Source of the DNA: an uncultured Lachnospiraceae bacterium
GTDB lineage: Bacteria > Bacillota > Clostridia > Lachnospirales > Lachnospiraceae
DNA: 50,926 bases
Assembly: GCA_904420225.1 (NCBI GenBank)
Contig: CAJFUP010000202.1
Span: forward strand, 1 to 50,926
Reading direction: 5' to 3'
Below, piece by piece: positions 1 through 50,926 of the stretch. Numbering within the stretch: position 1 is the first letter of the stretch; the number at the start of each line of letters is the position of its first letter. The position numbers and the translations under genes are program-made. Below the pieces are notes generated by a model. That model made no database searches and was not told the DNA's origin. It saw nothing but the letters and a program-made list of their open reading frames with translations.

Positions 1-1
1 C

Positions 2-640
2 CATGGGCATGTGGACCATGCAGGGGGGAATAGCCAATTTCCGTTGGTGTATCTGTCGGAAAAGGATTTTTTGGCTTCTGAGGAAATGTGTACATATGAG
101 AAGAGAAAATGGTATGCAGAGACACGGATTGGAAGGTTTTCTCCAGAACATTTGGAAGAGGCAGTGGCATCGCTGATCCCGGATCGCCCTTACGGCCGAG
201 TGGCCATCAAAGAAGGAATGACCTTTGACCTGGGAGGATGCAGCTTAGAGGTGATTGAGACGCCTGGGCACACCGCTGGTTCACTTTGCTTCCTTGATGG
301 CGCCCATGGACTGCTGTTTACAGGCGATATGGCCAACGCATCCACGATTGTTTATAAAAAGAATCAGTTTTATGGGTGTACCGTGGAAACGTATCATAAA
401 AGTATGGAAAAACTCTGGAAACTGCCGGGCTATGATCAGGTGGTATGCGGCCATGGAACTCCCTTGCAGGGCCGAGAACAGGTTGAAAAGCTTGTGAGAT
501 TGACCGGAAACATTTTGGACGGAACACTGGCCGGAAAAAAGGATACAGTGGGGATACGGGATGGTGTGTGCTATCGCATGCAGGAACAGCTACCGGGAGT
601 GGAGTTTTGGTGTGACGGAGATAATATATTTGACCAATGA
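2..640 (+). CDS. Metallo-beta-lactamase-fold hydrolase, 5' truncated by window edge
   Basis: Frame is open to the window start and reads HGHVDHAGG (HxHxDH metal site), then ETPGHTAGSLCF and VVCGHGTP motifs. Confidence 0.9.
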   Translation, partial: HGHVDHAGGNSQFPLVYLSEKDFLASEEMCTYEKRKWYAETRIGRFSPEHLEEAVASLIPDRPYGRVAIKEGMTFDLGGCSLEVIETPGHTAGSLCFLDGAHGLLFTGDMANASTIVYKKNQFYGCTVETYHKSMEKLWKLPGYDQVVCGHGTPLQGREQVEKLVRLTGNILDGTLAGKKDTVGIRDGVCYRMQEQLPGVEFWCDGDNIFDQ

Positions 641-711
641 ATTGTGAGCAAGGCCAGGGTGCAAAGTAAGGGGGTAGAAACGGCTTTTGCCATATCAGCA
701 TAAAAGTGTTC

Positions 712-778
712 AAAAAGGCATCCGGCAAATATGAGATCCGCTTATCAGTGGGAATCTATTTTGCTGGATGCCTTTTTT
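712..778. terminator. Bidirectional rho-independent terminator between convergent genes
   Basis: aaaaaggcatcc-ggcaaa ... tttgc-t-ggatgcctttttt inverted repeat with A and T tracts on the two sides. Confidence 0.75.
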
Positions 779-844
779 ATGGGATGCTGTGATAACATTT
801 GCTTCCGCTTTTTGGGCCTGCGGCAGAGAGTCTCTGCGGCAATG

Positions 845-1774
845 TCAATATGTGCCGGAATAATTACCATCCGGATCCGTAGTGAGGAGGCTGGTAACCG
901 CATACAGGACTTGTCCGTTGTATTCCACTTTGGACCATCCATTGCTGGATACGCCGATCTGTGTGACCCAGTCACCATTATAGATGGTGGTTACCACAGT
1001 GTCGTCCCGCCGGGTACTGGGCTCGGAGCGCAGATTGGTCTCGATTTTCGCCGTCACCTGGACATTGACAGGATCAAAATGAATGCCATGATCCAGGGAA
1101 GTATCAGAGGACGAGGAAGAGACGGGAGAACTGGAGGGCTGGGAAGCAGCTGTCTCAGCGGCTGTGGTAATCGGTGGCTGTGTAAGGGGCTGTGTCTCCG
1201 CAAGTGATGTCTCCGAAACCTGACTTTCCTGGGCCGGGGATTCCGGCGGGGAGGACTGTGTCTGAGCGGGGACATACAGACCGGAATTGGAATTTGTTCC
1301 ATTGTAAAACAGCACCACAACCAGGAGAATGGCAACCGCGGCAATTCCTATACAGAGACAAATAATGGGAATCTTGTAGCTTTTTCCGCTTGTGGAATCC
1401 TCCTCCTCGTCCAGCCGCTCGTGCCGGGGGGATGGATGAGGGGACGCGGCAGAAACCGGATTGTGGGCAGGAACATCGTCCTTGACAGGAGTGGAATTTT
1501 TGGCAGAGATTTGGTCCCTGACAGAGGGAGAGCCTTTGTCGGGCCTTTCATCGTCTGTACTGGAGAAAGTCTGGCCATCCTCTTGGCTAAAATCCAGCTG
1601 GAGATGTTCCACCCAGTCATCGTCAGAGCTTTCAGGGGATGGGGAAGAGACGGCATCCTTGGAGAACGCGCGCTTTAAAAGTTCTTCATCGGAATAGGTG
1701 TCTTCTGTGACAAATTCTGGAGTATCTTGGCGGTCCGACTCAGAAGAAACAGATTTGTTTTTCTTATCATCCAT
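845..1774 (-). CDS. Single-pass membrane protein with C-terminal bacterial SH3 domain
   Basis: Start MDDKKNK with AGGAGG upstream; acidic/low-complexity N-terminus, TM segment IPIICLCIGIAAVAILLVVVLFY, Ser/Pro/Thr linker, C-terminal SH3-like VTAKIETNLRSEPSTRRDDTVV...WSKVEYNGQVLYA. Confidence 0.85.
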   Translation of the reverse strand: MDDKKNKSVSSESDRQDTPEFVTEDTYSDEELLKRAFSKDAVSSPSPESSDDDWVEHLQLDFSQEDGQTFSSTDDERPDKGSPSVRDQISAKNSTPVKDDVPAHNPVSAASPHPSPRHERLDEEEDSTSGKSYKIPIICLCIGIAAVAILLVVVLFYNGTNSNSGLYVPAQTQSSPPESPAQESQVSETSLAETQPLTQPPITTAAETAASQPSSSPVSSSSSDTSLDHGIHFDPVNVQVTAKIETNLRSEPSTRRDDTVVTTIYNGDWVTQIGVSSNGWSKVEYNGQVLYAVTSLLTTDPDGNYSGTY

Positions 1775-1791
1775 ACTTGGCCTCCTTATAC

Positions 1792-1822
1792 AAAAAAAGT
1801 GAACTTCATTTTCGAAGTTCAC
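1792..1822 (-). terminator. Rho-independent terminator downstream of tRNA-Gln
   Basis: On the minus strand GTGAACTTCGAAAATGAAGTTCAC followed by TTTTTTT. Confidence 0.85.
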
Positions 1823-1829
1823 CTGTTAG

Positions 1830-1902
1830 CAGCGCTACCAGGATTCGAACCTGGAAAATGCTGGAGTCAGAGTCCAGTGCCTTACCGTTTGGCGATAGCG
1901 CT
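1830..1902 (-). tRNA. tRNA-Gln (anticodon CTG), CCA not encoded
   Basis: Minus strand AGCGCTA TCGCCAAACGGTAAGGCA CTGGACTCTGACTCCAG CATTTT CCAGGTTCGAATCCTGG TAGCGCT G folds as a cloverleaf; anticodon loop CTCTGAC. Confidence 0.93.
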
Positions 1903-2106
1903 TCAATGTTTTGCGCGGTTTCGTTTCCCTCCCGCAACGATATGTATTATATAACAGCCGGAAGAAAAATGCAAGTACTTTTTGAAAAAAATGTAAAAAA
2001 ATTTTTGAGGGGTGTTTTTGTTCTTTTTGGCGCCATGAGAATATCTGTGACAGGGCAGGGTATGGTTTCTATGAGAAAAAATAAGGGGAAAATCCGGCAA
2101 TCGTGT

Positions 2107-2134
2107 TTGATTTTTAAAACAACTATGCTATAAT
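2107..2134 (+). promoter_or_regulatory. Putative sigma-A promoter
   Basis: TTGATT-N16-TATAAT upstream of the thioesterase gene. Confidence 0.6.
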
Positions 2135-2208
2135 AGAGCGAATATGTGGGTTACACAGATGGAATAACATATTTTGTGAGCGCGTAATTTAGCGCAAAGG
2201 TGGAAGGT

Positions 2209-2937
2209 ATGTATACATTTGAAAGCAGAGTGCGCTACAGTGAAACCGATGCGTCGGGCAAGCTTAGTCTTGGCGGAATTATTGACTATTTTCAGGACTG
2301 CACTACATTTCACTCCGAAGATGTGGGCAAAGGAATTGTCTGTTTGAGGGAACAGCATAAAGTCTGGATGCTGACATCATGGCAGATCATCATAGATCGA
2401 TATCCGGCTTTTGGCGAAAGAATTACAATTGGAACCCAACCCTATGATTTCAAGGGAATGATGGGATTTCGCAACTTTATCATCCGCAATCCGCAGGGGG
2501 CGGGGATGGTGAAAGCCAATTCCGTATGGTGCCTTTTGGATACTGTGACAGGGAAACCGCTTCGCGTCACCGCCGATGATGTGGCTTGCTATGGAACGGG
2601 GCAGCGATTGGAGATGGATTATGCTAACCGCAAAATCGCAATTCCGGAAGCTGGAAAACTGGAAGCTCCGTTTACGGTCAGACCCCACCAGATCGATACC
2701 AACCACCATGTGAATAATGGGCAGTACGTGAGAATGGCGGAGGAATATCTTCCGGCAGGATTTCGTGTGGGGCAGATGCGGGCAGAATATAAAAAGCAGG
2801 CCATGCTGGGAGATGCCGTGCAGCCATGGGTGGCAGAGGATGCGGGGCGGTATGTGGTGGTTTTATATAATGAAGAAAAGCAGCCATACGCAGTGGTTGA
2901 ATTTATACAGAGTAGAAATGGAGAAGGAAATCAATGA
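2209..2937 (+). CDS. Acyl-ACP thioesterase
   Basis: Hotdog-type protein, YTFESRVRYSETDASGKLSLGGIIDYFQDC and IDTNHHVNNGQYV motifs; ATG with upstream RBS. Confidence 0.88.
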   Translation: MYTFESRVRYSETDASGKLSLGGIIDYFQDCTTFHSEDVGKGIVCLREQHKVWMLTSWQIIIDRYPAFGERITIGTQPYDFKGMMGFRNFIIRNPQGAGMVKANSVWCLLDTVTGKPLRVTADDVACYGTGQRLEMDYANRKIAIPEAGKLEAPFTVRPHQIDTNHHVNNGQYVRMAEEYLPAGFRVGQMRAEYKKQAMLGDAVQPWVAEDAGRYVVVLYNEEKQPYAVVEFIQSRNGEGNQ

Positions 2938-3764
2938 TTGAATTGGGAAGAGTGCAAAAATTAAAAGTCATCAGGGAAAAGGAATTCGGTATATATTTGG
3001 GGGAAGAAGGGGCGGAAAATGGGGTTTTGCTCCCTCGAAAGCAGGTGCCGGAAGGAACAAAGCTGGGAGATGAGATGGAGGTATTCGTGTATAAAGACTC
3101 CAGCGACCGCCTGATATCCACAGTAAGGCAGCCAAAGCTTCAACTCAATGAGTTGGCTGTGCTGCAGGTGGTGGATAAGGGGAAAATCGGCGCGTTTCTG
3201 GATTGGGGATTGGAAAAGGATTTATTTCTGCCTTTTAAAGAACAGACAGCGCCGGTGGACGTGGGAGATCGCTGCTTGGTGACGCTTTATATTGATAAAA
3301 GCGGTCGCCTCTGTGCCACCATGCGGGTCTATGAATATCTCAGCGCAGAAAGCCCCTATAAAAAAGAGGATCACGTCAGCGGAATTATCTACCAAATCAA
3401 TCCGCAGATAGGCGCCTTTGTAGCCGTGGATAATCAATATTACGGCATGGTACCGCAAAAAGAGATCTTTGATACGTATCGAGTGGGGGATCAGGTGTCC
3501 GCAAGAGTCGTGCGGGTTCGTGAGGACGGGAAACTGGACCTGAGCCTGCGAGAGAAGGCATATATTCAGATGGAGCGGGATGAAGAGACCATTTTGAAAG
3601 CTTTGGACGAGTTTGCTGGAGTGCTTCCCTTTGGCGAAAAAGCCAGCCCAGAAGTGATCAAGCGCGAGCTGCACATGAGTAAGAATGCTTTCAAGCGGGC
3701 TCTCGGAGGCTTGTTGAAGGAAAAGAAGATTGAGATTAAGGAGAGTTCGGTTCGCCGGATTTAG
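2934..3764 (+). CDS. CvfB/YitL-like S1-domain RNA-binding protein
   Basis: Tandem S1-like repeats plus C-terminal winged-helix region (SPEVIKRELHMSKNAFKRALGGLLKEKKIEI); ATGA overlap with the upstream gene. Confidence 0.9.
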   Translation: MIELGRVQKLKVIREKEFGIYLGEEGAENGVLLPRKQVPEGTKLGDEMEVFVYKDSSDRLISTVRQPKLQLNELAVLQVVDKGKIGAFLDWGLEKDLFLPFKEQTAPVDVGDRCLVTLYIDKSGRLCATMRVYEYLSAESPYKKEDHVSGIIYQINPQIGAFVAVDNQYYGMVPQKEIFDTYRVGDQVSARVVRVREDGKLDLSLREKAYIQMERDEETILKALDEFAGVLPFGEKASPEVIKRELHMSKNAFKRALGGLLKEKKIEIKESSVRRI

Positions 3765-4173
3765 ACAGGTTGCGCTTTCTTCGGCGGGAGGTGAGAAGAT
3801 ACGTATGGATCAGATCATAGCAGTTTTCCATCTCCTGCTGGGAACAGGTGCCCAGTATGACCTCCAGATTGCGTTTTGGCCCGTTGGATTCGGATTCCCG
3901 GATATACTGGGCCAGGGCCATGTCGGAAAAAGTGGTTCCCTCCAAAAGATAGTCATAAGAGAGGCCAAGACATTCGTGAAAGCGCAGAATCATGGAACTG
4001 GATACGGGACGGTCTCCCCGCTCCATGGCGCCCAGATAACTGACTGAGATTCCCAAAAGTTCACTCAGCTGCGCCTGCGTCATGTAACGCAGTTGGCGTT
4101 CGTGGCGGATTCGCTGGCCAATGGTTAGTCGGCTGCGCATTTCAGGGGTAAGTTCTTTGGGTTCTTTTTTCAT
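3736..4173 (-). CDS. XRE-family HTH transcriptional regulator
   Basis: RIRHERQLRYMTQAQLSELLGISVSYLGAMERGDRPVSSSMILRF helix-turn-helix; RBS upstream. Confidence 0.9.
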   Translation of the reverse strand: MKKEPKELTPEMRSRLTIGQRIRHERQLRYMTQAQLSELLGISVSYLGAMERGDRPVSSSMILRFHECLGLSYDYLLEGTTFSDMALAQYIRESESNGPKRNLEVILGTCSQQEMENCYDLIHTYLLTSRRRKRNLSKSGEPNSP

Positions 4174-4511
4174 TTGTAACTCCTTTCTAGCAAACTACAT
4201 GTCGTAAAATCTTATCTTTATAGTTTTATTATAGTGAATAAACATGTCCTTGAGAAGCAACAAATTGTATAGATTTCGGTGAAATTTTTGTTAAATCCCA
4301 TACTTATAGTAGCATTTTCCCCAAAAACGGGAAAAATAGTGATAAAAATACATGGAATCAGGAAAAGAAAGGCTTGATCTTTTCTATTGATGGGGGTAAA
4401 ATAGGACAAATGTGGGGCGAAGAGCCATGATGCAGCTGTTCTGAGACGGCTATTGCGTGGGAGATGCTGAGAATATGAGTATTCTCTGAAAGGTTATGAT
4501 AAGTCTGAGTT

Positions 4512-6839
4512 TTGCTTGGAGGAAAGAGAGTGAAACGGATGTCCAAGGGCAGGAAAAAGAAAAAATTTCGCAGAAGAGTCTTCTTTTCTTTATTGGTCAT
4601 AGATATCTTGATGGTTACTATTTTTGGTAGTATTGCCTATATTACGTATATAGATGAAACCCGAAAAAGAAATGATCTCACCATGGACGCGGCGGGAGAG
4701 CGTGTCAAAAATACCCTGGAAAATGTTATGACGGGAATGCGGGAATACTATATGGGAATCTCAGATAACGATGAGATTACTTGGCTTTTGGAGCAGGAGG
4801 AGGTACCATATAGGGCATACAATGAAGTGATCAGTGCCCAGAAGGCGCTGCAGGGAAATTACTCCATCTTAGAGTACGTAGATGGTTATACATTTATAAA
4901 TATAAGAAATGAGTGGATACTAAGTAATTCTGGCATGTATCCCATGGAAGAGTTGAAAAATAAGGAGGACGTGATATATTTTTTGGAAGAACAGCAGAAT
5001 GAGATCGCCTCTGTTTATTGGTATAACAAAATGGAAGACGAAGTTCCCAATACTGCACAAATATCGGAAAGAAAGACGATGGTTTTGGGCGGTATGTTTC
5101 TTATGGAATGGTTTGTGGGACCTGGAGATCATAGAGGAGTTCTTATTATAAGGCTTGATATGAATAAGATAAGAGATCTCATCAGTGATGTAAAGGAGAA
5201 CTATGATGTCTGTCTTTACAGTAAGGAAGGCAAGCTGATATATAGCAGCAGCGATGAGCTGTATGAGGTCAGCAAAAATTTGATGGCAGAATTTGATGGC
5301 AGAAACGACTGGAAAAATATTCGTGAAGCTCAAAAAAATAATTACTCAGTGAATCTTTATTCTTCCACCAAGGATGGAGTGGACTGCGTGATTGGCTATG
5401 ATATGGATTGGGTCAGAGAAAGCGGACAACATCTGCTGTTTATTCTTCTGAGCTTCGGAGGAGGGCTGATAGCTGTATTGGGAGTTTGTTTTTTCCTTTC
5501 GGGAAGAATTTCGAAACCGGTAAACGAGTTGGTTCATTCTATCCAGACTATACTTGGCGAGGAAGAAAGAGATGTCTTTGATGAATTCCTGTTTTTAGAA
5601 AACGGTATGACGGAGCTGCAGAATAATCATGTCTATATGCAGCGCCTCATTCATTCACAGGAAAAAATTTTATTGGAACACTTCATGGAGCATATGATAC
5701 GCGGAGAACTTCCTCAAAAAGAAATTGATAAAAACCTGCAGCAGTTTGGTATTGAGTCAAAGACATGTTATCGTCTTTTGGCGGTTATCGGACTCTTGGA
5801 AGAAGAAAATGGGGATCTGGAAAAAGAAGCAGTTAATATGATGATGGTGAGCCAGATACCGGAAAATTTGATTCAGGAGCTATTTTTGCCGCCCATTTGT
5901 TATGGAGAAGAAATTTTGCTGCTGGTGGGCGCGGAAAATGAAAGTGAACTGCAGGAACTGGTAATGTCTGTATATCAAAAAATGACAGGCTATGTGCAGG
6001 GCACATATAAAATGTCTGTTGCTGTGGGTGGGAGTCAGATTTTCCATTTACTGAAGCATATGAAGACAGCATATCATGAGGCCATGGAAACTCTGCGAAA
6101 TGAGACAACGGCTTTATATTTTGATGAAAAGGCCGTTGCGTTTTATGAGGATTTTGCCGACCGGAAATACATGAAAAACGTCTATGATACTGTGGGAGAA
6201 AATATGCTTATCGAAGCGCTGGATCAGTGTGACAGGGAAAATACATTCCGGCTACTGGATCAGTTTGTGAACCGCATGTGGGAAGCGGAAGTGATCCGCC
6301 ATGAGAGAAGTTATTATATGAACCGCCTCCTGGTATCCATGTTAAACGTACCCTGCAATGCTGGTATTATGATAAATCAAATATTTGGCAACCGCACACA
6401 AGATATTTTTGTGTTTGTCAGAAAAACGTACGACAAAGATAAACTGAAAAGCTTTTTAAAAGAAGATGTGGCAATGCCCATTATGGATGCGTTGGTGGAA
6501 TTTCGCGGCAGTAATGTTTCTGGAATAAAGGAGCAGGTGATAAAGCTGATTAAAGAATCCAAGGGAAGCATTACTTTGGCAGAATGTGCGCAGACATTGG
6601 GCTATCACCCCAGTTATATATGGAAGATACTAAAAAGTGACGGGAATCAGAATTTTACAGAATTGGTGAATTTGGAGAAATTGGAGATGGCAAAACAGAT
6701 GCTTTTGAATAGTAAAGAGTCTGTGGCGAAAATCGCAGAAGAGCTGGGATATTCCAATACGCAAAATTTCATCCGTTTTTTCAGTAAGTATGTGGGTACA
6801 ACGCCTGGGAAATTCCGGAAGGTAAATTCGGGACAGTAG
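4512..6839 (+). CDS. Membrane-anchored AraC-family regulator (YesS-like: TM, extracellular sensor, TM, AraC HTH); exact start uncertain
   Basis: N-terminal TM (VFFSLLVIDILMVTIFGSIAYITYI), second TM (LLFILLSFGGGLIAVLGVCFFLSG), C-terminal AraC HTH (LAECAQTLGYHPSYIWKILK...KIAEELGYSNTQNFIRFFSKYVGTTPGKFR). Confidence 0.92.
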   Translation: MLGGKRVKRMSKGRKKKKFRRRVFFSLLVIDILMVTIFGSIAYITYIDETRKRNDLTMDAAGERVKNTLENVMTGMREYYMGISDNDEITWLLEQEEVPYRAYNEVISAQKALQGNYSILEYVDGYTFINIRNEWILSNSGMYPMEELKNKEDVIYFLEEQQNEIASVYWYNKMEDEVPNTAQISERKTMVLGGMFLMEWFVGPGDHRGVLIIRLDMNKIRDLISDVKENYDVCLYSKEGKLIYSSSDELYEVSKNLMAEFDGRNDWKNIREAQKNNYSVNLYSSTKDGVDCVIGYDMDWVRESGQHLLFILLSFGGGLIAVLGVCFFLSGRISKPVNELVHSIQTILGEEERDVFDEFLFLENGMTELQNNHVYMQRLIHSQEKILLEHFMEHMIRGELPQKEIDKNLQQFGIESKTCYRLLAVIGLLEEENGDLEKEAVNMMMVSQIPENLIQELFLPPICYGEEILLLVGAENESELQELVMSVYQKMTGYVQGTYKMSVAVGGSQIFHLLKHMKTAYHEAMETLRNETTALYFDEKAVAFYEDFADRKYMKNVYDTVGENMLIEALDQCDRENTFRLLDQFVNRMWEAEVIRHERSYYMNRLLVSMLNVPCNAGIMINQIFGNRTQDIFVFVRKTYDKDKLKSFLKEDVAMPIMDALVEFRGSNVSGIKEQVIKLIKESKGSITLAECAQTLGYHPSYIWKILKSDGNQNFTELVNLEKLEMAKQMLLNSKESVAKIAEELGYSNTQNFIRFFSKYVGTTPGKFRKVNSGQ

Positions 6840-7068
6840 ATGGGCGTGAAAAGGATTGTTTTAGAGAAAAAGATATGTCCGCATATTTCAATAACATTTT
6901 GATTTTTGCCAAGTAAAATTGCGCAAGGATCCGATTGGTATGGGCATACACAGGAAAGAAAACGATTATTCTGAGTATGGAATGGGATAATATATGAGAT
7001 TTCACAGGGCAGGAATACGAATATATGAAAAAAATGTAAAAAAATATTAAAGAAATAGAAAATGATTA

Positions 7069-7096
7069 TTGTAAAAAATGTTGAGCGTGATATAAT
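7069..7096 (+). promoter_or_regulatory. Putative promoter of the ABC transporter/RG-I operon
   Basis: TTGTAA-N16-TATAAT about 90 nt upstream of the first permease. Confidence 0.55.
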
Positions 7097-7186
7097 AATT
7101 TAAGTAAATGGGCCCGGGACACGGGATAACGGGTACCGATTCGTCGTAAAAAATTACGAGAAATAATAAGAAGGAGGTTGAAAAAA

Positions 7187-8170
7187 TTGGGAAAAGCAAC
7201 CAAAAACAAAAGTGTGATGCCGCAGACGATTACACATAAGAAAACGTCGTTTGGCTCCTATTTTAAATCACACTATTGGCTGTACATTCTGATCATACCA
7301 GGTGTTTTGTATATGCTCTGCTTCAATTACCTGCCTATGCTCGGATTGGTTATGGCATTCCAGGACTTTAATCCATTCAATGGAAAAGGGGTTTTTGATG
7401 CTTTCATTAAAAGCCCATGGGTAGGGTTGGATGTTTTTAAGGATTTCGTGCTTGGATATGATTTTACCCGTGTTTTGTATAACACGCTGGCAATTTCAAT
7501 TTTGAGCCTAATCTTTTTCTTCCCGGCACCCATTATCCTGTCGTTGCTGTTGAATGAAATAAGAAGCCAGGGATATAAGAGAGTGACACAGACCCTTGTT
7601 TATATTCCTCACTTTATTTCACTGGTTATTGTGGCGTCTCTTACGCAGCAGTTGTTCAGTACCACTGACGGTGTTGTATATCAGATGATAGCTTCTGTAG
7701 TGGGCAGAAATAACGCGCCGGATCTTTTGAGCGATCCAGATCTTTTCAAGGTGTTGATTGTAGGACAAAATATCTGGAAGGAAACAGGTTATGGTACCAT
7801 TATCTTCCTGGCAGCATTGTCTGGCGTGGATCAGGAACAGTATGAGGCAGCCAGAGTGGATGGAGCAGGACGCTGGAGATTGATGTGGCATATTACGCTG
7901 CCTGCTATTCGGGGAACCATTGTTATCATGCTGATCTTGAAAGTGGGACAGATTCTGAATACCGGCTTCGAGCAGATTTATCTGATGCAGAATGCGCTGA
8001 ATCGTACTGCGTCTGAGACATTTGATACATATATTTACCGAATCGGTATTGAAAAAGCCGATTATTCACTTGGTGCTGCTGCTGGTATGTTCAAGTCCAT
8101 TGTCAGCTTGGTTTTGGTGCTTGCCGCCAATAAGATTGCCAAGATGTGTGGCGAGTCTGGATTCTATTAA
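7187..8170 (+). CDS. ABC transporter permease, LplB type
   Basis: Multi-TM carbohydrate permease with EAA-type loop (EQYEAARVDGAGRWRLMWHITLPAIRGTI); likely TTG start after AAGGAGG. The ORF-track start at 7178 abuts the RBS. Confidence 0.92.
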   Translation: MGKATKNKSVMPQTITHKKTSFGSYFKSHYWLYILIIPGVLYMLCFNYLPMLGLVMAFQDFNPFNGKGVFDAFIKSPWVGLDVFKDFVLGYDFTRVLYNTLAISILSLIFFFPAPIILSLLLNEIRSQGYKRVTQTLVYIPHFISLVIVASLTQQLFSTTDGVVYQMIASVVGRNNAPDLLSDPDLFKVLIVGQNIWKETGYGTIIFLAALSGVDQEQYEAARVDGAGRWRLMWHITLPAIRGTIVIMLILKVGQILNTGFEQIYLMQNALNRTASETFDTYIYRIGIEKADYSLGAAAGMFKSIVSLVLVLAANKIAKMCGESGFY

Positions 8171-8188
8171 AATAAGGAGGAAGAGAGA

Positions 8189-9100
8189 ATGGCAAAAAAA
8201 TCTGTGGTTAAATCTCAGAAGATTAAGAGAACGCCGGGTGATCAGGCTGTACAGGTTTTGATTTATGTTATTGTCGGCCTTTTTGCTTTGGTCACTGTTC
8301 TTCCGTTCCTTTATGTGGTGGCCGGATCCTTCGCCACTGAACGAGAGCTGACAGAAAGAGCGTTTTTTATCATTCCGTCTGAGTTTTCTTTGAATGCGTA
8401 TCAGTATCTGCTGAAGACGGGAGATGTGTTCAAGGGACTGAAGAACTCCCTGATTGTAACTGTGGTGGGTACTTTCATCAATATGTTTTTCAGCTGTACA
8501 TTGGCATATCCCCTTTCCAGGAAATATTTCCGCGGAAGAAATTTCTTTACCAATATGGTTATCATAACCATGCTTTTCTCCGGCGGAATGATCCCCATAT
8601 ATATTGTGGTCATCAATGTATTCCACCTGAAAAACACTTATTGGGCGTTGTGGCTGCCCATTGCCATCAATGCGTTCAATATGATTATCATTAAGAACTA
8701 CTTCCAAGGGCTTCCCAGTGAGCTGGAAGAAGCGGCGCGTATGGATGGATGTCAGGATTTGGGAATCTTTGTAAAGATTATCCTGCCGCTGTCCAAGCCG
8801 GTATTGGCATCGGTTTCCCTGTTCTATGCCGTATCCCATTGGAACTCTTACATGAACGCCATGCTGTACATTGATGATGATGAAATGGAAGTTGTTCAGA
8901 TAGTATTGAGGAGAATTATTTTCCTAACCAGTGGTATTACACAGGATTCCACCTTTGATTGGGGTATCTTTGGACAGCCGCCGGAAAAAGCTGTAAAAAT
9001 GGCTACCACAGTTGTGGCTACTGTTCCGATTTTGATTGTTTATCCTTTTGTGCAGAAATACTTTACACAGGGCGTTATGGTTGGAGCGGTTAAGGGCTGA
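8189..9100 (+). CDS. ABC transporter permease, YtcP/LplC type
   Basis: Multi-TM; ELEEAARMDGCQDLGIFVKIILPLSKPVLASVSLFYAVSHWNSY. Confidence 0.93.
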   Translation: MAKKSVVKSQKIKRTPGDQAVQVLIYVIVGLFALVTVLPFLYVVAGSFATERELTERAFFIIPSEFSLNAYQYLLKTGDVFKGLKNSLIVTVVGTFINMFFSCTLAYPLSRKYFRGRNFFTNMVIITMLFSGGMIPIYIVVINVFHLKNTYWALWLPIAINAFNMIIIKNYFQGLPSELEEAARMDGCQDLGIFVKIILPLSKPVLASVSLFYAVSHWNSYMNAMLYIDDDEMEVVQIVLRRIIFLTSGITQDSTFDWGIFGQPPEKAVKMATTVVATVPILIVYPFVQKYFTQGVMVGAVKG

Positions 9101-9185
9101 TATATTTTGAAAAACTGGGAACTGTCGAAGGGAAATGTTCCATTCGATTGACCAATAGACATGTTTAAAAAGAGGAGGAGAAAAC

Positions 9186-10796
9186 ATGAGATTAAACAAG
9201 AGATTGGCTGCCACCGCGATGGCAGCGCTGATGGCTTCTTCAATGCTGGTTGGCTGCGGAAGTGACAGCGGCTCTGCAACTCAGGCAGGCACCTCTGCTG
9301 CTGGCGGATCTGAGTCCGGTCAGGAAAGCGGAGACTACCCCACCATCACATTTATGCTTACTGACCATTCTGGCAATGCGCTGAAAAATGATCATTCCGA
9401 TGAAGTCATTGCCAAGATGGAAGAGTACACAGAGACACATGTAGACTTCCAGTGGCAAGCCAACGACACATACGGCGAGAAATTTGGTGTCGTTTTGATG
9501 GATAAGGCCAACATGCCCATGATCTTGACCGCGCCCAGTGCCAATATCGAGGGATCGGTTATTGAGGCTGCCAGAAAGAATGCTTTCTGGGATTTGACTC
9601 CGTTCTTGGAGGATGAGGAAGCATATCCCAACCTGTCTCAGATCAGAGATGAGGTTAAGGATGGTCTGACGGTTGACGGTAAGCTGATTGGTTTGCCGCG
9701 CTCCAGAGTAATCGGACGTAATGGTATGGTTTATCGTACAGACTGGGCAGAGAAGGTGGGCATCACAGAAGAGCCGACCACTGTCGATGAAGTGTATGAT
9801 ATGCTGTACAAGTTTACGAATGATGATCCGGACGGCAATGGCAAGGATGACACTTGGGGTATGGAAATGTGTAAGTATACAGGCCCCATCGACATCATTC
9901 AGACATGGTTCGGCGCTGGCAATGGCTGGGTAGAGCAGGACGGCAAACTGGTACCGGTACACCAGACAGAAGAGTATATGGAAGCGGTAAATTGGATGAA
10001 GAAGATCTATGACGAAGGCCTGATCCGCAGTGACTGGGCTGCCGTTGATACCACAGACTGGGGCAAGGGCATCCAGAAGGGTGAAGTCGGTGTGTTTGTA
10101 GACGTTCTGGATTCCGGTAAGCGTGCTTGGGATTATTATGAGGACAACAATATTGCCTCCGTTGTAAATCCGGATGAAACGGCCACGATTACATATGTGG
10201 GACCGGTTGCCAAGGATGCGAATAGTGAGAGAAGAACTATGGCTACTTCTGGTATCGCTGGTGTATTCCTGATCACAAAAGATGGTGCCAAGACAGAGGA
10301 AGATGTAAAGAATTGTCTGCATTACCTTGATAAGATGTGCGATAATGAGATGCTGGTTCTTGCCGATTACGGTCTGGAAGGCATCACATACGAGATCAAT
10401 GAGGATGGAGAGATTGAACTGTTGGATACAGGGCTGGATGTTTCTCAGACACCCAACAGTGGTCTGAATCAGGCTCTTTGCTATGTTCCCAATTCAGCCT
10501 CCACAGATCCGGTGCTGAAGCAAGATACACAGACACAGCTGCTCAATGAGATTCAGAAGTTCTCTGAAGATTACGCTGTATTTAATCCGGCAACCAAGTA
10601 CCTGCTGAGTTCTGATGCCAATGCTGAGAATGGTACAGAGCTGACACAGATTCTGGATGATGCGAGAACACAGTATATCTGCGGTGCCATCGATGAGGCT
10701 GGTCTCCAGGCACAGTGGGATGAATGGGCTAGACGCGGCGGCGAGCAGATGATTCAGGAAGTAAACGAGCTGTATCAGGCTGATCAGAATAAGTAA
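9186..10796 (+). CDS. Extracellular solute-binding lipoprotein, LplA type
   Basis: Lipobox MRLNKRLAATAMAALMASSMLVGCGS; oligosaccharide-binding family 1-like body; downstream of two permeases. Confidence 0.93.
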   Translation: MRLNKRLAATAMAALMASSMLVGCGSDSGSATQAGTSAAGGSESGQESGDYPTITFMLTDHSGNALKNDHSDEVIAKMEEYTETHVDFQWQANDTYGEKFGVVLMDKANMPMILTAPSANIEGSVIEAARKNAFWDLTPFLEDEEAYPNLSQIRDEVKDGLTVDGKLIGLPRSRVIGRNGMVYRTDWAEKVGITEEPTTVDEVYDMLYKFTNDDPDGNGKDDTWGMEMCKYTGPIDIIQTWFGAGNGWVEQDGKLVPVHQTEEYMEAVNWMKKIYDEGLIRSDWAAVDTTDWGKGIQKGEVGVFVDVLDSGKRAWDYYEDNNIASVVNPDETATITYVGPVAKDANSERRTMATSGIAGVFLITKDGAKTEEDVKNCLHYLDKMCDNEMLVLADYGLEGITYEINEDGEIELLDTGLDVSQTPNSGLNQALCYVPNSASTDPVLKQDTQTQLLNEIQKFSEDYAVFNPATKYLLSSDANAENGTELTQILDDARTQYICGAIDEAGLQAQWDEWARRGGEQMIQEVNELYQADQNK

Positions 10797-10857
10797 TAGG
10801 ACGGATAAGAATCTGGAATCGCGAAAGCGATCTCTGAGGGTATTATCGGTTGCGTTT

Positions 10858-10901
10858 AGGGGTCCCGCAGAATCGGAAACGATTCTGCGGGACCCCTTTT
10901 T
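10858..10901 (+). terminator. Strong rho-independent terminator after the binding-protein gene
   Basis: Perfect 17-bp stem AGGGGTCCCGCAGAATC-GGAAAC-GATTCTGCGGGACCCCT followed by TTTT. Confidence 0.92.
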
Positions 10902-10994
10902 GTGGAACGGACGATTCTTCAAAGCGGAATGGGAAGTATTATTTGTTATATTTAACTGATGTGACAGCTGAAAACAGCAGAATGAGAGGAAGAC

Positions 10995-13616
10995 ATGAAA
11001 TTTCACAATTTGGAAAATCGCCGTATAGGCGGATACACCACATGGGGGAGTATATGGAAGAAAGGTCTTGTGTGGCCGGGGCAAGAATTTACAGTCACCA
11101 GAGAAGACGGCCGGGAGATTCCTGCACAGACACGGTTCACGGCTTATTGGCCGGATGGATCTGTCAAGTGGGCGGCCCATACGGCGGATTCCGGGAAGCT
11201 GGGGGAAACTGTGGTGGTGGAACCCGGTGGGAACAGGACAGGAAAATGCATAGAAATCATGGAAAAGGCCCAGTTCTGGCGGGTGGAAACAGGGAGAATC
11301 CAGATGGAAATCCCCAAGTCGGGAGACGCCATTTTGCGGCATTTGACAGTGGACGGAGTGATTAGGGCGGATCATGCCTCTCCTGTGTTGATTTTGGAGC
11401 AGAGAACAAAGACAGAAGATGGAGCTGTTCGGCGGCAGCGGGAATATACAGGACGGGTGGAGACCGTCACTGTGGAAGAGCAGGGCCCCATTTACTGCGT
11501 GATAAAAGTGGAAGGAATCCATGAAAACAGCAGTACCGGTGAGAAAAAGATGCCATTTATTATTCGTATGGCCGTTGGCGCAGATAGCGATGAGATCCAT
11601 TTTACCCATACATTTCTTTATGACGGGAATCCAGAATGTGATTTTCTCAAAGGTCTGGGGATCCGATTTTACTGCCCCATGGATGGCCCTTTGTATAACC
11701 GCCATGTGAAATTTGGCGTGGATCACGGCATGTTCCATGAAGCCATGAATTTGCTGCTCACTTGGCATCCCAGGATCCCCCAAGAGATTTATCAGGCCCA
11801 GATGAATGGAGAGAAGCTGGAACTTGCGGAAGAGTCCGACGGGGAAGTGATACAGGCATGCCGTGAAATGCCGACATGGAGTCATTACACTCTGGTTCAG
11901 GACAGCGCCAGCCATTTTTCCATTGGCAAAAAGGTGGATCAAGAGGGCTGCTGTATGCTGGATGCTTTGCATGGATACCGGGCGCCGGGATATGGTGCGC
12001 TGGGCGCGGAAAATGGCGGATTGATGTTTGCACGCCGGGATTTCTGGCAGAAATATCCGGCCGGATTCTGGATGAGCGGCATTAGCCGGGATATGGCGGA
12101 GGCCACCGTGTGGTTTTGGGCGCCGGAAGCCGAGGCCATGGATTTTCGTCACTATGCCGTGAAAGGGTATCCCCAGACTTACTATGAGGGATTCGCTGAA
12201 GTAGGCGCCACCCCTTACGGAATCGCAAATACCAATGAATTCTCCATCAAGGCATTCTCCGGTGTCATTCCTTCCGATGAGGAGCTGCGCGCCTTTGGGG
12301 AGAGGATTCAAAAACCGGCCGTGTATGTGGGGACACCAGAGTATTACCATGAATTGCACGCCTTTGGTTTCTGGTCCCTGGTAAAGAGAGAAAGCCAGAT
12401 GGAAAATTGGCTGGAGGATCAGCTGGAGCGTGCTGTGGAATTTTACCGGGATGAAGTGGAAATCCGCGGTTGGTACGGATTTTTCAATTACGGAGATTTT
12501 ATGCATACCTATGACCGGACCAGACATTGCTGGAGATATGACATGGGAGGATACGCTTGGCAGAATACGGAGCTGGTGCCCACGCTTTGGCTCTGGCTGA
12601 TGTTCCTGCGCACGGGCCGAGAGGATGTCTTTTCTCTGGCGGAAGCCATGAGTCGTCACTGTTCGGAGGTGGATGTTTACCATTTTGGTCCGCTGAAAGG
12701 AATCGGCTCTCGCCACAACGTAAGACATTGGGGGTGCTCCTGCAAGGAGGCCAGGATCGCCATGGCGGGCCATCACCGGTATTACTACTATCTGACAGGC
12801 GATCATAGGATGGAGGATGTGTTTGACGATGTGAAAGATGGAGATTTCGCCCTGTTGAATATGGATCCTCTGCGTCATTTCTACAAAAAGGAAGATATGC
12901 GGCATCCAACCCATGCCAGGAGCGGTCCAGACTGGTCTTCATTCTGCTCCAATTGGCTGACCCAGTGGGAGAGGTTCCATGATGAGAAATATCGGGATAA
13001 AATTCTCACTGGAATAGAGGATCTGAAAAAAACTCCCCTGGGCTTGATCTCTGGACCGGATTTTGAGTATGATCCCAAAGACAGTCATTTGTATTATATC
13101 GGGGAGCGAACAAAAGGGGGAACACATCTGCAAATCTGTATGGGAGCGGCGCAGACTTGGCTGGAGTTGGGAGATCTGCTGGAAGATGAGGACTGGAAAG
13201 AAATGATGGCCGACTACGGCAGATTTTATTATCTTCCCCAGGAAAAGAGGCAGCAGGTATCCAGAGGACTCATTGGAGACCGAGAGGCTTCTCTCCCCTT
13301 CATGGCGGCAGCCATGGGTGCGTATGGAGCCGCCCATCATGGGGATAAAGAATTGGCCAAGATTACATGGCAGATTCTTATGCGGTCCATCATGAGCGAT
13401 ACCAAGAAGGATGGGTTTGCACAGGAACCGGTGGAGAATGCGGGAAATCAGAAAGTGCTTCCAGAGGTACCCTGGATCACCACCAATTTCACCTCCCAGT
13501 GGTGCTTAAACGTGATCATGGCGCTGGAATTTATCCGGGAGGAGCTGCCAAAGACCATGGAAGAATTGGATCAGTGGATGGCAGATTTCCCCATGACGGA
13601 ATTCCATAAAGCATAG
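10995..13616 (+). CDS. YetA-like / putative PL26-type exo-rhamnogalacturonan lyase
   Basis: 873 aa; N-terminal RRIGGYTTWGSIWKKGLVWPGQEFTVTREDGREIPAQTRFTAYWPDGSVKWAAHTA resembles recalled YetA/PcRGLX proteins; RG-I gene neighbourhood. Confidence 0.7.
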   Translation: MKFHNLENRRIGGYTTWGSIWKKGLVWPGQEFTVTREDGREIPAQTRFTAYWPDGSVKWAAHTADSGKLGETVVVEPGGNRTGKCIEIMEKAQFWRVETGRIQMEIPKSGDAILRHLTVDGVIRADHASPVLILEQRTKTEDGAVRRQREYTGRVETVTVEEQGPIYCVIKVEGIHENSSTGEKKMPFIIRMAVGADSDEIHFTHTFLYDGNPECDFLKGLGIRFYCPMDGPLYNRHVKFGVDHGMFHEAMNLLLTWHPRIPQEIYQAQMNGEKLELAEESDGEVIQACREMPTWSHYTLVQDSASHFSIGKKVDQEGCCMLDALHGYRAPGYGALGAENGGLMFARRDFWQKYPAGFWMSGISRDMAEATVWFWAPEAEAMDFRHYAVKGYPQTYYEGFAEVGATPYGIANTNEFSIKAFSGVIPSDEELRAFGERIQKPAVYVGTPEYYHELHAFGFWSLVKRESQMENWLEDQLERAVEFYRDEVEIRGWYGFFNYGDFMHTYDRTRHCWRYDMGGYAWQNTELVPTLWLWLMFLRTGREDVFSLAEAMSRHCSEVDVYHFGPLKGIGSRHNVRHWGCSCKEARIAMAGHHRYYYYLTGDHRMEDVFDDVKDGDFALLNMDPLRHFYKKEDMRHPTHARSGPDWSSFCSNWLTQWERFHDEKYRDKILTGIEDLKKTPLGLISGPDFEYDPKDSHLYYIGERTKGGTHLQICMGAAQTWLELGDLLEDEDWKEMMADYGRFYYLPQEKRQQVSRGLIGDREASLPFMAAAMGAYGAAHHGDKELAKITWQILMRSIMSDTKKDGFAQEPVENAGNQKVLPEVPWITTNFTSQWCLNVIMALEFIREELPKTMEELDQWMADFPMTEFHKA

Positions 13617-13636
13617 GAAAAGATCGCCCGGAAAGG

Positions 13637-13665
13637 TTGTGGGGCGGAAAAGATCATGATAAAAT
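13637..13665 (+). promoter_or_regulatory. Putative internal promoter ahead of the PL11 gene
   Basis: TTGTGG-N17-TAAAAT in the intergenic gap. Confidence 0.4.
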
Positions 13666-13774
13666 GGGAGCGAAGAAACTGACAGAATCGTGTCAAATGA
13701 GCCATGGTAATAATGCGGCTTTCAAAGTTTCGCAAACGCCTGAGAATTGACAGGCAGGAAAGGAGACGCAGGAA

Positions 13775-16219
13775 ATGGAAAATTTGTGGATAAAAGAACT
13801 GGCAGATGAGTTTGTGGTGATCCAGTGGGAGAAAAGGGAGGATGCCGATGGATACCGGGTGTACTGGTCCGATAAAGATACCCCCACCATGAAGTATAGG
13901 CTCATGGAAGAGACGAAAGATTGCGTGTATACCCTTCATAAAGCGACGCATGTTCCCCACTATTTCAAAGTGGCTGCAGTGAGGGAAGGAAAGGAGCAGT
14001 GGGTAAGCCAGGTTTTGGCCACTCCGGTGAAGAAGGTGTTTCAGGAACACTTGGAGGCTCTTGGGCGCGGCCTTGTGGCGGTGAAAGTGAAGAATGGCAT
14101 TTTTCTGAGCTGGAGAATGTTTTTATATGAAGTGGAAGGATACAGCAGTACCGGCATGACAGGAGCGGATTATGCGGTATTTCGAAATGGCAGAGAGATC
14201 GCCCGGGTGGCGGACAGTACCAATTATCTGGACAGAGAAGGAAGCCAGGAGGATGTGTATGCCGTGGCCCCTGTCATCTGCGGCGAGAGACTGGAGGCAT
14301 GTCAGGAGGTGAGCGTTTGGGAGCACGAGTACCTGGATATTCCCATTCAGGCGCCGGAGGGAGGCGTCACACCGTCCGGACAATCCTATGTTTATCACGC
14401 CAATGATATGAGCGTGGGGGATGTGGACGGAGACGGGGAATATGAATATATTGTTAAGTGGGATCCCACCAATTCCCAGGACGTCTCCATAAAGGGATAT
14501 ACGGGAAAGTGTTATCTGGACTGCTATAAACTGGATGGAACGCTGCTGTGGCGTCTGGATATGGGAGTCAACATCCGCGCCGGCGCCCATTATACCCAGT
14601 TTATGGTATACGATTTTAATTTGGATGGAAAAGCAGAGATGGCGGTAAAGACGGCTCCGGGCACCAAGATGACTCGGTTTCATGCCGATGGCAGTGTGGC
14701 AGAAGAACGCTATATTACCATGCCCCAGAGTGATGTGGATGCGGGATATTCCCATGAGGACAATTATGTGTGCTCTGCGCAGGACTACAGAGAACATATG
14801 GTGGAACTGTTCATGGGATGGCATGAACATCCGGAAGTGGTTGGGGGACAGTGGCCTAAGACACTGGAAGAGTGCTTTGGCCTGGAAAAGAAGTATTCTT
14901 ATCCTCTTTGCAGAGAAGATGCCCAGGAGCTGGCGGAGTATTTTATCCATACCTTTGCGCCCTCCAAGAGCCCAAAAAATGAATTGGACAAGTTCGAGGG
15001 ATTTATTTTCAAGGGACCGGAGTATTTGACCATGTTTGCCGGAGATGGAACCGAACTGGAAACCATTCCCTTTAAGATTGGCCGCGTGGATGATGGGCTC
15101 ATGTGGGGAGACTACGCCTTGAAGCGCATTGAGCCGTGCAACCGCGTGGATCGCTTTTTGTCCGGCGTAGCGTATCTGGATGGGGAGCGTCCCTATCTGA
15201 TCATATGCCGCGGATACTATACCAGAGCCACGGTGACGGCGTATGATTTCTTCCACAATACATTCCATGAATGTTTTTGCGCGGATTCTGGATTTGTACC
15301 CATGAGGAACCCCTTTGACGATAATCCCCACCTGTGTGTGGGAACGGATCCCCAGTACGGTCTGCTGGCGGGACAGGGAGACCACAGCCTTTCCACTGCC
15401 GATGTGGACGGCGATGGCTGTATGGAAATCATTTACGGTGCGGCAGTCATCGACCATGACGGTTCTCTTCTGTACAGCAGTTACGGAAAACTGCCCAATG
15501 GGCAGACCGCCAAATTTGGTCATGGCGATGCCATGCATGTGGCGCACATTGATCCCGACCGCCCGGGGCTTCAGATTTTCAATGTATTTGAGGAAGGAAA
15601 GAACGCACCCTATGGTTTTGCCTACAGGGACGCGGAGACAGGGGAAGCCTATTTTGGAGAATATGCGGAGGAAGATTTGGGCCGGTGCATGATCGGTGAC
15701 ATCGATCCCAACACCCGTGGGCTTCAAATGTGGGTCAAGGATGTGTTTGACTGCCAGGGAAATAAGCTGGATGTGCCGCTTTTGGGTACCAATCAGTGTA
15801 TCCACTGGGCGGCGGATATGAGCACGCAGGTGCTGGACGGGGTCAACTATGTGGAGGACTTCAAAGCCGGAAAAAATAAGGGGATCATCAACGATATTAC
15901 CCACGGCATCATGCTGACGCCCCAAGGCTGTACCACCAACAACGGAACCAAAGGCAATGCCTGCCTGGTGGCAGATGTGTTTGGTGATTTCAGAGAAGAG
16001 CTTTTGCTGCGCACCACGGATGATAAGGCCATCCGCATTTATACCAATACAGAAATCACGCCCCATAAACTGTTTACACTGATGCATGACGCCCAGTACC
16101 GCTGCGGCGTGGCATGGCAGAATAACTGTTATAATCAGCCGGGGTATACGAAGTTTTATTATGCCAGCGATATGGAGTGGAAGTATGTGCTTCCCCGCCT
16201 GGCAGAGGAGGACCAATAA
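13775..16219 (+). CDS. Rhamnogalacturonan endolyase, PL11 (YesW-like), no signal peptide
   Basis: VGDVDGDGEYEYIVKWDPTNSQD, RAGAHYTQFMVYDFNLDGKAEMAVKTAPGT, QYGLLAGQGDHSLSTADVDGDGCMEI, TPQGCTTNNGTKGNACLVADVFGDFREELLLRTTDD. Confidence 0.95.
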   Translation: MENLWIKELADEFVVIQWEKREDADGYRVYWSDKDTPTMKYRLMEETKDCVYTLHKATHVPHYFKVAAVREGKEQWVSQVLATPVKKVFQEHLEALGRGLVAVKVKNGIFLSWRMFLYEVEGYSSTGMTGADYAVFRNGREIARVADSTNYLDREGSQEDVYAVAPVICGERLEACQEVSVWEHEYLDIPIQAPEGGVTPSGQSYVYHANDMSVGDVDGDGEYEYIVKWDPTNSQDVSIKGYTGKCYLDCYKLDGTLLWRLDMGVNIRAGAHYTQFMVYDFNLDGKAEMAVKTAPGTKMTRFHADGSVAEERYITMPQSDVDAGYSHEDNYVCSAQDYREHMVELFMGWHEHPEVVGGQWPKTLEECFGLEKKYSYPLCREDAQELAEYFIHTFAPSKSPKNELDKFEGFIFKGPEYLTMFAGDGTELETIPFKIGRVDDGLMWGDYALKRIEPCNRVDRFLSGVAYLDGERPYLIICRGYYTRATVTAYDFFHNTFHECFCADSGFVPMRNPFDDNPHLCVGTDPQYGLLAGQGDHSLSTADVDGDGCMEIIYGAAVIDHDGSLLYSSYGKLPNGQTAKFGHGDAMHVAHIDPDRPGLQIFNVFEEGKNAPYGFAYRDAETGEAYFGEYAEEDLGRCMIGDIDPNTRGLQMWVKDVFDCQGNKLDVPLLGTNQCIHWAADMSTQVLDGVNYVEDFKAGKNKGIINDITHGIMLTPQGCTTNNGTKGNACLVADVFGDFREELLLRTTDDKAIRIYTNTEITPHKLFTLMHDAQYRCGVAWQNNCYNQPGYTKFYYASDMEWKYVLPRLAEEDQ

Positions 16220-16254
16220 TCCATTGTGCATGTGATTGATGACAGGGAGGATTC

Positions 16255-18405
16255 ATGGAACATTTGGAGCTTTATTATGACAAACCGGCGGCTGTGTGGG
16301 AAGAAACGCTGCCTGTGGGCAATGGCAGTCTGGGGGGGATGGTATTTGGAGGTATCCAAAAGGAAGTCATTGGTCTCAATGAGGAGAGTTTGTGGAGCGG
16401 ATATCCCAGAGAAAAGGATAATCCCGGCGCATATGCCAGCCTGGATACCGTGCGCCGACTGATTTTTGATGGAAGATGTCGGGAAGCGGAACAGTTGATT
16501 CAGGAAACCATGCTGGGGGAATACAATGAGTCCTATATGCCTCTGGGAAAGCTGATCATTGCCTATGAAAATCTAAAAGAAGAAAGGACGCTGGCGTATC
16601 GGCGGACCCTGGATTTGAATCGGGCAGAGGCTGTGGTGGAGTTTACAGACGCAGCGGGGGTTAGGTACCGGCGGGAGGTGTTCTGCAGCTATCCCCGCTC
16701 AGCCATGGTCATTCGCCTGTGTGCGGATCAGCCGGTGATGAAGCTGCGGATTCAGCTGGAATCGGAGCTGCGGTGTCAGGTGGCAGGCCGCCAGTGGGGA
16801 CTCTCTTTTTCCGGCCAGTGCCCGGAACATGTGGATCCTTCCTATATTCGCTCCGGCAGAGAGGCATTTGTATGGGGATATCGAGGCATGCATTTCCAGG
16901 GGGAAGTGCGCCTGCTTTCCTGTGACGGCAGTTTTCAAACCGGAGACAGCGGCATCTGCGTGGAGAATGCTGGGGAAATGGTGCTGGTTTTATGGGCAGT
17001 GAATCCCTGGAAAGCCGCCGCCGGTTTGACGTATGATCAAATGCGGGAGGAACATGAACGGGATTATGGTGCGCTGTTTGATTCCGTGGAACTGTATCTG
17101 GGAGATCAGCTTCCTCTACCCACGGACGAGCGCCTGCGCCGTCTCAGAGAGGGACAGGAGGATGAAGGGCTGTATGCCCTATACTTCCAGTATGGCCGTT
17201 ATCTTATGATTGCCTCTTCCCGAGCAGGCGGACTTCCAGCCAATCTCCAGGGGATTTGGAGCTGGCAGATGCAGGCCCCGTGGAGCAGTAATTGGACCAC
17301 CAACATCAATGCGGAGATGAACTATTGGCCTGCCCTGTCCTGTGGTCTTGGCGCGTGTATGGAACCGTATTTCTCCATGGTGGAGCGTTTGGCCAGGCGC
17401 GGCAGGCAGACTGCCAGGATTCATTATGGATGCCGAGGATTTGTCCATCATCACAATGCGGATTATTGGGGATACACCAATCCAGTGGGCATTGGATATG
17501 GAGAAGCGCAGGGACGCCATGGCTCGGTGACGTGGTCCATGTGGCCCATGGGAGGTGCCTGGCTGGTACAGGAATTTTTCCGCTACTACGAATACACCAA
17601 CGATGAGACGTTTTTGAGGGAGCGGGCATATCCAGTGACGCGGGAGGCAGCGCTGTTTCTGCTGGACTGGCTGGTGGAGCATGACGGTTATTATGTCACC
17701 TGTCCTTCCACATCTCCGGAAAATAAGTACATCACAGAAGAGGGAGAGACCTGCTGTGTTACCCAGTCTTCCGCCATGGATATGGAGCTGATTCGGGAGG
17801 TCTTTGACCATTTTGAGGAAATTTGCCGGATTTTGTCCCTGGAAGATCCCATCCTGCCGGATATCCGCAAAAAGCGGGAACGGCTGGCGCCCATTGGCAT
17901 CGGGAGCCGTGGACAGCTTTTGGAGTGGCATGAAGAGTATCGGGAGGCAGAGCCGGGACACCGCCATATTTCGCACCTGTACGGTCTGTTTCCGTCGGAA
18001 CTTTTCGAGGGAGACGAGACCATGACGGAGGCGTGCCGCGTTTCCCTGATGGGACGCCTGGAAAACGGCGGCGGTTATACGGGATGGAGCTGTGCCTGGA
18101 TCATAAATATGTTTGCCGTGCTGAAGGACGGGGAAAGGGCGTATCAATATCTCAATACGCTGCTGACGCGCTCCACATATCCCAACCTATGGGATGCCCA
18201 TGAGCCATTCCAGATTGACGGAAATTTCGGCGGAACTGCCGCCATTGCCAATATGCTGGTACAGGATAGAAAAGGCCAGATAAAAATCCTGCCCGCTTTG
18301 CCAAAAGCCTGGAAAAAAGGGTATGTCAAAGGGCTTTGCCTAAAGGGAGGCAGGCGAGTGGACATTCGCTGGGATGAAAATGGGGAAACCCACGAAATCC
18401 ATTGA
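16255..18405 (+). CDS. GH95 alpha-L-fucosidase/alpha-L-galactosidase
   Basis: AAVWEETLPVGNGSLGGMVFGG, NWTTNINAEMNYWPA, CPSTSPENKY, PFQIDGNFGGTAAI motifs. Confidence 0.94.
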   Translation: MEHLELYYDKPAAVWEETLPVGNGSLGGMVFGGIQKEVIGLNEESLWSGYPREKDNPGAYASLDTVRRLIFDGRCREAEQLIQETMLGEYNESYMPLGKLIIAYENLKEERTLAYRRTLDLNRAEAVVEFTDAAGVRYRREVFCSYPRSAMVIRLCADQPVMKLRIQLESELRCQVAGRQWGLSFSGQCPEHVDPSYIRSGREAFVWGYRGMHFQGEVRLLSCDGSFQTGDSGICVENAGEMVLVLWAVNPWKAAAGLTYDQMREEHERDYGALFDSVELYLGDQLPLPTDERLRRLREGQEDEGLYALYFQYGRYLMIASSRAGGLPANLQGIWSWQMQAPWSSNWTTNINAEMNYWPALSCGLGACMEPYFSMVERLARRGRQTARIHYGCRGFVHHHNADYWGYTNPVGIGYGEAQGRHGSVTWSMWPMGGAWLVQEFFRYYEYTNDETFLRERAYPVTREAALFLLDWLVEHDGYYVTCPSTSPENKYITEEGETCCVTQSSAMDMELIREVFDHFEEICRILSLEDPILPDIRKKRERLAPIGIGSRGQLLEWHEEYREAEPGHRHISHLYGLFPSELFEGDETMTEACRVSLMGRLENGGGYTGWSCAWIINMFAVLKDGERAYQYLNTLLTRSTYPNLWDAHEPFQIDGNFGGTAAIANMLVQDRKGQIKILPALPKAWKKGYVKGLCLKGGRRVDIRWDENGETHEIH

Positions 18406-18443
18406 ATTTCTATGAAAGAGGAGATAGAAAGGGAGGAGCAGAC

Positions 18444-19625
18444 ATGGAAGATACACGTTCCAGACTGCAGGAGGTGCTGGATCAGGCAGTCAGAGAAAGA
18501 TTTGTGGCGGGGGCCAGCGTGCTGGTACTCCAGGGCGGAAAAGAGAGGTGGTTCTGCAAAAGCGGTATGCGGGATTTGGAGAATGGTCTGGAAATGGAGC
18601 GGGATACCATTTTTCGCCTGTATTCCATGACAAAGCCGGTGACATCGGCGGCGGTCATGATTCTTTTGGAAAGAGGGCTTTTGGACCTGGGCGAGCCGGT
18701 GGCAAAATTCCTGCCGGGCTTTCAGTGGCAGAAGGTGGCAGACGGCAGGCTGACCGTGTCAGTGCGCCGCGATGTGACGGTGAAAGATTTGCTTTCCATG
18801 ACATCTGGGCTGTCGTATCCCGATGCTTCCACAGTGGCCGGGAGCGAAGCCGCAGAGGTATTTCGCGTTCTGGATGAACGGCTTTACACCGATCATGCCA
18901 TGACCACCCAGGAAGTGGCCAATGCTCTGGGCAGATGCCGACTCTGTTTTCAGCCAGGGGAGCATTGGATGTATGGAACCAGTGCGGACATTTTGGGGGC
19001 TGTGGTGGAAAAAGTTACCGACATGCGTTTTGGGGAGTTTCTTAGAAAGGAGATTTTGGATCCTTTGGGCATGGAGGATACAGGATTTTATGTTCCTCAG
19101 GAAAAGCGGGAGCGCTTGGCAAGGGCATATGAAAATCAAAAAGGGGAATTGCGGGAGGTGAAGACGAATCACCTGGGAATTCGCTATTCCATGGATGAGG
19201 AACCCGCCTTTCAGTCCGGCGGCGCCGGTCTGGTATCCACCGTGGATGATTATGGAAAATTCGGCACCATGCTGCTGAACGGCGGTATTTTGGAAGGCGT
19301 GCGGATCTTAAAACCGGAAACGGTGAGGTTTATGACGAGGGGAAAGCTGCTTTCCCATCAGCAGGCGGATTTTGAGGCGGGCTGGGAACACTATGCGGGA
19401 TATACATATGGTAATTTGATGCGCGTCCTGGAACAACCGGGACAGGCATGGAATATGGCTTCTGCCGGGGAATATGGCTGGGATGGCTGGCTGGGAGCTT
19501 ACTTTACCAACGATCCTAAGAATCAGGTTACCTTCCTTTTGATGTACCAGCTTTTAAATGCCGGAACCACATCTTTCACCAGAAAAGTGAGAAATGTGGT
19601 CAACAGCGGACTGGAATACCTGTAA
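18444..19625 (+). CDS. Beta-lactamase-family (SxxK) serine hydrolase
   Basis: SMTKPVTSA (SxxK), YGTSADILGAVVEK; start MEDTRSR preceded by GGGAGGAG. Confidence 0.92.
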   Translation: MEDTRSRLQEVLDQAVRERFVAGASVLVLQGGKERWFCKSGMRDLENGLEMERDTIFRLYSMTKPVTSAAVMILLERGLLDLGEPVAKFLPGFQWQKVADGRLTVSVRRDVTVKDLLSMTSGLSYPDASTVAGSEAAEVFRVLDERLYTDHAMTTQEVANALGRCRLCFQPGEHWMYGTSADILGAVVEKVTDMRFGEFLRKEILDPLGMEDTGFYVPQEKRERLARAYENQKGELREVKTNHLGIRYSMDEEPAFQSGGAGLVSTVDDYGKFGTMLLNGGILEGVRILKPETVRFMTRGKLLSHQQADFEAGWEHYAGYTYGNLMRVLEQPGQAWNMASAGEYGWDGWLGAYFTNDPKNQVTFLLMYQLLNAGTTSFTRKVRNVVNSGLEYL

Positions 19626-19667
19626 GTTGAGCGTCTGCTGGTCTGTGATATAGAAAGGAGAAGAAAA

Positions 19668-20918
19668 ATGGATCCCATATTGGTGAATACAATTGATATC
19701 GCCGCCGCAGGAGGCGGAAAAGGTCTTTTGGGCGATGTGGACGGGGACGGACGCATGGAGTTGATTTTTGTCCAGGGAGACAGTGGAATTGATGACCGCT
19801 ATGTGCCTCATCAGGCGGCTTGTGTCACGGCATACCGCCTGGATGGAAGCCTGCTGTGGCAAAAGGGGACGCCCATGGAAGTGCCGGGAAATTTCGGCGC
19901 CGATTTTCCGGCGCAGGTGTGTGATATTGATGAGGATGGCAATCTGGAAGTGCTCTGTGTCATGGAAGGAAAATTCCTGATTTTGGACGGCCGGACAGGA
20001 GCGGTGAAGCGGGAACATGAGCTGCCGGATCCGCAGGCCCATGACTGTATCATTGTGGCCAATGTCAGCGGCGGAAAACATGCCACCGATATTATTTTGA
20101 AAGACCGCTATCGCCGCATGTGGGTGATGAATCGTGATTTTGAGCTTTTGTGGACCCACCAGGGGAATCTGGGGCATTTTCCATGGCCCTGTGATATCAA
20201 CGGGGATGGGTACGATGAGATCATGGCGGGATATGATTTGCTGGATCATCAGGGAAAGATTCTCTGGTCCTGCCGTGACCTGGACGACCACGCCGACTGC
20301 CTGTGGGTGGGAGACGTCAATGGTGACGGAAAACCGGAGATTGCCGTGGGCGGCAGCGTTACCTGCCTGTATGATGTCCAGGGACAGGAACTGTGGCGTT
20401 ATGAGGGATCTGTGGAGTCCCAGCACATTGCTCTGGGAAAATTTCTCCCCCAAAAACCAGGGCTTCAGATTGCCGGACTGGACCGTATTGTCAGAGGCGA
20501 TGGCTACAAAGGACAGTGGGACGGAAAAGATGGCATGTTTCTGTTGGACAGCGATGGAAAAGAAGTTTGGAAAGAAGACAGAAAGACCAAGGGCTGGCTG
20601 ACCATTGTAGATGCTTTATACAACTGGAATGGAGAGGGGAGAGACTACATACTGGCATATCGAAGAGGGGGCGGCGTCACACCGGCGCTATATGACGGAG
20701 AGATGAATCGGGTGATATCTTTTCCGGAAGACGGTTATGTTCTTCACGGGGACCTTTTGGGCAGGGGCATAGAGGATGTGGTGATTTATTCCAAAGAAAA
20801 AGCCTGGATTTACACAGGAACGGCCTTTGATTTGTCTGCTCCTCCTTCTGGAAATCCGGTGCCCCAGTCCAAGCGTCTTTCCCATTCCACACTGTATCCG
20901 GGCGGAGAATATCAATAA
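19668..20918 (+). CDS. FG-GAP/VCBS beta-propeller protein, function unassigned, distantly PL11-like
   Basis: Repeated calcium-loop motifs GDVDGDGRMELIF, CDIDEDGNLEVLC, CDINGDGYDEIMAG, GDVNGDGKPEIAVGG; no signal peptide. Confidence 0.85.
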   Translation: MDPILVNTIDIAAAGGGKGLLGDVDGDGRMELIFVQGDSGIDDRYVPHQAACVTAYRLDGSLLWQKGTPMEVPGNFGADFPAQVCDIDEDGNLEVLCVMEGKFLILDGRTGAVKREHELPDPQAHDCIIVANVSGGKHATDIILKDRYRRMWVMNRDFELLWTHQGNLGHFPWPCDINGDGYDEIMAGYDLLDHQGKILWSCRDLDDHADCLWVGDVNGDGKPEIAVGGSVTCLYDVQGQELWRYEGSVESQHIALGKFLPQKPGLQIAGLDRIVRGDGYKGQWDGKDGMFLLDSDGKEVWKEDRKTKGWLTIVDALYNWNGEGRDYILAYRRGGGVTPALYDGEMNRVISFPEDGYVLHGDLLGRGIEDVVIYSKEKAWIYTGTAFDLSAPPSGNPVPQSKRLSHSTLYPGGEYQ

Positions 20919-20965
20919 ATTGGGGCTGGCGTTTTTGGGAAATTGTGATAAAATAGACATATAAA

Positions 20966-20979
20966 GCGAAACGTTTCGC
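20966..20979. promoter_or_regulatory. LacI-family-like operator palindrome
   Basis: Perfect 14-bp palindrome GCGAAACGTTTCGC just downstream of TGTGATAAAAT (extended -10-like). Confidence 0.55.
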
Positions 20980-21040
20980 AGCTCTTTCCCTATGGGAAGG
21001 AGAACGCGAATCATGGCTTGTGGGAATGGAGGATTTGGAT

Positions 21041-21622
21041 ATGATGATGCATGATTTAGTGGAAAAAAGCCGTTCGTACCGTCGGTTTTATGAGGATCGG
21101 TCCATCACTGTGGAACAGTTGAAACAGCTGATTGATTTGGGGCGTTTGTCTCCCAGCGGCGGTAATAACCAGTATATCAAATATGTGGCGGTATGCGATG
21201 GAGAAATGAACGCCAAGGTTTATGAATGCCTGGCTTGGGCGGGATATCTGAAAGATTGGGATGGCCCCAAGGAAGGGGAGCGCCCGTCCGGATACATTAT
21301 TCTGCTCCGGGACAAAGCCATCAATCCCAATATGTCGGTGGATGAGGGAATCTCTGCCCAGAGTATTTTTCTGGGAGCCACAGAAATGGGGCTGGGCGGC
21401 TGCTTTCTGATGAATGTCCAGAGAGGGAAATTGGCCAAGATTCTGGATTTGGATGAGGAGCGTTTTGCCATTAGTATGGTCATTGCTCTGGGAGTGCCCA
21501 AAGAGACTGTGGTCATTACTGATGTGAAAGAGGATGGAGATATCAAGTATTACCGGGATGAGAATCAGATACATTATGTGCCCAAGAGAAGCCTGGACGA
21601 CGTGGTGGTGAAGACATTCTGA
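21041..21622 (+). CDS. Nitroreductase-family protein
   Basis: LVEKSRSYRRFYEDRSITVEQLKQLIDLGRLSPSGGNNQYIKYVAV ... LGATEMGLGGCFLMNVQR; GGAGG upstream of ATG 21041. Confidence 0.93.
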   Translation: MMMHDLVEKSRSYRRFYEDRSITVEQLKQLIDLGRLSPSGGNNQYIKYVAVCDGEMNAKVYECLAWAGYLKDWDGPKEGERPSGYIILLRDKAINPNMSVDEGISAQSIFLGATEMGLGGCFLMNVQRGKLAKILDLDEERFAISMVIALGVPKETVVITDVKEDGDIKYYRDENQIHYVPKRSLDDVVVKTF

Positions 21623-21658
21623 CAAAGGGTATGGACGAAGAAAGGAAGAGGAGAGACA

Positions 21659-22432
21659 GTGGAACCATTTACCATTTATCTGGCCGCGGACTCCACGGTT
21701 CAGACATTCCAGAAAAAGGATGCGCCTCAGATGGGATGGGGGCAAAAATTGTATGAGTCATTTCGGGACAGTGAGAAGTGCCGGATCTACCATCCGGATA
21801 ATACAAAATTTGATCAAGTGACCCGATATGAAATGCCTTGGGTGACCATTGATAACAGGGCCATGGCTGGAAGAAGCAGCCGTTCATTTCGGGACGAGGG
21901 GAGACTGGCGGATATTGATGCCTGCATTCAGCCAGGGGATTTTATGTTTGTCCAGTTTGCCCATAACGACGCCAATCAGGCGAAAAAAGAGCGCTATATT
22001 CCGGTGGAAGAGTATGCAAACTCCCTGATGACATATGTGGATGTGTGCAGAAGGCATGGGGCCCAATGCGTGTTGGTGACTGCCATTGCCATGAGGAATT
22101 GCGGGGATAATCGCGAAGGGATCTTTACGTTTAGTTTTCCTGAGTATCGTCATGCCATGATGCGGCTGGCCAGGGAAGAACATTTGCCGCTTTTGGATTT
22201 GGGCAGACGGACCACGGACTACTGCCGCCGTATTGGAAAAGAGGCCAGCAAAGATATTTTCCTGTGGGTGAAGCCGGGGGAATATCCCGAAAGCAGTCTT
22301 CGGGAAGGCAAAGAGGATAATGCCCATTTACAAGAAAGGGGGGCGGCGGTTTTCGCATCTTTGCTGACAGATCTAATCCGAGAATATCAGGCAGATGACA
22401 GGCTGGATCCCATCAAAGCGCTGCTGAAATAG
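21659..22432 (+). CDS. SGNH hydrolase, rhamnogalacturonan acetylesterase-like (CE12)
   Basis: YLAADSTVQTF, MGWGQKL, NRAMAGRSSRSF, VQFAHNDANQ, and C-terminal DNAHLQERG (DxxH); GTG start. Confidence 0.92.
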   Translation: MEPFTIYLAADSTVQTFQKKDAPQMGWGQKLYESFRDSEKCRIYHPDNTKFDQVTRYEMPWVTIDNRAMAGRSSRSFRDEGRLADIDACIQPGDFMFVQFAHNDANQAKKERYIPVEEYANSLMTYVDVCRRHGAQCVLVTAIAMRNCGDNREGIFTFSFPEYRHAMMRLAREEHLPLLDLGRRTTDYCRRIGKEASKDIFLWVKPGEYPESSLREGKEDNAHLQERGAAVFASLLTDLIREYQADDRLDPIKALLK

Positions 22433-22479
22433 GTTGGATCACTGGGAAAGAGACTGTGGATGGCGAAAAGGAGAACAAA

Positions 22480-23592
22480 ATGGCTCATTATACGTATAAA
22501 GATTATAAGCCAGTGGAGTATGCAAAAATGGCATGCGATACAATGATGCGAAAGTTCAGAGCAGAGGACTTGCCCCCCAAGGGCAGGTTCCACTATCACC
22601 AGGGAGTGTTTTTGTCTGGTATGCAGAAGACGTATGATCTTTGCAAAGATCAGCGATATTACGATTATATCAAGGCATGGGTGGATTCCATTATCGATGA
22701 AAATGGGGAAATTCATACCTTTGACCCTGGTCAGATGGATGATGTACAGCCGGGGATTCTGTTGTTTTTCCTCTACGGAAAAACCGGAGACGGGCGGTAC
22801 AAAAAAGCTCTGGATACGTTGGTGCCCTGTGTCATGAATCTGCCCAGGACGCCGGAAGGAGGTCTGTGGCATAAGGATTGCTGTCCCAATCAGATGTGGC
22901 TGGACGGCCTGTACATGGGCGGCCCCATTTGCGCGGAATACGCGTTTCGTTTTCATCAGCCGGAATACCTGGAGCTGGTCATAGAGCAGGCACTTTTAAT
23001 GGAAAAGATGACCCGAGATGAGAAGACGGGACTCTGGTACCATGCCTATGACGCTTCCAGAAAAATGCCTTGGGCCGATCCAGAGACTGGGCTTTCCTCC
23101 GAGTTTTGGGGCCGTTCCATTGGCTGGGTGCCAGTGGCTGTGCTGGACGATCTGGAGTTTGTCCCCAAAAATCGCCAGGAATACAAGGAATTGGGCCGTT
23201 TGGTTCATGATCTGCTGACAGCAGTGATTCGGTATCAGGATCCGGAGAGCGGGCTGTGGTATCAGGTGGTGGATAAAGGGGGCCAGAAGGGAAATTGGCT
23301 GGAAACCTCCTGCAGCTGTTTGTTTACGGCGGCCATAGCCAGGGCTGTCCGCGTGGGACTGTTGGATAAAGGCAGTTTGGACTATGCCAAAAAGGGATTT
23401 GAGGGAGTCATCGACCGCTTGAAATGGGAGGGACAAGATTTACTGGTGGATCACATTTGTGTGGGAACCGGTGTGGGGGATTATAAGCATTACTGCCGCC
23501 GTCCCACCAGCACCAATGATCTCCACGGCATGGGCGCGTTCCTCATTATGTGCGCGGAGATTGAGGCAATCGCTCAAAAATTGAATCATTGA
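22480..23592 (+). CDS. GH105 unsaturated rhamnogalacturonyl hydrolase (YteR/YesR-like)
   Basis: HYHQGVFLSGMQKTYDL, QMWLDGLYMGGP, EFWGRSIGWVPVAVLDDLEFVP motifs; ATG 22480 with RBS. Confidence 0.94.
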   Translation: MAHYTYKDYKPVEYAKMACDTMMRKFRAEDLPPKGRFHYHQGVFLSGMQKTYDLCKDQRYYDYIKAWVDSIIDENGEIHTFDPGQMDDVQPGILLFFLYGKTGDGRYKKALDTLVPCVMNLPRTPEGGLWHKDCCPNQMWLDGLYMGGPICAEYAFRFHQPEYLELVIEQALLMEKMTRDEKTGLWYHAYDASRKMPWADPETGLSSEFWGRSIGWVPVAVLDDLEFVPKNRQEYKELGRLVHDLLTAVIRYQDPESGLWYQVVDKGGQKGNWLETSCSCLFTAAIARAVRVGLLDKGSLDYAKKGFEGVIDRLKWEGQDLLVDHICVGTGVGDYKHYCRRPTSTNDLHGMGAFLIMCAEIEAIAQKLNH

Positions 23593-23602
23593 ATCAAGGT
23601 GC

Positions 23603-23621
23603 CCCGCCTCTTTAAGGCGGG
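23603..23621 (+). other. Intercistronic RNA hairpin
   Basis: CCCGCCT-CTTTA-AGGCGGG between GH105 and PL22 genes; no T tract. Confidence 0.6.
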
Positions 23622-23664
23622 AGTGGATAATCAGAGGGGAAAACCCCGGAAACGGAGGAGAAAT

Positions 23665-24867
23665 ATGGCAATCGGAGATAAGATTTACAATCACTTTTCT
23701 TCCTATATTGATCCCTATACGGGAACAGAGGTGGAGCGTCTGACAGAGCCGGATCATACCAGCCATCATATGTATTTTTATAATCGAATGACCACCAGCG
23801 ATGGCAAATATCTGCTGTACTGTCCGGAGCTTGACGGGCAGCGGCAGCTATATATGATGAATTTGGAAAATGGCGAGGCGGTTCAGCTGACAGAAGGGCC
23901 GGAGGTGGATGAGTACGGCGGCATGTTTTCTTGGGATGACCGCTATGTGTTCTATCAGCAGGCCAACTGTTTTTATAAACTGGATCTCTCGGATTTATCC
24001 AGAGAATGTTTTTATGAGGTACCGGAGGGGTGGAGCGGCGGAAGCGCCGGAATGAGCGACGATAACCGTTTCATGACCATTGTGGAGACTAAAAAGGATA
24101 CGGTGGCTGCCAAGGGCGGCGGGAAAAACTGGGATTTCTTTGCCCAGAATTGTCTGGCCAAGCCCCTGTGCCGCATTGTTTATATCGATGTAGAGAAGAA
24201 GACCAGTCACGTAGTGATCCAGGATCGCTGCTGGTTTGGCCATACCCAGATTCGTCCAAAGGATCCGAATACCATTATGTTTTGCCATGAGGGTCCCTAT
24301 GATCTCATTGATGCCAGGCTGTGGCTGGTACAAAGCGATGGCAGCCGCTACCGCTGCTGCCGGGAGCAGCCCAACGATCTGATCTTGACTCACGAGTTTT
24401 GGCTGCCGGACGGATCAAAGCTGGCATTTGTCTATCGGGAGACCACGGGAGATAAGGTGGAAAATATCCGTATGATTGATCCAGATACACTGGAGGAAAC
24501 CATTTTGATGCCTTGCTCTCCTTTTGCCCACTTTATTTGCGATAAGCAGAACAAATACATGGTGGGAGACTCCCAGGGGAGCGACGTTCCCATCCATCTT
24601 TTAAATCAGGAAGAGCAGGAAAAAGCCAGAGCGGAGGGCATTATTAAGAATGATTTTATTTATCTCATCGATGTGGCTGCCAGAACAGAGACGAAGCTGT
24701 GCTACCACGGCACGTCATGGCTGGCCAAGCACGGAACTCCGCAGGACGCCCATCCCCATCCCTGCTTTACCCAGGACAATCGCTATGTGATATTCGTGTC
24801 AGATAAAGATGGAAAGCCCTGTATATACCGTGTGGATTTGGAGAAGTATTTTGCGGGAAAACATTGA
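23665..24867 (+). CDS. Oligogalacturonate lyase-like (PL22)
   Basis: VERLTEPDHTSHHMYFYNRMTTSDGKYLLYCPELDGQRQLYMMNLENGEAVQLTEGP, repeated propeller blades, C-terminal HPHPCFTQDNRYVIFVSDKDG; ATG 23665 with GGAGGAG. Confidence 0.9.
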   Translation: MAIGDKIYNHFSSYIDPYTGTEVERLTEPDHTSHHMYFYNRMTTSDGKYLLYCPELDGQRQLYMMNLENGEAVQLTEGPEVDEYGGMFSWDDRYVFYQQANCFYKLDLSDLSRECFYEVPEGWSGGSAGMSDDNRFMTIVETKKDTVAAKGGGKNWDFFAQNCLAKPLCRIVYIDVEKKTSHVVIQDRCWFGHTQIRPKDPNTIMFCHEGPYDLIDARLWLVQSDGSRYRCCREQPNDLILTHEFWLPDGSKLAFVYRETTGDKVENIRMIDPDTLEETILMPCSPFAHFICDKQNKYMVGDSQGSDVPIHLLNQEEQEKARAEGIIKNDFIYLIDVAARTETKLCYHGTSWLAKHGTPQDAHPHPCFTQDNRYVIFVSDKDGKPCIYRVDLEKYFAGKH

Positions 24868-24940
24868 TAGGATTGTGTATAAGCTGCCTTGGAAAGTCTC
24901 ATATTGTGGAAAAAGTGACAGGCGGCGGAAAGGATGAGAT

Positions 24941-25744
24941 ATGAAAAAGAATATTTATACTTGTTTTCCGGGAGGAAAGCATAAAGTGCTGACCATGAGC
25001 TATGATGACGGCAGGGAAGAGGACCGCAGGCTGGTGGCATTGTTCAATGAATACGGCATCAAGGGTACCTTCCATGTGAACTCCGACCTGATGCGGGATG
25101 AGAAGCGAATCCCCATCTCCGAGTATAAGACCCTTTACCAGGGCCATGAGGTGTCTGTTCACACCGCCACACATCCCACCATCGCCCGCTGCCCCATGGA
25201 AGAGGTGGTGGAACAGATCGTGGAGGACCGGAAAGCGCTGGAAGAAGCGGTGGGCTATCCCATCCGCGGCATGTCGTACCCCAACGGCTCTTTTTCTCAG
25301 GAGATCATCGATGTACTTCCGGCTCTGGGTATCCGGTATGCCAGAACAGTGGGGAGTACCGATCAGTTTGGCATGCCGGAAAATTTTCTCCGGTGGACGG
25401 CTACCTGCCATCACAATCACAATCTGCAGAAACTGGGAGAGGAATTTGTGAATCTCCATAAAAAGCAGTACCTGTATATGATGTATGTATGGGGGCACAG
25501 CTATGAATTCGGACTTCAGGACAACTGGGATGTGATGGAGAATTTCTGCAAGCTGGTGGGGCATAGGGATGATATTTGGTATGCCACCAATATCCAGATC
25601 GTGGACTATATGGATGCGGCCAAACGCCTGCAGTTTACAGCCAATCTGGATAAAGTATACAATCCGTCCTTCCAGTCGGTGTGGATTGCCGTAAATGACA
25701 ATCAAATTGTGGAGATAAAGGGCGGCGAGCTGAAGGAGATCTGA
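24941..25744 (+). CDS. Polysaccharide deacetylase-family protein (CE4-like)
   Basis: LTMSYDDGREEDRRLVALFNEYGIKGTFHVNSDL, HTATHPT, MSYPNGSFS. Confidence 0.9.
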   Translation: MKKNIYTCFPGGKHKVLTMSYDDGREEDRRLVALFNEYGIKGTFHVNSDLMRDEKRIPISEYKTLYQGHEVSVHTATHPTIARCPMEEVVEQIVEDRKALEEAVGYPIRGMSYPNGSFSQEIIDVLPALGIRYARTVGSTDQFGMPENFLRWTATCHHNHNLQKLGEEFVNLHKKQYLYMMYVWGHSYEFGLQDNWDVMENFCKLVGHRDDIWYATNIQIVDYMDAAKRLQFTANLDKVYNPSFQSVWIAVNDNQIVEIKGGELKEI

Positions 25745-25764
25745 CGCCATCGGAAAGGAGCACC

Positions 25765-25992
25765 ATGCGCCGCGAAACATTCGATATGGAGCGGGATGTG
25801 TTGGAGATAGGGGATGAGGTGAGTATTGTGGAAGGGCAGCTGCCCACGTCCTATTATTACACCGTGGTTCCAGCCCTGGCCATGTCCCGCAATTATAAGA
25901 ATTCCCAGCGCCTGAAAAGTCGGAAAGGCGTGGTAACGGGAAAAGAACGCCATGACAGCAGTTATTACATTACCATTGATTTTGACGAATGA
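25765..25992 (+). CDS. Conserved-looking 75-aa hypothetical protein
   Basis: Intact ORF at the 3' end of the operon, RBS ggaaaggag upstream, followed by a terminator. Confidence 0.7.
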   Translation: MRRETFDMERDVLEIGDEVSIVEGQLPTSYYYTVVPALAMSRNYKNSQRLKSRKGVVTGKERHDSSYYITIDFDE

Positions 25993-26020
25993 GTGGGGAA
26001 AGGATGTGTCTGCTGACAGG

Positions 26021-26077
26021 GACATAAAAACAGGCAGGCTTCCAAAGTCATTTGGAACGTCTGCCTGTTTTTATGTC
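26021..26077. terminator. Bidirectional rho-independent terminator
   Basis: GACATAAAAACAGGCAG ... CTGCCTGTTTTTATGTC, 17-nt arms, between convergent genes. Confidence 0.9.
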
Positions 26078-26143
26078 TGTCAGGCGGCCGCGCCTGGCAC
26101 AGCTGTTATTATGTAGTAAGATTAGCCAATGATTCACGTCGTT

Positions 26144-26341
26144 TTACAGTGCGATACATCCCTGTACATCTTCGTTTACAGTGTAGTACGCCTTTGCCTC
26201 CTCTGGTTTTACATATACATTCAGAGTTTTGATGTCCTTGATCTTCATGCCGTTGGCTGTGCATTCTTTCTTAATCTGTGCGATCAGATCAGAATCCTTC
26301 ACTTCCAGGCCGTTGCTTTGGATGTATAATGTACTTTTCAT
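26144..26341 (-). CDS. Small DUF6465-like protein
   Basis: MKSTLYIQSNGLEVKDSDLIAQIKKE...KIKDIKTLNVYVKPEEAKAYYTVNEDVQGCIAL matches the recalled family pattern. Confidence 0.8.
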   Translation of the reverse strand: MKSTLYIQSNGLEVKDSDLIAQIKKECTANGMKIKDIKTLNVYVKPEEAKAYYTVNEDVQGCIAL

Positions 26342-26589
26342 AATTGACACTTCCCTTCCTTGTCAAGCGTTCGCGCCGTTCTGCGGCACGGATGTCTGCG
26401 GCGGCAGCCATGAAACCTGCCATTTGGCAAAATCAAACACAGCTGACTTTCCAATAAAACCGCATGTTTCAGCTACTTATTGTAATATATTTGAAGAAAC
26501 CTGTCAAGCTGAAGGGCGTAAAATCAACGTAAAGCCACATAAATTGAAGGGGTTTCCGTCCATTTTTTCGAGAAACCAGCCAGAGTCGG

Positions 26590-28587
26590 TCAAATTCTCA
26601 CCCAAACCAGCATTTCCCCCAGACCGCGGTTGGCCCATGCGTAATAAGGAATGAATGTCAGATCCTTGGGAGCCAAAACAGGCGGCTGGTACGGTTGGTA
26701 CAGGGGAGGGAAAGCGGAATCGCCGCAGGGAGAATCCCATCCCGCTTCGGTGAGGCAGCGGCCCTTTGCGTGAATCACAGAAATGCCGCCCAGAAGATCA
26801 GGGCGTTCTTCCACGGTAAAATCGGGCTCTTGGTTCAGATAAATTCCATGAAGGTCCGGTCCATTGTCTGCCTCTTCCAGGCAATAAACCAGAGGTCCCC
26901 TCATGACGGCGCATTTTCCCACATCTTCCCGGACACGGGGATTGGCTGCGATGCGCTCCACCGGCATGGCCAGGTGCAGCTGGATAACATCCCCGGCTTT
27001 CCACTGCCTGGTCAGATGGGCATACCCGTTTTTAATCAGATTCGAAGCAGTCAGATCCATGGCTTCCCCATTCAGGGAAATGCGGGCGTCGCGGCACCAG
27101 CCTGGCAGGCGCACGGCCATTGTCCAGGCAGAGGCGGCGGTCTCCAGAATGCGAACCGTAACTGTTTCATCCCAGGGATAACGAGTTTCCACCTGCAAAG
27201 TCAGGGGACCGCCGCCCACGTCTGTGTGGATATCGGCACCCACAAAGAGGTTGAGGTAAAAGGTTTTGGCATCGGTCTCATAGGCATAGCTGGCCAGGGA
27301 GGACAAAAGGCGTGCCACATTGGGCGGGCAGCAGGCACAGCCAAACCATTTCTGCCGCTGTGGTTTCACATGGGATTTGTGGAAGTCCTTTTGGCAGGCC
27401 AAGGGATCCACTTCCAGGGGATTTACATAGAAGAAAGCCGTTCCGTCCAGAGACATGCCGCTGATGACGCCGTTGTAGATGGCCCGTTCCATGACATCCG
27501 TATAGCGGCTGTGGCGGGTCAGCTCAAACATTCTTCGGGCAAAGAAAACCAGGCCAATGGCAGCGCAGGTTTCTCCGTAGACCGTGTCGTTGGGAAGATC
27601 ATAGGCAAACGTAAACGCTTCTCCAAACTGGCTGCTGCCGATGGCGCCGGTCACATACATTTTCCGCTGGGTGATATCGTCCCAAAGGGCCTCACAGGCC
27701 GACAGAAGCGATTCATCTCCGGTCTCTTTTGCCACATCGGCCATACCGCTGTATAAGTATACGGCACGCACAGCGTGGCCCACTGCTTCCCGCTGCTGCC
27801 GTACCGGTTCGTGGGCTTGATAATATTCATATCCAAGGGTACCGTCCCAACCCTTTTGTCTTTTGTGGGCGGCTTCCTCCTGGGCAAAGTATAGCGGTGA
27901 CTGGCCGCGCTGATCCACAAAGTATTGGGCCAGATCCCGGTATTTCTCTTGTCCCGTCACATGGTAAAGCTTTATCAGAGCCATCTCCGCCACTTCGTGT
28001 CCGGGATAACCGGGGATCTGGCCTTTGCCGGTACCAAAGATGGCGGACACACAGTCGGCATAGGCACAGGCGATATTCAGCAATTTATCTTTTCCCGTTG
28101 CCTGGTGGTAGGCCACGGCTGCCTCCACCATATGTCCCAGGCAGTAGAGCTCATGGTTGTCTCTGAGATTGGTGAAACGGTTTTCCAGTCCGTTGATGAT
28201 ATAATAGGTGTCCAGGTAGCCATCGGGCTGCTGCGCTTCGGCCATGAGATCCACGGCCCAGTCCATGCGGGCCTCCAGCTCTTTGTCCGGGTGCCACATC
28301 AGGGAATAGGCCGCTGCTTCCAGCCATTTATAAAGATCGCTGTCCTGGAAAACAAAGCCGCCGAACTCTCCTTTTTCCCGGCCAGCGGCTACGGAAAAAT
28401 TGTGGATGCAGTGGCTGGGTTCGGCCCCCGGAATGCGGTCATTGAGTGCCTCCCACTGGTATGGGATTACATGATTTCTCACCAGCTCCATATAGTTTTT
28501 CCAGAATGGATCAGTGATAGATACGCCAGAGGCTGCCACAGGCGTCACGGTGGAATCGTGAAATGGCTGTTTGGATTGTGTGTTCAT
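26590..28587 (-). CDS. GH127 beta-L-arabinofuranosidase-like
   Basis: ITDPFWKNYMELVRNHVIPYQWEALNDRIPGAEPSHCIHNF, QQPDGYLDTYYII, NHELYCLGHMVEAAVAY, KWFGCACCPPNVARLLSSLASY. Confidence 0.94.
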   Translation of the reverse strand: MNTQSKQPFHDSTVTPVAASGVSITDPFWKNYMELVRNHVIPYQWEALNDRIPGAEPSHCIHNFSVAAGREKGEFGGFVFQDSDLYKWLEAAAYSLMWHPDKELEARMDWAVDLMAEAQQPDGYLDTYYIINGLENRFTNLRDNHELYCLGHMVEAAVAYHQATGKDKLLNIACAYADCVSAIFGTGKGQIPGYPGHEVAEMALIKLYHVTGQEKYRDLAQYFVDQRGQSPLYFAQEEAAHKRQKGWDGTLGYEYYQAHEPVRQQREAVGHAVRAVYLYSGMADVAKETGDESLLSACEALWDDITQRKMYVTGAIGSSQFGEAFTFAYDLPNDTVYGETCAAIGLVFFARRMFELTRHSRYTDVMERAIYNGVISGMSLDGTAFFYVNPLEVDPLACQKDFHKSHVKPQRQKWFGCACCPPNVARLLSSLASYAYETDAKTFYLNLFVGADIHTDVGGGPLTLQVETRYPWDETVTVRILETAASAWTMAVRLPGWCRDARISLNGEAMDLTASNLIKNGYAHLTRQWKAGDVIQLHLAMPVERIAANPRVREDVGKCAVMRGPLVYCLEEADNGPDLHGIYLNQEPDFTVEERPDLLGGISVIHAKGRCLTEAGWDSPCGDSAFPPLYQPYQPPVLAPKDLTFIPYYAWANRGLGEMLVWVRI

Positions 28588-28741
28588 GATTGGATTCTCC
28601 TTTCTGTGTTCCATTTCCCTGCTTCACGGGGAATTTGCCGTCTGTGAGCATATACTTTTGCGGGAAAATATGGTATACTAATCACAGAGCAGAAACGTTG
28701 TTTTCTATGGAAAAGAATACGCTTTTGCGGAAATAAATGCA

Positions 28742-29647
28742 ATGGTTAGTATCGCAGATAAGGTGGTCAGATTCCAGATGAAATATTTTATCTCCAAAGC
28801 GGACGAACCGGTCTTGTATGAGTCCTGCGGCAACCTGGTCAGCGAAGATCATTTTCTCCATATGCGGCGAACCTGTACATCTTTCGTTTTGCTGGCAGTG
28901 CAGAAGGGGGTTTTGTACATTACCCAGGAAGGCAGAGAGTATGCCATTGGTGAGAATCAGGTCTTTTTGTTGGAAGAAGGGAAAGAGCATTTTGGCCATA
29001 GGCCGTCGGAGGGAGAACTGTCATATTATTGGGTGCATTTTCGCTTTTCTGGCTCGTGGAAAGGAGTGGCTGGAGAAGAGACGGCCCCGTATCCATTGGA
29101 CGGGATAGGGGAGAGCGACTGCTATGTGCTGCCGCAGTATTTCTCCTTGCCATCGCCGGATAGGGTGACGCTCTTACTGGTACAGCTGTTGGATATGGCC
29201 AGGCGGGATAATTTTGCGGTGACATTGCGGACCCGCTATGCCGCCAGCCTGGTGTTATTGGAGCTGACCCAAGAGAATATTCACAGACAGAATACCAAGC
29301 GCAGAGAATTGCCGCCAGCACTGGAACAGGTGATGGAATGGATTCAGGCCAATTATGGGCGGAATATCACAGCCAACTCTGTGGCAGACCGATTTGGTTA
29401 TAATCCCACCTATTTGTCTGCTCTTTTTAAAAAGTATACTGGTTATCCGCTGATTCCCTATCTGAATCGTCTTCGGGTATCAGTTTCCAAAAATCTGCTG
29501 ACCAATCAGTCTCTAAAAATTTATACCATTGCGTCCATGTGCGGGTTTGCCGACGAGAAACATTATATGAAACTATTTAAGCGGTATGAGGGGATGACGC
29601 CGTCCCAGTATAGGCAGGCGTTTTTTCAAAAAAAAATCAACCGGTGA
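28742..29647 (+). CDS. AraC-family transcriptional regulator
   Basis: N-terminal cupin-like region; C-terminal HTH ITANSVADRFGYNPTYLSALFKKYTGYPLIPYLN...YTIASMCGFADEKHYMKLFKRYEGMTPSQYR. Start could be 28742 or 28778. Confidence 0.92.
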   Translation: MVSIADKVVRFQMKYFISKADEPVLYESCGNLVSEDHFLHMRRTCTSFVLLAVQKGVLYITQEGREYAIGENQVFLLEEGKEHFGHRPSEGELSYYWVHFRFSGSWKGVAGEETAPYPLDGIGESDCYVLPQYFSLPSPDRVTLLLVQLLDMARRDNFAVTLRTRYAASLVLLELTQENIHRQNTKRRELPPALEQVMEWIQANYGRNITANSVADRFGYNPTYLSALFKKYTGYPLIPYLNRLRVSVSKNLLTNQSLKIYTIASMCGFADEKHYMKLFKRYEGMTPSQYRQAFFQKKINR

Positions 29648-29687
29648 AGCCCAAAGGCAAATCCGGCTGTGGACAGGAGGGAAGCAA

Positions 29688-31637
29688 ATGGTGAAGGTAT
29701 TGCCGCAGCCCAAAAGGGCAGTGTGGGGGAGCGAGGTGTTTTATCTGGACTACCAGCAGAGAATTGTGCTGGAATCCGGGGGACAGGAGCTGTTTTTATA
29801 TGCTCGAATGCTTCAACAGGAAATTTTGGAGGATACGGGCATGTGTCTGGCTGTGATCCGAGGGACAGGCAGGAGAGGGGATCTGGTCCTGAGGACGCAG
29901 GCGGAAGACGGCTTCGGTGTTGAGAGGGATACGGCAGATAAAGAAGATACCAAAGCCCCAGAGGGAAAACTTCGGCGGCAGGGCTATCGGCTTTCGGTAT
30001 CGCCGGGAGGAATCCTGATAGAAGGCGCTTCGAGGGCAGGGGTTATGTACGGAGTGCAGACACTGCGCCAAATCATTGGCCAGCAGGGGGCGGCAGTTTC
30101 CGCCTGTGAAGTGGAAGACTGGCCTGACTATGGAGCCAGGGGCTTTTACCATGATGTGACCAGAGGGCGGGTGCCCACACTGGAGACGTTGAAAAGGCTG
30201 GCAGATTGTATGTGTATGTACAAATTAAATCAACTGCAGCTTTATATTGAACATACGTATTTGTTCCGGGATTTTTCTGAGGTTTGGCGGGACGATACGC
30301 CCTTGACAGCTGAGGAGATCATGGAATTGGACGGTTACTGTCGGGAAAGAGGAATTGATTTGGTGCCGTCTCTGGCCAGTTTCGGCCATCTTTATAAAGT
30401 ACTGCGTACAGATTCGTACAGCCCGCTCTGCGAAATGGAGAACAGCAAAGAAGAGACTTTTTCCTTCCGAGGAAGAATGCTTCACCATACGCTGAATGCG
30501 GCGGACCCCCGCAGTATGGAACTGTCCAAAAGCATGATTGAGGAGTATATGGCACTGTTCTCTTCCCAGTATTTCAATGTCTGTGCTGATGAAACGTTTG
30601 ATCTGGGAAAGGGACGATGCCGGGCTATGGTGGAAGAAAAGGGATTGGAGCAGGTGTATATGGGGTATGTGGGAGAACTGTGCCGGTTTGTGGCAGACCA
30701 TGGGAAAATCCCTATGTTTTGGGGCGACATCATCTGCGGATTTCCAGAGATGATCAAAGATCTGCCTCCCCAGACCATCTGCCTTACTTGGGGGTATGCG
30801 CCAAACCAGTCAGATGAAGCGGTGAGGAAAATGGCGGATGCCCATGCGACGCAGTATGTGTGCAGCGGTGTCAATGGCTGGAATCACTGGATTCCCCGGT
30901 ATCAGGACGCATACGAGAACATTGTCCGTATGTGCCGATACGGAAGAGAGTATGGCGCAGTGGGTGTGCTGAATACAGACTGGGGAGATTTCGGGCAAAT
31001 CAATTGCCAGGATTTTTCCGTGCCGGGTCTCATATACGGCGCTGCGCTTTCCTGGAATGGGGCAGAAATGCCGCGCCAGGAAATGAATGCGCGCATTTCT
31101 CTTTTGGAATACCGGGATCCCAGTCAAACAGTCATGGAATTGTTCCAGGCCCTGTCAGAGCAGGAGGCGGTGCCGTGGCGTTTGGTCTGTGATTTTAAGG
31201 AATTGGCGCAGACAAAGGCGGATGCGAAGGATTGGGAGGAGAGATTTTGGCAATACGCCAAAGCGGATGGTGTTTTGCCCATGGATCCTCAAAGGTGGAT
31301 GCAGCGGGCGGAGGATAAAAACAGACAAATTGAGCAGTTGAAGGCGCGGCTGAAGGAGCATTTGTCTGTACTGGATACGGCTTTTCGCAGAAGGGCTTCC
31401 CGTTTTCTGGTGGCAGCAGATGCCATGAAGCTGACAAACCGGGCTGCGGCCATGGTGATTGGAGGCATGGATTTAAACGGCGGCTACAGCTTGGAGCAGA
31501 GACGGCAGACAGCGTCGGATTTGGAAAACTGGCTGTATTATTATAAAGAAATGTGGCGTGAGACCAGCAAGGAATCTGAGCTTTACCGAATTCAGGACCT
31601 GATTTTATGGTACGCCGATGAATTGAGAAGGATTTGA
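29688..31637 (+). CDS. GH20-like beta-N-acetylhexosaminidase family protein
   Basis: GVMYGVQTLRQII, DYGARGFYHDVTRGRVPTLETLKRLADCMCMYKLNQLQLYIEHTY, FNVCADETFDLGKGR (Asp-Glu pair). Confidence 0.85.
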   Translation: MVKVLPQPKRAVWGSEVFYLDYQQRIVLESGGQELFLYARMLQQEILEDTGMCLAVIRGTGRRGDLVLRTQAEDGFGVERDTADKEDTKAPEGKLRRQGYRLSVSPGGILIEGASRAGVMYGVQTLRQIIGQQGAAVSACEVEDWPDYGARGFYHDVTRGRVPTLETLKRLADCMCMYKLNQLQLYIEHTYLFRDFSEVWRDDTPLTAEEIMELDGYCRERGIDLVPSLASFGHLYKVLRTDSYSPLCEMENSKEETFSFRGRMLHHTLNAADPRSMELSKSMIEEYMALFSSQYFNVCADETFDLGKGRCRAMVEEKGLEQVYMGYVGELCRFVADHGKIPMFWGDIICGFPEMIKDLPPQTICLTWGYAPNQSDEAVRKMADAHATQYVCSGVNGWNHWIPRYQDAYENIVRMCRYGREYGAVGVLNTDWGDFGQINCQDFSVPGLIYGAALSWNGAEMPRQEMNARISLLEYRDPSQTVMELFQALSEQEAVPWRLVCDFKELAQTKADAKDWEERFWQYAKADGVLPMDPQRWMQRAEDKNRQIEQLKARLKEHLSVLDTAFRRRASRFLVAADAMKLTNRAAAMVIGGMDLNGGYSLEQRRQTASDLENWLYYYKEMWRETSKESELYRIQDLILWYADELRRI

Positions 31638-31644
31638 TGCGAGT

Positions 31645-32058
31645 ATGATGATATCAACAAAAGGAAGGTATGCCCTTCGTGTGATGCTGGATTTGGCGCA
31701 GCAGGAAGAAGACGGATACATTTCACTGAAATCCATATCCGGAAGACAGGGGATTTCAGTGAAATATATGGAAATGATAGTGTCAATTTTGAATAAAGCG
31801 GGCTATGTAAAAAGCCTGCGCGGCAAAGAGGGCGGGTACCGACTCTCCCGTCCGGCCAATCAGTATACAGTGGGCTCTATTTTGAAACTGACAGATGGGA
31901 GTCTGGCCCCAGTTTCCTGCCTGGAACACTGCGGCGATTCAGAGTGCGGCCGTTCCGGCGCTTGTCTGACTTTGCCCATGTGGAAAAAGCTGGATCGCCT
32001 CATCGACTCTTATTTGGAGGGGGTTACCCTTCAGGATTTGCTGGACGGGAAGGTGTGA
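31645..32058 (+). CDS. Rrf2-family transcriptional regulator (CymR/IscR-type)
   Basis: MISTKGRYALRVMLDLAQ...ISLKSISGRQGISVKYMEMIVSILNKAGYVKSLRGKEGGYRLS; Cys-rich CLEHCGDSECGRSGACL. Confidence 0.93.
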   Translation: MMISTKGRYALRVMLDLAQQEEDGYISLKSISGRQGISVKYMEMIVSILNKAGYVKSLRGKEGGYRLSRPANQYTVGSILKLTDGSLAPVSCLEHCGDSECGRSGACLTLPMWKKLDRLIDSYLEGVTLQDLLDGKV

Positions 32059-33373
32059 GATTGGCCACAGCTTGATCCAGGACAGTGAAGTATTGGGGAA
32101 AGGTCTTACGGCAGCATCCGGGATCATCGATGACGATGCCCGGGGCGCGCAGACCTGTCAGGGAGAAGCCCATGGCCATGCGGTGGTCATCGTATGTGAG
32201 AATTCGGCAGGGATGGGGCTGTCCTGGGTAGATGGTGATGGAATCCTCACCCTCTTGGCAGCGGATGCCCATACGGGATAGTTCCGTGCATATGGCTCGG
32301 ATTCGGTCGCTCTCCTGATGACGGATGTGGCCGATGCCTGTGATCACTGTGGGGGAAGAGGCAAAGGGAGCCACTGCAGCCAGGGTGATTGCCTGATCTG
32401 AACAGGTATGCATATCGGCAGTGATCCCAGGATATCGGCCATACTTGGGGCCGGTCACAGTGACGCCCATTGGGGCGGCTTCCACCTGACAGCCCATTTT
32501 CCTAAGAAAGGCGAGAAATTGCATATCCCCCTGAATGGAATCCATGGATACATGGCGTACCGTGACAGAAATGCCCAGCAGCAACGCCATGGCATAAAAA
32601 TAGCAGGCGGCGGATACATCCGGTTCAATCTGGTAGTCCAAGGCATGGTAAGACTGACCGTGGGGGATGAGATATGTCTGCGGCGGCAGCGGTTTGGCGG
32701 CAACGCCGAATTCTTCCATCATCCGAGTGGTCATGGCGATATACGCCATGCCGTGGGATCCCTCCAGGCGGATGTGCACATCTTCTGGAAAGCAGGGAGA
32801 GGCGATGAGAAGAGCGCTGAGAAACTGGCTGCTGTGGTCTATATTTACTTTCATGGAGGAAGTGCGGGGGCCTTCACCGGTGAGGGTAAAGGGAAAGCAT
32901 CCATCTTTTTCGTGATATGTAATGTGGGTACCCAGGTCTCTGAGCACAGACAGCAGAGGAGCCATGGGTCTCTTTTTCATTTGTTCAGAGGCATTTAGAC
33001 GGAATGTGCCGCGGGATACTCCCAGATAGGCGGTGAGAAACCGGGCTGCTGTGCCGGCGCTTCCCACATAGACAGAGGCCTCTGATTTTGGCACGGCGCC
33101 TCCCAGGCCGTGAACGATCATGGTGCTGGAAGCTTCATCAGAGGAAACGGAAAATCCCAGATCTTGGATGCACTGGAGAAAGTGGCGGGAATCATCACTG
33201 AAAAGGGCGCCCCGCAGAGTACTGGTACCCTGGGCCAATGTGGCCAATAGAAGCGCGCGGTTGGTGATACTCTTGGAACCCGGGACAGTAACGGTGATAT
33301 GAGCAGGACGGTCCTGGAATTCCTGAACCGTTTGGTAGACAAAAGGAACCGTATAATATTCGGTTTGATTCAT
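32024..33373 (-). CDS. aroA: 3-phosphoshikimate 1-carboxyvinyltransferase (EPSP synthase)
   Basis: PGSKSITNRALLLATLAQG, GSAGTAARFLTAYLG, YDDHRMAMGFSL, DPGCCRKTFPQYF. Confidence 0.95.
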   Translation of the reverse strand: MNQTEYYTVPFVYQTVQEFQDRPAHITVTVPGSKSITNRALLLATLAQGTSTLRGALFSDDSRHFLQCIQDLGFSVSSDEASSTMIVHGLGGAVPKSEASVYVGSAGTAARFLTAYLGVSRGTFRLNASEQMKKRPMAPLLSVLRDLGTHITYHEKDGCFPFTLTGEGPRTSSMKVNIDHSSQFLSALLIASPCFPEDVHIRLEGSHGMAYIAMTTRMMEEFGVAAKPLPPQTYLIPHGQSYHALDYQIEPDVSAACYFYAMALLLGISVTVRHVSMDSIQGDMQFLAFLRKMGCQVEAAPMGVTVTGPKYGRYPGITADMHTCSDQAITLAAVAPFASSPTVITGIGHIRHQESDRIRAICTELSRMGIRCQEGEDSITIYPGQPHPCRILTYDDHRMAMGFSLTGLRAPGIVIDDPGCCRKTFPQYFTVLDQAVANLTPSRPANPEG

Positions 33374-33421
33374 GGGATACCTCCTGGATGACGGACGAAA
33401 ACGATGCCGTACTTTTAATTC

Positions 33422-33491
33422 AAAAAAATGCCAGGGTGCTAAGACGATGCGTTTTTATGGAGATATAAAAAGCATCGCCTTAGCACCCTGG
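33422..33491 (-). terminator. Rho-independent terminator downstream of the GH29 gene
   Basis: Minus strand CCAGGGTGCTAAGGCGATGC ... GCATCGTCTTAGCACCCTGG then CATTTTTTTG; 19 of 20 arm positions pair canonically. Confidence 0.85.
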
Positions 33492-33551
33492 TATCATTAT
33501 ATCATGAATGAAACCAAAACGATACCGGCTTCTGGAAAAATTAAAAATGTA

Positions 33552-34871
33552 CTATTTTAAGAAGATTTCAATAACCGGCACCAGACAATGGGGTTTTACA
33601 TCCGGCAGATATAAAACTGTGATTTCAGAATCAGTCTTTTCATTTTGCGCACTGAAGTGATTGATGCAGCCGTCAGAAAAGAGAACTTCACTGCCATCGT
33701 GAAGGAACTGCGCATATTCAATTTTGCCGGAAAATCCCCGCAGTTTTAGATGGGCGAACGGATAGGCGAACAAATGAATATAGATGCGTGAACCGTCCTG
33801 GCTTTGGGTCAGGCGGCAGTCTGTGGGTGTTTCAAACTCCGGCTCTGCCATGGTACAGCCATAAATGGAGCGGCTGTTGTATTTCATCCATTCTGCATAT
33901 ACAGCCAGAGCCGCCTCAGCGCGGTAATCCAGATAGCCTCTGGCGGTGGGTCCCACATTCATCAGCAGGTTGCCGCCCAGGGATACGGTGTTGACCAGCA
34001 TGCGGATCAGCATTTCCGGAGATTTCCATGTCATCTCATCCCTGTAATATCCCCAGGAACCCGAAAAGGTCTGACAGGCTTCCCAAGTCACCAGTTCCCC
34101 TGTCTCCGGGTGGCGGATCCATTCGGTGGGCTGATACTGCTCCGGTGTCCAGATATCCTGATCGATCTCCGTCCGGTTATCAATGATGATGCCGGGCTGA
34201 AGGCGGCGGGCCAGGGCAATGAGCTGTTCGGCCTCCCAGTCATCTTTTCCTTTCCCCACCTGCCAGGCATTTTCACCAGTTCCTCTGTCCTGACTGTAGG
34301 AGAAGTCAAACCAGAGGATATCAATCTTTCCATAGTTGGTGAGCAGTTCAGTCACCTGATTGCGCATATATTCCGCATAGCGGTGCATATCTCGGCCCTG
34401 ATTCTGCTCCTTGGCGTCTGGGTCGTCCCGGCGGGGATGGATGGGATCAATGGTGAAATCTGGGTGATGCCAGTCGATGAGGGAATAGTAAAAACCGATG
34501 CGCAGTCCCTCCCCGCGGAAAGCGTCCACATATTCCCGGATCAAGTCCCGGCCCGCCGGTGTATTGGTGCACTTATAATCGGTATATTGGGTATCAAACA
34601 TGCAGAATCCTTCATGGTGTTTGGCGGTCATAACCACGTATTTCATTCCCGCCGCCTTGGCCTGACGCGCCCATTCCGTGGGGTCGTACAGATCGGGATT
34701 AAAATGCTTAAAGTATAGGTCATAATGTTCTTCGGAAATCTTTTCCCTGCTCTTAATCCATTCATGGCGGGCCGGAAGAGCATAAAGCCCCCAGTGGATG
34801 AACATGCCGAAGCGGTCGTGGGTAAACCAGGAAGTATCTCCCGGTGTCTTTCTTGTGACATAGCTGGACAT
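33552..34871 (-). CDS. GH29 alpha-L-fucosidase
   Basis: WFTHDRFGMFIHWGLYALPARHEW, MKYVVMTAKHHEGFCMFDTQYTDY, IDILWFDFSY, GNLLMNVGPTARG. Confidence 0.95.
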   Translation of the reverse strand: MSSYVTRKTPGDTSWFTHDRFGMFIHWGLYALPARHEWIKSREKISEEHYDLYFKHFNPDLYDPTEWARQAKAAGMKYVVMTAKHHEGFCMFDTQYTDYKCTNTPAGRDLIREYVDAFRGEGLRIGFYYSLIDWHHPDFTIDPIHPRRDDPDAKEQNQGRDMHRYAEYMRNQVTELLTNYGKIDILWFDFSYSQDRGTGENAWQVGKGKDDWEAEQLIALARRLQPGIIIDNRTEIDQDIWTPEQYQPTEWIRHPETGELVTWEACQTFSGSWGYYRDEMTWKSPEMLIRMLVNTVSLGGNLLMNVGPTARGYLDYRAEAALAVYAEWMKYNSRSIYGCTMAEPEFETPTDCRLTQSQDGSRIYIHLFAYPFAHLKLRGFSGKIEYAQFLHDGSEVLFSDGCINHFSAQNEKTDSEITVLYLPDVKPHCLVPVIEIFLK

Positions 34872-34964
34872 GGCAACTCCTTTCTCCCCCGGTGGGTTTT
34901 CGGCAGTGTGCGTCAGCCGATTTGTATATGGATCTTTTGTCCTATATCCACCAGGGAAACTCCC

Positions 34965-34993
34965 TTGTTTTTTCTATACAAATAGTATATAGT
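34965..34993 (+). promoter_or_regulatory. Putative promoter for AraC regulator
   Basis: TTGTTT-N17-TATAGT. Confidence 0.55.
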
Positions 34994-35032
34994 AAAGGGA
35001 AAAAAGGAGAAAGTAATAAACGGAGAAAAAAT

Positions 35033-35128
35033 ATGGATAATCTGGCAGAGTGGATGGAGGATAAGCGTATCATTCCATGTCTGCTGGAAAAAGAAAAGGA
35101 GGTTTCCATAAAAGCGGATGAGAATTGA
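35033..35128 (+). CDS. Candidate 31-aa upstream ORF overlapping the AraC start
   Basis: SD-like GGAGA then ATG: MDNLAEWMEDKRIIPCLLEKEKEVSIKADEN; stop overlaps ATG 35118. Confidence 0.35.
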   Translation: MDNLAEWMEDKRIIPCLLEKEKEVSIKADEN

Positions 35129-35927
35129 AAAGAACCGAAGAATCGAGAATCGAATGGATACCATCCGGATGGTGGTGGCGGAGAGCGGACATGCCTTTTT
35201 GGATCAGAATTGGAGGTATCACAAGATGTGTTCGCCCTTTTCCAGACTGTATTATGTAAAAGAAGGGGAGGGGATTTTGGAGCTGCCCCATAGGCGAGTG
35301 CTTCTGCAGGCAGGATATGCGTATCTGATCCCTGCCGGACTGGAATATGACTATCGCTGCGAAAACCACATGGAGAAATGGTATTTTCATGTCAATATTC
35401 CCATGCCGGATGGTTTTGATCTGTTTCAGGGAAGCAGGGATTGTTATGAAAAACCCTGCCAAAAAGGGGAGCTGGAACGGGTGGCAAAATGGTATGACAG
35501 AGACTCCCTGGAGGCCTCGTTTGCCCTGTATGGTCTCCTGACAGAGACCATGGCTGCCATGATTCAGGCAGCAGGGCTGGCGGAGAAAGAGATGCGCATC
35601 TATTCTCCCATGGTACAGGCGTTTTTTTCCAGAGCCGGAGAGATGATTTCCTCCGCCTTGCGAGTGGGAGATCTGGCGCAAGAGCTGAACATCTCTCCCA
35701 GCACACTGGCCAAGCGGTTTAAAAAAGAAACCGGAATGGCAGTGGGGGCTTATCTCGATCAAATGCTCTTCAACCAAGCGTGTCAGCTGCTTTTAACCAC
35801 GGACCTTACCGTGTGTCAGATCTCCGATCAGCTGGATTTTTGCGATCAATTTTATTTTTCCAGATATTTCAAGCGCCATCAGGGAGAAACGCCCACTGAT
35901 TACCGCAAGCGTATGCGGGGAATTTAA
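35118..35927 (+). CDS. AraC-family transcriptional regulator
   Basis: Cupin-like N-terminus (RLYYVKEGEGILELPHRRVLLQAGYAYLIPAG) and HTH (VGDLAQELNISPSTLAKRFKKETG...ISDQLDFCDQFYFSRYFKRHQGETPTDYRKRM). Confidence 0.93.
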   Translation: MRIEKNRRIENRMDTIRMVVAESGHAFLDQNWRYHKMCSPFSRLYYVKEGEGILELPHRRVLLQAGYAYLIPAGLEYDYRCENHMEKWYFHVNIPMPDGFDLFQGSRDCYEKPCQKGELERVAKWYDRDSLEASFALYGLLTETMAAMIQAAGLAEKEMRIYSPMVQAFFSRAGEMISSALRVGDLAQELNISPSTLAKRFKKETGMAVGAYLDQMLFNQACQLLLTTDLTVCQISDQLDFCDQFYFSRYFKRHQGETPTDYRKRMRGI

Positions 35928-37345
35928 AAAATTTCTTTCCACGAATTGGACGATGACTCTTCTTGGGCCATGGGCAGGGAAAAGATAAATTCGGTGCCCA
36001 CTCCTTCGGTACTGATGACATCGATGTTTTCCTTATGGGCCTGGATGATTTCCTTAACAATGGAAAGACCCAAGCCGGTTCCCTTTTTATCTTTGCCCCG
36101 GGAAGTGTCTGTCTTGTAGAAACGTTCCCAGATTTTTCCCAGGCTATCTTTGGGGATGCCCACGCCGTGGTCCTTCACGGAGATGAACAATTTTTCATGG
36201 TGGACGCTGGTGTCAATATTGATGACAGAGCCCGGATTGCTGAACTTGATGGCATTGTCAATAAGGTTGTAGAGGACCTGCTGGATGCGGGATTTGTCGG
36301 CGTACACCACCTGTCTGGTGTCAGAGAAGGTCAGCTCAAAGGTGATTCGCTTCTCTTTACAGCGCCCTTCAAAAGTGGCCAGAATGCCGCGGATGACGCC
36401 ATTGATGTCAAAATTGCTCTGCTCCAGATAGATACCTTTGGTGTCAAAGGAATTGAGAGTCAGAAGGCTTTGGGTCAGCTTGGTGAGTCGCTCTGTTTCA
36501 CCCAAGACAATGCCCAGATATTTTTCCTGAAGCTCATGTGGAATGGTACCGTCCAGAATAGCCTCCAGATATCCCTTGATGGATGTGAGGGGAGAGCGAA
36601 AATCGTGGGAGACGTTGGCCACGAATTTATGCTGATCCTCTCCGATGTTATTGAGGCGCATGGCCATGTCAGAAAGGGTATTGGCCAGATATCCCATCTC
36701 ATCACGGGACTTGACATTGGGCTGGTAGGTGAGGTTTCCCGCCGCATATTCTTTGGCGGCCCGAGTAATTCGGCTCACCGGCTTGCTGACCATTCGTTCA
36801 AAGAGAACCAGTAAAAGCAGGGCCAAAAGCATGGTGCCCGCCAGAGTTACATAGGCGATAATCAAGATTTTTTCCCGCAGTATGGCCAGACGGGACATGG
36901 GATAGTGGGTAATCACGTAGCCCAATGTATTGGTACCTCGGATCAAGGGTCGGTACACAGAGAGCATTTCCTCATCATAATTTCCGTAAAAATTCCCTAT
37001 CATATAGCGGTTCAGCGTGCCGCCTGCCGGGTTGAATTGGGGAACCGATTCCGGTGCGTCCAGGGAACCGGCAGAGGCCAGCAGGGTATTGGACTGGTTT
37101 ACAATCCAGACATCACAGTCCCGGGTGGAAGCCACAGCCTCCAGCTGCAGCCGGTCAAAGCTGTCGGTGGAAGCTTGCTCGTATGTATTGGCGATGAGAC
37201 AGCAGCTCTCATATAGCCGGTCAATGGCATCCTGCTCCAGGGAAGAATAGATCAGCCGGGAGCCTGCGGTGGCAATGAGGATAAAGGCCAACAGCAGTAC
37301 AGCCAAATATCCCACCAAGAATTTCAGGCGCAGTGCATGCTTCAT
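35924..37345 (-). CDS. Sensor histidine kinase (TM, HAMP, HisKA, HATPase)
   Basis: VSHDFRSPLTSIKGYLEAILDG H-box, LYNLIDNAIKFSNPGS N-box, DHGVGIP and GTGLGLSIVKEI G-boxes. Confidence 0.96.
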   Translation of the reverse strand: MKHALRLKFLVGYLAVLLLAFILIATAGSRLIYSSLEQDAIDRLYESCCLIANTYEQASTDSFDRLQLEAVASTRDCDVWIVNQSNTLLASAGSLDAPESVPQFNPAGGTLNRYMIGNFYGNYDEEMLSVYRPLIRGTNTLGYVITHYPMSRLAILREKILIIAYVTLAGTMLLALLLLVLFERMVSKPVSRITRAAKEYAAGNLTYQPNVKSRDEMGYLANTLSDMAMRLNNIGEDQHKFVANVSHDFRSPLTSIKGYLEAILDGTIPHELQEKYLGIVLGETERLTKLTQSLLTLNSFDTKGIYLEQSNFDINGVIRGILATFEGRCKEKRITFELTFSDTRQVVYADKSRIQQVLYNLIDNAIKFSNPGSVINIDTSVHHEKLFISVKDHGVGIPKDSLGKIWERFYKTDTSRGKDKKGTGLGLSIVKEIIQAHKENIDVISTEGVGTEFIFSLPMAQEESSSNSWKEIF

Positions 37346-38061
37346 TGTTTTACCTCGAACTTATAGCCGACTCCCCAGACCGTGGTCAGCGCCCAGCCTG
37401 GGTGATCCTTGATTTTTTCCCGCAGGCGCTTGATGTGGACATCCACGGTGCGGGTATCGCCAATGTATTCGTATCCCCAGATATGGTCCAGAAGCTGTTC
37501 CCTGGTGAAGACTTGATTGGGCGAGGACGCCAGGAAGTAGAGGAGTTCCAGTTCCTTGGGAGGCATTTCCACAGAGTGGCCGTTGTAAATTACGGAATAA
37601 TTGGTCAAGTTCACCGTCAAATCCGGATATTCCACGTAACGCCCCTTTTGGACGGGCATGGAGGAAGCGGAATGGGAGGCGGCGGGTTGAGCAGCGGTGC
37701 GCCGCAGGACAGCCTTGACTCTGGCCACCAGTTCTTTGGAATCAAATGGTTTGATCATATAGTCATCCGCCCCCAGTTCCAGACCCAAAACTTTGTCAAA
37801 GATCTCCCCCTTGGCGGAAAGCATAATAATGGGGACAGAGGAGTCTTTTCGGATTTCCCGGCATACCTGGTAGCCGTCCATGCCGGGCAGCATCAAATCC
37901 AGCAGGATTAGATGGGGATGAAATTCCCGGAACGCCAGGAGGGCTTCCTCTCCGTCCAGGACACATTTCGTTTCATAACATTCTTTCATCAGATAAAGAG
38001 AAATCAGTTCTGCGATGTTCTCGTCATCATCCACAATTAGTATTCGTTGTTTTTCTGCCAT
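37342..38061 (-). CDS. OmpR/PhoB-family response regulator
   Basis: ILIVDDDENIAELISLYL, LILLDLMLPGMDGYQVC, MLSAKGE; C-terminal winged helix; 4-bp overlap with the kinase gene. Confidence 0.96.
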   Translation of the reverse strand: MAEKQRILIVDDDENIAELISLYLMKECYETKCVLDGEEALLAFREFHPHLILLDLMLPGMDGYQVCREIRKDSSVPIIMLSAKGEIFDKVLGLELGADDYMIKPFDSKELVARVKAVLRRTAAQPAASHSASSMPVQKGRYVEYPDLTVNLTNYSVIYNGHSVEMPPKELELLYFLASSPNQVFTREQLLDHIWGYEYIGDTRTVDVHIKRLREKIKDHPGWALTTVWGVGYKFEVKQ

Positions 38062-38073
38062 GGCAATCTCCTA

Positions 38074-40458
38074 TCATTTGAATTCCACGATGGTTACGCC
38101 GGAGTCCCCTTCGCCGAAAGAGCCCAGGCGGAAGGATTTGACGTATTTCAGTTTCTTTAAGTGGCTGTGAACCCCGTTTCTGAGGGCGCCGGTTCCACGG
38201 CCGTGAACCACCCGCACCTGTGACAAATGGGCCAGATAGGCGTCATCCAGATACTTGTCCAGCACAGGCAGCGCCTCATCCACCGTCATGCCAATGAGAT
38301 TCACTTCAGGAGAGATATAGGCGCTTTTGGTCATTTTGATGGTGCTGGAACTGCTTTTCGGCTTGGGACCGCCCATACCGGCCCCGGTAACGGTCTCCTC
38401 CTGGATCAGCTCGATATCTTTGATGTTGACCTGAGAGCGGAGAATTCCCATCTGTACAAATAGATCCCCTTTGGCATTGGGCAGGGTGCTGACCGTACCT
38501 TTGAGATTTAGGGAAAGGACACGGACGGCATCGCCAACTTTGATATCTTTGGCTTTGGCAGTCTTTTTGGCAGGTTTCTTGGGCTTTAAGGCCAGGCTTT
38601 GGCTGGTTTCATCCAGCTTGCCCCGCAGCTTACTGCGCTCCGCCTCCAGGGCCTTGCTGATGTTGCCGCCTGCAGTCTGTTTGTTGATGATGCGGATGGT
38701 TTCATCGGCAAAATCCTTGGCGTCTTGCAGGATGGACTGCGCTTCCTCCCGGGCCTTGTTGAGGATGCGCTCTTTTTGGCTATCCAACTTTTCCTGCTTC
38801 TCTTGGAGCTGTTTTTTTAGGAGGGCGGCTTCCTCCCGGTAGCGGGCGGTCTCCGCCTGCTGTTTCTCCATGTCGACGCGGGCCTGCTCCAGATTGGAGA
38901 TCACGTCCTCGAAGCTCTCGGCCTCTGCGTCAATGTGCTTTTTGGCGTCCTCAATGATAAAGGAGGGGAGTCCCAATTTCTGGGAAATGGCAAAGGCGTT
39001 GCTCTTTCCAGGGATGCCGATGAGGAGACGGTAGGTGGGGCGCAGGGTTTCCACGCTGAATTCGCAGGAAGCATTTTCCACCCCTTCCGTGGACAGGGCA
39101 AAGATTTTCAGCTCACTGTAGTGGGTGGTGGCCATGGTGCGCACCTTCATGTTGTGGAGGAAAGAGAGGATGGCAATGGCCAGGGCAGCTCCTTCCGTGG
39201 GATCGGTACCGGCGCCCAGCTCGTCAAAGAGAACCAGAGAGCGGTCATCGGCCTTGTCCAAGATTTTTACGATGTTGGTCATATGGGAAGAGAAAGTGCT
39301 GAGACTTTGCTCAATGCTTTGCTCATCTCCAATGTCGGCATAGACTTCTGTAAATACGGACAGTTGGGAGCCGTCGAAGGCGGGGATGTGAAGACCCGCC
39401 TGCCCCATGAGAGTAAAGAGCCCCACAGTTTTTAGGGAGACAGTTTTTCCTCCTGTGTTGGGGCCGGTGACAATGAGCAGATCAAAGGTGTCTCCCAGCC
39501 AGATGTCGATGGGAACCACGGTCTGTTTGGAGAGAAGAGGATGACGGCCTTTTTTGATTTTAATGTATCCCTTGGTGTTGAAAATCGGCTCGCTTCCCGT
39601 ATAGTGGCGGGAAAGCATGGCCTTGGCGAAGATAAAATCCAGCTCGCTCAATACGGTCAGGTCATCCCGCAGCTGCTCCATGTGCTCAGCGGCCTCGTTG
39701 CTCAGCCGTGCCAGGATGGCCTCGATCTCTTTCTGTTCTTTGATTTCCAGCTCTCGGATTTCGTTGTTCAGCTTAACCACGGCCATGGGCTCTACGAAGA
39801 CTGTGGATCCACTGGAACTCTGGTCATGAATCATACCAGGGATCTGAGACTTGTTCTCCTGCTTGACAGGTACGCAATAACGGCCGTTTCGCATGGTGAT
39901 GACGGCGTCCTGCAAGAGGGTACGGGAGGAATTGACAATGCTGCTTAACTGGGTGTGAATTTTGTCGCTGGCCGTGCGGATGGCGCGGCGGATGCTCCTG
40001 AGAGCCGGACTGGCATCATCGGCGATTTCTTCCTCGGAGAGAATGCAGCGCTGAATTTCCCGGTTCAGGGAGACCAGGGGGTCAATCTGGGAAAAACGGG
40101 GATCCAGGGAGTCCTGTTCATCCTCCGGTATATCCCGGCTGCCGTAGGATTTGGCGCGGGCGGCGGCATTTAATAGGGAGCTGATATTGAGAAGCTCCAC
40201 AATGCCCAGGGAAGCGCCCACCTGCAGGCGCAGCAGAGAATCCCGGATATCTTTCACACCGGAAAAAGAGACGCTGCCTTTTTGCAGGATGCGGGTCAAG
40301 GCATCGCTGGTTTCTTTTTGGGCCTTGCGGATGGCCATTAAATCATCCATGGGTACCAGGGAACGGCACATATCCTTCCCCAGGGGGGTGGACGCGTAAG
40401 AAGTCAGCTGATCTATGATTTTATAAAACTCTAAGGTTTTCAGAGCCTTTTCGTTCAT
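38074..40458 (-). CDS. mutS2: Endonuclease MutS2
   Basis: VTGPNTGGKTVSLKTVGLFTLMGQAGLHIPA Walker A, DELGAGTDPTEGAALAIAIL, C-terminal Smr domain (VNLIGMTVDEALPVLDKYLDDAYLAHLSQVRVVHGRGTGALRNGV). Confidence 0.96.
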   Translation of the reverse strand: MNEKALKTLEFYKIIDQLTSYASTPLGKDMCRSLVPMDDLMAIRKAQKETSDALTRILQKGSVSFSGVKDIRDSLLRLQVGASLGIVELLNISSLLNAAARAKSYGSRDIPEDEQDSLDPRFSQIDPLVSLNREIQRCILSEEEIADDASPALRSIRRAIRTASDKIHTQLSSIVNSSRTLLQDAVITMRNGRYCVPVKQENKSQIPGMIHDQSSSGSTVFVEPMAVVKLNNEIRELEIKEQKEIEAILARLSNEAAEHMEQLRDDLTVLSELDFIFAKAMLSRHYTGSEPIFNTKGYIKIKKGRHPLLSKQTVVPIDIWLGDTFDLLIVTGPNTGGKTVSLKTVGLFTLMGQAGLHIPAFDGSQLSVFTEVYADIGDEQSIEQSLSTFSSHMTNIVKILDKADDRSLVLFDELGAGTDPTEGAALAIAILSFLHNMKVRTMATTHYSELKIFALSTEGVENASCEFSVETLRPTYRLLIGIPGKSNAFAISQKLGLPSFIIEDAKKHIDAEAESFEDVISNLEQARVDMEKQQAETARYREEAALLKKQLQEKQEKLDSQKERILNKAREEAQSILQDAKDFADETIRIINKQTAGGNISKALEAERSKLRGKLDETSQSLALKPKKPAKKTAKAKDIKVGDAVRVLSLNLKGTVSTLPNAKGDLFVQMGILRSQVNIKDIELIQEETVTGAGMGGPKPKSSSSTIKMTKSAYISPEVNLIGMTVDEALPVLDKYLDDAYLAHLSQVRVVHGRGTGALRNGVHSHLKKLKYVKSFRLGSFGEGDSGVTIVEFK

Positions 40459-40689
40459 GATGTCCTCCAATCTGTCTTTTCACGGCCGAAAGAGCGGCCT
40501 TTCCCTTGATTATACAATAAATCAAAAAGCGATACAAGCAATAGGTGCATACCGCAGGTCATGTTTTTGCGCTTTGATGGATTTCATGGGTTTTCTGAGA
40601 CGCACAGATGGATTCGGCATGTCCGCGCGGTTGGCCGCTGCCGTTTTGTGGGATTGGCTGTAATTGTTGGGAACGGCAGTCAGTAATAG

Positions 40690-40718
40690 TTTACAATTTT
40701 GCATTTTTCCCTTATAAT
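40690..40718 (+). promoter_or_regulatory. Putative sigma-A promoter for the HtrA-like gene
   Basis: TTTACA-N17-TATAAT. Confidence 0.7.
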
Positions 40719-40741
40719 AGGGAATATCGTAGTAACGGACA

Positions 40742-40817
40742 AGCCTGGGCAGGGGGAATGCTGTGAGGAGTGATGCCGCAAAAGCGGCCGCGTATAGCGC
40801 GAGAGTCTGCCCAGGCT
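40742..40817 (+). other. Structured 5' leader element
   Basis: Closing stem AGCCTGGGCAG/CTGCCCAGGCT (11 bp) enclosing hairpin GCCGC-AAAA-GCGGC. Confidence 0.6.
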
Positions 40818-40852
40818 GCAGTGATGTTCTGGAAGATATGGAGGATACGCGT

Positions 40853-42190
40853 ATGGCTGATCATTCAAATTCACAGAATCATGACAATCAAGATACATCG
40901 TATATTAAAGAAAAGATTGTCAAAAAGCCCAGAAGCAAATGGTTTTATGTGAGACGGATTTTTTTGTTTTTGGTGCTGGCTGTGGTATTTGGTACAGCGG
41001 CCGGAGTGGCGTTTGCTGTGACCCGGGGATGGATGGAACAGATGAATCCGCAGCCGGAGGAAACTACGGAAAGTTTCACTCTTTCCCGGGATGAGCCCAC
41101 ACAGCCGCCCACCACACAAGCTCCCACAGAGGAAGAGACTCTTTCAGAAACCCAGGAGGAAGAGGAAGATCTGGAGGAGCAAATATCCATGGCGGTGCAG
41201 GAGGCCTTGGAGAATCAGATCCTGACACAGAGCGATTTGCTGAAGCTGGAAAGGCTGCGCAGTGATGTGCTGACTCTAATTTCGGACTCTTTTGTGAAAC
41301 TCATTGTGGCCCATGAGCCAGAACGGGATTTATTTGACGAGACAGTGGAGAACACCAATGAGACGTTTGGCGTGGTGGTGCAGAAAACAGATACCCAGAT
41401 TTTTGTCCTGACGGATTCAGCGATGCTGGAGGGGGCGGAGTCATTGACAGCACAGATCGAGGACAGAGAATACTCGGCCGCAGTTACTGGGACAGATAGC
41501 CTGACAGGCATCACTCTGGTGGAAATCACAGTGGGAGAAAAGGAGACGTATCCGGTATCGGTGCGGGTGGCTGAACTTGGCAATTCGTATGCGTGTAAAT
41601 TGGGAGATGCGGTGATTGCCGCAGGAAGCCCCTTGGGAGTTCCGGATTCTGTCAACTACGGCTATATCACCTACCTTTCCAAAAATGTCAGTGTGGTGGA
41701 TGGCCATGAAATGCTCTGCTTTACCAGTATGGCAGCCGCGGAAGATGGCAGAGGGGTTTTGATGAATTTGCAGGGACAAATCATTGGCTGGATCACAGAA
41801 GAGAATAACAGTGGCATGGGAGAGGTTACTGCCGCCATTGGTATTTCCGATTTGAAATATGTGATTGAGGACCTCCTGGCCGGGCGTGATACCGCCTATC
41901 TTGGCATAAGAGGCCAGGAAGTAAATTTGACGCAGGCAGAGGAACGGGATTTGGCAGTGGGGTTTTATGTCACGGAAGTGATTCAGGGAAGCCCGGCTTA
42001 TGATGTGGGAATTCAGCCCAGTGATATCATATCCCAGATCGGGGAGCAGGAGATCCGCGTTTCTGGAGATTTCCAAAAAGCCATGGATGAGGTGGCGGCC
42101 AATACCACAGTGACCGTTATCCTCCATACCAGGAATGCCATGGGCGAATATGTGAAAGAAGAGATTGAGATCCCATTTGCCAGCCGGTGA
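40853..42190 (+). CDS. HtrA-like trypsin-fold/PDZ membrane protein, probable pseudoprotease
   Basis: TM anchor, trypsin-like segments (GDAVIAAGSPLG, GVLMNLQGQIIGWI), PDZ (YVTEVIQGSPAYDVGIQPSDIISQIGEQEI); GGAGG upstream of ATG 40853. Confidence 0.88.
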   Translation: MADHSNSQNHDNQDTSYIKEKIVKKPRSKWFYVRRIFLFLVLAVVFGTAAGVAFAVTRGWMEQMNPQPEETTESFTLSRDEPTQPPTTQAPTEEETLSETQEEEEDLEEQISMAVQEALENQILTQSDLLKLERLRSDVLTLISDSFVKLIVAHEPERDLFDETVENTNETFGVVVQKTDTQIFVLTDSAMLEGAESLTAQIEDREYSAAVTGTDSLTGITLVEITVGEKETYPVSVRVAELGNSYACKLGDAVIAAGSPLGVPDSVNYGYITYLSKNVSVVDGHEMLCFTSMAAAEDGRGVLMNLQGQIIGWITEENNSGMGEVTAAIGISDLKYVIEDLLAGRDTAYLGIRGQEVNLTQAEERDLAVGFYVTEVIQGSPAYDVGIQPSDIISQIGEQEIRVSGDFQKAMDEVAANTTVTVILHTRNAMGEYVKEEIEIPFASR

Positions 42191-42296
42191 CCCATACCGA
42201 ATCCAGCCGGAACCGGTTGGCCGTCGGCGGGGGGACATTGAGACTGCGGCTGCGGATGAAATTTTAGTAAAAGCGATGAAAGAATACTGTACACTG

Positions 42297-42322
42297 GGGC
42301 GGGCGAGAAATGATGCCCGCCT
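42297..42322 (+). other. Intergenic hairpin
   Basis: GGCGGGC-GAGAAATGAT-GCCCGCC upstream of the YhaM-like gene. Confidence 0.5.
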
Positions 42323-42357
42323 TCAGACGGGAAATAGAAAGGCATGGTTAAACAGAT

Positions 42358-43299
42358 ATGAAATTTATTCAGGACATACGCGAGGGAGAGCACATTTCTC
42401 AGATTTTCTTGTGCAAGACAAAGATTACGGCCACCACCAAGATGGGAAAAAATTATTACTCCCTGGCTCTGCAGGATAAGACAGGAACTCTGGACGGAAA
42501 AGTCTGGGATCTAAACGGAGGCATCGGCCATTTTGAACCCATGGATTTTATCCAGGTGGAGGGAGAAGTGACCACATTTTCCAATAGTCTGCAGCTGAAT
42601 ATTAAGAGGATCCGCAGGGCGCGGGAAGGGGAATATGATCCCAGAGATTATTTCCCTGTATCTGGAAAAGACATCGAGGCCATGTATAAAGAGCTGACGG
42701 GGTTTGTACCGCAGATCAAGAATGAAAAGATGCGCCAGTTGGTAAGCAGTTTCTTCTTGGAGGATCCGGATTTCCAAAAGCGGTTCAAGGAGCATTCTGC
42801 CGCCAAAAGTGTTCATCATGGCTTTATCGGCGGTCTTTTGGAACATACTTTGGCTGTCACCAAACTGTGTGATTATTATTGCCGACAGTATCCCATTCTC
42901 AATCGTGATTTGCTGATTCCCGCCGCTATGTTCCATGATATTGGAAAATTGGAGGAAATCTCTGATTTTCCCAGCAATGATTATACCGATGACGGTCAAC
43001 TTCTGGGCCATATTGTCATCGGCTGTGAAATAATTGGGGCCAGGATTCGGGAGATTCCTGGATTTCCGCCTAAATTGGCCAGTGAACTGAAGCATTGCAT
43101 CCTGGCGCACCACGGCGAATACGAATATGGTTCTCCCAAAAAACCGGCGCTCATGGAAGCGCTGGCGCTGTACTTTGCGGACAATACAGATGCCAAGCTG
43201 CAAATTATGATTGAGCTCTTTGAGGGAAATGTATCCAGTGACTGGTTGGGGTTCAATCGCCTTTTGGACAGCAATATCCGCAAGACCGTGATGGAGTAG
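42358..43299 (+). CDS. YhaM-like 3'-5' exoribonuclease (OB fold + HD domain)
   Basis: TKMGKNYYSLALQDKTGTLDGKVWDL OB fold; HHGFIGGLLEHTLAVTKLCDYY and AAMFHDIGKLEE HD motifs. Confidence 0.94.
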   Translation: MKFIQDIREGEHISQIFLCKTKITATTKMGKNYYSLALQDKTGTLDGKVWDLNGGIGHFEPMDFIQVEGEVTTFSNSLQLNIKRIRRAREGEYDPRDYFPVSGKDIEAMYKELTGFVPQIKNEKMRQLVSSFFLEDPDFQKRFKEHSAAKSVHHGFIGGLLEHTLAVTKLCDYYCRQYPILNRDLLIPAAMFHDIGKLEEISDFPSNDYTDDGQLLGHIVIGCEIIGARIREIPGFPPKLASELKHCILAHHGEYEYGSPKKPALMEALALYFADNTDAKLQIMIELFEGNVSSDWLGFNRLLDSNIRKTVME

Positions 43300-43313
43300 G
43301 AGCAAAGGCTGGT

Positions 43314-44687
43314 ATGTGGAAGAAAAATGACAGTGTGATTTTAAAGATAGAGGATATGACCACAGAAGGGGAGGGGATCGGCAAGGCCGATGGTTTTCCC
43401 CTTTTTGTCAAGGATACCGTCATTGGGGATGAGGCAGAGGTAAAGATTATCAAGGTAAAAAAGTCATATGGATACGGCAGATTGATGCGGCTGCTTCGCC
43501 CGTCGCCGGATCGGGTGGTACCTGCCTGTCCGGTGGCGCGTCAGTGCGGCGGATGCCAGTTTCAGGCCATGGCATATGAAAAACAGTTGGAGCTGAAGCA
43601 AAAGAAGGTGAAAAATAATCTGGTGCGCATCGGCGGCCTTGCCCAGGTGGAGGTGCAGCCTGTCATTGGCATGGAATCTCCATTTCGATACCGGAATAAA
43701 ACCCAGGTGCCTTTTGGAAAAGATAAGGAAGGAAAGATTGTGGCCGGTTTTTATGCTGGCAGGACCCATTCCATTATTGATCAGGAGGATTGCCTTCTGG
43801 CTCAGCCAGTCTGTCAGACCATCATCCATATTATGAAACAATTTATGGAGGAATTTCGTATCGAGCCGTACGACGAGCAGGCGCACAGGGGTCTGGTTCG
43901 CCATCTGTTAATCCGTAACGGCTATTATACGGGACAGATCATGGTATGCGTTATCATCAATGGAACAGAACTTCCCCACAAAGAAGAGCTGATCCGCCGT
44001 TTGTGTGAGATTGAGGGGATGACCAGTATCTGCTTAAATATCAATCGAGAGCGCACCAATGTTATCATGGGCAAACAGATGGTTTGGCTGTATGGCAAGC
44101 GCTACATCGAGGATATGATCGGGGATATCCGTTATCAGATTTCCCCGCTGAGTTTTTTCCAGGTAAATTCGCTGCAGACAAAGAAGCTGTATGACACGGC
44201 TCTGGCCTTTGCCGGTTTAACCGGAGAAGAAATCGTGTGGGATTTGTACTGCGGTATCGGCACCATTTCCCTATTTTTGGCTCGGCATGCAAAAATGGTC
44301 TACGGGGTGGAAATTGTGGAACCGGCCGTGGAGGATGCAAAGAGGAATGCCCTGGCAAACGGCATCACCAATGCTCAGTTTTTTGTGGGAAAAGCGGAGG
44401 AAGTTTTGCCGGAGAAATATCGTGCTGAACAGGTAAAAGCAGATGTTATTGTTGTGGATCCGCCCAGGAAGGGGTGTGAGGAGACGCTTTTGGAAACAAT
44501 TGTCTCCATGCAGCCGAGGCGCATCGTCTATGTGAGCTGCGACTCGGCCACCTTGGCAAGGGATCTGAAATATCTCACAGGAATGGGGTATGAGGTGAAA
44601 AAAGTGCAGCCTGTGGAGATGTTTGCCATGGGGGCGCATGTGGAGACTGTGTGCCTTTTGGGAAAACATAGTCCCCAGCTGCGGTAA
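43314..44687 (+). CDS. RlmD/RumA-type RNA (uracil-5-)-methyltransferase with TRAM domain
   Basis: N-terminal TRAM, CPVARQCGGCQFQ Fe-S motif, WDLYCGIGTISLFLA SAM motif, VDPPRKGCEETLLE, YVSCDSATLARDL. Confidence 0.94.
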   Translation: MWKKNDSVILKIEDMTTEGEGIGKADGFPLFVKDTVIGDEAEVKIIKVKKSYGYGRLMRLLRPSPDRVVPACPVARQCGGCQFQAMAYEKQLELKQKKVKNNLVRIGGLAQVEVQPVIGMESPFRYRNKTQVPFGKDKEGKIVAGFYAGRTHSIIDQEDCLLAQPVCQTIIHIMKQFMEEFRIEPYDEQAHRGLVRHLLIRNGYYTGQIMVCVIINGTELPHKEELIRRLCEIEGMTSICLNINRERTNVIMGKQMVWLYGKRYIEDMIGDIRYQISPLSFFQVNSLQTKKLYDTALAFAGLTGEEIVWDLYCGIGTISLFLARHAKMVYGVEIVEPAVEDAKRNALANGITNAQFFVGKAEEVLPEKYRAEQVKADVIVVDPPRKGCEETLLETIVSMQPRRIVYVSCDSATLARDLKYLTGMGYEVKKVQPVEMFAMGAHVETVCLLGKHSPQLR

Positions 44688-44733
44688 AGAGGGGGATAAA
44701 CAGGGGGGATTGTAACGGGATCGAAGCTACAAG

Positions 44734-44774
44734 CTGTTGATGCGTCATGTAAAAACGTATCAACAGTTTTTTCT
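44734..44774 (+). terminator. Rho-independent terminator
   Basis: CTGTTGATGCGT ... ACGTATCAACAG followed by TTTTTTCTTT. Confidence 0.85.
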
Positions 44775-44870
44775 TTATATAACAACTTCCAGCAGGCATT
44801 ATCATACAGATTTCTTTGTGCGAAATCATTGAACCCCCTTTTCCAATGGAACATTCTCAGATGTTTTGAC

Positions 44871-44899
44871 TTGACAAAAGATGACATTTCCAGTATCCT
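44871..44899 (+). promoter_or_regulatory. Putative sigma-A promoter of the cysteine/homocysteine biosynthesis operon
   Basis: TTGACA-N17-TATCCT. Confidence 0.75.
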
Positions 44900-44907
44900 T
44901 ACGATAA

Positions 44908-44924
44908 CCTATTAAACAGATAGG
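44908..44924. promoter_or_regulatory. CymR/Rrf2-type candidate operator
   Basis: CCTAT-N7-ATAGG palindrome within GATAACCTATTAAACAGATAGGAATT, placed at the expected transcription start. Confidence 0.55.
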
Positions 44925-45025
44925 AATTGCCCTGGTGATTTCGTTGGGCTGAAATCCATGCGGGATGCATGGATGCTTGCTGTCTGGGAGATGCTAATGA
45001 AAAGATAAGAAATGGAGGGAAGCAT

Positions 45026-45961
45026 ATGGGGATGATTTATACTTCGGCAGATCAGCTGATTGGGCGGACGCCGCTTTTGGAGTTGACTCGCCTGGAGCGT
45101 GCGGAAAAGTTGGAGGCGCGTATTCTGGCAAAGCTGGAGCTTTTCAACCCAGCCGGTTCTGTTAAGGACCGAATCGCCAGGGCCATGCTGGACGATGGGG
45201 AGGCGGCTGGGAGATTAAAGGCAGGAAGCGTGATCATTGAGCCGACGTCTGGAAATACGGGCATCGGTCTGGCCTCTGTGGCTGCAGCCAGAGGATATCG
45301 AGTGATTTTGGTGATGCCGGAAACCATGAGTGTGGAACGGCGTCTTCTGATGAAAGCATATGGAGCAGAACTGGTACTGACGGAAGGTGCCAAGGGGATG
45401 AATGGCGCCATTCAAAAGGCAAAGGAACTGGCAGCACAGATACCGGACAGTTTTCTTCCAGCGCAATTTGAAAATCTCTCCAATCCCCAGGTGCATCGGA
45501 TGACCACTGGTCCGGAAATTTGGGAGGATACAGATGGAGCGGTGGACATTTTCGTGGCCGGAGTGGGAACCGGGGGAACCATCACCGGTGTGGGTGAATA
45601 TCTGAAATCGCGCAGACCGGACATACAGGTGGCGGCCGTGGAACCGGCGGACTCTTCGGTACTGAGCGGCAAAATGGCTGGACCCCATAAGATTCAGGGA
45701 ATCGGGGCTGGATTCGTGCCAGGGATTTTGAATACGGAAATTTATGACATGATTTTCCCAGTGGAACATGAGGAGGCTTTTGCCTATTCCAGGCGAATGG
45801 CCAGAGAGGAGGGCGTACTGGTGGGGATTTCTTCCGGAGCCGCCCTATGTGCGGCCGTTCATTTGGCCAGGCAGCAGGAAAACAGGGAAAAGACCATTGT
45901 TGTTTTGCTCCCGGATACAGGAGAACGATATTTATCCACTCCACTCTTTGGAGATGCCTAA
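45026..45961 (+). CDS. cysK: Cysteine synthase (O-acetylserine sulfhydrylase)
   Basis: [18 protein letters not shown] lysine, [30 protein letters not shown] 45026 with GGAGGGAAG. Confidence 0.95.
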
Positions 45962-46015
45962 TGGCAGAGGAAACTGTGGGACAATACGGGAAAACCAGAT
46001 TCAGGAGGATTGTAT

Positions 46016-47338
46016 ATGCAAAAAAATGAAATATTTACGGATATCAGGGATCCGAAAACATGGGGATTTGAAACGCGCCAGCTCCATGTGGGGCAGGAAC
46101 AGGCAGATCCGGCAACAGATGCCAGGGCGGTGCCCATCTACGCCAGTACTTCGTATGTGTTCCGGGATTCCCAGCACGCGGCGGCGCGCTTTGCCCTGGA
46201 GGATGCGGGAAATATCTACAGTAGGCTGGGAAATCCCACAGCCGAGGTATTTGAAAAGAGAATGGCATCGTTGGAAGGGGGGACGGCGGCACTGGCGGTG
46301 GCCTCCGGAGCGGCGGCTATAGCGTACACTTTTCAGGCGCTGGCATCATCGGGAGAACATATCGTAGCGGCCAAAACCATCTATGGAGGTACGTATAATT
46401 TACTGGCCCATACTCTGCCGCTTACGTCAGGCATTACGGCCACATTTGTGGATCCAGAGGAAAAGGGGGCCATGGAGGCAGCGATACAGGAAAACACCAA
46501 GGCGATTTTTGTGGAAACTCTGGGCAATCCCAATTCCAACATTATCGATCTGGAGGAAGCGGCAGGGATAGCCCATAGACACGGGATTCCTCTGGTGGTG
46601 GACTCCACCTTTGCCACTCCATATCTGCTGCGGCCTTTGGAATACGGGGCAGATATCGTCATCCATTCCGCCACCAAATTCATAGGCGGTCATGGGACCG
46701 CCATCGGTGGTGTTATTGTGGAGGGAGGAAGTTTTGACTGGAAGGCTTCCGGAAAATATCCATGGATTTCTCAGCCCAATCCCAGCTATCATGGTCTTTC
46801 CTTTGCGGAAGCAGCGGGAAAGGCGGCGTTTGTCACCTATATTCGCGCCATTTTACTCAGAGATACGGGGGCGTCGCTGTCGCCCTTCCATGCGTTTTTG
46901 TTTCTTCAGGGTTTGGAAACACTCTCGCTGCGGGTGGAGCGTCATGTGAGCAATGCCCTGCGGGTTGTGGAGTATTTGTCCAAGCATCCCCAAGTGGAGG
47001 CTGTACATCACCCGTCTTTGCCCGGAGAACCCAGCCATGAGCTGTACAAGAAATATTTTCCCTGTGGGGGCGGATCCATCTTTACTTTTGAGATCCGAGG
47101 AACCGCCGATACTGCCTGCAAGTTCATTGATCATCTTCCTATTTTTTCTCTGTTGGCCAATGTGGCGGATGTGAAATCTCTGGTCATTCATCCGGCCAGC
47201 ACCACCCATTCCCAGCTGACGAAAGAAGAGCTGGCGGATCAGGGGATCCGGCCCAACACCATTCGGCTGTCCATCGGCATTGAGAAGGCGGAGGATTTGC
47301 TGGCGGCCTTGGATGCGGCATTTGCTGCGGTGAAGTGA
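46016..47338 (+). CDS. O-acetylhomoserine aminocarboxypropyltransferase (sulfhydrylase)
   Basis: FETRQLHVGQ, SATKFIGGHGTAIGGVIVEGGSFDW, VIHPASTTHSQLT, IRLSIGIE; Cys/Met PLP family. Confidence 0.95.
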   Translation: MQKNEIFTDIRDPKTWGFETRQLHVGQEQADPATDARAVPIYASTSYVFRDSQHAAARFALEDAGNIYSRLGNPTAEVFEKRMASLEGGTAALAVASGAAAIAYTFQALASSGEHIVAAKTIYGGTYNLLAHTLPLTSGITATFVDPEEKGAMEAAIQENTKAIFVETLGNPNSNIIDLEEAAGIAHRHGIPLVVDSTFATPYLLRPLEYGADIVIHSATKFIGGHGTAIGGVIVEGGSFDWKASGKYPWISQPNPSYHGLSFAEAAGKAAFVTYIRAILLRDTGASLSPFHAFLFLQGLETLSLRVERHVSNALRVVEYLSKHPQVEAVHHPSLPGEPSHELYKKYFPCGGGSIFTFEIRGTADTACKFIDHLPIFSLLANVADVKSLVIHPASTTHSQLTKEELADQGIRPNTIRLSIGIEKAEDLLAALDAAFAAVK

Positions 47339-47415
47339 TTGCGCCGCAGGCAAAAACCTATCAAATGAAAGCGCCATGGGCGGAGAGGAAACGGTTTGTC
47401 CACTGAATTTTGCCC

Positions 47416-47444
47416 TTGACAAACTAGAATGCATGTGTTATAGT
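47416..47444 (+). promoter_or_regulatory. Putative sigma-A promoter for dnaJ-like gene
   Basis: TTGACA-N17-TATAGT. Confidence 0.8.
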
Positions 47445-47453
47445 ACAAATAGA

Positions 47454-47549
47454 ACAAAGGAGCCGCGGCAAGTACGCAGGTTCCTTTGTGGTGCAATCCC
47501 CGCGGACGGCCATCAGACCAATGAGGCGCGTTCCAGGGGCTGACTCTGG
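47454..47549 (+). other. Structured 5' leader with possible H-type pseudoknot
   Basis: 11-bp stem ACAAAGGAGCC/GGTTCCTTTGT, loop GCGG complementary to downstream CCGC (47500-47503), then two further hairpins. Confidence 0.55.
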
Positions 47550-47572
47550 TTTCATGGACGAGGGTGATAATT

Positions 47573-48670
47573 ATGGGAACGAAGAGAGATTACTACGATG
47601 TTCTGGGGATCGGCAGAAATGCCGATGGAGCAGCGATAAAAAAAGCATACAGAAAATTGGCGAAACAATACCATCCGGATACCAATGCCGGAAATCCGCA
47701 GGCGGAGCAAAAGTTCAAAGAAGTGACAGAGGCATATGAGGTGCTCAGTGACCCGGAGAAAAAGAAGCTGTACGATCAATTTGGCCATGCTGCCTTTGAC
47801 GGAAGCGGGGCCAGCACTGGCGGCGCAGCTGGCGGCAGTGGTTTTGGAGGATTCGGCGGATTCGGCGGTTCAGATGGCAGCGGTTACCGGGAATATCATT
47901 TTGAGAGCGGGGATATGGATGACATATTCGGCGATCTGTTTGGCGGTATGTTTGGCGGCCGGGGAGCTTCAGCGTCCCGTTCCTCCCATTCCCAAAGCAA
48001 ATCGGGTGGAAACCATTCCGGTAGCAGTTTCCGCTGGAGCAGTTTTGGCGACGGCAGCGGGTTCCATGGGAGTTCCTTCCATGGCGATCATTTTGGCAGC
48101 GGCCCGTTTTCCGCAAAAGGCGCAGATCTGAATACGGAAGTGGAGGTTACCTTTGACGAGGCAGCCTTTGGCTGTGATAAGATTGTGCGTCTTAAGAGGG
48201 AAGATGGCAGTATTCAGTCACTGCAGGTACACATTCCAGCAGGAATCGAGGATGGGAAAACGATTCGTCTGCGGGGCAAAGGCATGCCCGGGGCGGCCGG
48301 TGTCCAGGCGGGAGATCTGCTTATGAAAGTGAAGGTGGCGCAGAAGCCGGGCTTTGAGCGTCGAGGCGCGGACGTGTACTCCACAGTGAACATTCCTTTT
48401 ACCACAGCCGTATTTGGCGGTGAAGCCGTGATACCCACCATAAACGGTCAGGTGGTCTGCAAGATCAAGCCAGGTACCCAGTCCGGCACCAAGATTCGTC
48501 TGCGGGGCAAAGGAATTGTGGCCATGAATAATCCAGCGGTCCGCGGTGATCAATATGTGACGGTTCAGATCCAGGTTCCCACAGGGCTGAGTCGTGAGGC
48601 AAAGCAGAAGTTAAAAGAATTTGAGGCTGCGTGCAAGGCAGGCGGCGGGAGAAGTCATTCAGCGGCATAA
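47573..48670 (+). CDS. DnaJ-family co-chaperone, type II (no zinc-finger)
   Basis: [37 protein letters not shown] domain; G/F and G/S/H-rich linker; C-terminal DnaJ domains; no CxxCxGxG repeats. Confidence 0.93.
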
Positions 48671-49317
48671 GGCGGTGTCTTCTTCCGCCTTTTTTTGGCT
48701 GCAGTTTTCATAAGGGAGCCGATGCCCATTCCCAAAGCGCCGCATAAAATGCCGGGCAGCATGCCAGAAAGATCGGGCCAACGAAGCAGAGAAAACTGCA
48801 AAGAGATCATGTTGGCCAGTGAAAATGTGGCATAAGGAGCCAGCATATTCATAAGACCGAAGAAAAGAAGCATCAGCCATTTGCAGTTGGACCAGCCATC
48901 GGAGGAGCCGATGAAAATGGAAATAATAATGGTGGAAGCTGGAAGAATCAGGTAAAAGTTCACCAGGGAAAATCCCATGGCATCGGTTCTTCCGCCCAAC
49001 CAAAACGTCATGATGACCAAGGCCCAAATGGCCACATAGGCCAGAATCAGGATCAGCCTGGACAGTTTCTGCCTGCTTTTTACCACATCGGTACTTTCCT
49101 CCAGATACTCCATTAATTGGCTATCTTCTTTTAGCAGCTCATCCAGACTGATTTCGTACAGGTCACTCAGTGCGACAACGCTTCTGATGTCAGGATAACA
49201 TTTGCTGTTTTCCCAGTTGGACATGGTCTGGCGGGTAACGCCGATTTGTTCCGCTACATGTTCCTGGGTCATACCCGCTTTTATGCGGGCTTTTTTCAAT
49301 TTGGATCCGATATTCAA
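48655..49317 (-). CDS. XRE-family HTH regulator with C-terminal transmembrane helices
   Basis: [56 protein letters not shown] followed by several hydrophobic helices. Confidence 0.9.
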
Positions 49318-49582
49318 ACGAACACCCCCTATTTTTCCCGGTTCCTTTTGGCGGTGGAACCGGAGAGTTTTTGTGTTGCATCCATGAAACGATTTCCGGT
49401 AACAATACTATACAATGTATCGGCGTATCTGTCCATCCAATCTGTTTTACATGGGAAAAATGAGATGTCAAATTTGTTTTCCATGGGCTTGGCAGGATCA
49501 TTTCTGTCCCATTATGCCGGCTGTATTGCAATGGTTCAGACACGCCGATGAGCTGCTGTCATTTGACATAGTGACATAAAAA

Positions 49583-49611
49583 TTGTGGAATCCGAAGGCG
49601 TATGATATAAT
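49583..49611 (+). promoter_or_regulatory. Putative sigma-A promoter
   Basis: TTGTGG-N17-TATAAT. Confidence 0.6.
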
Positions 49612-49799
49612 CAGAATATAAGGCTGGAGTCAAAAGGCCATTTGCCCCAACACATACCCATGGGATCCGGAGGGCGGTAGGCGTAAAATGGCACGGAATC
49701 AGCATGGAGTTGGGCGCAAGGCAGAGAAAGAATGAAACGCTCAGAAAGTGAAAAATAAACAATTTAAGATAAAGAAAAAGGATAGGGAATAAAAGGATA

Positions 49800-50926
49800 A
49801 TGGTGAAGCAAAGAGAGTGTGAGCAGAAGAAAAAGGGATGCGGAGGATGTCCCTATTTGGATTTTTCCTATGAAGAGCAGTTAAAGAAGAAACAAAAATA
49901 TGTCAAAAATTTGCTGGGAAATTTCGGCAAAGTACGGCCTATCATAGGGATGGAGCATCCATGGCATTATCGAAACAAAGCGATTTCCACGTTTTCCGCT
50001 GTAAAGGGAAGTCAGCTGGTCAGTGGAATCTATAAAGAAGGAACCCACATGGTGATCCCTGTGGAAGCCTGCCTGCTTCACCATGAAAGACTGGATGAGG
50101 CCATTGACGCGGTGCGCAGGGCGGCGATTTTTTGCCGGTATAAACCCTACGATGAAGACCGCCATACAGGACTCATCCGCCATGTGCTGGTGCGCCACAG
50201 CCGTTTGACCGATGAAATATTGGCCGTGCTGGTCACCGCCTCCAAGGAACTGCCCGGTTCCCGAAGCTTTGTCAAAAAAGTTAGAGAACTTTGTCCCCAG
50301 GTGTCGACGATCGTTCAAAACATCAATCCCCGCTCCACCAGCGCTGTGCTGGGATTTTCAGAAAAGGTGCTTTACGGGAAAGGATATATTGTGGATCGCC
50401 TGTGCGGCATCACATTTCGGATCGCGGCATCCAGCTTTTACCAGGTCAATCCTGTCCAGACAGAGATTTTGTATCAAACGGCCATGGAAGCGGCCGAGTT
50501 GGATGGAAATCAGACAGTGTTGGATGCTTACTGCGGCGTCGGCACCATTGGCCTTGCTGCGGCTTCCCGGGCCAAGTTTGTACTTGGAATCGAGCGCAAT
50601 GGAAGTGCAGTCAAATGTGCAGCTCAAAACGCCAAAGATAATGGAATCACCAATGCCAAATTTGTCAACGCGGATGCTACGGCTGCCATTCAGAAAATGG
50701 CGGCTAGAGGGGAGCGGATGGACGTGGTATTCATGGACCCGCCCCGGGCGGGCAGCACGCCGGAGTTTTTGGAAGCGGTCAGCCAGATGCAGCCCCAGCG
50801 ATTGGTGTATATATCTTGTAATCCGGAGACGCAGCAGAGAGACTTGAAAGTGTTGAAGGAGAAAGGGTGGCAGGTGAAAAGGATACAGCCGGTGGATATG
50901 TTTCCGCATACGGGGAGGGTGGAGAC
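49800..50926 (+). CDS. Second RumA/RlmD-type RNA (uracil-5-)-methyltransferase, no TRAM domain, 3' truncated by window edge
   Basis: Frame read by hand from ATG 49800: MVKQRECEQKKKGCGGCPYLDFSYEEQLKKKQKYVKNLL ... LDAYCGVGTIGLAAASRA ... MDPPRAGSTPEFLEAV ... YISCNPETQQRDL. Absent from the ORF track because no stop lies in the window. Confidence 0.9.
   Translation, partial: MVKQRECEQKKKGCGGCPYLDFSYEEQLKKKQKYVKNLLGNFGKVRPIIGMEHPWHYRNKAISTFSAVKGSQLVSGIYKEGTHMVIPVEACLLHHERLDEAIDAVRRAAIFCRYKPYDEDRHTGLIRHVLVRHSRLTDEILAVLVTASKELPGSRSFVKKVRELCPQVSTIVQNINPRSTSAVLGFSEKVLYGKGYIVDRLCGITFRIAASSFYQVNPVQTEILYQTAMEAAELDGNQTVLDAYCGVGTIGLAAASRAKFVLGIERNGSAVKCAAQNAKDNGITNAKFVNADATAAIQKMAARGERMDVVFMDPPRAGSTPEFLEAVSQMQPQRLVYISCNPETQQRDLKVLKEKGWQVKRIQPVDMFPHTGRVE

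Follow-up and report, generated by a model that had tools for sequence, protein, structure and literature searches.

A short PL11-like FG-GAP propeller protein encoded in a rhamnogalacturonan I operon of an uncultured Lachnospiraceae bacterium

Propeller lyases and the operon around the gene

The PL11 lyases, represented here by YesW, YesX and B. licheniformis RGL11 (PDB 2z8r, 2zuy and 4cag), are eight-bladed FG-GAP propellers associated with rhamnogalacturonan I (RG-I) operons. According to a passage in PMC8787155 that follows Ochiai et al. 2007, the Ca2+ of the PL11 cleft is held by two histidines, one aspartate and one glutamate, an arginine and a lysine bind the carboxylates, and a tyrosine stacks on the sugar. 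Propeller lyases which act on bonds between rhamnose and a uronate are also represented by PL42, PL24 and PL25 (FoRham1 and the ulvan lyases); PL42 is exo-acting, frees terminal rhamnose and has a His-His-Asp motif (PMC10951650), and no metal was seen in the catalytic site of FoRham1 (PMC8377490). Titles and abstracts of papers dealing with FG-GAP proteins and rhamnogalacturonan or polysaccharide lyases contained no account of the protein family described here.

The window, by which we mean the whole stretch of 50,926 nucleotides that was analysed, contains a co-directional operon in which the gene of interest is situated between an esterase gene and a nitroreductase gene (Table 1). Its open reading frame begins with ATG and specifies 416 aa, half the length of the neighbouring PL11 (814 aa), and no hydrophobic signal segment was detected on an N-terminal scan. 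DxDxDG loops are canonical in four blades (from residues 23, 86, 176 and 216) and degenerate in the other four. In these respects, as well as in its location among importer, PL26, PL11, GH95, CE12, GH105 and PL22 genes, the protein is as the original prediction had described it, namely a calcium-loop repeat protein without signal peptide, about half the size of PL11 and embedded in an RG-I operon. Since the operon enzymes from PL26 to PL22 all lack signal peptides on the N-terminal scan, the 416-aa product is expected to be cytosolic and, provided that RG-I is its substrate, to work on fragments that have been imported.

No promoter of its own was found within the operon for the 416-aa gene, and no tandem DNA repeats were found within it, so that the propeller repeats appear to be ancient at the protein level. 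Comparison with three homologs gave a dN/dS of approximately 0.05-0.07, with dS near saturation, which indicates, as far as such an estimate goes, that selection on the protein is strong.

Between this gene and that of the nitroreductase a perfect palindrome, GCGAAACGTTTCGC (20966-20979), was observed which resembles a LacI-family operator; it occurs as a single copy in the window, and the genes downstream of it may thus be separately regulated. The nitroreductase gene retains the same place in two related loci (L039 and L055), while a more distant nitroreductase adjoins the homologous gene in L051. Homologs of the deacetylase gene at the operon end directly adjoin the homologous gene in L046, L050 and L101, and the polysaccharide deacetylase is therefore a recurring partner.

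Table 1. Positions of the operon genes and of sequence features of the 416-aa protein in the window
Feature	Positions	Strand	Basis
AraC-type regulator with sensor-like region	4512..6839	+	
ABC oligosaccharide importer, permease 1	7178..8170	+	
ABC oligosaccharide importer, permease 2	8189..9100	+	
Probable lipoprotein solute-binding protein	9186..10796	+	Lipobox-like N-terminus, gene order; no Pfam match
PL26-type exo-rhamnogalacturonan lyase, without signal peptide	10995..13616	+	
PL11 rhamnogalacturonan lyase, without signal peptide, 814 aa	13775..16219	+	
GH95 glycosidase	16255..18405	+	
Beta-lactamase-fold esterase/hydrolase	18402..19625	+	
AAAGGAG ribosome-binding site of the short-form gene	19654..19660	+	Sequence
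416-aa PL11-like eight-bladed FG-GAP propeller gene (short form), cytosolic	19668..20918	+	Pfam, AlphaFold, Foldseek, profile alignment
DVDGDG loop, blade 1, residues 23-28	19734..19751	+	
DIDEDG loop, blade 2, residues 86-91	19923..19940	+	
K145-D-R147-Y148, blade-3 B-C loop; K, R and Y are invariant in both forms	20100..20111	+	
H170, aligned to first His ligand of PL11 cleft Ca2+	20175..20177	+	Alignment; PMC8787155
DINGDG loop, blade 4, residues 176-181	20193..20210	+	
H208-A-D210, aligned to second His and Asp ligands of PL11 cleft Ca2+	20289..20297	+	Alignment; PMC8787155
DVNGDG loop, blade 5, residues 216-221	20313..20330	+	
Q252-H253, position of PL11 carboxylate-binding Arg; Q-Arg in most long forms	20421..20426	+	Alignment; PMC8787155
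B6-C6 loop insertion, residues 274-287, at YesX extra-loop position; absent in long forms	20487..20528	+	
Nitroreductase-family protein	21020..21622	+	
CE12-type (GDSL) rhamnogalacturonan acetylesterase	21659..22432	+	
GH88/GH105 unsaturated rhamnogalacturonyl hydrolase	22456..23592	+	
PL22 oligogalacturonate lyase	23599..24867	+	
Polysaccharide-deacetylase family protein, operon end	24941..25744	+	

Fold, kinship with PL11 and the putative pocket

An AlphaFold model of the 416-aa protein, built on an alignment of 28 homologs, reached a pLDDT of 88.6 and a pTM of 0.90 and arranges 32 strands in eight four-stranded blades, the last of which is closed by an N-terminal strand (residues 4-10). The leading PDB matches of this model in Foldseek were the PL11 lyases YesX and YesW, followed by the B. 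licheniformis PL11; phmmer found YesX and YesW by sequence alone at approximately 1e-9, and hhalign against full-length PL11 gave an alignment that is colinear with YesW over all eight blades, with a probability of 99.2% for the profile of the 416-aa protein and its close homologs (the short form) and of 99.7% when longer relatives (the long form) were included. Taken together, the colinear profile alignment, the Foldseek ranking and the phmmer matches indicate that the likeness to the PL11 propeller, on which the original prediction had remarked, reflects common descent beyond shared repeats.

Pfam recognised FG-GAP repeats and, in fragments, RGL11_C in the protein at 47.3 bits (cut-off 27), while an NCBIfam search gave no meaningful match. 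A full RGL11_C score was not reached, short forms obtaining 37-51 bits as compared to several hundred for full-length or near-full-length PL11 genes; the N-terminal RGI_lyase beta-sheet domain (PF18370) carried by the PL11 of the window is absent, the 416-aa protein starting at the first propeller strand in the model; and the ligand set is incomplete. The protein, which is approximately 20% identical to PL11, is therefore not filed as a member of that family and is by the features tested here a distant relative. The original statement that it belongs recognisably to no CAZy family thus requires qualification, as it does score as a distant relative of PL11, while it is correct that several substrate-binding features of PL11 are missing.

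As regards other propellers, PL42, PL24 and PL25, which have seven blades as against eight in the 416-aa model, gave no match in PDB sequence searches with the protein or its profile, nor did they occur among the 50 Foldseek matches listed. Vibrio cholerae Bap1 (6mlt) possesses an eight-bladed FG-GAP/VCBS propeller and was matched by the family profile at 1.8e-16, but it is a biofilm matrix protein, and the aligned segments appear to resemble one another as repeats and not by colinear homology. The secreted or surface location of FG-GAP binding or adhesion proteins of the integrin or Bap1 type does not fit the 416-aa protein, which has no signal segment.

The spacing of the PL11 ligands fits the alignment motifs GNH, GHGD, VHE, DVGR, NNGTK and YNQP, a mapping made in this analysis. 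Three of the four ligands of the cleft Ca2+ are retained by this mapping (H170, H208 and D210, none of which varies among the 28 short and 20 long sequences), while the position of the glutamate is occupied by Gly or Ser. The carboxylate-binding arginine aligns to H253, the loop with the lysine (NGTK) is deleted, and the position of the tyrosine is ambiguous in the alignment, being S405 in the 416-aa protein and Tyr in 75% of its relatives. When the four DxDxDG loops are excluded, 26 of 75 positions on the top face (D-A and B-C loops) are polar invariants of the short form, while the bottom face has 1 among 52 (Fisher p=2e-6); those which are invariant in the long form as well include D79, D126, K145, R147, Y148, H170, H208, D210 and Q252. 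On the alignment and model, such one-faced invariance is the pattern that a single active-site pocket would give, and it makes a purely non-catalytic role less likely.

Short and long forms and their genomic company

The designation of the protein as an orphan does not hold, as 19 homologous loci at 67-84% identity were obtained from one genome scan and further homologs were found besides. Identity ranges from 54 to 84% among the close homologs, which come from Lachnospiraceae (Eisenbergiella tayi among them), Paenibacillaceae and further Firmicutes families and from a plasmid of the haloarchaeon Halomontanus rarus. The plasmid-encoded protein of the latter, annotated 'hypothetical' (L120:19899-21188), is 55% identical to the 416-aa protein and retains every tested pocket residue except R44 and the variable S405; its gene lies in a plant cell-wall cluster with GH78, GH2, GH43, CE12 and PL26-like genes, which suggests that RG-I use was transferred between domains.

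Long-form proteins of approximately 650-700 aa (for example in L014-L018 and L075-L084) are found in Lachnospiraceae and other Firmicutes families and are 31-36% identical to the 416-aa protein over the whole propeller, but they carry an additional N-terminal lectin-like domain of approximately 240 aa, lack the blade-6 insertion and in most cases have Arg at 253. The long-form AlphaFold model was poor (pLDDT 61) and served for a rough fold call of the lectin-like domain. A relation of this domain to DUF1961 as ortholog was rejected, the match having a probability of 32% over 52 columns only, and both were treated as lectin-like. A third and more divergent long-form subgroup (L115:9394-11325 and L116:7090-9099) has as neighbours GH43 (Pfam, L115) and, judged by eye, arabinose isomerase-like and sugar kinase-like genes. 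Further propellers of approximately 560-610 aa are PL11-like (G281:C137:8633-11834, G541:C33:19475-20536 and G392:C110:17638-18441), one of them directly adjoining a true PL11 gene, and a 681-aa protein without Pfam match (L063:9041-11083) is encoded directly upstream of GH105, near both long-form and short-form genes.

With PL11, PL26, CE12, GH105, PL22 and DUF1961 taken as RG-I markers and long-form loci as control, at least one marker was present within 10 kb at 15 of 29 short-form loci as compared to 2 of 17 long-form loci (p=0.007, the loci not being phylogenetically independent); the remaining 14 short-form loci had no marker within that distance, several of them having short flanks. The co-occurrence with PL11 genes, which had been put forward as a check, was borne out, since PL11 was present in all four short-form genomes of the family draw as compared to 23 of 199 genomes of that draw (p=1e-4); when family and phylum draws were combined, 11 short-form genomes were tested, of which 10 contained it. 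Among long-form carriers it was present in 6 of 14. In Eisenbergiella the gene order is importer-PL11-short form-PL22, another genome has importer-PL26-DUF1961-deacetylase-short form-GH105, and importer, PL26, DUF1961, short form and GH105, the genes covered by the comparison, are likewise present in Paenibacillus cellulosilyticus. Short form and PL11 follow one another in L103 and L105-L107, the short form of H. rarus adjoins the CE12 rhamnogalacturonan acetylesterase, with the PL26 homolog, GH78, GH2 and GH43 nearby, and one MAG encodes a fusion of the short form with a CE12 domain. The short form is thus genuinely linked to RG-I genes, repeatedly so in different families and also in an archaeon.

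DUF1961 genes were observed close upstream of the short form at four loci (L041:9284-9946, L046:9220-9918, L101:7793-8497 and L121:13158-13805). The separate DUF1961 of the short form and the built-in lectin-like domain of the long form possibly represent parallel solutions. Long-form genes have GH3, GH43, GH36/31-type and, by eye, arabinose-utilisation-like genes as neighbours, and the broader family of short and long forms is therefore not confined to RG-I; for the same reason, the chemistry of the family may be broader than uronate elimination.

Possible activities and their meaning for RG-I use

Our tentative reading, to which we assign a probability of a little under one half (about 0.48), is that the 416-aa protein is a Ca2+-stabilised, cytosolic, PL11-derived propeller enzyme with a remodelled active site, probably an exo-lyase on RG-I oligosaccharides. 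RG-I fragments would be brought in by the ABC importer of the operon, and a short oligosaccharide would bind in a pocket in the middle of the top face, where the D-A and B-C loops bring together D79, H125, D126, K145, R147, Y148, H170, H208, D210, Q252, H253, R273, R276 and R333. A Ca2+ ion on H170, H208 and D210, together with the basic residues, may neutralise the uronate carboxylate, and a base of the pocket may drive beta-elimination as in PL11. With regard to exo action, YesX is termed exotype in its own PDB title, and its extra blade-6 loop is reportedly the cause. In the profile alignment, residues 274-287 of the short form are inserted relative to PL11 at the place where YesX differs from YesW in this loop (short pairwise alignments with YesX and YesW being uninformative), and the insertion would by its position block one end of the cleft and favour action at the chain end. 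The products would feed the GH105, PL22 and CE12 enzymes of the operon. The original suggestion of a new exo-type lyase or oligosaccharide-processing enzyme is accordingly a reasonable lead, given the kinship with PL11, the RG-I link and the insertion at the YesX position, with the lyase part of it being our inference. Against the exo-lyase reading are the absence of the NGTK lysine and of the glutamate ligand, the replacement of Arg by His, the ambiguous tyrosine, and the presence of PL11, PL26 and GH105 in the operon, which leaves no evident need for another lyase.

The loss of several carboxylate-binding and stacking elements of PL11 may also be taken to mean that the scaffold has taken on hydrolysis or some different reaction, directed at side-chain or modified residues of RG-I oligosaccharides, such as arabinosyl, galactosyl or glucuronosyl branches. 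Propellers are able to change chemistry, as GH145 and PL42 have one fold (PMC8377490), and the long-form sister group keeps the company of GH3, GH43 and arabinose-type genes; we nevertheless regard a non-lyase enzyme as somewhat unlikely, since the invariant His/His/Asp site of the lyases is kept along with Lys and Arg residues suited to a carboxylate, and the short form tracks PL11, PL26, GH105 and CE12. An ordinary, short and divergent PL11 endo- or exo-lyase with the substrate of the neighbouring PL11 would agree with the colinear alignment and with an RGL11_C match above the Pfam cut-off, but the scores far below those of PL11 genes, the lack of RGI_lyase domain, NGTK loop and glutamate ligand, and the co-existence with PL11 in one operon make it very improbable.

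Some FG-GAP propellers serve as binding modules, and the protein might correspondingly be a non-catalytic partner, either a cytosolic binding or scaffold propeller that works with CE12 or with DUF1961 (a YesU-like lectin), or a sensor of RG-I oligosaccharides. The fused or adjacent CE12, the proximity of DUF1961 (L041, L046, L101 and the P. cellulosilyticus plasmid), the lectin-like domain on the long forms and the finding that YesU, a DUF1961 lectin of B. subtilis, binds fucosylated glycans (PMC6120924) are in keeping with such a role. It is unlikely all the same, as 26 charged or polar invariants on a single face, the majority of which the archaeal homolog shares with those of Firmicutes, would seem to exceed what is usual for binding modules. 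A more specific form of the exo-lyase reading, by which the short form would represent a new polysaccharide-lyase family, made up of cytosolic exo-lyases that remove terminal rhamnose from Rha-(1->4)-GalA-(1->2)-Rha by beta-elimination, in alternation with GH105, is in our estimate improbable. If it were true, removal of the non-reducing terminal rhamnose would create an unsaturated GalA terminus on which GH105 could act, and both bacteria and haloarchaea could degrade RG-I fragments from their non-reducing ends with neither an alpha-L-rhamnosidase nor a galacturonidase.

Among the polysaccharides of the diet and of the plant cell wall RG-I is one of the most complex, and the steps of its use inside the cell have been less studied in Firmicutes than in Bacteroides. 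A conserved enzyme of PL11-like type which several Firmicutes families share with an archaeon would close a gap in the RG-I pathway and explain many annotations as 'hypothetical' or 'FG-GAP' protein, and it would represent a case of a lyase propeller that has lost its substrate loops and gained a new pocket.
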